A DNA stretch of 64,000 nucleotides from a bacterium UBP8_UBA817. GTDB taxonomy: Bacteria; Margulisbacteria; Marinamargulisbacteria; SXXA01; SICP01. Position numbers and translations under genes: made by a program. Shown one piece after another: positions 1 through 64,000 of this stretch; positions within the stretch are counted from its first letter, which is position 1, and every line of letters begins with the position of its first letter. The stretch is taken from positions 1 through 64,000 of the forward strand of contig CAMCZW010000005.1 of assembly GCA_945888435.1 (NCBI GenBank). Direction: 5' to 3'. Below the pieces are notes generated by a model that worked only from the letters and a program-made list of their open reading frames with translations, had not been told where the DNA came from and ran no database searches.

Positions 1-406
1 CCGTCTCCGTCCGCTCTGACGACGGTCGACGTTGGAAAATATCCCCCACTCTTTTATCCCCAATCAAGCACGCTTGATTAGCCAGCTACACAGAGCCTCT
101 AACAGGGGTGCTCTTTTTGGAATAGTATGGGTTTGGTGGATCGCTTACGTTCTTTCTACGGTGAAGGTTGTCTCAAACTCTTATCGAAGTTATACAGGAA
201 ATAATTTCATATTTTATCCTTAAATTTTGAACAAAAGGTTATTTGAAAAGATTTTCAGAGAAAATAAGTATTTAAAAATAAAAGTTAGTAAAAACTTAAT
301 TCTGATTAAAATATCCCCCCACCACCCCAAATTCTACAAAAAGCTTACGTACGAGTAAAGCTTCCTGTGAAAACAGGGGTGGATTTTTATGGGCTTATCT
401 TTTCGT
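1..406. other. Intergenic left edge, no convincing gene
   Basis: No gene can be supported here. A small plus-strand reading frame (32-223) has no ribosome-binding site and no recognisable domain, and it runs through a terminator-like hairpin. Also present are an 8-bp inverted repeat at 62-79 (AATCAAGC, 2-nt loop, GCTTGATT) and a CCTGT/ACAGG hairpin at 364-377 just beyond the end of bioB, which could help end that transcript although its minus-strand T-run is poor. Confidence 0.5.
92..118 (+). terminator. Possible Rho-independent terminator
   Basis: AGAGC (92-96) pairs with GCTCT (110-114), with weaker inner pairs T98-G108, C99-G107 and T100-G106, followed by a run of T to 118. It could end a plus-strand transcript entering from left of the window. 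This is structural evidence only. Confidence 0.35.
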
Positions 407-1507
407 TTAGTTTGCCTGGGCAGTTGGCCTTAGCTCTTTGAGCGATTTTAGAATTGCTTTTGAAGAGGCGTCTTGTGGGTTGGATTGTGTTGTTTCGGCA
501 TTTTCGAATTTGGATAGTAATTCTTCGAGGCCTTTGTCGGCGGTGACGGTGAAGCCGGCGTCTTGGATCATTTGGAGAGTTTGGAAGGGATTGGTGCCGA
601 TGGTGTTGAGGTAGCCGTCCATGAATAGGGAGTTGGCTGGGTAGAGACCTAGGGCTTGCATGGATCTTAAGTGGATTTCGCGGCCGGCGGCCATGCGGAT
701 TTCGGCGTTGGGGTTGAGGAGGCGGAATAGGGCTAGGATGCGGAGGCATTTTTCTGGGTTTAGTTCTTCGGCTTTGGGTCCGAGTTGGTTGCCTTCGACA
801 TACATATAGAAGTTGATGGGGATGGATTCGGCTTTGAGTTCTCGTAGTTTCATGGCGACGTCGACGATATCCTGGTTGGTTTCGCCCATGCCGACGATGA
901 TGCCGGAACAGATTTGAAGGCCTGATTTTTGGGCGGCTTTAAGGGTGTTGAGGCGATCCTGGTAGGTGTGAGTGGTGCAGATGCTGGGGTAGAAGTCTTC
1001 GGAGGTGTTGAGATTGTGGTTGAGGCGATCAAGGTTAACTTCTTTGAGGATGTCGGTGTCCTCTTGGGAGAGTAGCCCTGTGGAGAGGCAGACTTGGATG
1101 GGGTATGTTTCTTTGATTTTTTTAATGATGCCCGCTAATTTTTGGACTCTGAATTTTGTGGGGCCACGACCAGCGAAGACCATGCAGTAGCGGTAGGCAC
1201 CGGCTTCGTAGGCGCGTTTGGCTTCGTTTAGGATTTCTTCTTCGTCTTTGAAGGAATAGTCTTCGATGGGAACTTCGGATGATTTGGCTTGGACGCAATA
1301 GGAGCAGTCCTCGGGGCATTTACCGTTTTTGGCGTTGTTGAGGATGTGGATGCGGACTTCGTTTCCGAAATAGTTTTTACGGACTTGGTAGGCTTGATTG
1401 AGAAGCTCTAATAAATTAACTGAGGTGCCGTCTAAAATGGCGTTGGCATCTTCGTTGGATAAGGCGAGACCATTGATGCTATTTTCTGCGAATTTCTCTA
1501 ATTTCAT
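407..1507 (-). CDS. bioB: Biotin synthase BioB
   Basis: Radical-SAM enzyme that inserts sulfur into dethiobiotin, the last step of biotin synthesis. The radical-SAM cluster motif is at Cys64, Cys68 and Cys71 (CPEDCSYC), and further family segments such as GLQICSGIIVGMGE and the later AAGRE and FMDGYL regions are present. At 366 residues it is longer than many BioB proteins because of a low-complexity C-terminal tail of about 40 residues (roughly 325-366) rich in Glu, Ser and Ala. The start at 1507 has a strong upstream AAGGAAGG. No other biotin gene is nearby, so it appears to be a solitary gene; either dethiobiotin synthesis is encoded elsewhere or the precursor is imported. Confidence 0.95.
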   Translation of the reverse strand: MKLEKFAENSINGLALSNEDANAILDGTSVNLLELLNQAYQVRKNYFGNEVRIHILNNAKNGKCPEDCSYCVQAKSSEVPIEDYSFKDEEEILNEAKRAYEAGAYRYCMVFAGRGPTKFRVQKLAGIIKKIKETYPIQVCLSTGLLSQEDTDILKEVNLDRLNHNLNTSEDFYPSICTTHTYQDRLNTLKAAQKSGLQICSGIIVGMGETNQDIVDVAMKLRELKAESIPINFYMYVEGNQLGPKAEELNPEKCLRILALFRLLNPNAEIRMAAGREIHLRSMQALGLYPANSLFMDGYLNTIGTNPFQTLQMIQDAGFTVTADKGLEELLSKFENAETTQSNPQDASSKAILKSLKELRPTAQAN

Positions 1508-1583
1508 GATGCCTTCCTTATAAGTGTGAGTGTGGAGTTTTTTGATATGGTTTGAATTGTATTCTACATAATTTTCCCATAAT

Positions 1584-1620
1584 ACTCACCCCCTGACCCC
1601 TCTCTGTTCCAAAGAGGGGA
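1584..1620. repeat. Palindromic repeat, copy A (DUF559-associated)
   Basis: CTCACC is followed by a hairpin with arms CCCCTCT (1597-1603) and AGAGGGG (1613-1619) and loop CTGTTCCAA. The repeat forms the last codons and stop of the DUF559 gene, giving it the C-terminal residues LPSLEQRGVRG. Related copies lie at 2003-2084, 2157-2190 and 31221-31268. Confidence 0.8.
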
Positions 1621-1981
1621 GTTTGAGGAGCGTCTTTTTGATTGTGGATAGCAGTTCATTCATGTGATGGAGGGCTTGTATGTTTGTAAATCTGAGGACG
1701 ATTATGTTTTGGTGTTCCATGATCAGGTCTCTGAGGTCATCATGTTCCTTTTTTTCTTGGTGAGAGTTTCCATCTAGTTCTATTACAAGACGATACTTGG
1801 AGCAGTAGAAGTCTGCGATAAAGAATCTTGATGTTTCTTCAAAAACATGCTTTATTGGGAACTGTCTTATAAAACGGTGGCCATCTAGCTTTCTATTTTT
1901 CAGTTTTTCCCATAGCAAGGTTTCTACAAGTGTCTGATTTTTTCGTAGTTCATTTAGAGTCTGTTTAAGCGGAAATGACAT
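1586..1981 (-). CDS. DUF559 (Vsr-like) endonuclease-domain protein
   Basis: A 131-residue protein of the DUF559 family, which shares the very-short-patch-repair/restriction endonuclease fold. Family signatures are visible: LRKNQTLVETLLWEKLKNRK near the N-terminus, HRFIRQFPI, then FIADFYCSKYRLVIELDG with the presumed metal-binding Asp and Glu of the PD-(D/E)xK-like core, and VLRF near the end. Its function is not established. The gene is flanked by palindromic repeats, one of which forms its C-terminus, so gene and repeats may have moved together. No methylase or restriction partner is nearby. Confidence 0.85.
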   Translation of the reverse strand: MSFPLKQTLNELRKNQTLVETLLWEKLKNRKLDGHRFIRQFPIKHVFEETSRFFIADFYCSKYRLVIELDGNSHQEKKEHDDLRDLIMEHQNIIVLRFTNIQALHHMNELLSTIKKTLLKLPSLEQRGVRG

Positions 1982-2002
1982 CGTTAAAACAATATCTTAA
2001 TG

Positions 2003-2084
2003 CTCCCCTCTTTGGAATCTACATTGCCAATAACTCCAGATAACACTCACCCACCCACCTCCCTCTCTGTTCCAAAGAGGGAGG
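2003..2084. repeat. Palindromic repeat, copy B, with extra arm
   Basis: The main hairpin has arms CCTCCCTCT (2058-2066) and AGAGGGAGG (2076-2084) around CTGTTCCAA, preceded by a unit reading CTCCAGATAACACTCACCC. A separate arm CTCCCCTCTTTGGAA (2003-2017) is complementary to the distal part, giving a larger inverted repeat. The lead-in is shared almost exactly with the inverted copy at 31221-31268. It lies directly upstream of the DUF559 gene. Confidence 0.8.
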
Positions 2085-2156
2085 CTCAAGTAGTTAATTA
2101 TCAATCACAGTTCCACCATTCTTGGGCAAGGGGTCGGAGCTATAGGTTGAAGAAGT

Positions 2157-2190
2157 CCCTCTTTTGAAAAGAGAGGGATTTAGGGTGAGT
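2157..2190. repeat. Palindromic repeat, copy C (inverted)
   Basis: CCCTCTTTTGAAAAGAGAGGG (2157-2177) followed by ATTTAGGGTGAGT is an inverted, diverged member of the family at 1584-1620. With copy B it brackets the region upstream of the DUF559 gene. Confidence 0.65.
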
Positions 2191-2261
2191 ATTAACTTAG
2201 ATCAGGGCTACCGTAATACGGCCAATGTACAAAGAATACCATCTATATTACACTTTCTTTT

Positions 2262-4085
2262 ATGTCTCAAACTACCCATCAATTTCATATCCCAGTGATG
2301 GGAACGGCTTTTACTATTGATAGTCCTATCAAGATTGCCCGTTTTGGCATTTCTTCTGTAATTTCTATCGGTGACGATGAGCTGTGTGAGAATATGCGTG
2401 AATATTACGCTCGATTTTATAAACTCTCTTACTCCCCTATTGCTAAATTTGAGTCGCGTTATCGGGCTCGTCGGATTTGTGCGTATCTTGATTTGGTTCA
2501 CCATGTTGTTGAATCTCAGCTAGAGATACTTAAGGCACTTCCGTTTGAACCTGGAAATGAGATTAGTAAATATTTTGAATTGATGTTTGATAAACATCCG
2601 ATGGCGATACTCTATCGCTTATTTTTGAAGATGCCGGTTGAAAGTTCTGAGCGTGATGCCGCCGAAGCTGAATTGAGAGCGTCGATTGTGGCGGGATCTA
2701 TTGATGTCAATATTATGACGAAGCTAGATCGCTTGAATTATGATGAAAATGGCCAGTTGATGGCGGATGAGTTTTCGGATGCGTGTGCAGCTTTAGAGGG
2801 CTATGCCACGAGCCAATTATCATCGAGCATTGTGTTTTCAGCTGGATTTAATCGTCGGCTTTATGCGCATATTGAAAGCTTTGATGACTTTTTTCCGGAT
2901 GCATCTGGATTTATTAAAAAGAAAGTGATTTTAAAAGTATCCGATTTGAGATCGTCTTTGATTCAAGGTCGGTTTTTGGCGAAAAAAGGGGTTTGGATTT
3001 CTGAGCACCGAATTGAATCGGGACTTAATTGTGGCGGACATGCCTTTGCCTCTGATGGATTTTTGTTGGGGCCAATTTTAGAGGAATTTAAATTACAGAG
3101 AGCTGAACTTTCATCGTCGTTTTATGATTTGTGTAATGAGGCTTTGGCGAAACGTGGACGTGCGGTTTTTGGGTCAGTGCCGCCGGTGAGAGTGACGGTT
3201 CAAGGCGGAATTGGGACTCATTTGGAGAACCAGTTTTTATTTGATTATTATGATGTTGATGGCACCGGCTGGGCAACTCCGTTTTTATTGGTACCGGAAG
3301 TGACAACTTTGGATTATCCGACGCGGCTTCGCTTGGCGAAAGCGACGCAGGATGATTTGTTTTTGAGCGAATTTTCTCCATTGGGTGTGCCGTTTAATTC
3401 GATGAGAGATACGCCGAGTGAAGAACAAAAGAAAGAGCGTGTGGAGATTGGCCGACCTGGAAGTCCATGTCCTAAAGGGCATTTGGTGAGTAATCTTGAA
3501 TTTACTAAAAAGCCGATTTGTACAGCTGCGGTCACTTATCAAAAACGTAAAATTGAGCAATTGAATCAGTCTGGAGTTTCCGGCGCTGAGAGAGACGGTC
3601 AGTTTCATAAAATCGTGGTTAAATCCTGTCTGTGTGAAGATTTAGCAGCCGGTGCCTTGATTGAATACGGCATTACCAATAAACGACCCCTAAAGACCGC
3701 TGTATGCCCGGGGCCTAATTTGGCTTACTTCTCCAAAATCAGCACATTGGCTGAGATGGCGGGTCATATTTATGGACGATTGAATTTATTGAATGATACT
3801 TATCGCCCCAATATGTTTATGAGCGAACTTAAAATGTATATTGATTATTTGGACAAGGAAATCCGTAAGGCACTCCCCCAGCCTAGCGATAAAGACATGA
3901 CCTATTTTGAATTTTTTAAGGCTAATCTGGCGGATGGAATTGCGTATTATCGAGATACGCTGATTCCTCAGCTTTTATGTGAGACTGACGAGTACCGTGC
4001 ACGAATGCTTGAGGAATTACTTGCGCTTAAAGGGCAGTTAGATCGCTTATTTGCCAAGCATGGCTTGGTTGGCATGGCTATTTAG
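2262..4085 (+). CDS. Conserved protein of unknown function, 607 aa
   Basis: I do not recognise a characterised function. The protein looks soluble, with no signal peptide or membrane segment. It opens with PVMGTAFTIDSPIKIARFGI, reminiscent of a family of about 600-residue uncharacterised bacterial proteins I recall but cannot verify here. Visible features are a Gly-rich SGLNCGGHAFASDGFLLGP segment, GGIGTHLE, and many Cys (SPCPKGH, PICTAAV, SCLCED, AVCPGP). The mixed Gly/Cys motifs could suit a flavin- or metal-binding barrel enzyme, but that is speculation. No Shine-Dalgarno sequence precedes the ATG. The stop overlaps the stop of the convergent neighbour by 4 nt. Confidence 0.8.
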   Translation: MSQTTHQFHIPVMGTAFTIDSPIKIARFGISSVISIGDDELCENMREYYARFYKLSYSPIAKFESRYRARRICAYLDLVHHVVESQLEILKALPFEPGNEISKYFELMFDKHPMAILYRLFLKMPVESSERDAAEAELRASIVAGSIDVNIMTKLDRLNYDENGQLMADEFSDACAALEGYATSQLSSSIVFSAGFNRRLYAHIESFDDFFPDASGFIKKKVILKVSDLRSSLIQGRFLAKKGVWISEHRIESGLNCGGHAFASDGFLLGPILEEFKLQRAELSSSFYDLCNEALAKRGRAVFGSVPPVRVTVQGGIGTHLENQFLFDYYDVDGTGWATPFLLVPEVTTLDYPTRLRLAKATQDDLFLSEFSPLGVPFNSMRDTPSEEQKKERVEIGRPGSPCPKGHLVSNLEFTKKPICTAAVTYQKRKIEQLNQSGVSGAERDGQFHKIVVKSCLCEDLAAGALIEYGITNKRPLKTAVCPGPNLAYFSKISTLAEMAGHIYGRLNLLNDTYRPNMFMSELKMYIDYLDKEIRKALPQPSDKDMTYFEFFKANLADGIAYYRDTLIPQLLCETDEYRARMLEELLALKGQLDRLFAKHGLVGMAI

Positions 4086-5848
4086 GCTTGATTGGTAGAG
4101 TTGCTCTCTGTCCCATCGTCGCCTCCTGATGTAGAATTCGCTTGAGCAGCTACTAGCTCTGTTGCTTTTAATAGATACTGGTTGAGTTTTATAAAATCTG
4201 AAATCTTATTTTTATTAATAATTATTTCTAATAGCTTTCGATAATCTCTCTGAAATTCTTTTGAAAAGACTATTTTGAAAAACTCTTTATTAAATTCTCC
4301 CGGAATAGAATCATCCTCAAATGAATCCTTCCATTTAGGATCCTCCACATAAAATATTGAAATAATGCCTTTTACTTGTTGCTTATTTGAAAAACATCCC
4401 TCTTCCTGCTCTTCAACAAGTGCTAATAAATCAGATAGAAATTTTTGTTGCTTATATTCTCCAATTCGGAACATTGGGACTAAAATCCGATCATCTCCGC
4501 TTAATGAAAGGTGATAATGTACCCAGATTAAATCCATCCATGAGGCATCTCCACCTGATAAAAATATATTGGCTATTTCTTTATTTTCCGCTGTATCTGG
4601 AGTGCTTAGACTTGAAGAAACAATTGCAAATAATAATGCCATGAAACACTCTTTTGGCAGATTACATTGTAAAAAAAGAATAGGGTCTTCACTTTGAAAA
4701 CTTTCAAGCCTATAGTTCGATTTTTTGTCTTTGTGATTATCAAAATAAGGTTGATCTTCCTCGTACTCACTATCTAAATTTCCAATAGGCTCTAGATTGC
4801 TGGCTAGGACTTTTATATTGTCTTTTATTGTATGCTCTAAAAGACTTCTAAACATCGCTCTCTGCCCGCCTTCTGCGTGCACTGCGTTATACCAAACAAC
4901 TGTATCTTTTAATGCCTCTATAATTAGCTCCCAAGATTTAGGCACGCCATTTTTGAAAAGATCTTGCAAAATTGGATGATCATCCCAGTGCGCTTCTAAA
5001 ATTCGAAGCATTTCTAATTTATTGGGGTGACCATTTGAAATCGGTATACCTGCCCCTAACGGATGTAGAGAGTAATTTAAAGCACTTGTAAATAATTCTT
5101 CTGTCTTTGTTAAATATGGAGGTGAGACAGTATCGAACTTGCCACAGTCTGCACCCATAGCTAGGCAATGTGTTTCTTGTATTGATTTCACATCTTCTTC
5201 AGTGGGGTTTTCTTTTAAAAAAACTTTCACCTTATAACCACTCTTGTTTAATTTTTTAATATATTCCGATTGTATTGTAGTCACATCAGATAAAAACTTA
5301 ACCCATACTGTATTAATTTCTGCACCTGATTTTTTAAGACTCTCTAACACCGCCATCCCTGATGTGACATCTCCTAATCCATCCATGGCTGTTATGTAAA
5401 TCGTTATTGGCATTAGAAAGTCTGATTCACTCATTTTTTGTTGGCATTTCTGAAGAACCTTTGCCATTTTTTCTATACTAGTGGGTTCTCCTTCAGGGCG
5501 TGATTTTTGCCAATTTGACAATTCGATTACTTTTTCCCGAGTATACTCATCTTTTTTATCGATAAATCTTGGTGAATTCTTATCTAATTCTTCTAAGAGT
5601 CTATATATTTCTAAACAATCCAAGAAAACTGCAAGTGCATGAATAGATTTGGGGTAATCGGTGAGAATGACTTCTAAGTTATCCATTATTTCTGAAAACC
5701 TACTAAAGAAGCCTTTGCAATTTTCATGCCCTTCTTCTAGCTCTTCCAGTTCATTAATAAGTTCAATAGTTTTCTTTACAAGACTGCGCTCATCAGGGGT
5801 AATTTCTAATTTCAATACTTGAGCTGAAATTGTTTTTTTAAAATCCAT
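4082..5848 (-). CDS. Unknown 588-aa protein, possibly a GT-B glycosyltransferase
   Basis: No family is recognised with certainty. The N-terminal third is helical and acidic. From about residue 150 the pattern YITAMDGLGDVTSGMAVLESL resembles the first strand-loop-helix of GT-B nucleotide-sugar enzymes, and FLSGGDASWMDLIWVHY near residue 430 recalls the donor-site GDxS-type loop of such enzymes (for example EarP). Between them are conserved-looking HPLGAGIPISNGHPN and VVWYNAVHAEGGQRAM. The tail is Gly/Ser/Asn-rich. It is monocistronic and AT-rich compared with bioB and thiC on either side, which suggests separate acquisition. The glycosyltransferase idea is inference only. Confidence 0.75.
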   Translation of the reverse strand: MDFKKTISAQVLKLEITPDERSLVKKTIELINELEELEEGHENCKGFFSRFSEIMDNLEVILTDYPKSIHALAVFLDCLEIYRLLEELDKNSPRFIDKKDEYTREKVIELSNWQKSRPEGEPTSIEKMAKVLQKCQQKMSESDFLMPITIYITAMDGLGDVTSGMAVLESLKKSGAEINTVWVKFLSDVTTIQSEYIKKLNKSGYKVKVFLKENPTEEDVKSIQETHCLAMGADCGKFDTVSPPYLTKTEELFTSALNYSLHPLGAGIPISNGHPNKLEMLRILEAHWDDHPILQDLFKNGVPKSWELIIEALKDTVVWYNAVHAEGGQRAMFRSLLEHTIKDNIKVLASNLEPIGNLDSEYEEDQPYFDNHKDKKSNYRLESFQSEDPILFLQCNLPKECFMALLFAIVSSSLSTPDTAENKEIANIFLSGGDASWMDLIWVHYHLSLSGDDRILVPMFRIGEYKQQKFLSDLLALVEEQEEGCFSNKQQVKGIISIFYVEDPKWKDSFEDDSIPGEFNKEFFKIVFSKEFQRDYRKLLEIIINKNKISDFIKLNQYLLKATELVAAQANSTSGGDDGTESNSTNQA

Positions 5849-5927
5849 TTATGAATACCCTTATACAAATTATTATTTGAAGGTTATCGTTTTTTTTTGG
5901 ATTTTAATTTCTGAGAATAGACTTGGG

Positions 5928-5945
5928 ATCCCCACAGGTGGGGAT
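5928..5945. terminator. Perfect hairpin downstream of thiC
   Basis: Arms ATCCCCAC (5928-5935) and GTGGGGAT (5938-5945) form a perfect 8-bp stem with a 2-nt loop between thiC and the 588-aa gene. There is no T-run after it in the minus direction, so a Rho-independent role is uncertain; it may protect the mRNA end. Confidence 0.35.
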
Positions 5946-5971
5946 AGTGATACCAATCTTAAAAGAAAAGA

Positions 5972-8059
<2,088 letters not shown>

Positions 8060-8063
<4 letters not shown>

Positions 8064-8341
8064 TCTCTGCTGTCCTGGTCCTTAGAATAGTGGACTTCGA
8101 GATAGTTCGCAAATGCAATTGTAGTAAAGAAACCGATTATCGAAACGGCTAGGATGAAGTCTGTATAGTAGGCACTTTTCCATTGGATGATGAGGCAGGC
8201 TAAAATCCCGATGATGCATACGGTAATGGCGTCGATGCAGAGAACTCGGTCCAGTGCGGTTGGGCCTTCGATCATCCGGTAGAGCGATAGAAGGAGTGAG
8301 AAAAGTAATACTGCGATGCATCCGTCTAATATCCACTGCAT
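8060..8341 (-). CDS. mrpF: Na+/H+ antiporter subunit MrpF/MnhF
   Basis: Small 93-residue subunit with three predicted membrane helices. The segment RMIEGPTALDRVLCIDAITV is typical of MrpF. It begins 4 nt after mrpE ends and overlaps mrpG by 4 nt. It belongs to the minor-subunit module E-F-G, which is needed for assembly of the antiporter. Confidence 0.92.
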
Positions 8342-8345
8342 TTTG

Positions 8346-8822
8346 TTACCTCGTAAACCTTAAAATATGGCGGGTTAAATCTTGAGCAATGGACTGCTCG
8401 ACTTGCTCTTTGGTATGTCCGTCGAAAGCGTGGATGAGGAGTTTTCCTTCGGGTTTGAGGATGTCGATGGTGATGGTTCCGGGGGTTAGGGTGATGCTAT
8501 GGGTGAGGATTAGGATTTCGATATCGCTTAAACCTTGGATGTCAATTTCAACCAGGTTGGGTTCTATTTTGTTATTTGGTGTGATGAGAATGTGAGTGAG
8601 CATGGTGATATTGGCGATGATCAACGCTTTGGAAAAATAATAGAGATAAGCCAAAAATCCGAGGATTCTACGCGAATAGCTTGGGGGTTGGAAAAATCCT
8701 TCTAATAGTGAAATCAGGGTAAATCCGAGGATGAGGCCGATGATGAAAGTGACGCCGTTTTGAGTGGCGGATATCCCGAGCCATGCCGCTGCAATGCTGA
8801 TATTGAGGAGGAGTAATTTCAT
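8346..8822 (-). CDS. mrpE: Na+/H+ antiporter subunit MrpE/MnhE
   Basis: 158-residue subunit with two or three N-terminal membrane helices and a cytoplasmic C-terminal part containing ITLTPGTITIDILKPEGKLLIHAFD, a hallmark of MrpE. Start and mrpD stop overlap as ATGA (8819-8822). Length agrees with the family. Confidence 0.93.
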   Translation of the reverse strand: MKLLLLNISIAAAWLGISATQNGVTFIIGLILGFTLISLLEGFFQPPSYSRRILGFLAYLYYFSKALIIANITMLTHILITPNNKIEPNLVEIDIQGLSDIEILILTHSITLTPGTITIDILKPEGKLLIHAFDGHTKEQVEQSIAQDLTRHILRFTR

Positions 8823-10411
8823 CCTTGATGCTCCTCGATTTCCTGGATTTCGATAGGTTCGGGGGAGATTTGAATTGGAGATTCTATGATTTTAGGGGTG
8901 TGGTAATGGGGAGTACGAATAGATCGGTATTCCATGACTTTTTTAGTGTATTCAAATTGATTGAATAGAGATTGAGAAGTACGGCGTGCAGTTTTGATGA
9001 CGGAGTTAGGCGAAAGTCCGATGAGGAGGGAGAGGAGGACTAGACTTAGGGTGATGGCGACCATGTCTTTTGAGATGATGTGGTTGGACGAATCTGTTGT
9101 GGTGGTGGCTGAGCTGGTCCAAAATCCGGTGGTGATAATTCTTAGTAAACTCCACAGGCTTAGGACGCTGGTGATCACTATGATTGCAACGAATACCCCT
9201 GCCCCGATGCCCAAGGCTTCGCTAATGAGCATCCATTTTCCCCAAAATCCGCTGAGGGGTGGAATGCCTGCGAGTGAGAGCGCCTGGATTAAAAATAAAA
9301 AAGAGAGAATGGGAGATTGTTTCCAGATATTTCCTAGTTTTTTGAGATCTCCAGATCCGGCTCTGGCTTCGATGAGGCCTGCTAATAAAAATAAGCTTGC
9401 GATGACCAGGACATGATGAATGATGTAGTAGATGAGGGCGGCGATGCTTTCCTGTGTAAACAATCCGATGGCGACCATCATGATGCCAATATGGCTGATG
9501 AGATTGAAGCTAAGGATTTCTCGGATGGATTGACGCTCAAGTGCGCCAACCGCACCTAGAATCATCGTTGGAATGGCGAGTAATAGGATAATCGAATAGA
9601 CACCCCATAGCTGGTGAGGAAGCATGGTGCCGAAAATGCGAAGTAATGCATAAATACCGACTTTGGTGAGAAGTGCTGCGAAGAGGGCTCCGACTGGTGC
9701 TGGGAGTTTTGGGTAGCTATTGGGCAGCCAATAATAGAGTGGAAAAAAGCCGGCTTTCATTCCAAAAACCAGTGTGAATAAGACTGCGATCACGACGATT
9801 CTAGGGTCCGTCATGATGAGCGTAGAAGAAATGGCGATATCGGCAAAATTGAGGGAGCCAAATAAGGAATAAGTGAGTCCCGCTGCACATAAAAATAGCG
9901 CGCTCCCGATGATGTTGATGGCTAGGTAGGGATAGGCGTGGCTGATTTCTTTTCGGTCGATTTCTAGTGTTAATAGCGCATATGAGGCGATGAGCATGAT
10001 TTCGAAGGCGACGAAAAGGTTGAATAAATCGCCGGTGACAAAAGAGAGCGTGATGCCCGCTATGCAAAAAAAGATGAGGGGGAGACGTAAGGGGTGTTCT
10101 TGCTTTTCAGTTTTTTCGGTGATGCTGTAGTGGATGACAGCGACGCTTACGATGCTTGTGAGTAAGACCATAATCGCACTTAGGGAATCAACGGTGAGCA
10201 TAATCCCAAAGGGGGCCGCCCACCCGCCCATTGGCATGATGAGAATCTGATGAGTTTGGATGGCGAGCATCATCATGACGGTGATGGCCACTTGGACGAC
10301 GGATGATGCACTGGCAATGAGGCGTCGCGTTTTGACCTCTGAAAACAGAAGAATCATGGCGGCGGTAATCATCGGAAATATGACTGGTAATACGGGGAGA
10401 CTACTGATCAT
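8819..10411 (-). CDS. mrpD: Na+/H+ antiporter subunit MrpD/MnhD
   Basis: 530-residue proton-translocating subunit related to complex I NuoM/NuoN. About 14 membrane helices are expected. Family segments include FVAFEIMLIASYALLTLE, with the membrane Glu, and GFFPLYYWLPNSYPKLPAPV with the conserved Pro-rich helix break; IPPLSGFWGKW follows later. A C-terminal hydrophilic tail of roughly 50 residues (PHYHTPKIIESPIQISPEP) is longer than usual. The start overlaps mrpC by 11 nt. Confidence 0.95.
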   Translation of the reverse strand: MISSLPVLPVIFPMITAAMILLFSEVKTRRLIASASSVVQVAITVMMMLAIQTHQILIMPMGGWAAPFGIMLTVDSLSAIMVLLTSIVSVAVIHYSITEKTEKQEHPLRLPLIFFCIAGITLSFVTGDLFNLFVAFEIMLIASYALLTLEIDRKEISHAYPYLAINIIGSALFLCAAGLTYSLFGSLNFADIAISSTLIMTDPRIVVIAVLFTLVFGMKAGFFPLYYWLPNSYPKLPAPVGALFAALLTKVGIYALLRIFGTMLPHQLWGVYSIILLLAIPTMILGAVGALERQSIREILSFNLISHIGIMMVAIGLFTQESIAALIYYIIHHVLVIASLFLLAGLIEARAGSGDLKKLGNIWKQSPILSFLFLIQALSLAGIPPLSGFWGKWMLISEALGIGAGVFVAIIVITSVLSLWSLLRIITTGFWTSSATTTTDSSNHIISKDMVAITLSLVLLSLLIGLSPNSVIKTARRTSQSLFNQFEYTKKVMEYRSIRTPHYHTPKIIESPIQISPEPIEIQEIEEHQG

Positions 10412-10709
10412 GAGCGTCCTTTAGTATGCGATATACCAATGTAATCATATAGGCGGTTACCCCAAATCCAATCACAATGGCGGTGAGGATAAGGGCTTGC
10501 GGAAGAGGATCGACGCTCACGAGATTACCTGGTGTGATGATGGGAGCGGATTTACCTAATGGGCTTTTGGACATACTTAGGATGAATAAATTAACGGCAT
10601 GTGTGAGTAGGCCAAATCCGAAGACAAGCTTGATGAAACTTCTTTGTAAAATGAGGTAAATGGCGCACCCAAATAGAAGTCCGACTAGGATTGCGGTGAT
10701 GGTATGCAT
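10401..10709 (-). CDS. mrpC: Na+/H+ antiporter subunit MrpC/MnhC
   Basis: 102-residue homologue of complex I NuoK with three membrane helices. The segment LVFGFGLLTHAVNLFILSMS and the later DPLPQALILTAIVIGFG, with the conserved PQAL motif, identify it. The start ATG overlaps the mrpB stop as TAATG (10707-10711). Confidence 0.94.
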   Translation of the reverse strand: MHTITAILVGLLFGCAIYLILQRSFIKLVFGFGLLTHAVNLFILSMSKSPLGKSAPIITPGNLVSVDPLPQALILTAIVIGFGVTAYMITLVYRILKDAHDQ

Positions 10710-11092
10710 TATTTGGTTTCCTCGATCATCATGATGATTTTGGAGATGACTCCGACGACGACTAAGTAGACTCCGAAATCAAAGACCATGGGGCTCCACT
10801 CAGTATGAAACATGAAGGGGAGGTCAAAAAATAATGGGGTTATGCAGATGCCATAGGCGATTAAAAGGCCGGATATGGCCAGTATTATTGGATTAAATTT
10901 GATGAGTGCTTTTGTGTAATTTATTCCATAAACGATGACTAACATAATGAGAGAAACCGCAGAAATTGTTCCTGCAATAAATCCACCTCCGGGCTCATTG
11001 TGACCCTTTAAAAAAATCGCAATGGCGACGATATTGAGTAATATCACGATGTATTTGGTGGTGGCGGTGACAATCAATGACTTTATTTTCAT
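10709..11092 (-). CDS. mrpB: Na+/H+ antiporter subunit MrpB/MnhB
   Basis: 127-residue membrane subunit, family segment LKGHNEPGGGFIAGTISAVSL. I place the start at the ATG at 11092 (MKIKSL) because it overlaps the mrpA stop as ATGA and has AGGGGGGAG upstream; the reading frame is open 9 codons further. About four membrane helices are expected. Confidence 0.93.
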   Translation of the reverse strand: MKIKSLIVTATTKYIVILLNIVAIAIFLKGHNEPGGGFIAGTISAVSLIMLVIVYGINYTKALIKFNPIILAISGLLIAYGICITPLFFDLPFMFHTEWSPMVFDFGVYLVVVGVISKIIMMIEETK

Positions 11093-13428
11093 TGGTTGAT
11101 ACTCCCCCCTTTTTTCCAAAGTAATCCGATGACACCAATAGCGGCAATAACTAAGACTGAAATTTCTCCCATAGTATCAAAGCCTCTAAAATCAACCAGG
11201 ATGGTATTCACCGCGTTACTTCCACCGGCCAATGGAACTGTGGCCTCGATGAAATAACCAGAAATCGAATCGAGAACCTGATTGTTGGTCATGAGAAGTA
11301 TTAGGCTGGTGGCGATGACTCCAATGGTGGATGCGATTGTGATATTGGCGGTTTTCCTGAGTGTCCCGTCTACTTTTTGAGAGGTGTCTTCTTTGGGTAG
11401 TCTGATGAGTAAGAGGACCATAAGGACAACTCCAATGGCTTCAATCATGAGATTGGTAAGTGCTAAATCAGGAGCATGGTAGAGCAGGAAATAAAAACTG
11501 ATTAAGGCCCCCACTACGGATATCGCAATGAGTTTATTAATATTAGTTTTCGCAATGAGAGTCGCAATCGCCGCCCCACCGATGAGGATGGCGGTTAAGC
11601 TGCCAAGAGTATTAGTGTCATCCATTTTAAAGAGAAATGGGAGAATTAACTCTGGAAATAATGGCAAGAGAATGAGTAAGAGTAATCCCGCGATAAATCC
11701 TAAAATAATCATGAGATAGTCCGGTGAATGATCGGTTTTGACGCCGGCGGTAATTGCGGTTGATATTTTTTGGATTGTGTTTAGAAGGTGATCAAATTTA
11801 GTTTCTAATTTGGCCGTTTCTGGGAGTGTGCAGTCTACCCATTTGCGTTTGTAGAGGACCCATGAAATCCCAGCACCAACGGTGAGAATGCCGCCGCTTA
11901 ATATTAATGGATTGGTAATACCCTGCCAGATGCTTAATGAGGCTGGACTTGGGTAATGGAGGCCTGCCACACGCAGATAATCACACCAAAAGACAGCATC
12001 TTGTGGGAATAGCCCAAATATTAATGAAAATGAGGCCGCAATAATAATTGGCAGTTGAATGCCCATTGAAGGCGGGTCGATATGTTCTTCAGACAACCCT
12101 TTGAGATTACCAAAAAATAGAGTTAGAAACCTAATGCCGGCGATGACTAATCCAATTGCGGCAACCAGCATGGCCGCTAAGATGATGCCATTTTCTTTTT
12201 GCGTGGGGATGGTGAGGATGGTGTGGAGCAGAAGTTCTTTGCTGATAAATCCTGTAGTCCCTGGAAATCCAATCATGGCACCAACGGAGATGACGGCTGC
12301 GATCCCTGCAATGGGGGCAAATTTGAATAGACCTCCCATTTTTCTAAGATCCTGGGTATCGAATGTGTGGATGGCGACTCCGGCGGCCATAAAGAGTGCG
12401 CCTTTGTAAAAAATATGATTGAGGATTTGATAAAAATCATGTTCAACCCCATAGGTGGTGCCTAGGCCATAGCTCATGACTAACGCGCCTAATTGGCTGA
12501 CGGTTGAGTAGGCTAAAAGTTCTTTAATGTCATGGGTCATGACGGCGTATACTGCGCCGATGACCATGGTAATGACTCCGATGGTAATGAGGATGGGGGC
12601 CCATAAACTGTTTCCACCAAAAATTGGATAAAATCTGGCAATTAAAAAAATCCCCAGTTTGACCATCGCTGCAGAATGGAGATAGGCGCTCACTGGCGTA
12701 GGCGCTGACATTGCTTTTGGGAGCCAAAAATAAAAAGGGAATTGGGCAGATTTACCAAATGCGCCAATTAAAATCAGAACCATGATGGTCGTTAAATAGG
12801 GCTGAATTTGGGTAAGAGTTGGGGCTAAAATCAATACCTCTGATAATTCGCTAGTCCCTGTGAGTATGGATAATAAAATTAATCCGACCAGCATGCATAA
12901 GCCTGTGAATCCTGTAGTGATTAGTGTAGCAAGTGCCCCTTTTTGCGATCCTTCTTTTGATGATTTAAATCCGATGAGTAAAAAGGACGCGATGGCCGTG
13001 AGCTCCCAAAACACAATCAGTAAGCCGATATTATTGGAGAGAACGGTGCCCAGCATGGCGGTAATAAAAAAGAGTAAGTAGGCATAAAATCGACTATTTT
13101 TTGGGGATGATTTTGGGAGATAGTAGTGAGAATAGGCGCATACCAATGCCCCCATCATACAAGTGGTGATACTAAAAAAGAGCGAAATCCCATCGATTAA
13201 AAACGAAAAATGAATCCCTAATTCGGGTATCCAATTTACAAAGTTAACTTGAGGAATCCCGACTTTGTTTGCAATCGATAAGATGATGCCTAGTGATGCC
13301 AACGGCGCCATCATTGCAAGGAGGCCAGCGTATTTTTTGATTGATTTTGATGGGATGAAAAAGAAAGGAATGAGAAGGGTCGGAAGTAGTATCCCCAAGA
13401 GGAGAGCGTATTTGGAGATGATCCCCAT
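11089..13428 (-). CDS. mrpA: Na+/H+ antiporter large subunit MrpA/MnhA
   Basis: Largest subunit of the Mrp antiporter, related to NuoL, with an extended C-terminal region. Key segments are LLIVFWELTAIASFLLIGF with the membrane Glu, GKSAQFPFYFWLPKAMSAPTPVSAYLHSAAMVK, and LLAYSTVSQLG. The C-terminal third (from about 600) carries additional helices resembling NuoJ and MrpB modules, as is normal for full-length MrpA. I choose the ATG at 13428 (MGIISK, about 779 residues), which overlaps the stop of the upstream lptF/G-like gene as TAATG; the frame is open 22 codons further upstream but would overlap that gene. Confidence 0.95.
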   Translation of the reverse strand: MGIISKYALLLGILLPTLLIPFFFIPSKSIKKYAGLLAMMAPLASLGIILSIANKVGIPQVNFVNWIPELGIHFSFLIDGISLFFSITTCMMGALVCAYSHYYLPKSSPKNSRFYAYLLFFITAMLGTVLSNNIGLLIVFWELTAIASFLLIGFKSSKEGSQKGALATLITTGFTGLCMLVGLILLSILTGTSELSEVLILAPTLTQIQPYLTTIMVLILIGAFGKSAQFPFYFWLPKAMSAPTPVSAYLHSAAMVKLGIFLIARFYPIFGGNSLWAPILITIGVITMVIGAVYAVMTHDIKELLAYSTVSQLGALVMSYGLGTTYGVEHDFYQILNHIFYKGALFMAAGVAIHTFDTQDLRKMGGLFKFAPIAGIAAVISVGAMIGFPGTTGFISKELLLHTILTIPTQKENGIILAAMLVAAIGLVIAGIRFLTLFFGNLKGLSEEHIDPPSMGIQLPIIIAASFSLIFGLFPQDAVFWCDYLRVAGLHYPSPASLSIWQGITNPLILSGGILTVGAGISWVLYKRKWVDCTLPETAKLETKFDHLLNTIQKISTAITAGVKTDHSPDYLMIILGFIAGLLLLILLPLFPELILPFLFKMDDTNTLGSLTAILIGGAAIATLIAKTNINKLIAISVVGALISFYFLLYHAPDLALTNLMIEAIGVVLMVLLLIRLPKEDTSQKVDGTLRKTANITIASTIGVIATSLILLMTNNQVLDSISGYFIEATVPLAGGSNAVNTILVDFRGFDTMGEISVLVIAAIGVIGLLWKKGGSINQ

Positions 13429-14516
13429 TATTGAGAGGAGACCCTTTTTAAGAGGAGTATTGCCGCAATTGCGATGACAAAATTGGGCATCCATGCGGCG
13501 ATAATTGGAGGCACTGCATGGGAAATCCCTAATCCGACTCCAAGTAATACATAGTATAAAATGACAATGACTAAACTAATACCAAGGCCAATGGCAGAGG
13601 TACTGCGATGAGGCCTAAGTCCAATGGACGCCCCTAAAATTGCAAAGATTAAACTTGCAAATGGTACGGCGAACTTTAGATAAAATCGGACGAGATCATC
13701 GTCATATTTTTGGCCTGTTCTTTTTTTGAGCGTAATTCTAGCTTTAAGTTCTTTGGCATTCATTTCTTCGATTGCTTTGTCGCGATTGGTGATGTCGAGT
13801 GGGTTAATATTGATGTTGATGACTTCTTTTTCAAAGTCCATGACGATGGCTTTTCTGCGGTCGGTGAGGGTGAAGTTATGCATGGTTCCTTTGTAAAACT
13901 CCCAGGCCCCATCATCTCTCCATCTTCCTTCGGATGCTTTGATAGCTCGGATTAGTTCGCCCTTTTCATATTCTAGGACGGTGGCTTGCTTGAGTAAGCC
14001 CTTATCCACTTCGACGATATTAATAATTCTGGAGGGTTTTCCTTCGCTATCATATTCGGTTAAATTAATATTTTGCTTAATTGTTGGACGGTCTTGATTT
14101 TTAATAACGGTCATCAGGTTTTTTGCAGAATTGGTGGCTTGTGGGACAACCGATTCATTAAACCAAATTGTCATTAAACTTACGAAAAGTCCGACGGCGA
14201 ATACAGGGACGACTAGCCTAAAAAAGTTCACACCGGCGGCTCTGAAAGCGATAATTTCTAAATCACTATTCATCCGGCCAAATACCAATAGTGTGGCCAG
14301 CAACATTGACATTGGGAAGGTAAAAACCATAATTCCAGGTAGTTGATAGATAAATAGCTGCATGACTTGCGCCATCGGAATCGCGAATTTAGCAGCCTCA
14401 TGCATAAGTGGAATTAAGACTGTACTCCCCGCCAAAATCGCTGAAAACGTGATAATCCCAAACACAAATGGGCTTAATAATTCTTTAACAATATAGCGGT
14501 CTACAATTTTAATCAT
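13428..14516 (-). CDS. LptF/LptG-family lipopolysaccharide export permease
   Basis: 362-residue YjgP/YjgQ-family protein. It begins with a short amphipathic segment and two or three membrane helices (KELLSPFVFGIITFSAILAG, then LPGIMVFTFPMSMLLATLLV), has a periplasmic jellyroll-like domain at about 130-255, and ends in three helices. Its partner ATPase LptB is immediately upstream with an 8-nt overlap. LptB2FG extracts LPS from the inner membrane. Only one permease is seen here, so either the second is elsewhere or this works as a homodimer. It cannot be assigned to LptF or LptG from sequence alone. Confidence 0.9.
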   Translation of the reverse strand: MIKIVDRYIVKELLSPFVFGIITFSAILAGSTVLIPLMHEAAKFAIPMAQVMQLFIYQLPGIMVFTFPMSMLLATLLVFGRMNSDLEIIAFRAAGVNFFRLVVPVFAVGLFVSLMTIWFNESVVPQATNSAKNLMTVIKNQDRPTIKQNINLTEYDSEGKPSRIINIVEVDKGLLKQATVLEYEKGELIRAIKASEGRWRDDGAWEFYKGTMHNFTLTDRRKAIVMDFEKEVINININPLDITNRDKAIEEMNAKELKARITLKKRTGQKYDDDLVRFYLKFAVPFASLIFAILGASIGLRPHRSTSAIGLGISLVIVILYYVLLGVGLGISHAVPPIIAAWMPNFVIAIAAILLLKRVSSQ

Positions 14517-15234
14517 TGAGCTTAAAGTCTTCGCCTAAATAAAATTGTTTTGCTTTTGGATCGTTGGCAATATCATGGGAATTTCCAGACATGAGCAATT
14601 TGCCTTGGTGCATCAGATAGGCACGATCTGTAATGGATAGCGTTTCTCGGACATTGTGATCGGTAATGATAATCCCCAAGCCTTTGCGTTTTAATGCTCG
14701 GACAATGTCTTGGATTTCTCTGATGGCAATTGGATCAATCCCTGCGAAGGGTTCGTCGAGAAGGATGAAGGATGGGTTGGTGGCCAAGGCTCTAACGATT
14801 TCAACACGCCGTTTTTCACCACCGGAGAGTTCAACGCCTCTCGCATGGCGTAAGTGGAGCAAGCCCATTTCGCCTAGTAATTCTTCTAGCCGGCTTTGGT
14901 ATTTTGCGGGGGGAACATTTCCTAGCAATTCCCAAAGTGCGACGATATTTTGCTCTACAGTTAATTTTTTAAATATTGAGGATTCTTGAGGGAGATAGCC
15001 TAACCCTAAACGGGCACGTTTATACATTGGGAAATTGGTAATGTCCTGATCCCCAATCATGACTTTGCCTGCATCCGGTTTAACCAGACCGATAATCATA
15101 TAAAATGAAGTCGTTTTTCCTGCACCGTTTGGCCCGAGCAATCCAACAATTTCTCCAGGTTCCATGGTTAAGCTGACTTCATCAACCACTCGGCGGCCGC
15201 CATATGATTTTACTAATTTGGTTGTTTTAATCAT
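14509..15234 (-). CDS. lptB: LPS export ABC transporter ATPase LptB
   Basis: 241-residue ABC ATPase powering LPS extraction. Walker A is GPNGAGKTT (34-42), the signature is LSGGEKRR, and Walker B is FILLDEPFAGIDP followed by the His of ITDHNVRETL. YLPQESSIFKKLTVEQN is typical of LptB. It overlaps both neighbours (ymdB by 8 nt, the permease by 8 nt), so stoichiometric co-translation is likely. Confidence 0.96.
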   Translation of the reverse strand: MIKTTKLVKSYGGRRVVDEVSLTMEPGEIVGLLGPNGAGKTTSFYMIIGLVKPDAGKVMIGDQDITNFPMYKRARLGLGYLPQESSIFKKLTVEQNIVALWELLGNVPPAKYQSRLEELLGEMGLLHLRHARGVELSGGEKRRVEIVRALATNPSFILLDEPFAGIDPIAIREIQDIVRALKRKGLGIIITDHNVRETLSITDRAYLMHQGKLLMSGNSHDIANDPKAKQFYLGEDFKLND

Positions 15235-16024
15235 GATCGACTGTCCTTAATATTCGTTCTATTTTTTGAGCATGTCCAGTCAGCGGGTCCACTTCAAGGT
15301 AAATACCGTTGACCATCCAAGGGAGTGCTTTTGATGTTTCAAATCGTTGCGGCATTTGGGTTAAAAATCGACTAATAATAATATCTTTGTCGACGCCCAG
15401 TACCGAGTTCATACTTCCCGTCATCCCGATATCGGTAATGGCAGCGGTGTTGTTTTCCATAATCCATTCATCTGCGGTTTGGACATGGGTATGCGTCCCA
15501 AATACGCAGGATACTTTGCCATCCAGATAAAATGACATGGCTTTCTTTTCAGATGTGGTTTCGGCGTGAAGATCCACAATAATCGTTTTAGTTTCTTTGG
15601 ACAATACTTCAATCGCTTCAATTACGGCATGAAACGGGCAATCAGAATGCCCCATAAATACTCGGCCAATGAGGTTGATCACCCCGATTTTAGCTCCGTT
15701 TTTTTCGAATAGTCGATATCCAACGCCAGGGTTATTTTTAGGGAAATTGAGGGGTCGAATGACCCGGGTAAACTGGTCGATTTTTTTGACAAATTCTTGT
15801 TTGGAAAAGATGTGATTTCCAGAGGTCATCACATCAATCCCCATATTTACTAGTTCAGAATAGACACTAAATGTAATTCCAGATCCGCTTGCTGAGTTTT
15901 CGACATTGGCAATCACAAAGTGAGGATTGTAAGTCTCCCTAATCTCGGGGAGTTGTCTGGCCAGCACTTTACGTCCAGGCTGGCCAACAATATCTCCGAT
16001 ACAAACAAAGCGGAGATTATCCAT
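15227..16024 (-). CDS. ymdB: YmdB-family metallophosphoesterase
   Basis: 265-residue calcineurin-like phosphoesterase of the TIGR00282/YmdB family, which hydrolyses 2',3'-cyclic nucleotides in studied members. Metal-binding elements are visible: CIGDIVGQPGR at the N-terminus, ANVENSASGSG, MTSGNHIF, DLHAETTSEK and VFGTHTHVQTAD. It follows rny with a TAATG overlap, a pairing known from other bacteria and consistent with a shared role in RNA turnover. Confidence 0.95.
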   Translation of the reverse strand: MDNLRFVCIGDIVGQPGRKVLARQLPEIRETYNPHFVIANVENSASGSGITFSVYSELVNMGIDVMTSGNHIFSKQEFVKKIDQFTRVIRPLNFPKNNPGVGYRLFEKNGAKIGVINLIGRVFMGHSDCPFHAVIEAIEVLSKETKTIIVDLHAETTSEKKAMSFYLDGKVSCVFGTHTHVQTADEWIMENNTAAITDIGMTGSMNSVLGVDKDIIISRFLTQMPQRFETSKALPWMVNGIYLEVDPLTGHAQKIERILRTVDHD

Positions 16025-17562
16025 TAATGGGCAATTCCAGAGGCTCGCGTTTCTCTAATAATCGATACAATGACTTCGCCAGGGTAATCAACTTCAGCTT
16101 CAATTTTTTTCGCCATATCGAGGGCGATTTTGTGGATTCCGTCATCATCAATTTCGTCGGGCTTCACGACTACTCTGATTTCTCGTCCGGCTTGGATGGC
16201 ATAGGCCTTTTCTACCCCTTCGTATGAAAGAGCGATGGCTTCTAGTTTCTCAAGTCGTTTGATGTACATTTCGGTCGATTCACGTCTTGCGCCTGGCCTG
16301 ACAGAGGAGATCGCATCCGCCATCATAACGATGACCGCTTCGATGGTATCTGGCTCTTCGTCTTCGTGGTGGGCCATAATACAGTTGATGACTTCTGCAC
16401 TTTCGCCATACTTTTCACAGACTTCTTTTCCGAGGTCGTCATGGCTTCCGCCTTGTTCAAAGTCGATGGCTTTTCCGATGTCATGGAGAACGGTTCCACG
16501 TTTCGCTAATTGCACATTTACTTTCAACTGTACCGCCATTGCGCCTGCAATATGAGCCGCTTCTAATGAGTGAGATAGAATATTTTGACCATAGCTTGTT
16601 CGGTAATGCAATTTGCCCAATAATCGGACGATTTCAGGGTGAAATTGAAGACCTAATTCATCAGCTGCTTTTTCTCCACGTTCTCGGATAGTTTCTTCTA
16701 ATTCTCGTTTGGATTTATCCACCATCTCTTCAATACGAGCTGGGTGAATTCGGCCATCTTGAAGTAGTTTTTCCATCGTCATTCTGGCGATTTCTCTTCG
16801 GATTGGGTCGAAACAAGAAAGCACAACCGCACCGGGGGTATCATCGATCACGACATCGACACCAGTAATCGATTCGAAGGATCGGATATTACGGCCTTCT
16901 TTTCCGATAATTCGACCTTTCATTTCATCGTCTGGCAATTGAACAACCGAAGTCGTCGCTTCAACCACATGGTCAACCGCAGTGCGTTGAATCGCATCTA
17001 CAACAATTTCCTTGGCTTTTCGGTTGGCGACTTTTTTGGCTTGATCTTCGATTTCTTTAATCATTTTACCCGCACGAGTCCGGACTTCTCTTTCGATATT
17101 GGCCATCAATGTTTTGGTGGCTTCTTCTTTGGATAATCCAGCCACTTTTTCTAAGGTGCCGAGCAAGTCTTGAATAACGGTTTCTTGCTTCTTTTTAAGC
17201 TGTTTTGCGCGTTCAAATTCTTGCGTTACCTTTTCATCTCGGTCCATTAAATGGGCTTCTTTTTCTTCGAGATATTTCTCTTTTTTAACGATGCGTTTTT
17301 CGATTTCGCCAATATTGTCTCGTCTGGATTTAATCTCTGCGTCCATGTCGGTACGGGCTTTACCCACGACTCGTTGCGCTTCCTGATGAGATCTTCCCTT
17401 AATTTTTTCGGATTCGCGATGTGCTTTATCTAGAATTTGTTCTACTTCTTTTTCGGCTTTTTCAACTTGTTTGTCTGCAGCATTTTTTGCTTTTAGGACG
17501 TATGCCATTGCGACTGCAATTGATGTTACGCCGATCGCAATTGCGATAATAATCGGGCTCAT
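16024..17562 (-). CDS. rny: Ribonuclease Y
   Basis: 512-residue endoribonuclease starting mRNA decay. Order: one N-terminal membrane helix (about 1-22), a long coiled coil rich in Lys, Glu and Arg (about 30-200), a KH domain with GRIIGKEGRNIRSFE, and an HD domain with VLHDIGKAIDFEQGGSHDDLG. The start at 17562 has a strong TAGGAGG. It lies 24 nt downstream of recA and overlaps ymdB. Confidence 0.97.
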   Translation of the reverse strand: MSPIIIAIAIGVTSIAVAMAYVLKAKNAADKQVEKAEKEVEQILDKAHRESEKIKGRSHQEAQRVVGKARTDMDAEIKSRRDNIGEIEKRIVKKEKYLEEKEAHLMDRDEKVTQEFERAKQLKKKQETVIQDLLGTLEKVAGLSKEEATKTLMANIEREVRTRAGKMIKEIEDQAKKVANRKAKEIVVDAIQRTAVDHVVEATTSVVQLPDDEMKGRIIGKEGRNIRSFESITGVDVVIDDTPGAVVLSCFDPIRREIARMTMEKLLQDGRIHPARIEEMVDKSKRELEETIRERGEKAADELGLQFHPEIVRLLGKLHYRTSYGQNILSHSLEAAHIAGAMAVQLKVNVQLAKRGTVLHDIGKAIDFEQGGSHDDLGKEVCEKYGESAEVINCIMAHHEDEEPDTIEAVIVMMADAISSVRPGARRESTEMYIKRLEKLEAIALSYEGVEKAYAIQAGREIRVVVKPDEIDDDGIHKIALDMAKKIEAEVDYPGEVIVSIIRETRASGIAH

Positions 17563-17586
17563 ATTTTCCTCCTACGTTCTACTTTT

Positions 17587-18627
17587 TTATTCTAAAATTA
17601 ACTCTTCTTTCGCTTGGTTGGGCGGCGTTAGTACTGGCTTGCTATCTTTAACTAATTGTTTAATTTTCACTTCTAATTCTTGATATGCTTTTGGGTTGTC
17701 TTTCAAGAATTTTTTTGCGGCATCTCGACCTTGCCCCATTCTTTGTTCTTGGTATGAAAACCAGGCGCCACTTTTCTCGACTAAATCATAGTGAATCGCG
17801 AGATCCAGAATATCACTTTCTCTGGAAATCCCTTCTCCAAATATAATTTCTAGTTCTGTGAATCGAAATGGTGGAGCTACTTTATTTTTAACGATTTTCA
17901 CTTTGACTTTGTTTCCGACTATATCCACGCCTGATTTAACCGATTCAATTCTTCGGATATCCACTCGGATTGATGAGTAAAACTTAAGTGCACGTCCACC
18001 CGGTGTGACTTCTGGATTACCAAACATTACCCCGATTTTATCTCGAATTTGGTTAACGAAAATCACGATTGTTTTTGATTTATTTACAATGGCCGTGAGT
18101 TTTCTTAATGCTTGGGACATTAAACGCGCTTGTACGCCCATTTGAGAATCGCCCATTTCGCCTTCGATTTCAGATTTTGGAACCAATGCAGCAACGGAGT
18201 CGATGATAATTAAATCAACAGCATTTGATCTTACTAATGTTTCAGCAATTTCTAGTGCTTGTTCGCCATAGTCTGGCTGGGATAAAAACAGGCTTTCTAA
18301 ATTAACGCCTAGTTGTTGGGCATAGGCTGGATTGAGGGCATGCTCTGTGTCGATATAGGCACAAACCCCACCTTGTTTTTGGGATTCTGCAACGGCGTGT
18401 AGGGATAGAGTTGATTTCCCTGCGGACTCTGGACCAAAGATTTCGATAATCCGTCCTTTTGGATAGCCGCCTACTCCCAATGCCAAGTCTAAAGACAATG
18501 CGCCCGAAGAAATAACTTCAACTTCTTCAAGTGGAGTTTGTCCTAATCTCATAATCGCGCCCTTTCCATGGGCCTTTTCGATTTGGGATACTGCAAAATC
18601 TAATGCTTTTTTCTTATTGTCGTCCAT
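17587..18627 (-). CDS. recA: Recombinase RecA
   Basis: 346-residue recombinase for strand exchange and SOS induction. Walker A is GPESAGKST (65-73); the catalytic region has [13 protein letters not shown], and loop L2 and neighbours have [21 protein letters not shown] place the start at the ATG at 18627 (MDDNKKK), preceded by AGGAGG at ideal distance, instead of 8 codons upstream. No LexA-like operator was recognised because the gene follows cinA by only a few bases and probably shares its transcript. Confidence 0.98.
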
Positions 18628-18628
18628 T

Positions 18629-19177
18629 TTATCCTCCTGGGGATTTCGCACTTAACCACTGTTTTAATATCATAAGTGCGGCTTGTACTGCTTTGTTTCT
18701 AATGGTTGTCGCGTCGCCTTCTAATTCTAGTTGTTTAATTCGTCTTTCGCCATCATATTGAATTCCGACAATAATTACGCCCTTCCTTTTGATGCTCGAG
18801 AGATCCGGTTGATGCTGGACTCCCGTTACCGTCACGTAAATATCGCTTTTCATTCGTCGTTCGATGCATTCAAGTACCCCTTCCACAAAGGCAGAGGTGG
18901 CCGGGTGATGTTTAAGTATTGGCACCGGCATTGCCAATAATCTCATTTGGGACAGTGTCGTCGGACAGACTAGCCCTCCCAAAAATTGGTCAGTGGCTCT
19001 TGTAATCCTGGATAATCGATTACATAACGCCCCATTGGTAATGGTTTCAACCACCACTATGGTTTTTTTTGACCTCTTAATCAATCCAGACAGTTCAGTA
19101 TCAATTGACCGATCCAGATGAATGACTGCCAAATCAATAACGTCCTGAAATCCAGCAGACGTTACTGATTCTTTCAT
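18629..19177 (-). CDS. CinA C-terminal (PncC-like) domain protein
   Basis: About 182 residues matching the C-terminal domain of CinA, which in other bacteria deamidates nicotinamide mononucleotide. The conserved frame is [19 protein letters not shown], with [25 protein letters not shown] and YVTVTGV following, and [12 protein letters not shown]. It lacks the N-terminal MoCF-like domain of full CinA, and motif residues are diverged (for example ETITNG instead of the usual ES-T-GG), so activity is not certain. It sits between metK and recA, the classic cinA-recA position. The first ATG at 19177 is preferred; a TTG two codons earlier is possible. Confidence 0.75.
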
Positions 19178-19187
19178 TTGCAAGCGG

Positions 19188-20345
19188 TTATCTTAACCCG
19201 TTTGTCAATTGAGCGACCTTATCTGTTTTTTCCCATGGAACATCCAGGTCAGTCCGACCAAAATGTCCATAAGCGGCAACCTGACGATAAATCGGTCGCT
19301 TTAATTGTAAGCTATTAATGATACCTTCTGGTGTTAGAGTAAAATTTTCTTTAATTAGGGTCTCTAACTCTCGATCATTGGCCGCAGTTCCAAAGCTGTT
19401 GACGCGAACCGACACGGGCTCGGCAATACCAATGGCATAGGCCAACTGGATTTCAACTTCGGTTGCGAGTTTGGCTGCAACAATGTTTTTGGCAATGTAT
19501 CTGGCCATATATGCAGCTGATCGATCTACTTTACTAGGATCCTTTCCTGAAAAAGCGCCACCGCCATGACTCCCCCAACCTCCATACGTATCAACGATAA
19601 TTTTTCGTCCGGTTAACCCTGCATCTCCATTAGGCCCACCGATGACAAAAGCGCCGGTTGGATTAATCAAAATTCGGGTATTTTCGTCCAACAAATTCGC
19701 TGGAACGATGGTCTTAATGACATGCTCGATCATATCGTTATGAATTGTTTCCCATTCAACATCGGGGTTATGTTGTGTAGAAATAACGATGGTATGAGCT
19801 CGCACTGGCGTTTTGTCTTCGTCGTATTCAAGCGTGACTTGGGCTTTTGAATCTGGCCTGAGATACGTTAACTGGCCGGATTTTCGAAGTTCAGCGACTC
19901 GCTTTACTAGTTTGTGGGAGAGCACCAATGTCATCGGCATTAATTCTGGCGTTTGGTTACACGCATATCCAAACATTAACCCTTGGTCTCCTGCCCCCAT
20001 CTCTTTAAATTTACCCTCACCTTTATTGACCCCTTGTGCAATATCGGGTGATTGTTCGTTCACAGTAGTCAGCACGCCACATGTTTCAGATTCGATTCCG
20101 TAATCCGCTTTGGTATACCCCACCTCTTTGATGGTTTGTCTTACGATTTTTCGGATATCGATCGATGCTTTTGTGGTGATTTCGCCGCCCACTATGACTA
20201 GCCCTGTGGTTGCAAAACATTCTGCCGCCACCCTACTTTCTGGATCTTGCGCTAAACACGCATCCAAAATTGCATCCGAAATCTGATCGCAGAGCTTATC
20301 TGGGTGTCCTTCTGAAACTGATTCCGAGCTAAATAAAAATGCCAT
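19188..20345 (-). CDS. metK: S-adenosylmethionine synthetase MetK
   Basis: 385-residue enzyme making S-adenosylmethionine from ATP and methionine. Clear motifs are [32 protein letters not shown] and [19 protein letters not shown], the last being the P-loop-like Gly-rich signature. AAGGGAAT lies upstream of the ATG. The 62-nt gap to the upstream oxidoreductase gene is too short for a SAM riboswitch. Confidence 0.98.
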
Positions 20346-20407
20346 TTTATTCCCTTATTTCTTTAATTCCTAACAGCGTTATCAGGAGACTTTAATTTTA
20401 ACTTACC

Positions 20408-21376
20408 TTACCTTGACAAGGCAATGGCGAGTGCGTCTCTACCGTTTTCTCCAGTAACTAAAGGTGATGAATTGGTTTGGATACAGGTGATGAAATGGCC
20501 TAATTCACTGGCCAGGGGCTCTTTTTTAGGGACTTCTATTGAAATAGGCTCTGATACGGGCAACCCAATCGTCACTTCTCCGGTTAGAGACACTGTTTTG
20601 GTGACTTTACTTTTAAATAAGGTAACGGTTTGAGCAATATAATCCATTTGGATATACCCTTCATTTCCTGTGACGGTTAGAGTTCTGATTCGATTGGGTG
20701 TAATCCAGTTGACTTGGACATAGGCGCTTACGATTGAATATCTAAGTAAAATATCCGCGTAATCATCACGGTCATCGGCTACGGCCCTTCCTGAATTGAT
20801 TAGGATTTGAGTGGGGCTACTTTCTCCAATTAAGGTGTGGATAATATCGATGTCATGGACGGCTAAATCGATTAAAACATTGGCATCTTTAATTTGCCCG
20901 GGGAATCCGCCAAGTCTGCGAGTGCTGATGGAGACGACGCGACCGACTTCTCCGGCTTTAATCAATTGATCTACCACTTGAACGCTCGGATTAAATCGCT
21001 CGATATGGCCGACCATTAATTTCACATTATGCTGCTTGGCCAATCTAATTAAGTCATCGGCTCTTTCGATGGTATCTGCGATGGGTTTTTCGACTAAGAC
21101 GTTCACGCCTTTTTCGATGGCATATTTGGCCATTTCATAGTGCAGCCTTGTGGAGGCTACGATGGATAATGCGTCCAGGTTTTGCTCGTCGATGAGAAGT
21201 TTATAATCCGAATAGCCTTTGACTGCGTACGTCTCTTCAAACTGGGCCCTGAGTGTTGGGTTGCTATCGCATACCGCAACTAGGTTTACATCTGGATTTT
21301 CGCTGTAGACTCGAACATGGTGGCGTCCCATGTTTCCGAGGCCGATGACGGCTATGTTTAATTTTTTCATTTCCAT
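20408..21376 (-). CDS. Gfo/Idh/MocA-family NAD(P)-dependent oxidoreductase
   Basis: 322-residue sugar-type dehydrogenase. The N-terminal Rossmann motif is AVIGLGNMGRHH; VEKPIADT holds the conserved EKP of the family, and the substrate domain has VDLAVHDIDI-like residues (LIDLAVHDIDIIHTL). The layout resembles UDP-N-acetylglucosamine 3-dehydrogenases, but the substrate cannot be fixed from sequence. It heads the metK-recA gene run. A TTGACA lies about 25 bp upstream, and a decayed copy of its start and upstream region is at 21960-22075. Starts at 21376 or 21370 are both possible. Confidence 0.9.
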   Translation of the reverse strand: MEMKKLNIAVIGLGNMGRHHVRVYSENPDVNLVAVCDSNPTLRAQFEETYAVKGYSDYKLLIDEQNLDALSIVASTRLHYEMAKYAIEKGVNVLVEKPIADTIERADDLIRLAKQHNVKLMVGHIERFNPSVQVVDQLIKAGEVGRVVSISTRRLGGFPGQIKDANVLIDLAVHDIDIIHTLIGESSPTQILINSGRAVADDRDDYADILLRYSIVSAYVQVNWITPNRIRTLTVTGNEGYIQMDYIAQTVTLFKSKVTKTVSLTGEVTIGLPVSEPISIEVPKKEPLASELGHFITCIQTNSSPLVTGENGRDALAIALSR

Positions 21377-21410
21377 AGTTTCCTATTAGTGAATTTTAGG
21401 TGTCAAGATC
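21377..21410 (-). promoter_or_regulatory. Upstream region of the oxidoreductase gene with TTGACA box
   Basis: On the minus strand TTGACA (21401-21406) stands 24 nt before the ATG, and AGGAAACT gives a Shine-Dalgarno-like site. No good -10 at standard spacing is seen. The same block, slightly changed, recurs at 22037-22070. Confidence 0.4.
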
Positions 21411-21490
21411 TTTAGTGTTTTCAAGCTATGGTGCAGGTGCACTGACTTTGTTTGAGCTCACTAATCTGGAGCATTAGGACGCTGAACAAA

Positions 21491-21546
21491 AAGGTCCCTG
21501 AGTGCCCGCCATAGCCTTGGCGACGGAGGGTGTATCGAAGGGCCTT
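21491..21546. repeat. Palindromic intergenic repeat
   Basis: AAGGTCCCTGAG (21491-21502) pairs imperfectly with a distal arm ending CGAAGGGCCTT, and an inner stem CCCGCC / GGAGGG brackets the loop. It resembles a type of dispersed palindrome (core GGTCCCTGAG...CGAAGGGCC) that I recall from several unrelated bacterial genomes. It lies in the gap between the oxidoreductase gene and a small membrane-protein gene. Confidence 0.6.
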
Positions 21547-21600
21547 ACGCCTATCGGAGTTTTTGGATTTTGGCTTCGATCGGCTTAATTAATGTAAATT

Positions 21601-21951
21601 TCAATAGGATTTCTCATTACTTTCCCCCTTATTTTTCAAAAGCTGATAGTACGAAATAAATGCAATCCCTACTCCCCAAATAATTGCCAAGACCAAATTA
21701 TTTCCTATAGTTCGTACAAAACCAAAATTTAAAATAATTGTCGGAACCAATAAAATGGCCACTGTATACCTTAGACCTTTTTTTAAATTTAGAGTTGATA
21801 GTACAAAACTGATATTGATTAAAATCCCAACCACAATGCAAAAGAGTTTTGTATTTAAAGTAAAATCTAGCTCACTTTGAAAAATATCAATCAAAAATAT
21901 TGCCCATCCCCATGCGAAAAGGGTTGAAATAAGATAAAGGAAAAATTTCAT
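21601..21951 (-). CDS. Small four-helix membrane protein, unknown
   Basis: 116 residues with four hydrophobic segments (about 4-24, 34-52, 63-81, 86-104) and a charged C-terminus (LLKNKGESNEKS). No family is recognised. GGAG lies upstream of the ATG at suitable distance. It is AT-rich like the rest of the accessory island. It follows directly after the oxidoreductase remnant and may use the remnant's promoter. Confidence 0.65.
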   Translation of the reverse strand: MKFFLYLISTLFAWGWAIFLIDIFQSELDFTLNTKLFCIVVGILINISFVLSTLNLKKGLRYTVAILLVPTIILNFGFVRTIGNNLVLAIIWGVGIAFISYYQLLKNKGESNEKSY

Positions 21952-21959
21952 TAGATAAT

Positions 21960-22075
21960 CTCCACTGTCATCATCGATAAAGCGGTCAAGCCCCCATATT
22001 TCCTCATCCGATCACTGCGACATTTAATTTTTTCATAGTTTGCTATTGTTGAATTTTAAGTGTCAAGATCTCTTT
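21960..22075 (-). pseudogene. Decayed copy of the oxidoreductase gene start and upstream region
   Basis: From an ATG at 22036 the minus strand reads MKKLNVAVIG, stop, GNMGA, stop, which matches the intact gene at 21376 (MKKLNIAVIGLGNMGR) over the Rossmann motif, with two in-frame stops. The 40 nt upstream, including TTGACA (22061-22066), is also nearly the same as that of the intact gene. Homology fades by about 21960. This is a fragment of a duplicated or once-paralogous gene that was mostly lost, perhaps by insertion of the small membrane-protein gene. Confidence 0.8.
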
Positions 22076-22128
22076 GATTTAGCAATCCATATTAATTGAC
22101 AAAAGGCATACACTTTGCAACCATATTA

Positions 22129-22416
22129 ATGATGTCAATTGCACTCTTTCAGTTTAGCCCAGAGAAGAATCTTATTCTTAAAAGAGAACGAAATATTTCC
22201 TTTGATGAAATTATTGCACTTATTAACTCTGGGGGGGTTCTCGATGTTTTAGATCATCCCAATCAACAAAAATATCCTGACCAATATATCTATGTAATTA
22301 ATGTGGATGGGTATTGTTATTTGGTACCATTTATAAAAAAAGGAAATACGATTTTCTTGAAAACAATTATCCCGAGTCGAAAGGCAACCCGAGAATATAT
22401 CAATGGAGGAAAATAA
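22129..22416 (+). CDS. Probable toxin of a BrnT/DUF4258-like toxin-antitoxin pair
   Basis: About 95 residues from the ATG at 22129 (22132 is an alternative; an upstream TTG start at 22096 would fall in a TTGACA promoter-like box). The body follows the pattern of small BrnT-like RNase toxins: RERNISFDEIIALINSGG, a hydrophobic strand pair (YIYVINVDGYCYLVPF), then the C-terminal IIPSRKATREY, where RKA-T is the conserved signature. It is followed after 1 nt by a CopG-type gene with its own strong ribosome-binding site, the toxin-first order typical of BrnT/BrnA. Confidence 0.8.
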   Translation: MMSIALFQFSPEKNLILKRERNISFDEIIALINSGGVLDVLDHPNQQKYPDQYIYVINVDGYCYLVPFIKKGNTIFLKTIIPSRKATREYINGGK

Positions 22417-22417
22417 A

Positions 22418-22690
22418 ATGAAATTAGACCTAGAAGAAGAAATGATTTTATCTAACTTTAATGAAGGAAAGTTAAATCAATCAAAAAAGAAAAAAACTTT
22501 ACTTGATGAGGCAAAAGCTGCCGCAGATGAATATCAAGTTAAATCAGAGCGTATTAATATCCGTTTATCGCGATTTGACCTAGATCATATCAAAAGGGTG
22601 GCCGCACAAGAGGGTTTACCCTATCAAACATTTATTGCGAGTGTACTTCATCGATATACGATGGGTTATATCAAAAATAAAACTCTATGA
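22418..22690 (+). CDS. Probable CopG/ribbon-helix-helix antitoxin
   Basis: About 90 residues. The N-terminal half is acidic and probably disordered, fitting a toxin-binding part; the C-terminal half contains RINIRLSRFDLDHIKRVAAQ and GLPYQTFIASVLHRYTMG, a ribbon-helix-helix DNA-binding pattern. GGAGG (22405-22409) within the end of the toxin gene sets the start at 22418 instead of the ATG at 22403 that contains it. Such antitoxins usually repress their own operon. Its stop overlaps the next gene as ATGA. Confidence 0.85.
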   Translation: MKLDLEEEMILSNFNEGKLNQSKKKKTLLDEAKAAADEYQVKSERINIRLSRFDLDHIKRVAAQEGLPYQTFIASVLHRYTMGYIKNKTL

Positions 22691-22944
22691 TTCACTCACT
22701 GATCGGAAGTATTCCGGCGATTATATTACCTTTAGCGGCCCTTCTCCAACTCCTGCGTATGGTGCGTAACCGATCGGCGGAGGGCGTGAGCGCGGTTTCT
22801 TGGGCGTTATTTGGGATTGCGAACTTATGTCTGTTTATTTATACGGATCAAATCGATATTTTTATTTTTTTGTCTTTTATTGGGACGGCGGTTATTGATT
22901 TTTTAATTGTGGGGCTTTGTTTTGTGTTTCGTGGTCGGGAGTAA
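22687..22944 (+). CDS. PQ-loop / SemiSWEET-like small membrane protein
   Basis: 85 residues with three membrane helices. The pattern LPLAALLQLLRMVRNRSAEGVSAVSW, ending in LFGIANLCLFIYT, matches the PQ-loop half-repeat of SemiSWEET-type proteins (Pro, Gln, then KSAEGVS-like). SemiSWEETs act as dimers and move small solutes such as sugars; the substrate here is unknown. It overlaps the antitoxin stop by 4 nt, so it is in the same transcript. Confidence 0.75.
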   Translation: MIHSLIGSIPAIILPLAALLQLLRMVRNRSAEGVSAVSWALFGIANLCLFIYTDQIDIFIFLSFIGTAVIDFLIVGLCFVFRGRE

Positions 22945-22968
22945 TTGTTAGTATCAAATACTTAATCT

Positions 22969-23838
22969 TTATACCTTATAGCTCCAATTTAAATTGTTTT
23001 CTGGCGTGTTATCCGGCCTAGTTCTTAAAAAAATAGTTCCTCTTGAACTTCTAACAATAACTCCATCTAATGTCCCATTTTTAACCATTTGAATGGCTGC
23101 GGCCACAGAAATCCACTTTTTATTATCTATTTGATACATCACTGTCGTACCTTTTCCATCTTTTTTAATGCCGGTTAATTTGCTTTTTTTATCAAAAAGA
23201 GACGCTAAGAATTTTTTGATTATTTTTAATACTGCATTTGTATCGTTTACTTTATGAGCTTGCATATTTATTGAAATATTAAATTCTTTAGCAAATTGCC
23301 TAGCATACTCAGAAGCAAGATTTTCAAATGCAATGAGTAATTCCTCAGTGATATCTATCCGATATTTTAAGCCTTCAGTTCCGCCCACTATTCCAACTGA
23401 TTCAGTGGATTTATCTTTTTTGATTTCTCTAATAGCCTCTTGAGTCAGTTTTTCAATATGAAGATGTTTTTTTCCTGGCGCTCCGGTCTCACCCATCTCT
23501 CCAAGAGCCTTTCCTGAATTTATTGAATCTCCATTTGAAACTAAGGTAGATTTCAAATGTGCATACATGTATCCTGTGCCATCCAAACTTTCTATGACTA
23601 CAAAATTTCCATATCCTTTTCCATTCTTCCCAATTTGAAGACCGTTTTTAACGACTACTCCATCTTGCATAGATAAAATTTCAGTAGGATTAGAATCACA
23701 CTTATCTGGGGTAATATCAATACCATGATGCGGTGTATATTCGCCCTTCTGATTCTTCCTTGGCTCGGCAAATTCACTACTAAAAGAACTTGGATTCTTG
23801 TAAATATCAATTGGTGCATTTAGTCTAGTTTGTTTCAT
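22969..23838 (-). CDS. M23-family (LytM-like) metallopeptidase domain protein
   Basis: 289 residues. The M23 zinc motifs are visible: HxxxD at His37-Asp41 (HHGID) and HxH at His125 and His127 (HLHIE), with the Gly-rich core VVVKNGLQIGKNGKGYGNFV between. Such domains cut peptidoglycan cross-links. There is no signal peptide, unusual for a self-acting hydrolase, so export by a dedicated route, release on lysis, or a different substrate must be considered. Residues 150-289 form a helical then beta-rich C-terminal region I do not recognise. The gene lies in the AT-rich accessory island. Confidence 0.85.
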   Translation of the reverse strand: MKQTRLNAPIDIYKNPSSFSSEFAEPRKNQKGEYTPHHGIDITPDKCDSNPTEILSMQDGVVVKNGLQIGKNGKGYGNFVVIESLDGTGYMYAHLKSTLVSNGDSINSGKALGEMGETGAPGKKHLHIEKLTQEAIREIKKDKSTESVGIVGGTEGLKYRIDITEELLIAFENLASEYARQFAKEFNISINMQAHKVNDTNAVLKIIKKFLASLFDKKSKLTGIKKDGKGTTVMYQIDNKKWISVAAAIQMVKNGTLDGVIVRSSRGTIFLRTRPDNTPENNLNWSYKV

Positions 23839-23856
23839 GAAAATCCCCCATTAATT

Positions 23857-24510
23857 TTACTTTGAATTACTTATTTCTACCCACTTACCATCCCGCTGTT
23901 CGAGTATAGCAAGTCTTCTTTTATGTGGCTCATAAGTTGTACGCATATATTGAATCTTTGTATTCGACACCCATTTTGCATCTTCTGCATTGTTTGCATT
24001 AGCCCATTCCTTCACAAGTGCTTTGGAATTTATACGGTAAATGGAAATTCCACTTTCGCTAAAACCAGCCTCGTCGAAATTTGAGACTATAAATCGCTTC
24101 GTATCAGGTGAAAATAAAGGAGGGCTATTAATAGAGGTGATTTGACCGGTTTGATCACTAATTAATAGCCATTCACCCCCTTCATAAAAATCGCAGCAGA
24201 TTAGAACATAGTGAATGTCTTTAAACCAATAGATCAAACTAAATTTTCTGTAAGTACTCCACCCCTCTGTTAAGTCATCTTTCAGTGTAACAACTTTTCC
24301 TGTTTTGACTTTGATTTTTAGGGTGTTTTTTTGTCGGATGGCTATATCGGTTTTTTTGAGTTGTATCCTCTCGATGGAAGATCCGTTATAGCTGTATTTT
24401 GAGAGAAGTTTATATAGCGGTTTATTGAGGTCTTTCGGAAGAGAAAAATATACAGCTCCCAAGCCGCATAAAAATATCAAGACCCCTATTATGAGAATTT
24501 TCTTAATCAT
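23857..24510 (-). CDS. Membrane-anchored protein of unknown function
   Basis: About 217 residues from the ATG at 24510, with an N-terminal anchor (IKKILIIGVLIFLCGLGAVYF) and a mostly beta-strand extracytoplasmic region containing many Trp, Tyr and Ile (WSTYRKFSLIYWF, GGEWLLISDQTGQI, LFSPDTKRFIVSNFDE). The SPDTKRFIVS element resembles a single blade of a beta-propeller. A longer frame to 24603 is open but lacks a signal. No clear lipobox. It lies 19 nt upstream of the M23 gene and is probably co-transcribed with it. Confidence 0.7.
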   Translation of the reverse strand: MIKKILIIGVLIFLCGLGAVYFSLPKDLNKPLYKLLSKYSYNGSSIERIQLKKTDIAIRQKNTLKIKVKTGKVVTLKDDLTEGWSTYRKFSLIYWFKDIHYVLICCDFYEGGEWLLISDQTGQITSINSPPLFSPDTKRFIVSNFDEAGFSESGISIYRINSKALVKEWANANNAEDAKWVSNTKIQYMRTTYEPHKRRLAILEQRDGKWVEISNSK

Positions 24511-24645
24511 TATCTGCCTTATTCTAGCAGAATAATTGCGTTTAATAAAAAATATATCCACATAATATATAACGCTACTCTTTAATTTTGGCACTCCGGC
24601 CATTATTGTCTTTTTAATTGTAAGGCCTTGCCTTATCTTCCACCG

Positions 24646-24674
24646 TTGACAATCTTATTAGCACTCACTATCCT
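24646..24674 (+). promoter_or_regulatory. Heat-shock operon promoter
   Basis: TTGACA (24646-24651) and TATCCT (24669-24674) are separated by 17 bp, a good vegetative sigma-factor promoter. The -10 box lies inside the CIRCE operator, so HrcA binding would block RNA polymerase. Confidence 0.85.
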
Positions 24675-24684
24675 AGAGTGCTAA
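24658..24684. promoter_or_regulatory. CIRCE operator
   Basis: A perfect 9-9-9 inverted repeat: TTAGCACTC, spacer ACTATCCTA, GAGTGCTAA. This is the consensus HrcA-binding site, placed 16 nt upstream of hrcA. Confidence 0.97.
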
Positions 24685-24700
24685 TAATGGTAAAGCACTC

Positions 24701-25771
24701 ATGTTAACTGATCGAAAAAAACAAATTTTAAATGCCACTGTAAGTCTATATATCCACACCGCAGAACCGGTGGGATCTAAGTCGTTGCTGGATTATTGTC
24801 CGCTTGATGTCAGCTCTGCCACAGTTCGTCAGGAATTGAATGAGCTTGAAGCGGATGGGTTTTTGACGCATGTGCATACGTCTAGCGGGCGGATTCCGAC
24901 GGATTCTGGATATCGATTGTATGTGGATGAATTGATGGCGTCTTCGCCGTTAAGCGTCCAGGAGCATGAGCTGATTTCCGAACGGCTGGATTCGATGAGT
25001 CTTCACTTGGAGACTGCGCTTACTCAGGTGTCCTCTCTGATGTCGTCTTTAATTGATTATACGACGATTGTGATGGTGCCTACGATTTATCAGGATGCGC
25101 TTAAGCTGGTGCATATGGTGTTGGTAGATATTAATCGGGTGTTGGTGATTTTGCTTCATGCGCTTGGGGTTAATCATGAATTTATTTTGACTTTGGATGA
25201 TCGTGTGGCTCAAGAAGATTTAACAAAGTTATCTCAATTATTAACTTCTAAATTAGAAGGCCTTAATATTCAAAATATTCCCCAGGAATTTTTTGCGGAA
25301 TTGATTTCGGATTTGCCTGATTATCGGTCTGTCCTAGATCAGCTATCCGCTGAAATTATTAAGCTCAATAGCCACCATCAATCCAATCAAGGGTTGCTTT
25401 TGAGTGGAACATCTAAAATGCTTAAACTCCCTGAGTTTAGAAATATCGAATTTACTCAGCAAGTATTATCTGCGGTTGAAGAAAATAAAGTGTTACTGGA
25501 ATTACTTCAGAGAGCGCTGGTTCAGTCCAATACCAATCAGTCCTGCTTTATCGGAAAGTCTGATCATCAGGTCGAATTACTGGATGGGTGTAGTGTGATT
25601 TTAAAGCCGGTATCGATTGGCGAGTCCTACTCGACGGTCATTGGTGTTTTAGGACCCACGCGAATGTCGTATTCAGCAGTGACTTCAAAACTCACGGTGG
25701 TGAGTGATATGGTGTCAGATTATTTAAGTCAAAATATTTCAAAAGGAGGTTCCAATGGATCCAGTTACTAA
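24701..25771 (+). CDS. hrcA: Heat-shock repressor HrcA
   Basis: 356-residue repressor of dnaK and groE operons through CIRCE. The N-terminal winged helix reads LTDRKKQILNATVSLYIHTA with EPVGSKSLLDYC and SSATVRQELNELEADGFLTH; this is followed by a GAF-like dimer domain. It is the first gene of hrcA-grpE-dnaK-dnaJ and carries a CIRCE element in its own promoter, giving autoregulation. Its end overlaps the grpE start by 17 nt. Confidence 0.96.
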   Translation: MLTDRKKQILNATVSLYIHTAEPVGSKSLLDYCPLDVSSATVRQELNELEADGFLTHVHTSSGRIPTDSGYRLYVDELMASSPLSVQEHELISERLDSMSLHLETALTQVSSLMSSLIDYTTIVMVPTIYQDALKLVHMVLVDINRVLVILLHALGVNHEFILTLDDRVAQEDLTKLSQLLTSKLEGLNIQNIPQEFFAELISDLPDYRSVLDQLSAEIIKLNSHHQSNQGLLLSGTSKMLKLPEFRNIEFTQQVLSAVEENKVLLELLQRALVQSNTNQSCFIGKSDHQVELLDGCSVILKPVSIGESYSTVIGVLGPTRMSYSAVTSKLTVVSDMVSDYLSQNISKGGSNGSSY

Positions 25772-26297
25772 TCAAGAAAATACTCAGACTTCTCAAGCGA
25801 CAGAAGAGGTGATCGATCCGGTTACGGAAGATCCTTCACTGGCTTTAGTCAAAGAAATTGAAGACTTAAAAGCTAAATTGGCTGAAGAATCTAATTTGAG
25901 ACTAAGGGCCCATGCCGACTTGGATAACTTTCGTAAACGTAAAGAGCAGGAGCTGATTTCATTTAGAAAATTTGCTCAGGAACAGATTCTTTTAGAGTTG
26001 TTGCCAGTGCTTGATAACTTTGATTTGGCGATTCAACATTCAGGTACGCCCGACAGCTCTTCTCAGAAAGTTATGGAAGGTGTATTACTGATTCAGAAAC
26101 AACTTAAATCAGTACTTGATAAAGCAGGTGTCATTGGGATTAATGCGGTAGGCCAGCCGTTTGATCCCAATTTTCATCAGTCAATCGGGCAGGAAGACTC
26201 AGAACTTGGCTCAAATTTGGTCGTTCGCGAAATGCAAGCAGGGTATACGCTTCATGGACGTGTGATTAGACCGAGTTTAGTCATTGTATCGAATTAA
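25755..26297 (+). CDS. grpE: Nucleotide exchange factor GrpE
   Basis: 180 residues: an acidic N-terminus, a long helix (LKAKLAEESNLRLRAHADLDN and FRKRKEQEL) and the beta-domain with PFDPNFHQSIGQ and GYTLHGRVIRPSLVIVS, the classic GrpE end. It releases ADP from DnaK. AAAGGAGG lies directly upstream, within the end of hrcA. Confidence 0.96.
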   Translation: MDPVTNQENTQTSQATEEVIDPVTEDPSLALVKEIEDLKAKLAEESNLRLRAHADLDNFRKRKEQELISFRKFAQEQILLELLPVLDNFDLAIQHSGTPDSSSQKVMEGVLLIQKQLKSVLDKAGVIGINAVGQPFDPNFHQSIGQEDSELGSNLVVREMQAGYTLHGRVIRPSLVIVSN

Positions 26298-26315
26298 AAA
26301 AACAGGAGGACTATT

Positions 26316-28229
26316 ATGAACGAGAAAATATTAGGAATTGACTTAGGGACTACTAACTCTTGCTTTGCGATTATGGAAGGCTCTGAACCTGTCGTTATCG
26401 CTAACGCTGAAGGTGCACGCACCACTCCCTCTATTGTTGGATTTGCCAAAGACGGTGAACGACTGGTGGGACTTCCTGCAAAACGCCAGGCGATTACGAA
26501 TCCTAAAAATACGCTTTATTCTATTAAAAGTTTGATTGGACGACGGCTTAGCGAAATTTCTAGAAAATTTCCGTTTGAAGTTATTGATAGCAATGGCGTG
26601 ACGAAAGTAAAGGTTAATGGCAAAGACTATACGCCTCCTGAAATTTCGGCCATGGTCTTGCAAAAAATTAAAAAAGACGCAGAAAGCTACCTTGGACAAG
26701 AAATTAAAAAAGCGGTTATTACGGTTCCAGCGTACTTTAATGATAGCCAACGTCAGGCGACTAAAGATGCGGGCGAAATCGCAGGCTTAGAAGTATTACG
26801 GATTATCAACGAACCAACCGCGGCGGCACTCGCCTATGGATTGGATAGTAAAAAAGACGAAAAAATCGCCGTTTATGACTTTGGTGGCGGTACATTTGAT
26901 ATTTCGATTCTTGAAATCGGAGACGGTGTATTTGAAGTTCAATCTACCAATGGTGATACGCAACTTGGCGGAGATGACATTGATGATTTATTAATGCATT
27001 GGCTAGTCGATGAATTTAAGAAAGAAAAGGGCGTCGATTTATCGAAAGATCAAATGGCCCTTCAACGACTTAAAGACGCGGCTGAAAAAGCGAAGATTGA
27101 ACTTTCGTCTACAGTAACGACTGAAATCAACTTGCCATTTATCACCGCAACGGCAGAAGGCCCTCAACATCTCAACTATTCACTCACTCGAGCCAAACTT
27201 GAGCAAATGATTGAGCCATTGATTAAAAGATCGCTGATTCCTTGTGAAAAAGCACTCAAAGACGCGGGTATTGATGTCAGCAAGATTGATGAAGTTATTT
27301 TAGTTGGGGGGACGACTCGTATCCCAGCAATCCAAGAAGCTGTTAAAAAGTTTTTTGGTAAAGAGCCTCATAAAGGGGTTAACCCAGATGAAGTTGTGGC
27401 GATTGGGGCTGCGATTCAAGGCGGTGTTTTGGCTGGCGATGTGAAAGACGTTGTTTTGTTAGACGTTATCCCATTATCACTTGGAATTGAGACTTTAGGA
27501 TCTATTTCCACACGATTGATTGAACGTAACTCGACAATACCAACTTCTAAAAGCCAGGTATTTTCAACAGCCCAAGACAATCAGGGAAGCGTTGAAATTC
27601 ACATTCTTCAAGGTGAGCGTGAAATGGCCTCGGATAACCGATCTTTGGGTCGATTTACTCTTCAAGGGATTGCACCAGCACAGCGTGGAACTCCTCAAAT
27701 TGAAGTTACTTTTGACATTGATGCCAACGGGATTCTCCATGTTAAGGCTGCGGACAAAGGGACTGGTAAAGAGCAAAAAATTACCATCACCGCTTCCTCT
27801 GGATTATCGGATGAAGATATTGAGCGCATGAAAAAAGATGCAGAAGCTCATGCTGAAGAAGATAAGAAAAAACGTGAAAGTATCGAAACTAAAAACCAAG
27901 CCGACTCATTGGTGTACTCCACTGAAAAATTACTTAAAGACAGTGGCGACAAAGTGAAGCCTGAAACCAAAGAAAAACTTGAAGCGGGTATTACCACAAT
28001 GAAGGAAGCGATTGCTTCTGACGATGCGGTCAAAATCAAGTCTGAATTTGAGACATTTGAGAAATTGGTTCACGAGACTTCTGCTGAGCTTTATCAAGCG
28101 GCTTCTGAAGCGCAAGCTCCACCAGCCTCTGCCGAAGCGGGTGCAGAACCTGCATCTGAAGCGTCTGAACCTAAGGACAATGTTGTCGATGCAGAATACT
28201 CTGATGTAGACGATAAAAAAACAACTTAA
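26316..28229 (+). CDS. dnaK: Chaperone DnaK (Hsp70)
   Basis: 637 residues. The ATPase domain shows [24 protein letters not shown] and [13 protein letters not shown]; the substrate domain follows from about 390, and the C-terminal lid ends in a Glu/Ala-rich tail with [10 protein letters not shown], the usual DnaK end. It works with DnaJ and GrpE in protein folding. CAGGAGG precedes the ATG at about 7 nt. Confidence 0.98.
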
Positions 28230-28262
28230 ACTTTTAACGACTTATTGGAGAAGGATGTCATC

Positions 28263-29381
28263 ATGGCCAAGGATTTATACGAAATAATGGGCGTCAGCCG
28301 CACTGCAAGTGAAGCTGATATTAAAAAAGCATATCGAAAGCTTGCACTGGAATTTCATCCCGATGTAAATAAGGATCCTGGCGCTCAGGATAAATTTAAA
28401 GAAGTACAAAAGGCCAATGACATCCTTTCTAATCCTCAAAAGAAAGCCCAGTACGACCAGTATGGCGTTACCGATGATCAGCCTGGTGCTGGTGGTTTTG
28501 GTGGTGCAGGTGGCGGATTCAGTGGTTTTAACGCTGATTCTTTTGAAGATATTTTTGATAACTTTTTTGGCGGTGGCCGACAGTCTAAACGTCGTGGTGG
28601 TCCGCGCCCTGGCGAAGATCTTCGTTATGACTTAGAAATTACTCTTGAAGAGGCCGCGGCCGGTGTTGAGAAAAAGATTGAAATCTATCACCTTGCCCGA
28701 TGTAAAAAATGCGAAGGTTCTGGCGCTCAACCAGGCAGTAGTAAAACCACCTGCGGAAAATGCGGCGGCGCTGGCCAGGTTCAAACTGTCCAACGAACAA
28801 TTTTAGGTAGTTTCTCTCAAGTGATCACTTGTCCTGAATGTCGTGGTGCTGGTGAGATCATTAAAAATCCTTGCTCTAATTGTCATGGTAAAGGTCTTGA
28901 AAAACAAAAACGTCAGATTTCCGTTAAAATCCCAGCCGGCGTTGATAGCGGAAGCCGGTTACGGGTGTCTGGTGAAGGAAACCATGGCGAAGGCGGCGGC
29001 ACACCTGGTGACCTTTATGTCTTTATCACGGTGAAGGCCCACGCTTATTTTAAACGCGAAGATGACAGTGTGTATATTTCTGTTAACCTCCCCTATTCAA
29101 GACTAGTATTGGGTACTGAAATTACGGTTCCTAGCTTGTCAGGAAAAACCAAACTTAAAATTCCTGCCGGCACTCAGCCTGGCACCTTATTTAGATTAAA
29201 AGGCAAAGGGATTGCCCATCTCCAAAAATACGGGACTGGCGATCAATTTGTCGAAGTGACGGTTGCTGTACCCAAGTCAATTTCTGGCAAAGAGAAAAAA
29301 GTAATTCAAGAATTGGCAGATTTGGATACTAAATTTGATGCTCAGTCTGAGGATCAGATGGCGTTTTTGAATAAGCATTAG
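28263..29381 (+). CDS. dnaJ: Chaperone DnaJ (Hsp40)
   Basis: 372 residues: J-domain with HPDVNKD (HPD motif), a Gly/Phe-rich linker, four zinc-binding CxxCxGxG repeats (CKKCEGSG, CGKCGGAG, CPECRGAG, CSNCHGKG), then the two C-terminal beta domains. I choose the ATG at 28263 (MAKDLYE), preceded by GGAGAAGGA, over a TTG 6 codons upstream. It is the last gene of the heat-shock operon. Confidence 0.97.
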   Translation: MAKDLYEIMGVSRTASEADIKKAYRKLALEFHPDVNKDPGAQDKFKEVQKANDILSNPQKKAQYDQYGVTDDQPGAGGFGGAGGGFSGFNADSFEDIFDNFFGGGRQSKRRGGPRPGEDLRYDLEITLEEAAAGVEKKIEIYHLARCKKCEGSGAQPGSSKTTCGKCGGAGQVQTVQRTILGSFSQVITCPECRGAGEIIKNPCSNCHGKGLEKQKRQISVKIPAGVDSGSRLRVSGEGNHGEGGGTPGDLYVFITVKAHAYFKREDDSVYISVNLPYSRLVLGTEITVPSLSGKTKLKIPAGTQPGTLFRLKGKGIAHLQKYGTGDQFVEVTVAVPKSISGKEKKVIQELADLDTKFDAQSEDQMAFLNKH

Positions 29382-29401
29382 ACTATATCCTTTCTGTTCT
29401 T

Positions 29402-29430
29402 GTAGAGACAGGTTTCAAACCTGTCTCTAC
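29402..29430. repeat. Perfect palindrome between convergent dnaJ and sbcB
   Basis: Arms of 13 nt beginning GTAGAGACAGG form a near-perfect hairpin (29402-29430) ending in CCTGTCTCTAC. It contains the stop codon of the exonuclease gene. It may end both convergent transcripts, although there is no long T-run on either side. It resembles dispersed GTAGAGAC-type palindromes that I recall from other genomes. Confidence 0.7.
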
Positions 29431-30818
29431 GGGATTAAATTTCTCTTCGCCTGCATATCTTTAAGCAAAGCGTTGAGATTATCTAGATCTTTTTGGGGGT
29501 GCTCGGCTTTTTGGAGTAAATCCTGAGTTTCTTTGATTTTTTGATCAATATCCACAAATTGTTTAGGGTCTCTCATCATTGTGCCGGTGAGGTATCTTGG
29601 GGCCATGTATTTGGCTAGGTGTTCTGGTTTAGGGCTTGGGTGCAGGGCTAAGTAGGCCCGATTAAATAGTTGGACGAGATAGCGGTCTTTTTGGGTTTTC
29701 TTGCCGGACCATAGTCGGTTGATAATTTTGTCGTAGGCCTCTGGGTCTCGGATGATTTGGGAGACAGCCGCATGGAGAGTATCGATTCGCTCGAATCCTA
29801 ATTGGTGGATTTGGTATTCGATATCCCAGTCTTTTTCAGTGAGTTTAAAATAATTTTCTAAATTAATGCCCTTGATAAATGGGGCGTTGGCGGCTTGATT
29901 GATGATATTTCCAAAATAGACTTCTTCCTGATAATTCAGAGGCTCTAGTCTAAACATATGTTTGTTGTCATTGATGTATTTTAGGGTGCCTATTAATTGT
30001 TCTGGACTTGGTGATTCAGGTAGTTTTTCAAAGGCTTCCAGGTCCAGCATTAACTTGGCTTTTCCTTGGATGTCGAGGCCTAACCAGTATCGATAGTGAA
30101 AATAGGATAATTCGTCGTCTTCTGATTTTGGGAAATGTCTTACTTTTTGTTTTCCGATGACGACATGCTCATATTTGTAGACGCTGTTAGGGACGCTGAT
30201 TGGAGAAAACTCAGATAATTTTTGGCCAAACTGGTTTTGAATTTCTTTAATTAAGTCGATAAGAAGTAAGACGTCTTCTTCCGCATCATGGGACTGATCT
30301 TGTTTGAGAACGCCAAATGCTTTTGCGGTAGCTTCTAGCTTAAACGAATAATATGGGAGATTGAGGTCATTGGTTTGGGTCGTCCAAGGGTAGACTTCTT
30401 CGTTTTCGAAGGCCAGGGATTGGATCCAGTGGAGAACGTCGATATTGTGGAGTTTTCCTTTGAAGTAAGGATTTAATCCGTATCTTAATAATGTATTTCT
30501 TAAAAACTGTAAGTCAAATTGATTGCTGTTAAAGCCGATTAAAGTCGCTTCTCCGTGAGTGGCGATGATTTTATCTAATTGAGATTGGATAAATTTTGCG
30601 GTGTCGTATTCGGTTTTTCCACTTTCGTTGAGGGTGTCAATATTGAGTTTATTGGTGAGGATGGCACCAGGGTCTGCGATTTGGGTTCGGTTGAGTTTAA
30701 CGGTCCCTTTCCAGGTGTCGATGATGTTGAGTTGATCGTCGGTTACGACGAAGGCAAAGGATAGGATTTGCCCTAAAAAGTCGCTGGTGGATGTTTCAAA
30801 GTCATAAATGATATTCAT
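29427..30818 (-). CDS. sbcB: Exonuclease I (SbcB-like), 3'-5' ssDNA exonuclease
   Basis: 463 residues. The DEDD nuclease residues are visible: YDFET at Asp6 and Glu8, GFNSNQFDLQFLR with the second Asp, and SHDAEEDVLLLIDLI with the His and last Asp. Spacing and the following SH3-like and helical C-terminal regions (AKLMLDLEAFEKLPE, then FGNIINQAANAPFI) match E. coli exonuclease I. It degrades single-stranded DNA in recombination and mismatch repair. Exonuclease I proper is mostly known from Proteobacteria, so its presence here is of mild interest. Confidence 0.85.
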   Translation of the reverse strand: MNIIYDFETSTSDFLGQILSFAFVVTDDQLNIIDTWKGTVKLNRTQIADPGAILTNKLNIDTLNESGKTEYDTAKFIQSQLDKIIATHGEATLIGFNSNQFDLQFLRNTLLRYGLNPYFKGKLHNIDVLHWIQSLAFENEEVYPWTTQTNDLNLPYYSFKLEATAKAFGVLKQDQSHDAEEDVLLLIDLIKEIQNQFGQKLSEFSPISVPNSVYKYEHVVIGKQKVRHFPKSEDDELSYFHYRYWLGLDIQGKAKLMLDLEAFEKLPESPSPEQLIGTLKYINDNKHMFRLEPLNYQEEVYFGNIINQAANAPFIKGINLENYFKLTEKDWDIEYQIHQLGFERIDTLHAAVSQIIRDPEAYDKIINRLWSGKKTQKDRYLVQLFNRAYLALHPSPKPEHLAKYMAPRYLTGTMMRDPKQFVDIDQKIKETQDLLQKAEHPQKDLDNLNALLKDMQAKRNLIP

Positions 30819-30870
30819 TTGTCCAATTTACTATAGAAAAAAAATAACTTAAAGTTAGTCTAGACTTTAT

Positions 30871-30947
30871 GTCCCCGTAGCTCAGTTGGATAGAGCGTTT
30901 GATTCCTAATCCAAAGGTCGCTGGTTCAAATCCGGCCGGGGACACCA
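30871..30947 (+). tRNA. tRNA-Arg (anticodon CCT)
   Basis: Full cloverleaf of 77 nt with encoded CCA. The acceptor GTCCCCG pairs with CGGGGAC, the D-arm is GCTC/GAGC, the T-arm is GCTGG TTCAAAT CCGGC (with the usual TTC), and the anticodon loop is TTCCTAA giving CCT. The anticodon stem TTTGA/TCCAA has one T-C mismatch at its centre (positions 29-41), which is unusual. A structured repeat begins directly after the CCA. Confidence 0.93.
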
Positions 30948-31166
30948 GAGACTACGCCAAAATGCCGTGATCTGGCTAAATCGCAAACCTTAACTACACA
31001 GCTACGGCTGAAGCCCTCTTCATGGCCTGCGGCCAGCCGAGCAGCCTTGTCAAAACGTGACATTTAGTCACATTTCGCCTACGGTTCCGTCGCTAACGCT
31101 CCTCACACTCCTTGGTAGTCTGCGGTTTCCGAGTTTCACCAGCTGACGACATTTTGATGTAGTCTC
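30948..31166. repeat. Structured dispersed element, copy 1 (long form)
   Basis: 219 nt starting right after tRNA-Arg. The ends form an inverted repeat: GAGACTACgcCAAAATG (30948-30964) with CATTTTGatGTAGTCTC (31150-31166). Inside are a GCC/GGC hairpin (30964-30976), a stem AAACC/GGTTT (30985-30989 with 31124-31128), ACTAC/GTAGT (30993-30997 with 31115-31119) and a C(TACG)G tetraloop hairpin GCTACGGC (31001-31008). An insertion of about 85 nt relative to copy 2 contains further hairpins such as GTGAC/GTCAC at 31057-31071. Copy 2 (54628-54753) keeps the core and has compensating changes in the outer stems. It could be a non-coding RNA or a single-strand-folded mobile element. Confidence 0.8.
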
Positions 31167-31220
31167 TTGGAATCGCGATTTTATTTTACTTATCTATTTT
31201 TTTATTACTCGATAAAAACG

Positions 31221-31268
31221 CCCCTCTTTGGGACAGAGAGGGGTTGGGGGTGAGTGTTATCTGGAGAT
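31221..31268. repeat. Palindromic repeat, copy D (inverted)
   Basis: CCCCTCT (31221-31227) and AGAGGGG (31237-31243) form a hairpin, followed by a stretch ending GGTGAGTGTTATCTGGAG. Read on the minus strand it matches copy B (2034-2084) over more than 35 nt, showing that the family is dispersed. It lies just downstream of pyrB. Confidence 0.8.
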
Positions 31269-31295
31269 TTAGTTGAGAAGCGGTCCTTACGAAAC

Positions 31296-32225
31296 TTAGA
31301 TCTCTAACCCCAACATCTCACTAATCAATGCCATACGGATATAGAGCCCAAACTGGGCTTGGTCGAAGTATTTAGCGGAGGTGTGGGTGTCGACGTCCTC
31401 AGCGATTTCGGCGATTCTGGGGAGGGGGTGGAGGATGGTTAGCGTTGGTTTGGCGTGGGTGAGGTGAGCGCGTTCTAGACGGTAGTGGTTTTTGACGGCG
31501 TCGTAGCTTTCTTTGGTGTCGAAGCGCTCTTCTTGAACTCGGGTCATGTAGGCGATGTCTAGGAGGGGGAGTGTGTCTTGGAGGGATTTGGTTTCAATGA
31601 CTTGGTGGCCGCATTTTTTTAGCCAAGCGACTGTTTCTGTGTTCATTTTTAGGCTGGGATGGGAGATTAGGTAGAAGGTGTGGCGTTTGTAGAAAGCGAG
31701 TAGTTGGACTAGAGATTTGACGGTTCGGCTGAATTTTAAGTCACCAATGATGCCGATTGAGAGTTCGTCTAAGCGATGATGGAAGTGGTTGATGGTGTAG
31801 ATGTCTAATAAGGATTGGGATGGGTGTTGGTTGGAGCCGTCGCCTGCGTTGATGACGGGGATGGTGGCATGCTTGGCAAATTCGGTAGCGCTGTTTTTTT
31901 GAGGGTGTCGAATGACTGCGATGTCGCAATATCCACTCATGATTCGGCCTGTGTCGGAGAGAGTTTCTCCTTTTTTGGTTGAGGAGGATGCGCCGCTTTC
32001 TAATGTGATGATATTTCCGCCTAATTTTTGCATGGCGGCTTCGAATGCGAATCGGGTACGCGTGCTGGGTTCAAAAAATAGACTGGCTAGAATTTTTCCG
32101 CGTGCCAGATCAAAAATGGAGGATGATGTATTGTGATGAAAAAAAGAGGCTTTTTTACAAATGGCTTGGATATCTTCTTGGGTGACTTGATCTGCAGAGA
32201 GTAAGTGTCGAAAGGAGATATTCAT
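31296..32225 (-). CDS. pyrB: Aspartate carbamoyltransferase catalytic chain PyrB
   Basis: 309 residues, committed step of pyrimidine synthesis. The carbamoyl-phosphate motif FFEPSTRTR is at 50-58, with SSTKKGETL, GDGSNQHPSQ for the active site and HPLPRIAEI near the C-terminus. No pyrI regulatory chain is next to it, so it likely acts as an unregulated trimer or with partners elsewhere. It is transcribed away from glnA, with which it shares a 116-nt divergent region. Confidence 0.95.
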   Translation of the reverse strand: MNISFRHLLSADQVTQEDIQAICKKASFFHHNTSSSIFDLARGKILASLFFEPSTRTRFAFEAAMQKLGGNIITLESGASSSTKKGETLSDTGRIMSGYCDIAVIRHPQKNSATEFAKHATIPVINAGDGSNQHPSQSLLDIYTINHFHHRLDELSIGIIGDLKFSRTVKSLVQLLAFYKRHTFYLISHPSLKMNTETVAWLKKCGHQVIETKSLQDTLPLLDIAYMTRVQEERFDTKESYDAVKNHYRLERAHLTHAKPTLTILHPLPRIAEIAEDVDTHTSAKYFDQAQFGLYIRMALISEMLGLEI

Positions 32226-32257
32226 GATAGATACTTTGTATCATATATGAGATTTCC

Positions 32258-32287
32258 TTGACTACTCTAAATTTCGTCCCCTATCAT
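32258..32287 (+). promoter_or_regulatory. Possible glnA promoter
   Basis: TTGACT (32258-32263) and TATCAT (32282-32287) are spaced by 18 bp in the pyrB-glnA divergent region, about 55 nt before the glnA start. Nitrogen-specific operators were not recognised. Confidence 0.4.
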
Positions 32288-32341
32288 CCCATTGATATTA
32301 TTATTAATTTTGACCGATTGATGGGCAGGAGGCCTTTTAGC

Positions 32342-33448
32342 ATGATAGGAATGGCAGAGTATATATGGTTAGACGGGGCGAAGCCGACCGCTTTACTACG
32401 AAGTAAAGGCCGTGTGATTTCTACGGGTGAAGAAGTATCTCTTTCTGATTTTCCAGAATGGGGATTTGATGGATCTTCAACTTATCAAGCACCTGGCGAT
32501 ATGTCGGACTTGGTACTTGCGCCTTCTTATTTCGTTCCAGACCCTCTTCACGGATATGGAAATTACCTTGTGTTATGTGAAGTCTTAAATGCAGATGGAA
32601 CTCCTCATACGACTAATACTCGCGCCCTACTTCGGGACGTGATCAATGCCGGTGGTCAAGACTTAGAACCATGGGGCGGATTTGAGCAAGAATACACCCT
32701 GTTCCAAGATGGGATTCCTTTAGGGTTTTCTCCTGCAAGTGAACCAGCTCCACAAGGTCCTTACTATTGTGGTGTTGGAGCTAATCGTATTTTTGGGCGA
32801 GACATCGTCGAAGATCATTCGGTGGCGTGCATCGAAGCGGGAATCAATATTTATGGAATTAACGCCGAAGTTATGCCTGGCCAATGGGAATACCAAGTTG
32901 GATACCGTGGTTTTGAAGGTGATAATAATGACCTATTAACTTTATGTGACCAACGAATCATTGCAAACTGGCTTCTTGAGCGAATTGCTGAAGATTATGA
33001 TGTCGAAGTCTCTTTTGCCAATAAACCTAAATCAGGAGATTGGAATGGAGCTGGATGCCATACTAATTTTTCAACGAAGGATATGAGAGATAAAGTCAAA
33101 GGTAAACAAACCATTGATAATGCAGTCAAAGCACTTTCAGAAAAACATAATGAACATATTCAAGTTTATGGTGCAGGCAATGACCAACGCCTCACCGGAA
33201 AACATGAAACCTGTTCATTTCGTCAATTCCGAGCAGGAACCTCTGATCGAGGCGCGTCTATCCGCATCCCACTTGGTGTTGCACAGAAAGGCTATGGATA
33301 TATCGAAGATCGTCGTCCAGGCGCCAATTCAGACCCATACGTCGTGTCTGCACGTTTGATAGCAACTGTTGCAGGGCTAAACTTTGATTCTCATTTCGAG
33401 CCATTCGTTAATCTTACTTTAAATCAAGAAGCCGTTCCTTCCCGGTAA
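32342..33448 (+). CDS. glnA: Glutamine synthetase, type II (eukaryote-like)
   Basis: About 368 residues from the ATG at 32342, set by AGGAGG (32327-32332) with 9-nt spacing; the frame is open 28 codons further upstream. Type II traits are clear: MAEYIWLDG, FPEWGFDGSST, LVLCEVLNADGTPHTTN, GGFEQEYTLF, GINAEVMPGQWEYQVGY, and GAGCHTNFSTKDMR for the ATP and glutamate sites, with the short family length (about 360 instead of about 470 for type I). It fixes ammonia onto glutamate. Type II enzymes are common in eukaryotes and known from some bacteria such as Streptomyces and rhizobia. Not adenylylated, so regulation differs from GlnA-I. Confidence 0.97.
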   Translation: MIGMAEYIWLDGAKPTALLRSKGRVISTGEEVSLSDFPEWGFDGSSTYQAPGDMSDLVLAPSYFVPDPLHGYGNYLVLCEVLNADGTPHTTNTRALLRDVINAGGQDLEPWGGFEQEYTLFQDGIPLGFSPASEPAPQGPYYCGVGANRIFGRDIVEDHSVACIEAGINIYGINAEVMPGQWEYQVGYRGFEGDNNDLLTLCDQRIIANWLLERIAEDYDVEVSFANKPKSGDWNGAGCHTNFSTKDMRDKVKGKQTIDNAVKALSEKHNEHIQVYGAGNDQRLTGKHETCSFRQFRAGTSDRGASIRIPLGVAQKGYGYIEDRRPGANSDPYVVSARLIATVAGLNFDSHFEPFVNLTLNQEAVPSR

Positions 33449-33454
33449 CGCTTC

Positions 33455-33480
33455 GGGGGCTGTTTCTTCAGCCCCCATTT
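33455..33480 (+). terminator. glnA terminator
   Basis: GGGGGCTG (33455-33462), loop TTTCTT, CAGCCCCC (33469-33476), then ATTTA. A strong 8-bp GC stem just after the glnA stop, although the T-run is short. Confidence 0.75.
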
Positions 33481-33596
33481 AACCAACCATTTTTTTTCGT
33501 TACATTTTATATTACTCAATTCTCGTTATTGTATATGTGTGTCTTATAAGACCAAGTATTTTGGACACTCAAGCATGATTTTGGAGGTGAGTATAA

Positions 33597-33842
33597 ATGG
33601 ATATTAGAGGCATTAGTTCCTCGTCCCAGGCAGGCGCTTCTTCAGGTGCCTCCAGAGGGTCGAAATCAGATTTTGGGGATATTTTAAAAGCGACTGAAGC
33701 CACGGTGAATGAAGGCTTTTCTGAGACTAAATCAAGTGATTCTGGACTTTCTGCACTTCATAAACTAGAGCAAGACCTTTTTAGTAAACTGTCTCCTAAA
33801 GCTCAAGCCGCTCGATCGTATGGCGATGGCGGACTATTTTAA
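33597..33842 (+). CDS. Small Ser/Gly-rich protein of unknown function
   Basis: 81 residues with a strong GGAGGTGA 8-14 nt before the ATG, so it is very probably real. The N-terminal third is Ser/Gly/Ala-rich (ISSSSQAGASSGASRGSKS), then FGDILKATEATVNEGF and LSALHKLEQDLFSKLSPKA. The N-terminal plan weakly recalls small flagellar rod-type proteins such as FliE (Ser-rich start followed by an FxDxLK helix), but this is too short to trust. It is convergent with tamA, the two stops overlapping by 4 nt. Confidence 0.75.
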   Translation: MDIRGISSSSQAGASSGASRGSKSDFGDILKATEATVNEGFSETKSSDSGLSALHKLEQDLFSKLSPKAQAARSYGDGGLF

Positions 33843-35554
33843 AATAACTGACCTAAACTAAAGTGGAGAATGGTATCTGTTTCTCCTCTCGCTAAATCAA
33901 AGCGCAGAGGTCCGATTGGAGTAAAGAAACGGATACCAACTCCGTACCCTGTATGCAAATCATTCAACGAAAGATCGTAACCCGTTTCAAATATCTTTCC
34001 TGCATCTAAAAAGAAAACGAGTTGTTTCTTTTCAGAAATATCTCTTCTTAATTCAAAATTCCATAATATTTCCCTAAATCCAATAAATGCCCGATTGGTT
34101 CTGTACCCTCTTAAGGTATTCGGTCCGCCGATTTCATAGACCTCCTGCTCAAATGTTTTCTCAATATCATCATTATCTGGCCGGAATACGCCCGTGTACA
34201 TCCTTGCGGCTGCTACCAGCTTGTCAGATAAAGGGGTAAAGCCGGCAATGCTTGCCTGCCCTCTCGTAAAGGCCAATGCGCCGGTCTTAATGAGACCCAT
34301 GTCCATTCCCTTTTCAAGGCTGAGTGACCAATAAACCCCTTTTCTTGGATTAAATTGACTATCTAGTTTGTAATAATTAACAGCCTGACCTAAGGACTGT
34401 ACTGAATAGGGCGAAAGATCAATTAAGTCCACGTCTTTATTTTCTACTTTTTCTAATTTAAATGTAGAGGTGGTGTAACATTGGTTTTGAATCAGCGGAA
34501 GCGTAAATGCAAGTGATCCACCATAGCGCTTAAGATCATACAAATTATCATCTTCACTATTTGAAACGCGCTCTCGCTCTTCTCTAAGCCAGCCCTCCAC
34601 CGAAAAATCAACTGGCTTTTTGAAGATTTTCCACGGCTGGGTATACCGGACTGCGTGGTTTTTAACGCTAATTTCTCCCCTTTCTAGATTAAGTTGAACA
34701 GTCCCTGATAACCCATCCCCATGCATGATAAGATGATTCATGTTACCCCTGAAAAAGGACACCAGCGTATCATCCCTAATATCCAGTTCAATCCCTGTGT
34801 CAAATCGATTTGCTTTTTTTTCCGTGACCTGGAATGTGACGATTACAGATGTTCGACTTCCATTTTCTTGTAATAAAGGTGCTGATACATCTCTAAAATA
34901 TCCTGTTTGGATAATCGTATCTCTGTCATTTCTTAATTGATATGAATTAAATACTGACTTTGGCTTACAGCTCATTTTACGATTAATTAATTTTGGATTA
35001 ATAATATCGAGACCTTCCCATCTGATGTCCTCAATTTTTCCTTCACTCATTTTAATAACCAGCACATCCCCATTCATTTCGGCGGATATTACTCGAAACA
35101 AGTCATACCCTTTCGTATGGTAATAATCTGTAATTTTTTGGATATCTTCTTTAAGATATTTGGTATTTAGTTTTCTCCTCTTTTTATTTTTCATTTGTCT
35201 CATTAACTCTCGATCGCTGAAAACGGTGTTTCCATTTAATTTAATATTTTTAATTTGAGGATATGACACACATTCAAAAAATAATTTTAATCCATTTTCA
35301 GTCGTTACTGTTTTAGGAATCACTCGTTCAAACTCTCCAGTTACAATTAATTTATTAATATCTTTACTTAAGTCTTCATCTTTAAGGCGATATCCTAGTT
35401 TTGAATCTAGGATAATGGCGATATTTTTTGTAATCCCTTTTTCATCAACAAAAGTGATGGAATTAATTGTGTGATCAAAGCGAATGCTGGCATAGGCTGA
35501 TACTGCCCAAAGTATCAATACCATCATTATTATTTTTAAATATTTAAAATTCAT
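33839..35554 (-). CDS. tamA: TamA-like outer-membrane protein (Omp85/BamA superfamily)
   Basis: 571 residues: signal peptide (about 1-23), POTRA domains over about 30-240, and a C-terminal 16-strand barrel. The barrel shows the Omp85 loop motif GGPNTLRGYR and the ending TPIGPLRFDLARG with a terminal aromatic residue (SLGQLF). With TamB directly upstream and overlapping by 11 nt, it forms a translocation and assembly module for outer-membrane proteins or lipid transport. BamA itself cannot be fully excluded, but the length and partner favour TamA. Confidence 0.9.
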   Translation of the reverse strand: MNFKYLKIIMMVLILWAVSAYASIRFDHTINSITFVDEKGITKNIAIILDSKLGYRLKDEDLSKDINKLIVTGEFERVIPKTVTTENGLKLFFECVSYPQIKNIKLNGNTVFSDRELMRQMKNKKRRKLNTKYLKEDIQKITDYYHTKGYDLFRVISAEMNGDVLVIKMSEGKIEDIRWEGLDIINPKLINRKMSCKPKSVFNSYQLRNDRDTIIQTGYFRDVSAPLLQENGSRTSVIVTFQVTEKKANRFDTGIELDIRDDTLVSFFRGNMNHLIMHGDGLSGTVQLNLERGEISVKNHAVRYTQPWKIFKKPVDFSVEGWLREERERVSNSEDDNLYDLKRYGGSLAFTLPLIQNQCYTTSTFKLEKVENKDVDLIDLSPYSVQSLGQAVNYYKLDSQFNPRKGVYWSLSLEKGMDMGLIKTGALAFTRGQASIAGFTPLSDKLVAAARMYTGVFRPDNDDIEKTFEQEVYEIGGPNTLRGYRTNRAFIGFREILWNFELRRDISEKKQLVFFLDAGKIFETGYDLSLNDLHTGYGVGIRFFTPIGPLRFDLARGETDTILHFSLGQLF

Positions 35555-38500
35555 AGGTGTAATTTAAAGAAAATCTTTGCCGTGCCGTACGCTGATTATC
35601 TTCTTGTCGATTTGCAAATGAGACTGAAAATTGTTTAAGTAGTAAATATTGCAGTTCAACCTCTGATAGCAATATAGATCGGTCACGGCTCTGGCGATTT
35701 TGATTTAAATCGGTTCTGGCTCTCAAATATAATTTATTATCAATTAATTCATGCGCCAAACTAATCCCAAAATCATTTTGGCTCGTTGTTAAATTATCAT
35801 TACTTCTAATGACCGCTCTTCCAAAGTTATAATTAACCCTAAAATCATATAATCCCACATTTTCGATAATTTCTCTTTCAAATGGTCTTAAAAATTGACG
35901 TCTAACTAACTGATTAATTTGGTTTTCTCCAAATACATTGATTAATCTTTGGGTTTGATTTGTATTTGATGGACTTTCCCCTCTCTTATCAAAGGCTAAT
36001 TCTGGCGCGACGATCTGTACTAACTCATAGCTATTTCGATCTTGTTTATTGCCATCATTATTGCTAGTTAATGGGTATTTTTTTTGAAAAATAATCGTGC
36101 TCGACCTTGGATTGCTATCGGTCATCGTAAAATGATTAAGTTCAATATTTTCAATCTGGAATACAGATCCGTTGAATGTAATCAGTAATGCCCCATATGG
36201 GTTGTCTTCTGAGATTTGATTATTTTCGGTCGCAATTTTCAGCGGCTCGATCAAGCTCATCGCAGTCAGATGAACAATGGGTGTCAGCGACTTAATTCCG
36301 TTGATCCCAACCTCAGATTTAAATGAAACATCATTTTCTAGTACTTTATATTTTTCATTTTTAAAGAAGAGCTCCTGGTCTGGTGGCGTAATTAGCTCAA
36401 AGCTACGGTTAAATAAGGTAATCACACCTGCTTTTAGATAGATTTTATTTTTAATTTCAGGTTCAAAAGTAGTCCCTTTAATTAGCAAGGGTGTTTTATG
36501 TTCACCTAATTCAAAATCAATTGTATTGGCAAAATCAGAAAGTAAGTTTTTGCCTAATAGACCGCCAACAATATGCATGTCTTTCCCGACTTCTACACTA
36601 ATATCCAAGTTCCAGTTATTAGCCGATTCTGTCTTTTTTGATGGTTCGATTAACACTTCTCCATCTGAAATTTTGAAATCTGCTGAAATCTTGGCAACAT
36701 CGCTTGTTTTTTTCCATACAGGTGTCATTTGCAATTCATTTTGTGCTTGAGATATTGGAAGATTGTATGGGCCCTTAATTTCTAATTGATTTAAAATTAT
36801 TTTTCCTTGAAATTTAGAAGGGACTTTTGCATAAAGAGTTGTGGGTTCCGCTTTAATATTAAGTTCAATCTTCGCATTTTTTGGTCTTCTTAAATTTAAT
36901 TCACTTAATTTAATATCCCCATTCAGACTTAATTTATTCCATTTTTTTCCAGAATTATATCTAGGCCATTCGATTTTCAGAGGAGACAATGTAATGCTAT
37001 TTGGTGTAGAAACCTTATCCTCAATATTCATTACAACTGGGATAGTCTTTTTTTGGCTTCCCCTAATCCTAAATTCAGCATTTTCTAATTTAATATGCTT
37101 TGGAAGTATTATTGGATGATCTAAGGTTCCGACCATTTTCACTTCTAATTCCCCGTTATTCTTAATTTTCTTAATTTGAGGAATAAATAATGTGACTGCA
37201 TCGATATTATTTTTATTTAATGTAAGGGTTAGATTGATTGGGCTTTCAGTCTGAGCGGGGTCCCAATAGGCACTCAGCGGAAAATTACCTTTAATAGGAG
37301 TATCGATTTTATTTTGATTCATTTGGATTTCAGAGCGATCAATCCATATTACACCATCTCCATCAAACCGTCCGCCCACGCCTATCCCTTCGTAAGGATT
37401 GGCCCCAAATGTGCCGCTGATTGAGGATAGCTGGTAGGCCGTCCCCTTATCACTACTGGTCATATTGATTGCGATTTCTGCGGCCTTTATTGGGCCCCGT
37501 TTAAATTCTTTTATTAGGAGTTGGGCATCTATTTTAGGGAGTTTTTCTTGAGATTGGATCGTAACCCATCCGGTTAACTTACCTGCGATGCGTGACCATC
37601 TTGTGACAACACCTTCAAGAAACGCGTCTCTTTCTTTTTCATTTTCCACCAAAAAACTGATACTGTCATTGCTGTATCCATATAGTTTCATATTGGCGGT
37701 TGAGGTGAGAAGGTTGGGGTCTTTCTTTTCAAATTGTTCTGAGGATTTCACTTTATTACTAGCACTCCCCTCCCATTCATTTAACGTTTTATTACTTCTA
37801 GTTAAAAAATATTCGACTTCATATTTGGCTTGTTCTACCAATTCGGAAATCACACTTAAATCTGCGTCTGGAAATTTCACATTTAATTTATATTTTCTAT
37901 TTTCTATATTACTAATTTTGCCAATTTCTGGCAGTACAGCGCTACCTTCAATAGTAATAATGGTATCCCTATTTTTAAATTGAAAATCTTGTAATCTAAT
38001 TGTAGATTTATTGTAGTTTAGTTCACCTATTATTTGATCAACCTCTAAAAAACGACCCTTTAAATCGGTTATGTCAAAATTTACCGTGGCGCTATTTTCT
38101 TTTTGATGACTTATTAACTTTCCATCAATATTAATTTTTCCGTTAATGACTCCAAGTGGACCCAATATCGACCCAAAATCTTTTAAGTGGACCTCTGTGC
38201 CTTCTTTAATTTCAATGCTTCTATTTTGAGTAGACCACTCTAAGTCAAAAAATGCTTTTGAGCCTCCCTGCATTAAAACGACGTCACTGACTCGCAATAT
38301 ATCTCCACTCCAATCGATATTGGCATTGAGAGTGGTGATCGCTTGCCCCTTTATTACACTTTGTCTTGCAAAAACATTTCCGCTAACTTGATACTTTTTC
38401 AGCCCTTTGGTTGATTTATCTATTTTGGAAACGGTCAAGATACTGGATAACTTTCCAGCAATCGGATACAGCATCTTTGGAATCATTTTCCCTAGTTTTG

Positions 38501-40682
38501 GAATTGTTTCAATGGGGATATCTTTGATGGCGATGTTGAGGTGATCAAGGTCTGTTTTATACAATTTTCCTGAGATATCAATGGTAGTGAGATCGTTATT
38601 AGCGTGAAGTGTTTCAAGAGTGATCCAAGGACCATTTATTCTTGCTTTTAGCTCTACATCATTATAAAGCGCGCCATAAAAAGCAATTTTTTTCCCGGTC
38701 CCATTGAGTGTGATGTTAATTTTATCTTCTTGAAAATTTTCGCCTGCTTGGGGAAATTGAACACGGATATCTGCGTTGAGGGATACGCCGCCCGAATTAG
38801 TATTTTCAGACTCTGGATCGATGTCCCTAATATAGATATCCTCACCGCTTACTTTAAGCTGGAGGAGTTTATTTTTGTCAATCATTCCTATTGCTCTAAT
38901 TGCATTGGACTTCCCATTTAATCCTACTGTTAACCAATTGCAGTAAATATTACCACTTGCGATTTCTATCTGGGCATTTAGATTATTAATCTGATTACGA
39001 AATAAAACAGATTGATTTGGAGTTGCTAAAATAGACACCGTAAAATTAGATAAATCACCCTCTATTTTTGTTTTAAAGTTTAGTTTTCCTGTCAGGATTG
39101 GATTTGCGCTATTTTGTAATTGAGGCAGGTCAATATCTGTCCCTGTAAATGAAAAATTTAAATTGCCTGATGGAGAATTTAATTCAATGCTTCCACCACC
39201 TTTAATTTCTCCACCATAGATTTCGCTATGAGGAGTATCAATTTCCAAAATGCCTTTTTTTAATCGAACATTGGTGATGATATTGGTCGGTTTCATATTA
39301 TAAATCGTCGCCTTATTTGTGACGGTCATGACTTTTAATTCTGGGGAGGATAGATCTCCATTGATCGCAATTTGTGATTGACTTTCTCCTGATATATTTA
39401 CTTTTTCAAGTGGTGCAATAATTTTTCTTAAATTTGCGAGGTCATATGGTTTGGTTTTAATCGATACCGCGATTTTGGGTTGCCCGAGTTGAATATACCC
39501 GCTTCCATCCATGGGGATATTTGCAATTTCGCCTTTAATCTTTGTAAAGAGAATATAAGTAAGTGGGCTCTCTAAGAAAGGGATTGTTTTTTTAATAAGT
39601 GGCGTTTGATTGGTGATGTCGGAGCCTCTTACTTGCTTCAAGAGGACTCCATCTTTATTGATTAGTCCGATTTTAATCCATTGTTTCCAAACGGTATCGG
39701 CTTGTTTTTCGGACAATCCATTGTCTACTAAAATATTACTTATGACGGACTTCGGCATATTTCCTTGAATAATACGAATTTGGCTGTCCAAATCTTTTAT
39801 TTCTTCTTGGATAAATGGGAGTTTTAGGGTGGCATTTTCTGTTTTTAAGTTAACATCGTACCAAACCGGAATTTCTTTTGGGGATTTTGTCGGTTTACTT
39901 CTGATTACAGCTTCGATTATGGCCTTATCACCGGAGAGCTTATACCCATTAAATGGTAATAAATAGGATCCCCATTGATCTAATTTTAGGATGGCACTGA
40001 GGGACCCCATATAATTTCCGGTTTTAATATTTGCAATTCCATGAATTTCTGTTGATTTTGGGTCTTTTGGATTAGGATGAAAGGCAATTTCGGCCTGATT
40101 TTTATTTTTAATTATTAATACGCCATCTTTAAATCGAAATTGCTCCTTAAATGGTATTTCTAAGGTTTTTTCTCCCCACCCTAGTTCATCTAGATAATCA
40201 ATATTAATATTTTTAAAATTAATTTTTCCAGGTAATAATGGCGGTTCGCTCGCAGGGGTTTTAGCGATGTATATCTTACTTAGGTTCCATTCTCCTTTTT
40301 TATTTCGACTAATATTAATTGTCACGTTTTCAATATCGATTTCGCTAAGTATGTCGATTGGTGACGACTTTGGAAATAATAATTTGATGGGATTATATTT
40401 AAATGTCACCTGCCCAATTTCAATTGCGGGTTTATTTTGAAAATTGGGAGGATTATTAATTTGGATGTCGCCCACTTTGATTCGAGACAATAAGTCACCG
40501 CTCACCGCACTCACCATTGTCCCTGGAGGAAGTGATTTTGATAATTCGTTATTAATAATCTCTTTAAAAAATTTATGGGGGATTCCGCTACTAATAAATG
40601 CAGCGGTTCCTACCCCAATACTGATACTACTGATCAGGGCCCATTTTGCTACCCCTTTTCCAAAAGCAACTACTCTTTTCAA
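35544..40682 (-). CDS. tamB: TamB-like (DUF490) intermembrane bridge protein
   Basis: 1712 residues with an N-terminal inner-membrane anchor (WALISSISIGVGTAAFIS) and a very long repetitive beta-strand region like AsmA/TamB/YhdP bridge proteins. The C-terminal DUF490 part is marked by NVFGENQINQLVRRQFLRP, VGLYDFRVNYNFGRAVIRS and an ending in beta-strands with NYTYEF. A helical insert near residue 300 to 360 (LVDNGLSEKQADTVWKQWIK) is not usual. Likely role: bridging the inner membrane to TamA and moving lipids or barrel proteins. The gene is AT-rich. Confidence 0.93.
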   Translation of the reverse strand: MKRVVAFGKGVAKWALISSISIGVGTAAFISSGIPHKFFKEIINNELSKSLPPGTMVSAVSGDLLSRIKVGDIQINNPPNFQNKPAIEIGQVTFKYNPIKLLFPKSSPIDILSEIDIENVTINISRNKKGEWNLSKIYIAKTPASEPPLLPGKINFKNINIDYLDELGWGEKTLEIPFKEQFRFKDGVLIIKNKNQAEIAFHPNPKDPKSTEIHGIANIKTGNYMGSLSAILKLDQWGSYLLPFNGYKLSGDKAIIEAVIRSKPTKSPKEIPVWYDVNLKTENATLKLPFIQEEIKDLDSQIRIIQGNMPKSVISNILVDNGLSEKQADTVWKQWIKIGLINKDGVLLKQVRGSDITNQTPLIKKTIPFLESPLTYILFTKIKGEIANIPMDGSGYIQLGQPKIAVSIKTKPYDLANLRKIIAPLEKVNISGESQSQIAINGDLSSPELKVMTVTNKATIYNMKPTNIITNVRLKKGILEIDTPHSEIYGGEIKGGGSIELNSPSGNLNFSFTGTDIDLPQLQNSANPILTGKLNFKTKIEGDLSNFTVSILATPNQSVLFRNQINNLNAQIEIASGNIYCNWLTVGLNGKSNAIRAIGMIDKNKLLQLKVSGEDIYIRDIDPESENTNSGGVSLNADIRVQFPQAGENFQEDKINITLNGTGKKIAFYGALYNDVELKARINGPWITLETLHANNDLTTIDISGKLYKTDLDHLNIAIKDIPIETIPKLGKMIPKMLYPIAGKLSSILTVSKIDKSTKGLKKYQVSGNVFARQSVIKGQAITTLNANIDWSGDILRVSDVVLMQGGSKAFFDLEWSTQNRSIEIKEGTEVHLKDFGSILGPLGVINGKINIDGKLISHQKENSATVNFDITDLKGRFLEVDQIIGELNYNKSTIRLQDFQFKNRDTIITIEGSAVLPEIGKISNIENRKYKLNVKFPDADLSVISELVEQAKYEVEYFLTRSNKTLNEWEGSASNKVKSSEQFEKKDPNLLTSTANMKLYGYSNDSISFLVENEKERDAFLEGVVTRWSRIAGKLTGWVTIQSQEKLPKIDAQLLIKEFKRGPIKAAEIAINMTSSDKGTAYQLSSISGTFGANPYEGIGVGGRFDGDGVIWIDRSEIQMNQNKIDTPIKGNFPLSAYWDPAQTESPINLTLTLNKNNIDAVTLFIPQIKKIKNNGELEVKMVGTLDHPIILPKHIKLENAEFRIRGSQKKTIPVVMNIEDKVSTPNSITLSPLKIEWPRYNSGKKWNKLSLNGDIKLSELNLRRPKNAKIELNIKAEPTTLYAKVPSKFQGKIILNQLEIKGPYNLPISQAQNELQMTPVWKKTSDVAKISADFKISDGEVLIEPSKKTESANNWNLDISVEVGKDMHIVGGLLGKNLLSDFANTIDFELGEHKTPLLIKGTTFEPEIKNKIYLKAGVITLFNRSFELITPPDQELFFKNEKYKVLENDVSFKSEVGINGIKSLTPIVHLTAMSLIEPLKIATENNQISEDNPYGALLITFNGSVFQIENIELNHFTMTDSNPRSSTIIFQKKYPLTSNNDGNKQDRNSYELVQIVAPELAFDKRGESPSNTNQTQRLINVFGENQINQLVRRQFLRPFEREIIENVGLYDFRVNYNFGRAVIRSNDNLTTSQNDFGISLAHELIDNKLYLRARTDLNQNRQSRDRSILLSEVELQYLLLKQFSVSFANRQEDNQRTARQRFSLNYTYEF

Positions 40683-40686
40683 GGGG

Positions 40687-41748
40687 TTATTTTATATACT
40701 GTTTTAATATATCTAATACAGCCTGCTTATTACTGTCTACTTTAATTGGAGAATTTGACACTGCAATTGCCCGATCAGGATCTTTTAATCCATTGCCAGT
40801 CAGGACGGATACAATGACTTGATCAGATGTAAACTCAGTCGTTTTAAGCATTTTTTTAACACCGGCAATTGATGCTGCAGAAGCTGGCTCACAAAATACA
40901 CCATCTAATCTTGCTAATTTGATTTGTGCTTCTGTAATTTCGTCATCTGTAACTAAGTCAATGATGCCATTGGACTCGGCTTGTGCGGCAACAGCTCCTG
41001 TCCAACTGGCAGGATTACCGATGCGGATTGCGGTCGCAATGGTTTCTGGGTTTTCAATGGGATAGCCTCTGACAATCGGTGCAGACCCTTCGGCTTGGAA
41101 GCCCATCATTTTTGGTTTTTTTGTGGATTTTTTGAGATCAAAATATTCTTTGTACCCTTTCCAGTAAGCTGTAATATTCCCTGCATTCCCGACTGGAATA
41201 AAGTGATAATCAGGGGCATCGCCTAAGGCGTCTACAATTTCAAATGCACCAGTTTTTTGCCCTTCGATTCGGTAAGGATTAACTGAGTTTACAAGGGTAA
41301 TAGGGGATTCTTTACAAATTTCGATGACCATTTTTAATGCATCATCAAAATTACCTTCGATTTGAAGAACGATTGCTCCGTACATCATAGCTTGAGCCAG
41401 CTTCCCTAATGCAATCTTTCCTTCGGGTATAATGACGCAGCAAGTCATCCCCGCTTTGGCGGCATATGCAGCGGCTGCGGCAGAAGTATTTCCTGTCGAG
41501 GCACACATGACCATTTTTGCGCCGGCTTCTTTGGCCTTGCTGATGGCCATCGTCATGCCGCGATCTTTAAACGATCCGGTGGGATTTAGCCCTTCGTATT
41601 TCACATACCATTTTGCTTTAATTCCCCATTCTTTTGCGAGATTATCAATAGGGATTAACGGGGTATTACCCTCATTTAATGACACAATTGGGGTTGTTTC
41701 AGTGACAGGCAAAAAGTCTTTATAGTGATGGATTAATCCTTTCCACAT
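40687..41748 (-). CDS. thrC: Threonine synthase ThrC
   Basis: 353 residues, PLP enzyme making threonine from phosphohomoserine. The PLP lysine is Lys61 in [10 protein letters not shown]; phosphate-binding elements include [19 protein letters not shown] and [15 protein letters not shown]. This short form resembles Gram-positive type ThrC. The gene sits 4 nt upstream of tamB. Confidence 0.96.
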
Positions 41749-41811
41749 ATAGTTACTCCAAAATTTTGCAGGATATCGTTGTTGCGCGAGGCGAGACGAT
41801 TATATCATAAG

Positions 41812-42294
41812 CTACTCAGATAATCCTGTATCATATTCATTAAAAAAATGATGGCTTATTTGAACTAAAATCTTTTGAAATGGTCGCGCGCAAGCTGAAT
41901 TATTCATGAGTTGTGGATGGAAATATGAAATCAATACAAGAAAGGGGATGCTAATTAAAAGTCCCTTTGCAGTCCCTAATACAAACCCTGCCATTTGATT
42001 TACTGTCCCAATAATGGGTACGCTTAAAATCTTTGTGGCTATTTTCCCAATCGCAGTCATAACCATTATTACTGTACCCCAAATGAGGAAAAAGACGACA
42101 AAACTTCCGACCGTCAGATTTATTGCAAATTTTGTAAATAGATATTCAGCAACTGAAGGGGCATAAATAATTGCTAAAAAGGCTCCGCCAATAAATCCGG
42201 CGAGTTCAGTTACGATTTCAATCAGCCCTGATTTATACCCATCGCGGCCACCCATAATAATACAAATTAAAATAAAGATATCTAGTAGGTTCAT
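41812..42294 (-). CDS. cvpA: CvpA-family membrane protein
   Basis: 160 residues with four membrane helices and the CvpA pattern: ILICIIMGGRDGYKSGLIE and GFIGGAFLAIIYAPSVAEY near the start and LGTAKGLLISIPFLVLIS near the end. The family is widespread in diderms and is linked to envelope stress and colicin V export; exact role is unknown. Confidence 0.88.
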   Translation of the reverse strand: MNLLDIFILICIIMGGRDGYKSGLIEIVTELAGFIGGAFLAIIYAPSVAEYLFTKFAINLTVGSFVVFFLIWGTVIMVMTAIGKIATKILSVPIIGTVNQMAGFVLGTAKGLLISIPFLVLISYFHPQLMNNSACARPFQKILVQISHHFFNEYDTGLSE

Positions 42295-42307
42295 GCCTTT
42301 TTCGCTC

Positions 42308-43465
42308 TTACCTTTTCAGATCCAGGACTAACTCTCTTATCCTAACTATGGCTTCGTTAAGCTCGCTTTCCTCGGTCGCATAACAGGCCCGTATAAAGCC
42401 CTCTCCTGATGCGCCAAACGCAGTACCAGGGATGACCGCTACCTTTTTTTCTCTTAATAATTTTAATGCAAATTCCTGAGAAGTTAGTCCCGTGCTTGAA
42501 ATATTAGTAAATGCATAAAACGCGCCCTCTGGGATTTGAGTGAACAGTCCGATTTTATTCATTCCATCAACATATAAATCTCGTCGTCGTTGGTAGGATT
42601 CTTTCATTTTTTTAATTTCTTTTTCAGGACTTCTTAATGCTTCTATTGCCGCGATTTGCGCAATGATGGGTGCGCATAGGGCGCTGTACTGATGAATTTT
42701 TAATGCCCTTTTGACGATTTCTTCCGGACCGCATAGATAGCCTAGCCGCCAACCAGTCATTGCAAATGCCTTTGAAAATCCACTGAGTAAAATAGTGTGG
42801 TCTTTCATGCCTTTAATGGACGCCATGCTGGTATACGGGACATAGGAAATCTCAGCATAAATTTCGTCCGAGAGTACCCATAAATCATGTTTAATCGCTA
42901 ATTTCGCAATTTCTTCGAGTACAGATGCGGGGATGACAGCTCCTGTTGGATTGTTTGGAGAACAAATGACAATGGCTTTTGTTTTTGAAGTTATTTTTTC
43001 AGCAATTTTTTGAGGGTCTGGAATTAAGTGGGTCTGATGTGTCTCAACAGAGACCGATGTGGCCCCGCATAACTGGATTAACGGTGGATAGCATACATAT
43101 CCTGGCTCAGGAACAATTACTTCGTCGCCAGGGTTCAATATGGCCCTTAGCGCGATATCCACACCTTCAGAAACCCCTGAGGTAAGAATAATTTCGGTAT
43201 CTGCGCTGTAGGTGGCATGAAAGCGTTTTTCGAGATATTTTGAGATTGCTTGCCGACATTCTTTTAAACCGGCATTGGATGTATAGGAAGTATTTCCTTT
43301 TTCGATTGCAGAGATGGCCTTCTCTCTGATGGACCATGGGGTAGGAAAATCAGGTTCCCCTACCCCTAGTGAAATAATATCTTCTGCACCAATGACCAAT
43401 TCGAAAAATGCGCGAATCCCAGATGGCGGAATCGTTTCTAATCGGTCAGAAAAGCCGGGGCTCAT
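42308..43465 (-). CDS. Class I/II pyridoxal-phosphate aminotransferase
   Basis: 385 residues. PLP Lys232 is in SGFSKAFAMTGWRLGY; other motifs are SPNNPTGAVIP and SDEIYAEI, with FYAFTNISSTGLTS and the C-terminal FIRACYATEESEL. It resembles PatA/AlaT/AspC-type enzymes with amino-acid substrates that cannot be fixed here. It overlaps the upstream RAM-domain regulator as ATGA, a pairing seen between Lrp-like proteins and aminotransferases in some Firmicutes. Confidence 0.92.
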   Translation of the reverse strand: MSPGFSDRLETIPPSGIRAFFELVIGAEDIISLGVGEPDFPTPWSIREKAISAIEKGNTSYTSNAGLKECRQAISKYLEKRFHATYSADTEIILTSGVSEGVDIALRAILNPGDEVIVPEPGYVCYPPLIQLCGATSVSVETHQTHLIPDPQKIAEKITSKTKAIVICSPNNPTGAVIPASVLEEIAKLAIKHDLWVLSDEIYAEISYVPYTSMASIKGMKDHTILLSGFSKAFAMTGWRLGYLCGPEEIVKRALKIHQYSALCAPIIAQIAAIEALRSPEKEIKKMKESYQRRRDLYVDGMNKIGLFTQIPEGAFYAFTNISSTGLTSQEFALKLLREKKVAVIPGTAFGASGEGFIRACYATEESELNEAIVRIRELVLDLKR

Positions 43466-43788
43466 AGAGATACGGCTAGCCTTTCTAACTCATCGTCTGA
43501 TGTCAGTAATTTTCCATTCTCCTTATACTTTTTGAGTACAAAGTGAGTAATGGTGCTTTGCACATGCTCAATTGGGGCCAATTTATCGGAGACGAAGTTT
43601 GATATTTCTTCTAAAGTTTCGCCTTCAACGCTGATGAGTAAGTCATAGACACCCGACATCAAATAGACATTTTGGACTTGATGATGCTTGGCAATTCGCT
43701 GGGCCATCATGTGATAGCCTCTCGCTTTTTGAGGGCGAACCTTTACTTCGATAAGCGCATGTAAGACTGACTTTGGTGCTTTTGGCAT
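43462..43788 (-). CDS. Stand-alone RAM (Lrp/AsnC ligand-binding) domain protein
   Basis: 108 residues containing only the effector and oligomerisation domain of Lrp/AsnC regulators: HALIEVKVRPQKARGYHMMAQ, VQNVYLMSGVYDLLISVEGETLEE and the end STITHFVLKKYKENG. The N-terminal helix-turn-helix is absent, so it may sense an amino acid and modulate another regulator or the adjacent aminotransferase. I place the start at 43788 with AAGGAAAA upstream; an earlier start is open but would overlap the degV gene. Confidence 0.85.
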   Translation of the reverse strand: MPKAPKSVLHALIEVKVRPQKARGYHMMAQRIAKHHQVQNVYLMSGVYDLLISVEGETLEEISNFVSDKLAPIEHVQSTITHFVLKKYKENGKLLTSDDELERLAVSL

Positions 43789-43801
43789 TGTCTTTTCCTT
43801 T

Positions 43802-44929
43802 TTATGCGATGGAGACACTTAGGGTTTCAGGTCCTAAGTAAGTTGTTAATGCCGTACAGCCTTCTTCAAGATAGATTTGTGTATTTGGGCAAATCTTTTT
43901 GATTCGGTTACTGACTTCAACGGCTTCTCCATAGAGATAATTATAGGTCAGCATAATATATTTTGCGTATTTTCCACGTGCAATATATTCCTGCTCGACG
44001 TGATTTAATAAAATATCAAATGCCTCTTCTTGTGTTTTGACACAATCGATAATATCAATTTCACCATTGTTTTTTAATGTAAAAATGGGTTTGAATTGAT
44101 ATAGCTTTTCCATCAATTTTGGTTGTTGATACCCTTCTGACACTTCATCTTTAGTGTGTTGAGCAAGATATCGTAATTCATTCACCATTGTTGTGTAGTA
44201 AATTAAAGGAATTTGTTTGGCAATAAATACTTCAAGTTGCTGCCCAGATTCACCCTTATGTAAGGCTTCGGCGACTTGAATAACAAATAAACCTAACCCT
44301 GCACCGGTTGTTTTAGAGTCAATTGAAATTACATCTAATTGATCTGCAAGCTGTTCAGCCGCCGCTTGAGCATTTTGAAAGGTGTCTGATAGAGAGTTAG
44401 ACAAGTGAATTGAATAAATCTTTCTAATGCCTAACTTTTTTAGAGCAAGATATTTTTCTTTAAATTCTTCAACTGTAGGTGGCGTGGTTTTAAGTTCGGC
44501 CTTGCCCTTGTCAATTTTTTTCCAAAAATCAGCTTCGGATATTTTTCCATCGTCATCTAATACTTTTCCGTTGACGGTGAGCTTAATTGGGATGACATGG
44601 ATATTGAGATTTTTGGATAAGTCTTTTGGAAATACAGCTGTGCTGTCAGTTAATACAGCAACATGATAATTTTGAGCGGCACTCTCTTGACCAAAAAGTC
44701 GTTCCTTGATGACATCTAAAGGTAAAAACTCCTCTTTTTGCATACGACGTACTTTTTTAATGATCTCTAAATCTTCATCATCAAATAATCTAACATTTCC
44801 CTCGCTGCGTTTTACGTGCGGTAGTAAACCCATTTGATCGTAATATCGAATCGTCCGAGGTGTAATCCCTAAACGTTTTGTTAAATAGCCAATTTTATAT
44901 AGTTTTCTCTCAGGCTTGTTGACTGCCAT
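43802..44929 (-). CDS. MerR-type DNA-binding domain fused to DegV
   Basis: 375 residues with two domains. Residues about 10-80 are a MerR-family winged helix (YKIGYLTKRLGITPRTIRYY, then DQMGLLPHVKRS, VRLFDDEDLEIIKKVRRM). Residues about 88-375 are DegV-like, the fatty-acid-binding family (VAVLTDSTAVFPKDL, VIPIKLTVNGKVLDDDGKIS, TTPPTVEEF, IHLSNSLSDTFQNA). DegV proteins usually act in fatty-acid uptake with FakA; here the fusion suggests a fatty-acid or lipid-responsive transcription factor. I infer this from the architecture only. Confidence 0.92.
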   Translation of the reverse strand: MAVNKPERKLYKIGYLTKRLGITPRTIRYYDQMGLLPHVKRSEGNVRLFDDEDLEIIKKVRRMQKEEFLPLDVIKERLFGQESAAQNYHVAVLTDSTAVFPKDLSKNLNIHVIPIKLTVNGKVLDDDGKISEADFWKKIDKGKAELKTTPPTVEEFKEKYLALKKLGIRKIYSIHLSNSLSDTFQNAQAAAEQLADQLDVISIDSKTTGAGLGLFVIQVAEALHKGESGQQLEVFIAKQIPLIYYTTMVNELRYLAQHTKDEVSEGYQQPKLMEKLYQFKPIFTLKNNGEIDIIDCVKTQEEAFDILLNHVEQEYIARGKYAKYIMLTYNYLYGEAVEVSNRIKKICPNTQIYLEEGCTALTTYLGPETLSVSIA

Positions 44930-45001
44930 GGACCTAACTCCCTTTTATTTAACGTTTTACGTCAGAATTTATCAAAAAATGCACTCTGAATCAAGGTTTA
45001 C

Positions 45002-45334
45002 CTAGGCTTTTCCGATTATTTTTGTGATTTCATCATTCATTCCGGCTTCTGTTCGATGGCCAATTATGCGACCAATTTCTTTTCCATTTTGAAAAACGAT
45101 ACAGCATGGAATGCTGGAAATTTGAAAATCTTGAGCGGATTTGATATTGCTATCCACATCTATTTTACAGATTTTGATATCATCGGACCTTTTTTCTGAA
45201 ATGGCACTTAATACCGGGGCTAACATCTTGCATGGTCCACACCATTGTGCCCAGAAATCTACCAGGACCGCCTTTTTCGTTTCTGCTAATACTTCGGATT
45301 GGAATGTTGAGTCTGTAATTACTGTGACTGACAT
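45002..45334 (-). CDS. trxA: Thioredoxin
   Basis: 110 residues with the active site WCGPC (Cys32 and Cys35), preceded by VLVDFWAQ, and the cis-Pro segment ISSIPCCIVFQNG. The Cys-Cys pair next to the cis-Pro is somewhat unusual. It is a general disulfide reductase. It follows dgt in the minus-strand run and precedes the MerR-DegV gene. Confidence 0.95.
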   Translation of the reverse strand: MSVTVITDSTFQSEVLAETKKAVLVDFWAQWCGPCKMLAPVLSAISEKRSDDIKICKIDVDSNIKSAQDFQISSIPCCIVFQNGKEIGRIIGHRTEAGMNDEITKIIGKA

Positions 45335-45408
45335 AAAGGCCTCCTGTTGGTTTTGTGTGAGATCGACTCGACTTTAGCATGTTGTCACTACTTTTGGAAC
45401 ATCACGGC

Positions 45409-46566
45409 CTATTTGAGAAGTTGGTCGTGTTCTCTTTTGGCGTAGACATCGGTCATGCCGGCAATATAATCGCAGATGACGCGTTCTTTGGATTGGTTTT
45501 CTTTGATTTTCTCTTGATATCTTTCTGGGAGCAAATAGAGATCGTCCATAAAGATTTCAAAAATGTCTTTAATGATTCTCTGTCCTTTTTGATTCATTCG
45601 ATAGACATCACTGTGGAAATAGAAATGTTTGAATAGATATCTTCTTAGTTCTGAGTTTTTCTCTTTCATTTCATCGCTAAAACTGACGATTTCTTTTTTC
45701 ATCTCCTGGACATCCTGGATGGTTTGGATGCCGGTTTCCTGAATATTTTTTAATGTTTGGTAATAAACATCTTGGACTTGCGATGAAATTAAATAGCTAT
45801 TGATAAGCGTTTTACGATGCCGGCCTGAGAGATTGGTATATGTTTTTTCGATTTGGCTTTTGGCCTCTTTCCATAAAGTAACGTCTTTTTCGAGGAGATC
45901 CTCCTGGAGTAGGCCGGCTCTTAGCCCATCATCTAGATCATGATTGTTATAGGCGACTTCGTCGGAGATATTGCAAACCTCGGCTTCAAGTGAATGAAAT
46001 CCTTGGATCGATTGATCTGGATGATCCCATGGGGTTTGATGCTTCATGAGGCCATCTCGTAGTTCGAGCGTGAGGTTTAATCCGTTGAACATGGGGTATT
46101 TTTCTTCTAACTCGTCGACAATGCGCCTACTTTGGAGGTTATGTTCAAAGCCACCATAGGGTTTCATGAGTTTATTGAGTTCTCGTTCTCCGGCATGGCC
46201 AAATGGAGTATGGCCGAGGTCATGGGCTAAGGCAATCCCTTCTGAGAGATCTTCATTGAGCCTGAGTAAGCGCGCGAGATGACGGGAAACCTGGGCAACC
46301 TCGATCGTGTGAGTGAGGCGCGATCTATAATGATCAGATTCGGTTGCAATAAATACCTGGGTTTTGTGCTTAAGCCTGCGAAAGGCTTTGGAGTGGATAA
46401 TTCGGTCACGATCTCTTTGAAAGCAGGTTCTGGAGGGAGACTCTGGCTCTGGATATTTGCGACCTTTAGAGTCTTTGCTTTTGACCGCATAAGATGCCAA
46501 AAGCCGACACTCTATTTCTTCAAAATATCGTGTCGGCTCTGGAAATTGATGGATGTTTAATTCCAC
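45409..46566 (-). CDS. dgt: Deoxyguanosinetriphosphate triphosphohydrolase-like protein
   Basis: About 385 residues. HD-domain residues are visible: RSRLTHTIEVAQVSRHLAR, then LAHDLGHTPFGHAGE, and FHSLEAEVCNISDEVAYNNHD for the later Asp. It cleaves dNTPs to nucleoside and triphosphate. There is no ATG near the start; a GTG at 46566 or TTG at 46569 must be used, with AGGA upstream. It begins just after tsf. Confidence 0.93.
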   Translation of the reverse strand: MELNIHQFPEPTRYFEEIECRLLASYAVKSKDSKGRKYPEPESPSRTCFQRDRDRIIHSKAFRRLKHKTQVFIATESDHYRSRLTHTIEVAQVSRHLARLLRLNEDLSEGIALAHDLGHTPFGHAGERELNKLMKPYGGFEHNLQSRRIVDELEEKYPMFNGLNLTLELRDGLMKHQTPWDHPDQSIQGFHSLEAEVCNISDEVAYNNHDLDDGLRAGLLQEDLLEKDVTLWKEAKSQIEKTYTNLSGRHRKTLINSYLISSQVQDVYYQTLKNIQETGIQTIQDVQEMKKEIVSFSDEMKEKNSELRRYLFKHFYFHSDVYRMNQKGQRIIKDIFEIFMDDLYLLPERYQEKIKENQSKERVICDYIAGMTDVYAKREHDQLLK

Positions 46567-46573
46567 CAAAAAT

Positions 46574-47386
46574 TTATCCTAGTGAGAATCGGATGGACTG
46601 GTTAATTGTTGACCCTTCTGGAAGGTAATTTTTAATCACGACTTCAGAATCTTTTACAAAGTCTTGCTCAAGTAAGCAATTTTCTTTGTAGAATCGGCCT
46701 AATTTACCTTCGACAATTTTGTCGACAATGGCTTCAGGTTTACCTTCTTTTAGTACTTGTGCCTTAATCACGCTTCGTTCAGTTTCTAAATCAGCGGAAG
46801 GAACTTCTTCACGACGGATATATGGAGGATTTATTGCGGCCACATGCATGGCAACTCCACGCCCCATTTCTTCTGATACTTGGGTATTGAAGGAAACGAT
46901 GACGCCGATTTTACCGTTCATGTGAACATATTCTGCCACATTTTTATCTTCTACTTTTTGAAGTCTTTTAAATGAAATTTTTTCACCTAATTTCAAAATT
47001 TTGTCCGGAAGAATATCCGAAATTTTTCGTCCAGCCACTTCAGCTTCGCCAAGATTTTCGACTTGGTTGATTGAGGAGTTGAGCAATGCATTCGCGACGC
47101 TTTGTCCGAATTCGATAAATTGATCATTACCAGAAACGAAATCCGTTTCGCAATTTACTTCCAGAATAACCCCTTGGGTTTTATCTGAATTTAATGCGGT
47201 AAAAATTCGACCTTCATTTGTTGAACGGTCTGATTTTTTTGCGGCGGCTGAAAGACCCTTTTCTCTTAGGATTTGGATTGCTTTTTCAAAATCCCCATCC
47301 GATTGTGAAAGGGCATTTTTACAATCCATCATTCCGACGCCTGTTTTTTCTCTTAATTCTTTAACTTGTTCAGCTGTAACGGCCAT
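46574..47386 (-). CDS. tsf: Elongation factor Ts
   Basis: 270 residues. The N-terminal EF-Tu binding helix is KELREKTGVGMMDCKNALSQ, followed by GLSAAAKKSDRSTNEGRI and GVILEVNCETDFVSGND. It recharges EF-Tu with GTP. It follows rpsB by 14 nt in the usual rpsB-tsf order. Confidence 0.98.
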   Translation of the reverse strand: MAVTAEQVKELREKTGVGMMDCKNALSQSDGDFEKAIQILREKGLSAAAKKSDRSTNEGRIFTALNSDKTQGVILEVNCETDFVSGNDQFIEFGQSVANALLNSSINQVENLGEAEVAGRKISDILPDKILKLGEKISFKRLQKVEDKNVAEYVHMNGKIGVIVSFNTQVSEEMGRGVAMHVAAINPPYIRREEVPSADLETERSVIKAQVLKEGKPEAIVDKIVEGKLGRFYKENCLLEQDFVKDSEVVIKNYLPEGSTINQSIRFSLG

Positions 47387-47400
47387 GGGACTCTCCTTAA

Positions 47401-48243
47401 TTACTCGGCTACTTTTTTTGGTTCTTCGGTTGCTTTTGCTTGGCTAGCTTGAAGCATTTGCTCTTCAACCTTTTCAAATCCAGCGGCTTCTTGTGCTCCG
47501 CGTCCTTCAAGTACGGCTCTTGAAATAATACTGCAAAGCAATCGGATGGCACGAATTGCGTCATCGTTTGCTGGGATTGGGTATTGAACTTCATTTGGGT
47601 CAGCATTGGTGTCTACGATACCGATGATTGGAATCCCTAATTTATGGGCTTCTTTAATCGCTAACTGCTCTCGTTTTGTATCGATTACAAACAAGATTGA
47701 TGGCATTGATACCATATTTTTAATTCCAGTTAAGCTGTATTCTAATTTTGCCAATCTTTTTGTAATTCTGGATGATTCTTTATTGGATAATTTTTGAAGT
47801 AATCCATTGTCTTTCATTCCAGTGTACTTTTTCATTTTGTTAATGCTTTGGCGAATCGTCATATTGTTGGTGAGCGTTCCACCTAACCATCTGTGGTTAA
47901 CATATGGCATTGAGGATCTTTCAGCTTCAATTTGAATCGCTTCTTGCGCTTGTTTTTTTGTTCCTACAAATAAAACAGTACCGCCTCGTCTTGCAATTTC
48001 TTTTACAAGTTCAAAAACGTCGTGAATTAATTTAATGGTTTGTTGAAGGTCGATAACGTGGATGCCGTTTCTTGAAGTGAAGATATAAGGCTTCATTTTT
48101 GGGTTCCAACGTTTAGTTTGGTGTCCAAAGTGAACTCCACATTCCAATAGTTGTCTCATGGTGATGACGCTATTGCTTTCTTCTTGTTGAGTATTATTGT
48201 TTGAATTTTGGACGGCTGCGTCTTTGGTCTTAGTCTCTGACAT
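47401..48243 (-). CDS. rpsB: Ribosomal protein S2
   Basis: About 280 residues. The S2 core is clear: LLECGVHFGHQTKRWNPKM, FTSRNGIHVIDLQQT, VGTKKQAQEAIQ, VNHRWLGGTLTNN and later VDTNADPNEVQYPIPANDDA. An N-terminal extension of about 30 Asn/Glu/Thr-rich residues is added before the core. I place the start at 48243 because AGGAG stands 7 nt upstream; two earlier starts are open. Two perfect hairpins lie in its leader. Confidence 0.97.
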   Translation of the reverse strand: MSETKTKDAAVQNSNNNTQQEESNSVITMRQLLECGVHFGHQTKRWNPKMKPYIFTSRNGIHVIDLQQTIKLIHDVFELVKEIARRGGTVLFVGTKKQAQEAIQIEAERSSMPYVNHRWLGGTLTNNMTIRQSINKMKKYTGMKDNGLLQKLSNKESSRITKRLAKLEYSLTGIKNMVSMPSILFVIDTKREQLAIKEAHKLGIPIIGIVDTNADPNEVQYPIPANDDAIRAIRLLCSIISRAVLEGRGAQEAAGFEKVEEQMLQASQAKATEEPKKVAE

Positions 48244-48270
48244 TCTGAACTCCTGATTCATCACTACAGT

Positions 48271-48300
48271 CGGGTATTTACCCGCTACACTAGAGTGTAG
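48271..48300 (-). promoter_or_regulatory. Paired hairpins in the rpsB leader
   Basis: CGGGTA-TT-TACCCG (48271-48284) and CTACACT-AG-AGTGTAG (48285-48300) are two adjacent perfect inverted repeats, 28 nt upstream of the rpsB start on the minus strand. They could fold as tandem RNA hairpins for autogenous control by S2, or be operator half-sites. No known leader family is recognised. Confidence 0.5.
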
Positions 48301-48401
48301 ATAGTGATTATTTTGATTTATATTTCTTTTGTAGTTTATACAAAAGATTGGTAAGGTATGCTAACCTTCTTTTTTACACCTAGTCAAGTATAAGGATCTC
48401 C

Positions 48402-49763
48402 ATGTCAAAGTCTTCCTTTCAATTCCTTGTCATGATACTGACCGTCTTTGTGATGTTAAGTGTCCCATTTATTAACTACCCTCTTACTGATGGAGATATT
48501 AAGAACTGGGCTGATTCTGCTGCCATTTTGGCTCAAACTAATCAATATTTAGGTAACCTTAATGATCAGGCACATGGCCCCCTTATCACGTGGTGCTCGG
48601 CCATCTTTTTAAAACTATCCCCTCTTTCCTTTTATATGCTTAATTTTTTCAATTTATTGATGGGTGTTTTGGCCTGCTGTTTGATGTATTTTTTTTCGCT
48701 TCGTCTTTGGAAATCAGAAAATTTAGCCCGATTTAATGTGTATCTCTTGTCGACGAGTTTAATGTTTGTCTATTTATCTCGAACGCCGATGTATGACTGG
48801 CCGGCTACTGTTTTTTATTTTGGATTTTGCGGATTTTATCTTTTATATCTTCAATCTAATAAAAAGCAGTATTTTTGGATTTCTACCATTTTAATTGCAA
48901 TTGGGAGTTTAAGCCGATTTTCGATTTGCGGTGGCTTAATGGGTATCTTGATAATTTTGACTCACTTTATTTATAGAAGATCGATTTGGCAGACGGTTAA
49001 GGATTGTGTTCTGGCATCTCTGGTTGTTTTGGTCGCGAATCTCCCATGGTTTATTTCTCAAGCTGATTCGAATGGGCTTTCTTTTGTGAAATCTTTCATC
49101 TACGACAATACCGGCCGATTTGTGAAATCTACTCGCAAAAATGCAGAGTACCGTGGTGATTTTTATGGCTTTTCTTTATATGTGTTTGTGGGATTAATCC
49201 CTCACACCTTTGTGATGATTACCTCATTTTTTAACCGTCACTTTGCCGAATTGTTAAAAAAGGAAAGAGTTTATCAATTTTTGATGGCATCGTTTTTACC
49301 TTGTTTGATTTTGTTTTCAATTTCGGGACATACGAAGCTTGGGCGTTATATCGCTTATGTATTTCCAACACTCATTATGCTGATGGGTCATTATGCATTT
49401 ACAGAAGGGTTGATTCGTCCTGAATTTAGAGCGCGCGCCGCCAAAATGACTGGATTTACAGCCGTGTTTTTTGGGATTTTATTGACGGTATACTGGTTTC
49501 AATTTTCTAAGGAAGCCTCACAATCGGTGGTGTTTGTGTCGGCCTTTGCATTGTTATTATTTTCACTACTTTTGACCGCTTATTTATCGGTTGCGAAATA
49601 TTGGGAGTCTTTACGGACCCATTCTCATCATTGGCTAATGGTCCATGCGGTCCTGTATATGATATTTTTTACGATTCTTGCAATTGAAGTGCCAAAAACA
49701 CCATTTTTGGCTCATGTTCAAGAAAGTATTATGTCGCGACTTAATGGGAGTATTTTAGAATGA
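48402..49763 (+). CDS. ArnT/GT39-like integral membrane glycosyltransferase
   Basis: 453 residues with about 10 to 12 membrane helices. The first periplasmic loop carries acidic residues (YPLTDGDIKNWADSA) as in lipid-sugar dependent PMT/ArnT transferases, and RTPMYDWPATVFYF follows. These enzymes move a sugar from a polyprenyl phosphate carrier to lipid A, glycan or protein outside the inner membrane. The next gene, a GT2 polyprenyl-phosphate transferase, overlaps by 4 nt and would supply the donor. Confidence 0.85.
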   Translation: MSKSSFQFLVMILTVFVMLSVPFINYPLTDGDIKNWADSAAILAQTNQYLGNLNDQAHGPLITWCSAIFLKLSPLSFYMLNFFNLLMGVLACCLMYFFSLRLWKSENLARFNVYLLSTSLMFVYLSRTPMYDWPATVFYFGFCGFYLLYLQSNKKQYFWISTILIAIGSLSRFSICGGLMGILIILTHFIYRRSIWQTVKDCVLASLVVLVANLPWFISQADSNGLSFVKSFIYDNTGRFVKSTRKNAEYRGDFYGFSLYVFVGLIPHTFVMITSFFNRHFAELLKKERVYQFLMASFLPCLILFSISGHTKLGRYIAYVFPTLIMLMGHYAFTEGLIRPEFRARAAKMTGFTAVFFGILLTVYWFQFSKEASQSVVFVSAFALLLFSLLLTAYLSVAKYWESLRTHSHHWLMVHAVLYMIFFTILAIEVPKTPFLAHVQESIMSRLNGSILE

Positions 49764-50707
49764 AAGTAATTATCCAAATCCCTGCTTTTAATGAAGCAGA
49801 CGCCTTACCTATTTCACTTGCGGATCTTCCGACTCAGATTGACGGGGCGACCGTGGTTGAGTGGTTGGTCATTGATGATGGCAGCTCAGATAATACCTCT
49901 GACGTTGCAAAACGCCATGGTGTCCATCATGTGGTTCGGCATTCTTATAACCAGGGCTTAGCCCGTGCCTTTATGACTGGGATTGAGGCTTGCCTACGTC
50001 TTGGGGCTGATGTAATTGTGAATACCGATGCCGATAACCAATATCTGGCCGCCGATATCCCGAATTTGGTCCGGCCTATTATTGAAGGGCGAGCGGATTT
50101 TGTGATTGGTGAAAGACCAATTTTAGAAACTGAACATTTTTCTTTTGTTAAAAAGCTACTTCAACGATTGGGAAGTTTTGTTGTGCGGGTATTAAGCCGT
50201 ACATCGATTCAAGATGCCCCAAGTGGCTTTAGAGCTATTAGCCGAGAAGCTGCACTGCGATTAAACGTATTTAATGATTACACATATACGCTTGAAACAA
50301 TTATCCAGGCGGGGCAAACCGGTATCCGGACACTCTCTATTCCCATTCGTACCAATGGCTATTTAAGGCCTTCTCGATTAGTAAAAAGCATTCCTCATTA
50401 TGTCAGAAGATCATTAGTCACCATGTTTCGAGTGATTAATATTTATAAGCCTCTTCGATTTTTTATGTGGCTTTCGATATTACCATTTACTTTGGGTGGA
50501 ATTCTGGTGATTCGATGGGCGGTCTTTTATTCGGGTGATACGCCAGCGTCCCATATCCCAAGTCTTTTAATTGGGGTTGGTCTTATTTTAATTGGATTTC
50601 AATTGCTTATTTTTGGACTGATTGCCGATATTATTTCGGTTAATCGCCGCCTACTAGAAGATATTCAGTACCGACTTCGTAAAACAGCGTCTGTCTCTAA
50701 TCAGTAA
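49760..50707 (+). CDS. GT2 polyprenyl-phosphate sugar transferase (DPM1-like)
   Basis: 315 residues. The GT-A core shows IQIPAFNEADALPISL, WLVIDDGSSDNTSDVA, HSYNQGLARAFMTGIEAC and the metal-binding NTDADNQY, then DAPSGFRAISREAA. Two C-terminal membrane helices (about 235-300) fit a DPM1/ArnC-type enzyme that charges undecaprenyl phosphate with a sugar. Overlapping ATGA with the upstream GT39 gene indicates a donor-acceptor enzyme pair. Confidence 0.9.
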   Translation: MKVIIQIPAFNEADALPISLADLPTQIDGATVVEWLVIDDGSSDNTSDVAKRHGVHHVVRHSYNQGLARAFMTGIEACLRLGADVIVNTDADNQYLAADIPNLVRPIIEGRADFVIGERPILETEHFSFVKKLLQRLGSFVVRVLSRTSIQDAPSGFRAISREAALRLNVFNDYTYTLETIIQAGQTGIRTLSIPIRTNGYLRPSRLVKSIPHYVRRSLVTMFRVINIYKPLRFFMWLSILPFTLGGILVIRWAVFYSGDTPASHIPSLLIGVGLILIGFQLLIFGLIADIISVNRRLLEDIQYRLRKTASVSNQ

Positions 50708-50719
50708 TTGGGAGTGATC

Positions 50720-52000
50720 ATGTCCTCATCTCAATTATTCAAAGATGCTCAGCAAGTCTTGGTTGGCGGGGTTAATAGCCCCGTCAGGGCGTTTAAGTCC
50801 GTGGGTGGTACCCCAGTATTTATTAAAAGTGGAAACGGGGCATATGTAACCACTGAAGATGGTCATCAACTCATTGATTACATTGGCGCTTTTGGCCCTC
50901 ATATTTTAGGACATTCTCACCCGACGATTTTATCGGCGTTACGTGATGCTATGGACTTAGGGCTTTCATTTGGTGCGCCTACTGAAGCTGAAACTATTTT
51001 GGCTCATAAAGTACAAAAAGCGTTTCCATCGATTGAGCAAATTCGATTTGTGAATTCTGGGACGGAAGCATGTATGGGGGCACTTCGATTGGCGAGAGGA
51101 TTTACGAAACGGGATATCGTTCTTAAATTTAGTGGATGCTATCACGGACATTCGGACTCTCTTTTGGTGGCTGCTGGGTCTGGCAATTTAACCTTCGGTC
51201 AATTGGATAGCGCTGGAGTTCCCCACTCTTTTGTGGAGCATACGGCGGTTTTAGAATTTAATGATTCTGAAGCGGTGAGACAGTTTTTTTCTGAATTTGG
51301 AGATCACACCGCGGCCGTGATTGTCGAGCCTGTGGTTGGTAATATGGGCGTTGTCCTACCTGAATTAGGTTTTTTACATACATTGAGACAAGTTTGTACT
51401 CAGTATGGGGCTGTTCTTATTTTTGATGAAGTGATGACTGGGTTTCGGGTGTCGTCTGGCGGGGCTCAACAGCTTTACTCGATTACTCCAGATTTAACTT
51501 GTTTGGGTAAAATTATTGGAGGCGGCCTTCCTTGCGGCGCGTTTGGTGGACGAAAAGATATTATGGCGTTTCTTTCTCCGAATGGGCCGGTTTATCAGGC
51601 GGGAACACTTTCGGGCAATCCTTTAGTGATGGCCGCCGGGATTGCGATGCTTGGGTTATTGTCGGATCCTGCAATTTATTCTCGGTTGGAGCAACGCTCT
51701 CATGCACTTGAAGTGGGGATTAACCAAGCTTCTTTAGCAACCAAGGTTCCTGTATCTGTGAATCGGGTTGGGAGTATGATTTCGATGTTTTTTACGGACA
51801 CTCCGGTGACGAACTTGGCATCGGCACAAACGAGTAATACACAACGCTTTGCGAAATTTCATTCTTATTTATTAGATTCTCATGTGATGATTCCTCCATC
51901 ACAATTTGAAGCGTGGTTTGTATCCCATGCACATTCTGATGAGGATATTACCCGTACGGTTGATGCGATTCATCACTTTTGTGAGACTGTTTCATCTTGA
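50720..52000 (+). CDS. hemL: Glutamate-1-semialdehyde 2,1-aminomutase HemL
   Basis: About 426 residues, PLP enzyme making 5-aminolevulinate for heme. Motifs: GGVNSPVRAFKSVGG, GAFGPHILGHSHP, NSGTEACMGALRLARGFT, FDEVMTGFRVSSGGAQQ, and the PLP lysine in LGKIIGGGLPCGAFGG. The start at 50720 (MSSSQLF) follows GGAG at good spacing. It is the only heme gene seen and is 12 nt after the GT2 gene. Confidence 0.97.
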   Translation: MSSSQLFKDAQQVLVGGVNSPVRAFKSVGGTPVFIKSGNGAYVTTEDGHQLIDYIGAFGPHILGHSHPTILSALRDAMDLGLSFGAPTEAETILAHKVQKAFPSIEQIRFVNSGTEACMGALRLARGFTKRDIVLKFSGCYHGHSDSLLVAAGSGNLTFGQLDSAGVPHSFVEHTAVLEFNDSEAVRQFFSEFGDHTAAVIVEPVVGNMGVVLPELGFLHTLRQVCTQYGAVLIFDEVMTGFRVSSGGAQQLYSITPDLTCLGKIIGGGLPCGAFGGRKDIMAFLSPNGPVYQAGTLSGNPLVMAAGIAMLGLLSDPAIYSRLEQRSHALEVGINQASLATKVPVSVNRVGSMISMFFTDTPVTNLASAQTSNTQRFAKFHSYLLDSHVMIPPSQFEAWFVSHAHSDEDITRTVDAIHHFCETVSS

Positions 52001-52049
52001 AATTGAACGCTGATTTATTTTATTTTAATCAATGCCTATGTGTGTGGCT

Positions 52050-52077
52050 TTGATTTTGTCAGGTCTCACTTTATAAT
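52050..52077 (+). promoter_or_regulatory. Promoter of the TPR / FliF-FliG operon
   Basis: TTGATT (52050-52055) and a consensus TATAAT (52072-52077) are spaced by 16 bp, 36 nt before the next ATG. It separates this two-gene operon from hemL. Confidence 0.75.
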
Positions 52078-52113
52078 GGGCGAAGTCAACTTGATTTATA
52101 TGGAGAATTTTTA

Positions 52114-53160
52114 ATGAAGTATCGGGCATTGCCATTACTTTTCGTATCGTTTTTTTCTCTTAGTATTTTTTACATGTCTCCTCTTTTGGCGCAATCTCGG
52201 ACTACGTTTGGGATTAAAACTGCACCAACGGGAGTGGCCCCTGTACCTGCAGCTCAACCTGTCGAGCCCACAGCCGATGAAGTATCTGAAGAGGATGCCC
52301 GTAAATCGCTTCAACCAATGCTTAAAACCTATCAATATCCAGATGCTCTCCGCCTTTTAGAATCACTACCTAGTGATCAACTTACCCAGAACGATGTGGT
52401 GCTTAAAGATCGATTGAGTGTCATTGTAACTGTAGATCAAAGCGAAGATAATTCGGCCAAAATTATTCAAGGCGATGATGATTTGGATCCCGAGGATCAA
52501 GATACGATTAAACGATTATATCGTGAGGCGCAACGGTCATTTGTTTCCGGTGATGATGAGCTAACCAAAGATCTCCTTATTCAAATTGTTTATATTAGTC
52601 GCCGTCATTTTAAAGCTAAGCAATTTTTAAAATTGGGATTTGGACTTGATACAGGTGGCTATCAAGTTGAAGATAAGCAAACCAAGTTTTGGGAACAATC
52701 TTCTGTGTTTTTTTATGGCGGTAATTATGAGCGTGCAGTTAATGTTTTAAAAATGCTGGCTGTTTTTGATCCTAAGAATTCTAAGGTTCATGAGCGAATG
52801 GGATCAGCGTATTATATGCTGAGTCAAAAAAAGGAAGCGATTGAGGCTTGGACCACAGCATTATTTTTAGATCCTAACAATAAAACTCTAGAGCATTTTA
52901 TTGCTGAAACCGAAAAAGCCTTAACTGTTGATAAAGAATCCGCAAAGCGTGCTAAGGAGGAAAAGCAAAATCGTAAAAAAGAAGGAGGCTCTGACGCTAG
53001 TGCTGGTGCTGAAATGCAGCTTTTGGGGGTTTTCCCAACCCAAGCGAAAGCGTATTCTTATGCTCAGAAACTAAAAGAGGAAAACCTTAATCCAGTTGTC
53101 GAACAACTTGATAATGGAAAATGGTCTGTCAGCGTCCCTAAATCTAAGAAGTCCAACTAA
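52114..53160 (+). CDS. Secreted TPR protein with SPOR-like C-terminus
   Basis: 348 residues. A signal peptide (about 1-26, ending LLAQS) is followed by an Ala/Pro/Glu linker, helical TPR-type repeats over about 50-270 (YGGNYERAVNVLKMLAVFDP, KEAIEAWTTALFLDPNN), a Lys/Glu-rich segment and a short end (LLGVFPTQAKAYSYAQKLKE) resembling a SPOR fold, which binds bare septal glycan strands. GGAG lies 8 nt before the ATG. It ends 9 nt before the FliF-FliG gene, so the two are probably co-expressed and might act together in the periplasm. Confidence 0.75.
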   Translation: MKYRALPLLFVSFFSLSIFYMSPLLAQSRTTFGIKTAPTGVAPVPAAQPVEPTADEVSEEDARKSLQPMLKTYQYPDALRLLESLPSDQLTQNDVVLKDRLSVIVTVDQSEDNSAKIIQGDDDLDPEDQDTIKRLYREAQRSFVSGDDELTKDLLIQIVYISRRHFKAKQFLKLGFGLDTGGYQVEDKQTKFWEQSSVFFYGGNYERAVNVLKMLAVFDPKNSKVHERMGSAYYMLSQKKEAIEAWTTALFLDPNNKTLEHFIAETEKALTVDKESAKRAKEEKQNRKKEGGSDASAGAEMQLLGVFPTQAKAYSYAQKLKEENLNPVVEQLDNGKWSVSVPKSKKSN

Positions 53161-53169
53161 GGAGTAATA

Positions 53170-54627
53170 ATGAAATTTAAATCTTATCTGTTTTTACCCC
53201 TGTTTATTTTTTGCTGTGCGACATCTTTGTCTGCCGCAACAAGTGATGAAGCTGTTTTAGAGCAATCCTTATCTCAAAAAGCTCAGCAGACTTTAGACCG
53301 TATTTATGGTGAGCGAAACTTTGTTGTGGATGTGGATGTCGATATGACCACTCCAAAATATGAAGTTAAATATACCGAACAATCTAAGCCTAGAGGTGTT
53401 ACTCAACCTAAAAAACAAGATGAGATAAATGTTTTACCTGGATACCCGGTTTTAAAAAACTTGGCTCCAGATTCAATTTCCAAACTTCCGTTTGATTCGA
53501 TTACTACTTATGTACGGCCTACACTACTTAAAACTCGGGTCAAGATTGTGGTTAATAAAGCATTTTCTAAATCACAGGCTGGACGTGCACGTGAAATGGT
53601 GGTTGAGTTATTGGGTCTTCAATTTCCTCGAGATACAATCGAAATTACTTACAAAACGTTTTATGATGCGGATGAATTAAGACAAGTCAAAGCAGCAAAA
53701 CAAGAAACCACTACATTTACACAGCGTTTTCTTATTCCCTCCACAATGGTTACATTGGGATTAGCGGCATGGTTTTCTCTCTTGTTTTTGGCCTTTATGT
53801 GGGTGCAAAGCCGTTCTAACGCAAAACAAGGTCGCGGTGGAGATGCTGCGGCTGCTCCAGCACCAAATGTAAGCGTAAATCCTAACTTTGAAATGCCAGA
53901 ATCCTCAGGTGGAGGTGGTGGAGCTGCTGCAGTGGTTCAATCAGATCATGCCATTAAACGCTACTTTGATTTTATTAGTGAAAATAACGTTGATGAGTTG
54001 CTCTATCTGATTCGCAGTGAAAATATGTCTGTCGAAAATATTTCGATTATTGTGTCTTTTTTACCTGCACGATTGGGTGCAAAAGTAATGGGAGAGCTTG
54101 ACTTGCAAAATCAGGCAACAATTACAACCAACATTTTGAGTCAGAGGGTCGTTAATCGCGCTTATTTGGATAAATTAGAAGGCCGCGTACGCGACTGGCT
54201 TGAATGTCTTGTTGGCGGTAAGTCGTCGTTTGTGAGGCTATTCACATATGTGTCGGGCGAAGTTAAAAAACAACTTATGGGAGTTTTGGGTCAAACCAAC
54301 CGTGATGCGTATCGCATGTTTAGAGAAAGTGTTGTTATTTTTGATGATCTTAAGTTTCTTTCGGATGATGAGCTTAAGCTGGTCTTGTCGGAGTCTAACA
54401 TTGAATTATTATCGACGGCGCTTGTGAGCGTTGAAGATTCAACGCAGCAAAAGATTAACTCTAATTTAAATCAAAGTGCAAAAGAAATGATTAGGCAGTA
54501 TTTAGACTTGAAGGGCAAGACGATTTCTAAGCGTGATATTGAGGCGGCTCAGGACTATGTTATCAATATCGTAAACAAGCTCGAGGCCGAAGGCAAGATC
54601 AACCTTAGATCGAAGATCTCCGTTTAG
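53170..54627 (+). CDS. Fused FliF-like periplasmic / FliG-like cytoplasmic protein
   Basis: 485 residues. Signal peptide about 1-22; residues 25-175 resemble the ring-building region of the flagellar MS-ring protein FliF (LEQSLSQKAQQTLDRIYGER, NFVVDVDVDM, VRPTLLKTRVKIVVNK); one membrane helix at about 187-213; a Gly/Ala/Pro linker; then FliG-like middle and C-terminal domains over about 260-478. The latter show SENMSVENISIIVSFLPARLG (FliG EHPQ region position), VVIFDDLKFLSDDELKLVLS (torque-helix region) and the FliG-type ending IEAAQDYVINIVNKLEAEGKI. No other flagellar gene is present, so function is unknown; a non-flagellar rotor or scaffold is possible. AAGGAG precedes the ATG. Confidence 0.85.
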   Translation: MKFKSYLFLPLFIFCCATSLSAATSDEAVLEQSLSQKAQQTLDRIYGERNFVVDVDVDMTTPKYEVKYTEQSKPRGVTQPKKQDEINVLPGYPVLKNLAPDSISKLPFDSITTYVRPTLLKTRVKIVVNKAFSKSQAGRAREMVVELLGLQFPRDTIEITYKTFYDADELRQVKAAKQETTTFTQRFLIPSTMVTLGLAAWFSLLFLAFMWVQSRSNAKQGRGGDAAAAPAPNVSVNPNFEMPESSGGGGGAAAVVQSDHAIKRYFDFISENNVDELLYLIRSENMSVENISIIVSFLPARLGAKVMGELDLQNQATITTNILSQRVVNRAYLDKLEGRVRDWLECLVGGKSSFVRLFTYVSGEVKKQLMGVLGQTNRDAYRMFRESVVIFDDLKFLSDDELKLVLSESNIELLSTALVSVEDSTQQKINSNLNQSAKEMIRQYLDLKGKTISKRDIEAAQDYVINIVNKLEAEGKINLRSKISV

Positions 54628-54753
54628 GACAGGGGATAAATGCCGCCATGCGGCCAACTCCCGAGGCTTAACTACACCGCTACGGCTGAGGCCTCCGCTC
54701 CTTGGTAGTCTGCGCCTCGTGATTTGACCACCTGACGACATTTATCCCCTGTC
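54628..54753. repeat. Structured dispersed element, copy 2 (short form)
   Basis: 126 nt beginning at the first base after the stop codon of the FliF-FliG gene. The outer stem is perfect: GACAGGGGATAAATG (54628-54642) with CATTTATCCCCTGTC (54739-54753). Inside: GCCGC/GCGGC hairpin (54642-54654), CGAGGC/GCCTCG (54662-54667 with 54714-54719), ACTAC/GTAGT (54671-54675 with 54705-54709), and the GCTACGGC tetraloop (54679-54686). The core CTCCTTGGTAGTCTGC is the same as in copy 1 (30948-31166), while outer and middle stems differ by paired changes. It could act as a terminator or RNA-stability element for the operon. Confidence 0.8.
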
Positions 54754-54787
54754 GGGGTTATCCAATGTTTGGCAAGAATCCAGCCCT

Positions 54788-54805
54788 TTCCCGCTTTTGC
54801 GGGAA
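54788..54805 (+). terminator. Possible terminator hairpin
   Basis: TTCCCGC (54788-54794), TTTT, GCGGGAA (54799-54805) form a 7-bp stem; T-rich sequence follows after about 10 nt. It lies in the gap between the convergent FliF-FliG and rho genes and may end either transcript. Confidence 0.5.
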
Positions 54806-54844
54806 TGATGGGGTTTTTGGTTTTTGAATTATTATTTTATTTAA

Positions 54845-56257
54845 TTATTTAAATATTGGAGAATTCAAAAATTCTTCGTTGGATTTAGTTTGTTTTAATA
54901 ATTTAATTAATTCTTCAGTTGAGCTTTCGGAGTCCATGTTTTTGCGGAGTAAGTAGGCTTTTTTGAGGATATCTTCTGGGATGAGGAGCTCTTCTTTTCT
55001 GGTTCCAGAATTGATGATGTCGATTGCCGGGAATATTCTTCGGTTCGCCATTTTTCGGCTGAGGTGAAGCTCCATATTTCCAGTGCCCTTGAACTCCTCA
55101 TAGATGATGTCATCCATTTTAGAGCCTGTATCGACTAGCGCAGTGGCCACGATGGTTAAACTGCCACCATGCTCGATATTTCGGGCCCCCCCGAAGAACC
55201 TTTTGGGTTTATGGAGAGAGCTTGGGTCTAAACCACCAGATAATGTTCGCCCAGATGGGGGTACGACGAGGTTATAGGCTCTAGCGAGACGTGTGATGGA
55301 GTCTAAGAGAATAACGACGTCTTTGCCGCATTCTACTAGGCGCTTTGCACTCTCGAGTACTAATTCTGATACGCGAACATGCTGCTCTGGGGGTTCGTCG
55401 AATGTTGAGTAAATAACTTCGCCTTTGACCGATCTTTCCATGTCAGTAACCTCTTCAGGACGTTCGTCAATGAGGAGGACTTTGATGAGAACTTCAGGGT
55501 GGTTAATTGCGATTGCATTAGCGATGTCTTTCATAATCGTCGTTTTACCGGCTTTTGGAGGAGAAACGATGAGCGCGCGTTGGCCCTTTCCGATGGGGCA
55601 TAGCATATCCATGATGCGGCCAACGATTGGGACTGAGCCCGTTTCAAGATGTAATAATTCATCAGGATAAATCGGGGTTAGATTTGAAAATAAAGTTCTT
55701 TCCCTGATCATTTCTGGGCTTTCGTTATTAATCGCCTCTACTTTTAGTAATGAAAAATAACGTTCGCCTTCTTTAGGAGGGCGGACTTGGCCGGACAAAC
55801 GGTCGCCGTTTGCGACCCCAAATCTTCTAATTTGAGTTTGAGAGACATAAATATCTTCTGAACTTGGTAAATAGTTATTGGTTCTTAAAAATCCATATCC
55901 ATCCGGTAATATTTCGAGGATACCGCTCGCTAAGATAATGGCACTTTTTTCTGTTTTTGCTTGAAGGATATTAAAAATGAGGTCATTTTTTTTAAGTTGC
56001 TTGTAGTCGGGTAAATCAATTCCCTTGGCAAGTTCATGAAGTTCTTTTAAGGAGCTGCGTTGAAGTTCGACGATGTCTAATCGTTCGTCCGTGCTGCTAT
56101 GTTCTCTGGGATTTGGATCTGGTTCGGATTGACTTCGGTCGGCTCTTTCGTCTACTTCTTGTGGGATTCCTTTAGGTCTGGGTTTATTGAATCGTTGTCT
56201 TTGCGGTTGGCCAGATTGCTTTTTGTCTTTGTTATTATACGGTTGCTGATTAGTCAT
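54845..56257 (-). CDS. rho: Transcription termination factor Rho
   Basis: 470 residues. An N-terminal extension of about 60 residues, rich in Gln, Asn, Arg and Pro (disordered), precedes the Rho N-domain ([16 protein letters not shown]), the RNA-binding cold-shock-like part ([21 protein letters not shown]) and the ATPase with Walker [24 protein letters not shown], and the Q/R-loop region. AAGGAGTC lies upstream of the ATG at 56257. Confidence 0.97.
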
Positions 56258-56533
56258 ATTGACTCCTTGATATCATTGGTTGTTTTTGTGGATTTTGATT
56301 GGGAGGAACACTGATGATGTGATGTATTCCCTAGTTTTTTGGATAATAAACTTAACTTTTGTACCTTTATGTATCTTCAATTTGTTTTTTGTGAAAATAA
56401 TTGGAAATTTTTGCGCCAAAGTTGATGGCTTTTGATTGAACTTACGAAGATTTTATCAATATCTCCTCTATCTCGCAAGATTTGAAGTAGTTTTAATTGT
56501 ATAAAGAGGAAAGCATTTGATATATTTTGATCT

Positions 56534-57331
56534 ATGTTCCGTGTTTTTTTTCTCCTATTTTTTTATTGTGTGGCTTTAGGGCTTCCTGCTGAGGCGTTGG
56601 GATCTCGGGTTTCGCTGGATCCTAAACCTGTTAAGCGACGTGTTGAAGTGAAGCGTAAGCCTGTTGAAAAACCTATTGTGCATCATCATTTGCCGACTGC
56701 AGATGCGGTTCGAGCTGTTGTGCCAGCAGTTCAGGTGGCGTCTGTATCTAATACGCCCACGGTGTCGACTGCAGTATCTAATACAGTTCGTATCGCCTTA
56801 CTTCGCGAGCTTGAACTTGTGAGACAGAGTATTCAAGATGATAGACATGCGACAGCCCTATCAACGATGCAGCATTTATCGGACCGCCTTCGGGCGATAC
56901 AGACGGATGTCATTGAATCCTTTTTTCCAGATACATTTCAAACACTGACGCCTCAGGGTAGGCCATCTTTAGAATATGTATCTGATCGATTTGGAGTCAT
57001 CTTTTCCCGTCGGTATTTAAATCCGTCTTCTGGGCAACATTTGGATGTTTCTGTGATTCATCTGGATTCATCTGTACAAGAGTATTGGGATATTGTTAAA
57101 AACCCTAAACTAGCGGCCCATTTGGATACGGCCAAAATTATTGAAATCCAGGATGGGTATCGGGGGCTAGAAAAAGTAAATCCAACTTTAGGCCTGATCG
57201 AACGCAATATCGTATTGAGTGATAGCTTGATGGTGAATATTGTGGCGGGTGGCAAAGATGTTAACCAGCTTATATTGGACTATACCCGACAAGTTCAATT
57301 TGGTAAGTTAAAGCGTTATTTGCAAGACTGA
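56534..57331 (+). CDS. Secreted protein of unknown function
   Basis: 265 residues with a signal peptide (about 1-23, MFRVFFLLFFYCVALGLPAE) and a basic Pro/Val/Lys linker (KPVKRRVEVKRKP). Helical part around 85-130 (LLRELELVRQSIQDDRHATAL) and an alpha/beta region to the end (YVSDRFGVIFSRRYLNP, LDVSVIHLDSSVQEYW). No family is recognised. A Shine-Dalgarno site near the ATG is not clear; GAGG lies about 25 nt upstream. It ends 34 nt before tRNA-Thr. Confidence 0.7.
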   Translation: MFRVFFLLFFYCVALGLPAEALGSRVSLDPKPVKRRVEVKRKPVEKPIVHHHLPTADAVRAVVPAVQVASVSNTPTVSTAVSNTVRIALLRELELVRQSIQDDRHATALSTMQHLSDRLRAIQTDVIESFFPDTFQTLTPQGRPSLEYVSDRFGVIFSRRYLNPSSGQHLDVSVIHLDSSVQEYWDIVKNPKLAAHLDTAKIIEIQDGYRGLEKVNPTLGLIERNIVLSDSLMVNIVAGGKDVNQLILDYTRQVQFGKLKRYLQD

Positions 57332-57365
57332 CGTGGTTCTGATAGGATTCCAAAATCGTCAAAAT

Positions 57366-57441
57366 GCTCCTGTAGCTCAGTCGGTAGAGCGTATCCATGG
57401 TAAGGATAAGGTCATCGGTTCGATCCCGATCGGGAGCTCCA
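57366..57441 (+). tRNA. tRNA-Thr (anticodon GGT)
   Basis: 76 nt with encoded CCA. Acceptor GCTCCTG/CGGGAGC, D-arm GCTC/GAGC, anticodon stem TATCC/GGATA around ATGGTAA (anticodon GGT), T-arm ATCGG TTCGATC CCGAT. The glcD-type gene begins 9 nt after its 3' end. Confidence 0.95.
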
Positions 57442-57450
57442 GAAACTAGT

Positions 57451-58836
57451 ATGGATTTTACCCTCATTATTCATCATCTTCGCAAGCGCCTCTCAGACTC
57501 TCAGGTTGTTATATCTGATTTGGAGAGAGAAGCGTATTCTCATGATCGTTCTCCCTATTTTGGGCCAGTTTCTTTGGATTTTATTATTTTGTTCCCCCAC
57601 TCTGAGAGTGATGTGGAATTTATATTAAAAACATCAGATTTTTTTAATATTCCGATTGTGGTTCGAGGTGCAGGGACGGGTACGACGGGTGGCGCACTTC
57701 CCGTAACAGCCTGCTTGATGATGTCATTTGAAAAAATGGATCGTATTTTAGAAATTGATGTTGAAAATAGAGTAGCAGTCATTGAACCGGGTGTAATTAC
57801 CGGTAATTTACAGCGTGAGGTGTCTGAAATTGGGCTTTTTTATCCGCCGGATCCAGCCAGCCTTGAGACCTGTACAATCGGTGGGAATGTGGCCGAGAAT
57901 GCCGGTGGTCCTCGATGTCTTAAATATGGGGTAACCCGAGATTATATTTTGGGATTATCTGGATTTTATGTGGATGGCACTCCGTTTCATTTTGGTGGCA
58001 AACTTAGAAAAGATGTGGCCGGTTATGACATGATTGGGCTTTTGGTGGGGAGCGAAGGAACACTCGCTGTTATCACTCAAATTATTGTGAAGCTGATTGC
58101 ATTGCCTCTTGAGGGCCCTCTGATTCACTGCGCATTTACGAGTTATGATGAGGCATTTTTTGCGCTCAACTCTATTTTAACCTCTGGGGTAAGCCCAAGT
58201 GCTGTTGAGTTCATGGATACGGCTTGTCTTAAGGCGATTAAGACCTGTCATGGAATTGATATTCAAGATAGTGACCACCCTGCTCATTTATTGATTGAAC
58301 TGGATAGTCATGATGCCGAACAATTCAAGAAAGATACAGAGATTATTCTGGATATTTTAAATCGAAGTCAAAGCTCGGTTCAGGTGATGTCTAGTGCATC
58401 CGAAAAAGAAATTCTCTGGAAAACTCGCCGCTTAATTTCACGTTCTCTCAAACAGCTTTTTCCTCAAAAAATCTCCCATGACATTGTTGTCCCTGTGTCT
58501 CGGGTATCCACTTATATGGCCTTTATTTCTCAACTTTCAATAGAATCTGGAATTCAAATTATTGGCTATGGCCATTTGGGAGATGGGAATATCCATGTAA
58601 ATATCTTAATTCCACCAGATTGTGAAGATGCTCATATTGGAGAAATATTAACGCTTCAAATACTTGAACAAGCTATTTTACTTAAAGGAAGTATCACCGG
58701 CGAGCATGGGATTGGAGTTACTAAGAAACCGTTTTTAAATCTGATGTTTTCAGAGTACGATATCACGATCTTTCGAGGAATCAAGCGTACTTTTGATCCA
58801 AAGAATCTTTTAAATCCACATAAAATTATTGACTAA
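57451..58836 (+). CDS. FAD-linked oxidase, GlcD / D-lactate dehydrogenase family
   Basis: About 461 residues. The FAD domain has VVRGAGTGTTGGALPVT, GVITGNLQREV and CTIGGNVAENAGGPRCLKYGV; the C-terminal domain has the conserved GYGHLGDGNIHVNI and SITGEHGIGVTKKPF. Members oxidise glycolate, D-lactate or related 2-hydroxyacids; the substrate is not determinable here. I start it at the ATG at 57451; the frame is open upstream through the tRNA gene but that is coincidental. There is no Shine-Dalgarno in the 9-nt gap to tRNA-Thr. Confidence 0.93.
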   Translation: MDFTLIIHHLRKRLSDSQVVISDLEREAYSHDRSPYFGPVSLDFIILFPHSESDVEFILKTSDFFNIPIVVRGAGTGTTGGALPVTACLMMSFEKMDRILEIDVENRVAVIEPGVITGNLQREVSEIGLFYPPDPASLETCTIGGNVAENAGGPRCLKYGVTRDYILGLSGFYVDGTPFHFGGKLRKDVAGYDMIGLLVGSEGTLAVITQIIVKLIALPLEGPLIHCAFTSYDEAFFALNSILTSGVSPSAVEFMDTACLKAIKTCHGIDIQDSDHPAHLLIELDSHDAEQFKKDTEIILDILNRSQSSVQVMSSASEKEILWKTRRLISRSLKQLFPQKISHDIVVPVSRVSTYMAFISQLSIESGIQIIGYGHLGDGNIHVNILIPPDCEDAHIGEILTLQILEQAILLKGSITGEHGIGVTKKPFLNLMFSEYDITIFRGIKRTFDPKNLLNPHKIID

Positions 58837-58851
58837 CCGTTGGGGGGAATC

Positions 58852-60264
58852 ATGTCATCAGACTCTAATTTAAAACGCGTACTTGGACGATGGGATCTGG
58901 TAGGACTTGGTATTGGGGCCATTATTGGCGCTGGTATTTTTGTCATTACCGGTCAGGCTGCGGCTGAATATGCAGGTCCTGGGATTGTACTTTCGTTTAT
59001 TTTATCTGGGATTGTATGTGTGTTTGCGGGTTTATGTTATGCCGAACTTGCATCGATGATCCCTACATCTGGGAGTGCGTATGCGTATGCACGCGCATCG
59101 ATGGGTAATTTTGTGGCATGGATTATTGGCTGGGATTTAATTTTAGAATATTTTTTTGCGTCTTCGACCGTAGCCGTGGGGTGGTCTGGATATTTTGTAA
59201 GTTTTTTAAAAGAATTTGGAATTATTATTCCGCGCTATTTATCAAGTTCTCCATTTGGATTTGATCATATCCGAGGATGGTATTTAACCGGAGCGTTGAT
59301 TAACCTCCCCGCGATGATGATTATTGCCATTATTAGTATTTTGCTTGTGGTGGGAGTACGCGAATCGGTGAAAGTAAATGCGATTATTGTCCTGGTTAAA
59401 TTAAGTGTTATTTTTTTATTTATTATTTTTTGTGCGCCTTATATTTCAACTCAGAATTGGATACCGTTCATTCCGGAGAACACGGGCGTATTTGGCCATT
59501 TTGGCTGGAGCGGTATTGCCAGGGGTGCAGCAGTTATCTTTTTTGCTTATATTGGATTTGACGCAGTTTCAACGGCCGCTCAAGAGGCCAAGAACCCGCA
59601 GAAGGATATGGCGTTTGGGATTTTGGGGTCTTTAATTTTATGTACGATTATTTATATTTTAGTGTCCTTAGTTTTAACTGGGATTGTGGATTACCGACTT
59701 TTGAATGTCCCAGACCCGATTGCAGTTGGAGTGGATGCAGTGGGACCTGCAATTGCGTGGTTGAGACCCTTTATTAAATTAGGGGCGTTGGCTGGGTTAA
59801 ATTCGGTTATTTTGGTCATGTTAATGGGACAATCCCGGATTTTGTATGCGATGTCTAAAGATGGGTATTTACCACGATTTTTCTCTAAGATTCATCCTAA
59901 ATATCAAACCCCTTATTTAAATACTTTGATTTTAGGGATTTTAGGAATGATGATTTCGGGTATATTTCCGATTGGAATTTTAGGAGAGTTAGTGTCGATT
60001 GGGACGCTTTTTGCGTTTGCCATTGTTTGTATTTCGGTGTGGATTTTGCGGCGAACTCAGCCGAATATACCTCGGTATTTTAAAGTTCCCTGGGTACCGT
60101 TGATCCCAATCTTAGGGGCGCTATCTGCAGTTGGCCAAATGTTATCGCTGCCACCAGATACCTGGCTTCGGCTAATTGTTTGGATGGGGCTTGGATTATT
60201 GATTTACTATTTTTATGGTCGCAAACGGGTTAACGAGCCGAATATCGAAACATTTCCAGAATAG
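58852..60264 (+). CDS. APC-family amino acid permease
   Basis: About 470 residues with 12 expected membrane helices. N-terminal GLGIGAIIGAGIFVITGQAA is the APC substrate-binding helix break, then ELASMIPTSGSAYAYARASMG and FAYIGFDAVSTAAQEAKNPQKD. It resembles cationic amino acid transporters (YfnA/CAT). Start at 58852 follows GGGGGGAATC. It is translated 15 nt after the GlcD gene. Its 3' end overlaps nadA, on the other strand, by 35 nt. Confidence 0.92.
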   Translation: MSSDSNLKRVLGRWDLVGLGIGAIIGAGIFVITGQAAAEYAGPGIVLSFILSGIVCVFAGLCYAELASMIPTSGSAYAYARASMGNFVAWIIGWDLILEYFFASSTVAVGWSGYFVSFLKEFGIIIPRYLSSSPFGFDHIRGWYLTGALINLPAMMIIAIISILLVVGVRESVKVNAIIVLVKLSVIFLFIIFCAPYISTQNWIPFIPENTGVFGHFGWSGIARGAAVIFFAYIGFDAVSTAAQEAKNPQKDMAFGILGSLILCTIIYILVSLVLTGIVDYRLLNVPDPIAVGVDAVGPAIAWLRPFIKLGALAGLNSVILVMLMGQSRILYAMSKDGYLPRFFSKIHPKYQTPYLNTLILGILGMMISGIFPIGILGELVSIGTLFAFAIVCISVWILRRTQPNIPRYFKVPWVPLIPILGALSAVGQMLSLPPDTWLRLIVWMGLGLLIYYFYGRKRVNEPNIETFPE

Positions 60265-61255
60265 TATTGAGGGCTTTTTTTTGAGTACTTTCGTCGATTG
60301 AAATAATATCGGACGCATCGGGCTCTTTTAGTACTCTCAAGATATCTTCTAATGTATTTGATTTCATATATTTGCACATAGTGCAGGTGCCTACAAATGT
60401 TTTGCCTGGTACTTCGGCTTGTAATCGATTGGTAAGTCCGCATTCTGTCAGTAGAAAAAATGTTGATTTTGGTGAGGCTTTGACATGATTGATCATCTGA
60501 GAGGTGCTTCCGACATAATCCGATTGATTGAGTACTTGTGAATTGCATTCAGGGTGGCTTAATACTTCAACTTCTGGATACTGGACTCTTAAGAAGTCGA
60601 TCATTTCGGCATCGTAATCCTCATGGACATAACAGGTGCCATCCCAATATTGAATTTCCTTGTTAATCCCTTTTCTTTTAAAATCTTCGATGACATTTTG
60701 GGCCATTAATTTATCGGGTAAAAAATAGATTTTATCATTTGGGATTTCTTCAACAATTTTATAGACATTGGAAGAGGTAACACAGACATCACATTCTGCT
60801 TTTACGGCGGCTGAGGTGTTGATGTAGCAGACGAATGTGTGATTGGGATATTTGAGTTTAGCCGCTTGGACATCTGCTGCTGTGATGGAATCCGCGAGCG
60901 AACATCCATTATTTTTACCTGGGATTAATACCGTTTTACTGGGATTTAATAATTTTGCAGTGTCCGCCATAAATCTTACGGCAGCGAAGACGATGGTATC
61001 TGCCGTGGTTTCCTGGGCTTTTTTACTGAGTTCGTAGGAATCACCGACCGCATCTGCGACTCCATAAATAATTTCGGGACTTACATAGGAATGGGCCAAA
61101 ATAATGGCATTTTTTTTCTTTTTTAATTCATTAATTTCATTAATTAATGGGGTAATTTTTCGGCATTTTTCCTGTGTAAATAAGCAAATATTAGCCGCAA
61201 TTTTTATATTTTTTAATTTTTCAAATAATTCTTCCGGGGTAATTTTGGACATCAT
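60230..61255 (-). CDS. nadA: Quinolinate synthase NadA
   Basis: 341 residues, [4Fe-4S] enzyme condensing iminoaspartate with DHAP in NAD synthesis. Motifs: AIILAHSYVSPEI, GDSYELSKKA, AVRFMADTAKLL, then NGCSLADSI, YCTD-like GTCYVHEDY, HPECN and VGTCTMCKYMK with the cluster Cys. The ferredoxin gene directly upstream may serve it. Start is ATG at 61255 or 61252. No NadB or NadC is in the window. Confidence 0.96.
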   Translation of the reverse strand: MMSKITPEELFEKLKNIKIAANICLFTQEKCRKITPLINEINELKKKKNAIILAHSYVSPEIIYGVADAVGDSYELSKKAQETTADTIVFAAVRFMADTAKLLNPSKTVLIPGKNNGCSLADSITAADVQAAKLKYPNHTFVCYINTSAAVKAECDVCVTSSNVYKIVEEIPNDKIYFLPDKLMAQNVIEDFKRKGINKEIQYWDGTCYVHEDYDAEMIDFLRVQYPEVEVLSHPECNSQVLNQSDYVGSTSQMINHVKASPKSTFFLLTECGLTNRLQAEVPGKTFVGTCTMCKYMKSNTLEDILRVLKEPDASDIISIDESTQKKALNTILEMFRYSAR

Positions 61256-61489
61256 TTAATTTCCATCATTTCCGATTGCGCCGACTGGACAAGCGTGTAC
61301 CGCTAACTCACAAGCTTCAATTTCAGCATCAGTTTTGGGTTGGCTGTAGACGATGGCATGATCATTGTTTTGGACTAGCTTAAAGTTTTTTCTCGCAAGA
61401 GCAAAACAGGTATCGCAAGCAATACAATCTCGATCGACATAGTACTTGCCGGGGGTGTTATCTGGATACTGATCGTTTTTATTTGCCAT
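61256..61489 (-). CDS. Single [4Fe-4S] ferredoxin
   Basis: 77 residues with Cys22, Cys25 and Cys28 (CIACDTC) and Cys67 before Pro (ACPVGAIG), the layout of a one-cluster ferredoxin; a further Cys60 could pair in a disulfide. The stop is directly before the nadA start (TAAATG), so both are translated together; it may deliver electrons to or repair the NadA cluster, which is inference. Confidence 0.88.
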   Translation of the reverse strand: MANKNDQYPDNTPGKYYVDRDCIACDTCFALARKNFKLVQNNDHAIVYSQPKTDAEIEACELAVHACPVGAIGNDGN

Positions 61490-61562
61490 ATATCAGAAAT
61501 ACGACCATGATTATTTTTTTCAGTTTATGCCTCTTTGTATCGTTATTTAAAGAAGCGGTATT

Positions 61563-62333
61563 TTAACATTGCTCAGCAAATGATTCCAACGTTGTATGGC
61601 AGATATAGGACCTGGCTCCATCTAAAATCAATTCTGTAAAATCTAGAGGGCTTTTTTCTTGAATGGAATACTCATTTCTAAATAAGTCTAAGACATCTTG
61701 TATGGAATACTCTTCAGCCCCGACGGCATTGACGATACCCGGTTTATCTTGGGCCTCTAGGATGCAGTCAATGAGATCTTCAACATAGGTATATTTTCTA
61801 TAAATTGTTTTAGGGTCTCCATTGACCATAATTTTTTCTCTGAGCATGCATCTTGTAATCAGCATATCTGGCCTTGAATTTTCACCGTAGACTGTAAATG
61901 GCCGGACGATGGCCCAATTTGAATGAGTTTTGGTAATTTCTTCACATATTTTTTTGGAGATTGAATAGGGAGATTCGATATTGCCTAATACTGAGGATGA
62001 GGAAATATAAATTAATTTATCTGCTTTTACTTTTTGAAGTAATTTTAAATAGTCTAAACAATTATTTTGAAAATAATCGGTGGCAGGACGATGGGTGCGT
62101 ACCCCTGCAAATGCCCCAAAATGGACTAAATACTCACAAGCTATTCCGTCTGGAATCTCTATTAAAGATGGATTAACGCCTTGCTTACGATTTAAAATAA
62201 GTTGGGGAGATGGGTTTCCGGTAGGTTGTTGGATGTCATAGACAAGGTAGTCTTTGGGATTTAGCCTTTTACAAAAATGGCTCCCTATAAATCCGTGACC
62301 GCCGATGACTAAATATTTTATTTTTTGATTCAT
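61563..62333 (-). CDS. NAD-dependent epimerase/dehydratase (extended SDR)
   Basis: 256 residues. Rossmann GGHGFIG (11-17) and the catalytic YxxxK at Tyr123 and Lys127, with ISSSSVLGNI for the Ser. It is shorter than most sugar-nucleotide epimerases (about 310), mainly at the substrate domain, so substrate is uncertain. It is followed and preceded by envelope glycan genes; it lies 22 nt after an ArnT-like gene and probably acts in the same pathway. Confidence 0.88.
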   Translation of the reverse strand: MNQKIKYLVIGGHGFIGSHFCKRLNPKDYLVYDIQQPTGNPSPQLILNRKQGVNPSLIEIPDGIACEYLVHFGAFAGVRTHRPATDYFQNNCLDYLKLLQKVKADKLIYISSSSVLGNIESPYSISKKICEEITKTHSNWAIVRPFTVYGENSRPDMLITRCMLREKIMVNGDPKTIYRKYTYVEDLIDCILEAQDKPGIVNAVGAEEYSIQDVLDLFRNEYSIQEKSPLDFTELILDGARSYICHTTLESFAEQC

Positions 62334-62355
62334 TGGATTTCCCCCAATTTAATTA

Positions 62356-63960
62356 TTATTCTGTGATGAGTGTCGGTATCCATTTTTGTCGATTGCCGAT
62401 TTGTGAAGGATACCTTCCTAGCTCTTCTTTCTTAACATGAGATTGATCCCCTTTATATTCTGATAAATCTAAAGGATTGTCGATTGTTAGTATAATGAGA
62501 GGCAGTCTTTCTGGCCATGAAGTCGCGTCTTTGGGATCCCACAATTTAATTTCTTTTCCTGCATAAAAGACATATTGCATGTGAATTCGAGATCGGGTGG
62601 TGTAAAAAGGGATGTCTTTTAATTTTGGGTTATTTTTTAACACGGATAGGACTGTGTAATCATACTGACCTTTGATTTGTTCGGCCATTGCGGGATAGAC
62701 CCCGATGACAAAGGCTATGACCACTGCCACGGTCGCATAAAATACACCCGCAGGATTATTTTTTTTGAAATACTGAATGACGATGCCGGTCGCCCCCCAG
62801 AGTAACATCCCCCCGAGGGTGCCTTCTGTAGGTGTGATGGAATGATCCAGAATGGCTTTAGTGAGCATTGCAGTTGCACCCGCTGAAAATAATAGAACGA
62901 TAATGACATGAATAGTGAGCAATCGCTTAGTAAGCATATTGATCCATAAGCCCCCTATCGTCATCGCCACTGGAACCCAGATCGGTAATAGGTACCTCAT
63001 TTGTTTATGAGGCATTACTGATAATAATAGTAATGTGATCCCAATCCAGATTAATAAAAATTTACCTAACTTCTGCTTTCCATCTAGCCGTTTTCTAATT
63101 AATGAACTATTAAGAATTGACCACCCAAGCCCCATCCATATTCCTGTTAAAAATAAAAAGTGACCATAAAACCACCAAGGTTGGACATGGCTACTCGTCC
63201 ATGAGGATACCTCCTTATTAAGGGTCCCTACCCCAGCCGCCATATTAGTCATAGAGACTACGATCGGCCATGCGCCCCCAATGATTAGTGCGATGAGTAA
63301 TGAGCCGATGACCTGTTTCCAATTTTTTTTGAGGTGAGTGATGCCATCCAATGCAATACACCATGCGGCTAAAAATGGGATAAAGAGAGAAAAATATCCG
63401 ACAGGCCCTTTGCATAGAAGTGACATCCCCATCGCGATCCCAAATCCCCACCAGTATCGTGCCTTAGAAATCCTGATTGCCTTGAGAAAGCACCAAATGG
63501 CACTTAGCATCGCAGCATGGACATAAATATCCCAAAAGTTTTCCCTGCCCATTTCGATCCAATGGATTGAGGTGGCGAGTATTAATCCAGCATAGAGAGC
63601 CCATTTTCGGTTTTGGGTAAGCTCAAAACATACTCCATATAAGGCAAGCACCATAATAATGGCCGCCAGCGCAGACGGTGTGCGTAATACAGTCAAATTA
63701 TCAAATCCGCCGCCGATGATCGCAGCTATAGCCGTTAACCAGGTCGGCAATGGGGGCTTAGCAAGTCTTAGATCTCCATTCATTGTGGGGAGTAGCCAGG
63801 ACCCATCTCTCACAATTTCTCTGGCAGTCTGGAGGTTGCGGGCTTCCATTAACTCGGATACTTGGGGTAACCCTAGGTGGATAAATAGAACCGATGCAGA
63901 TACGGCAACCAAGATCAGCTGATGACAATATTTACGGCACCATTCTTTTATGAAATTCAT
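62356..63960 (-). CDS. ArnT/GT39-family membrane glycosyltransferase
   Basis: 534 residues with about 12 membrane helices. The first loop is typical: LMEARNLQTAREIVRDGSW, then LLPTMNGDLRLAKPPLPTWL, matching the PDEARYA-type metal and donor site and the KPPLPYW motif of ArnT. Such enzymes transfer a sugar from undecaprenyl phosphate to lipid A or another glycan. A C-terminal soluble region (from about 440) follows. The start is near the window's right edge; nothing can be said of upstream genes. Confidence 0.92.
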   Translation of the reverse strand: MNFIKEWCRKYCHQLILVAVSASVLFIHLGLPQVSELMEARNLQTAREIVRDGSWLLPTMNGDLRLAKPPLPTWLTAIAAIIGGGFDNLTVLRTPSALAAIIMVLALYGVCFELTQNRKWALYAGLILATSIHWIEMGRENFWDIYVHAAMLSAIWCFLKAIRISKARYWWGFGIAMGMSLLCKGPVGYFSLFIPFLAAWCIALDGITHLKKNWKQVIGSLLIALIIGGAWPIVVSMTNMAAGVGTLNKEVSSWTSSHVQPWWFYGHFLFLTGIWMGLGWSILNSSLIRKRLDGKQKLGKFLLIWIGITLLLLSVMPHKQMRYLLPIWVPVAMTIGGLWINMLTKRLLTIHVIIVLLFSAGATAMLTKAILDHSITPTEGTLGGMLLWGATGIVIQYFKKNNPAGVFYATVAVVIAFVIGVYPAMAEQIKGQYDYTVLSVLKNNPKLKDIPFYTTRSRIHMQYVFYAGKEIKLWDPKDATSWPERLPLIILTIDNPLDLSEYKGDQSHVKKEELGRYPSQIGNRQKWIPTLITE

Positions 63961-64000
63961 CTTAATCCTTTAGAGACTTTCGGTTGTAATAAATATTTCT

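Follow-up and report, generated by a model that had tools for sequence, protein, structure and literature searches.

The window analyzed here, a stretch of 64,000 nt, belongs to a 1.36 Mb genome (G000, 92% complete) of the phylum Candidatus Margulisiibacteriota (Marinamargulisbacteria/UBP8 lineage). Its forward strand contains a single open frame, running from an ATG at position 53170 to a stop codon at 54627 and with the ribosome-binding site AAGGAG just 5′ of the ATG, which codes for a 485 aa protein (P0001) designated here FliFG. The gene for a 348 aa TPR protein (positions 52114–53160, forward strand) ends 9 nt before it, and a promoter-like site (TTGATT-16-TATAAT, 10/12; positions 52050–52077, forward strand) lies ahead of the pair; the frequency of promoter-like sites around these genes is not above chance. 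Mis-binning of the operon was ruled out, because the same hemL and rho flanks recur in related genomes.

From its N to its C terminus, FliFG comprises a putative signal-peptide-like segment (residues 1–23, positions 53170–53238; inspection of the sequence and helix 4–20 of the AF2 model), a FliF RBM3 or S-ring (SpoIIIAG-like) domain (residues 26–165, positions 53245–53664; AF2 model, Foldseek and hhalign), one transmembrane helix (residues about 188–213, positions 53731–53808; inspection of the sequence and AF2 helix 167–220), a Gly/Ala-rich linker, a FliG middle domain (FliG_M, residues 266–346, positions 53965–54207; Pfam, phmmer and Foldseek) and a FliG C-terminal, or torque, domain (FliG_C, residues 374–479, positions 54289–54606; Pfam and alignment), all of them on the forward strand. 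In the AlphaFold model, residues 71–107, inside RBM3, form a disordered collar segment with an LPG motif. The protein lacks RBM1, RBM2 and the first transmembrane helix (TM1) of FliF, as well as FliG_N.

Pfam assigned FliG_C to residues 374–479 with 64.2 bits (cut-off 23.3) and FliG_M to residues 276–342 with 21.9 bits, slightly below the cut-off of 25; additionally, residues 265–478 matched the M and C domains of Thermotoga FliG by phmmer (E = 9e-17), and the profile of the 19-member FliFG family matched FliG with E = 1e-33. The FliG equivalog model TIGR00207 gave 50.5 bits vs. a cut-off of 226.7, and FliFG does not qualify as a full N-M-C FliG. None of the Pfam FliF models matched the N-terminal half, and the YscJ_FliF region (PF01514; RBM1 and RBM2) was absent from P0001 and present in the separate FliF of the same genome; hhalign, comparing its profile with that of FliFs from this phylum, recovered RBM3 with 96% probability (E = 2e-9). 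The AlphaFold model had a mean pLDDT of 74, with most of the domains at 80–93 and low values in the linkers; it retrieved in Foldseek the solved FliF S-rings (E from 4e-6 to 4e-5), the FliG M and C domains (1lkv; E = 1e-8) and SpoIIIAG, each with a probability of 1.0. The Pfam, phmmer and Foldseek matches rule out a chance similarity and confirm a real, unusual fusion of FliF RBM3 with FliG M and C. The preliminary description had read this gene as one 485-residue chain joining a FliF-like periplasmic region to FliG-like middle and C-terminal domains; Pfam, phmmer, hhalign and Foldseek agree with it, including the structural match of both halves, except that the FliF-like region is partial.

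The TPR protein is periplasmic and forms an operon with FliFG; it shows a signal-like N-terminus, helical/TPR repeats and a C-terminal beta-alpha-beta-beta mini-domain. A SPOR domain, suspected by eye at its C-terminus, was discarded, as no SPOR model matched and the fold search retrieved TPR folds only; a BFVD fold search gave no match. In G031, two single chains of 911 and 886 aa (L052:11749–14484 and L053:9140–11800) unite TPR, RBM3, the transmembrane helix, FliG_M and FliG_C; Pfam found an SLH domain and TPR in the 911 aa chain, and the N-terminal part of the 886 aa chain was assigned by its likeness to the former. The existence of these natural fusions supports a joint function of the adjacent TPR and FliFG genes. 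We also observed that, with the SLH-bearing chain of L052, rotor and MotB would perhaps both be anchored in the cell wall, an arrangement difficult to reconcile with rotation.

Full-length FliFG occurs in 20 genomes of the class, although in G018 the end of a contig interrupts it; a full-length TPR protein is present in exactly the same 20 genomes. The fusions are conserved down to 26% identity across 19 aligned members, with invariant residues, and form one clade apart from flagellar FliG (support 98/100). Comparison of the operon in relatives, proposed in the preliminary description, placed MotA-MotB immediately after the fusion gene in 15 of the 20 class genomes having TPR-FliFG. Likewise, among 56 genomes of the phylum, FliG_C and MotB_plug were found together in 29, FliG_C only in two, MotB only in none, and neither in 25 (p = 6e-14, uncorrected for relatedness). 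The MotBs compared retain the proton-binding Asp. In the order to which the window belongs, MotAB is mostly missing beside FliFG, and G000–G003 carry it elsewhere; the search of the genome for these stator genes was thus successful, with MotA-MotB on contig C14 of G000. These are closest to the stators of a related module, system B (see below), i.e., of another type than the MotAB adjacent to fusions, and the pairing of FliFG with MotAB in this genome rests on elimination because they are both non-adjacent and of another type.

Among the window ORFs read there is no flagellar gene besides FliFG, in agreement with the preliminary description, but this does not hold for the genome. Contig C22 carries FliM, FliN, FliO, FliP, FliQ, FliR, FlhB and FlhA, together with a sigma factor; contig C16, FliH, FliI and FliJ; and contig C3, FlgF/G-like proteins, FlgA, FlgH, FlgI, FlgC and FliE, as well as a full FliF, after which comes a 227 aa FliG that has the N domain and part of M but lacks the C (torque) domain. 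FlhA, FliI, FliM, FliN, FliO, FliF, the truncated FliG and the FlgF/G-type proteins were checked with Pfam models, whereas FliP/Q/R, FlhB, FlgA/H/I, FlgC, FliE, FliH and FliJ were assigned by sequence and gene order. FliFG contains the sole FliG_C of the genome. Flagellin_N was found neither in this genome (92% complete) nor in 27 class genomes, and appears in eight genomes elsewhere in the phylum; also, there were just two Flg_bbr_C matches, FlgG-sized and both in the rod operon, and no recognizable hook gene, although a very divergent hook could escape detection. A complete flagellum was rejected in view of the missing flagellin and of these Flg_bbr_C matches. The initial picture of a protein without a flagellum is therefore right as to the filament, and wrong as to the basal body and export apparatus, with FlhA, FlhB, FliPQR and FliI all present.

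A basal body with a C-less FliG is also found in genomes that we label as WOR-1-type (G032), which have neither FliG_C nor MotA/MotB. FHIPEP, the export gate, is present in 49 of the 56 phylum genomes, nearly all FliFG-bearing genomes also carry a basal body, and no complete genome with FliFG and no basal body was found among those examined. In this phylum, evolution seems to have uncoupled export from rotation, given that the basal body was kept without the torque domain. Basal body and export genes lie at L110 (G032:C1), L078, L079 and L090, in genomes without MotA/MotB or flagellin, and at L107 in the window's genome; L110 and L107 include a FliG without its C domain besides genes for the rod and the P/L rings. 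Loci of this type look like a secretion machine with neither motor nor filament that is widespread in the phylum. In G000, the export operon includes a gene for a ParA/FlhG-like ATPase between fliM and fliN (L072:5424–6179).

The reading that we prefer, and to which we give an even chance, is that FliFG is the rotor of a flagellum-derived, MotAB-driven envelope machine that has no filament and needs no export gate of its own. RBM3 would form an S-ring-like periplasmic ring, the single helix would span the inner membrane, and the FliG_M-FliG_C part would constitute a cytoplasmic ring pushed by MotA/MotB, with torque or force reaching the periplasm via the TPR protein encoded just upstream. From the observed domain identities, operon, family conservation, co-occurrence with MotAB and TPR protein, and TPR-FliFG fusions, we infer that the ring forms and rotates, the direction in which force is transferred, and a purpose that may be envelope work, surface motion or outer-membrane transport; the preliminary description had suggested gliding, secretion or envelope organization as examples.

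Less probable, although it is the alternative that survives best, is that FliFG constitutes the torque ring of the reduced basal body of the same genome, joining or surrounding the FliF ring and supplying the missing FliG_C, so that the rod is rotated by MotAB within the P and L rings. The genome does encode FliF, the FliG with N and M only, FliM, FliN, rod, FlgH, FlgI and the export gate, and the wide distribution of FHIPEP means that FliFG is seldom seen without it. Additionally, TPR-FliFG(-MotAB) directly adjoins the basal-body operon in G004 and G006, which suggests a link between both and counts against a separate machine; in the remaining class loci read, however, the two operons are not adjacent. 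Moreover, the FliM-binding EHPQ motif is absent from 19/19 members of the FliFG family, and the WOR-1-type genomes indicate that the basal body does not require a motor. Rotors also exceed export gates in several genomes, with FliG_C vs. FHIPEP counts of 6 to 2 in G031, 7 to 2 in G043, and 3 to 1 in both G019 and G021. A separate machine is thus favored because the fusions form their own clade and have lost the FliM motif, because FliG_C rotors outnumber export gates and motorless basal bodies persist, and because the basal body already has a FliF and a FliG of its own.

FliG is the flagellar rotor protein pushed by MotAB, and the preliminary description took the C-terminus of FliFG as the place where stator units push. 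The domain is there, but its canonical charged torque residues are not: in the numbering of the E. coli motor, the equivalents of FliG K264, R281, D288, D289 and R297 are V, S, Q, Y and S in the window's FliFG. The same positions differ in 19/19 fusions, being hydrophobic or small; S, G, A or T; Q (once E); Y or F; and uncharged, respectively. Similarly, in 13/13 MotAs encoded beside a fusion, the E98 position is non-acidic and R90 is not an arginine (one lysine), while the MotA of G000 keeps E98 and has H at 90; the residue numbering is partly restated in PMC12505986. Conversely, the flagellar FliG of G028, from the same phylum, keeps the torque residues as K, R, E, E and R, with EQPQ as its FliM motif, and five system B FliGs retain R281 and E288/E289. 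The loss of FliG-type charges in all these fusions and of MotA charges in the 13 adjacent MotAs indicates that both partners changed together. A force-transmitting role is plausible, but the loss could also mean that torque itself was lost.

That FliFG is a static membrane ring or anchor, in which the FliG fold is kept and torque is no longer received, perhaps like the FliF-FliG fusion known from Chlamydiaceae, bacteria not thought to be flagellated (PMC4768692), seems to us improbable. It would account for the replacement of all five torque residues and of both charges in the adjacent MotAs, and an SLH domain such as that of the fused relative would anchor the periplasmic side to the cell wall, but a scaffold needs no stator, and the strict co-occurrence and operon linkage with MotA/MotB and the conserved proton-binding Asp of MotB speak against it. 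An eroding vestige of a former flagellar rotor, without any current function, would fit the lack of filament genes in the class and the torque residues unlike those of flagellar FliG, yet it is already largely refuted and very improbable, given the full-length frames in 20 genomes with invariant residues and a preserved operon, the separate clade, and the several FliG_C genes kept alongside a normal flagellum in flagellated relatives.

Other modules in the phylum resemble the one described. System B (L083:1774–10632, L064:5271–10756, L065:7617–12995 and L071:5372–12356; genomes without flagellin) consists of a separate FliF-like protein, an N-M-C FliG, a FliM-middle-like protein in which the SpoA domain is missing, MotA, MotB and a pair of barrel-like proteins, although no MotAB was seen in the L065 stretch. 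The two barrel-like proteins, putatively outer-membrane barrels as judged from their sequence, bear C-terminal TPRs; the family profile relates these repeats to the TPR protein of the window, at E values as low as 1e-12. In flagellated relatives, L049:11782–19512, L051, L054, L055 and L069 encode giant proteins of ~2,500 aa, whose genes come after those for FliFG and a second FliG and, often, for MotAB; the giant protein from L049 contains Ig-like and FlgD_ig domains. If FliFG is the rotor of an envelope machine, force in related modules would travel further, reaching proteins that bear outer-membrane-barrel-like, S-layer-homology or Ig-like domains.

More tentatively, and with somewhat less confidence than we place in a rotor role for FliFG, we propose that the Margulisiibacteriota detached rotor and stator from the flagellum and expanded them into a set of independent envelope motors for gliding or outer-membrane transport. 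These would combine FliFG (or split FliF-FliG-FliM) with MotAB and with TPR proteins whose partners are outer-membrane-barrel-like, S-layer-homology or giant Ig-like, and stator and rotor would touch without using the classical charge pairs. A conserved FliF-FliG fusion accompanying MotAB in filament-less genomes would mean that the rotor-stator pair is separable from the flagellum and re-usable, and FliFG would offer a natural minimal rotor for structural work and a test of whether torque needs the classical MotA-FliG charge pairs.

FliFG shares with the flagellar FliF-FliG rotor and its MotAB stators the RBM3 (S-ring), FliG_M and FliG_C folds, the MotA/MotB partners and the proton-binding Asp of MotB; it differs in being a single chain devoid of RBM1, RBM2, TM1 and FliG_N, in the loss of EHPQ and torque charges, in the absence of a filament and in having a TPR operon partner. 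FliF and FliG are separate in ordinary flagella, as the preliminary description pointed out, but a natural protein in which FliG is fused to a shortened FliF had already been described for Chlamydiaceae (Bergeron, 2016; PMC4768692). This is the nearest known fusion, and it keeps different parts: a portion of the SctJ-like region is missing from it, as is the SpoIIIAG-like domain, and its cytosolic part is homologous to FliG M (PMC4768692), whereas FliFG retains the opposite part, the SpoIIIAG-like RBM3, together with FliG_C, and is accompanied by MotAB. Artificial fusions made in Salmonella and Vibrio show that FliF and FliG can function or assemble when joined in a single chain (PMC4768692, PMC11481574); these are laboratory constructs of flagellar proteins, while FliFG is natural. 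The non-flagellar MotAB relatives ExbBD, TolQR and AglRS are ion-driven stators working outside swimming (PMC12505986); the broad study of MotAB and these relatives mentions FliG once, as the flagellar rotor, and no FliG-type rotor ring for ExbBD, TolQR or AglRS, whereas the MotA/MotB of this phylum match MotA-/MotB-type models. Our literature search, which covered few subscription papers, found no paper on Margulisiibacteriota motors or such modules.

Near the FliFG operon, positions 56534–57331 of the window code for a conserved exported-looking protein from an unassigned family (cluster c13), which lies beside rho and is found near the operon in several relatives. The listed start of the ORF at 57397–58836 overlaps a tRNA-Thr gene (57366–57441), and its true start is probably located further downstream.
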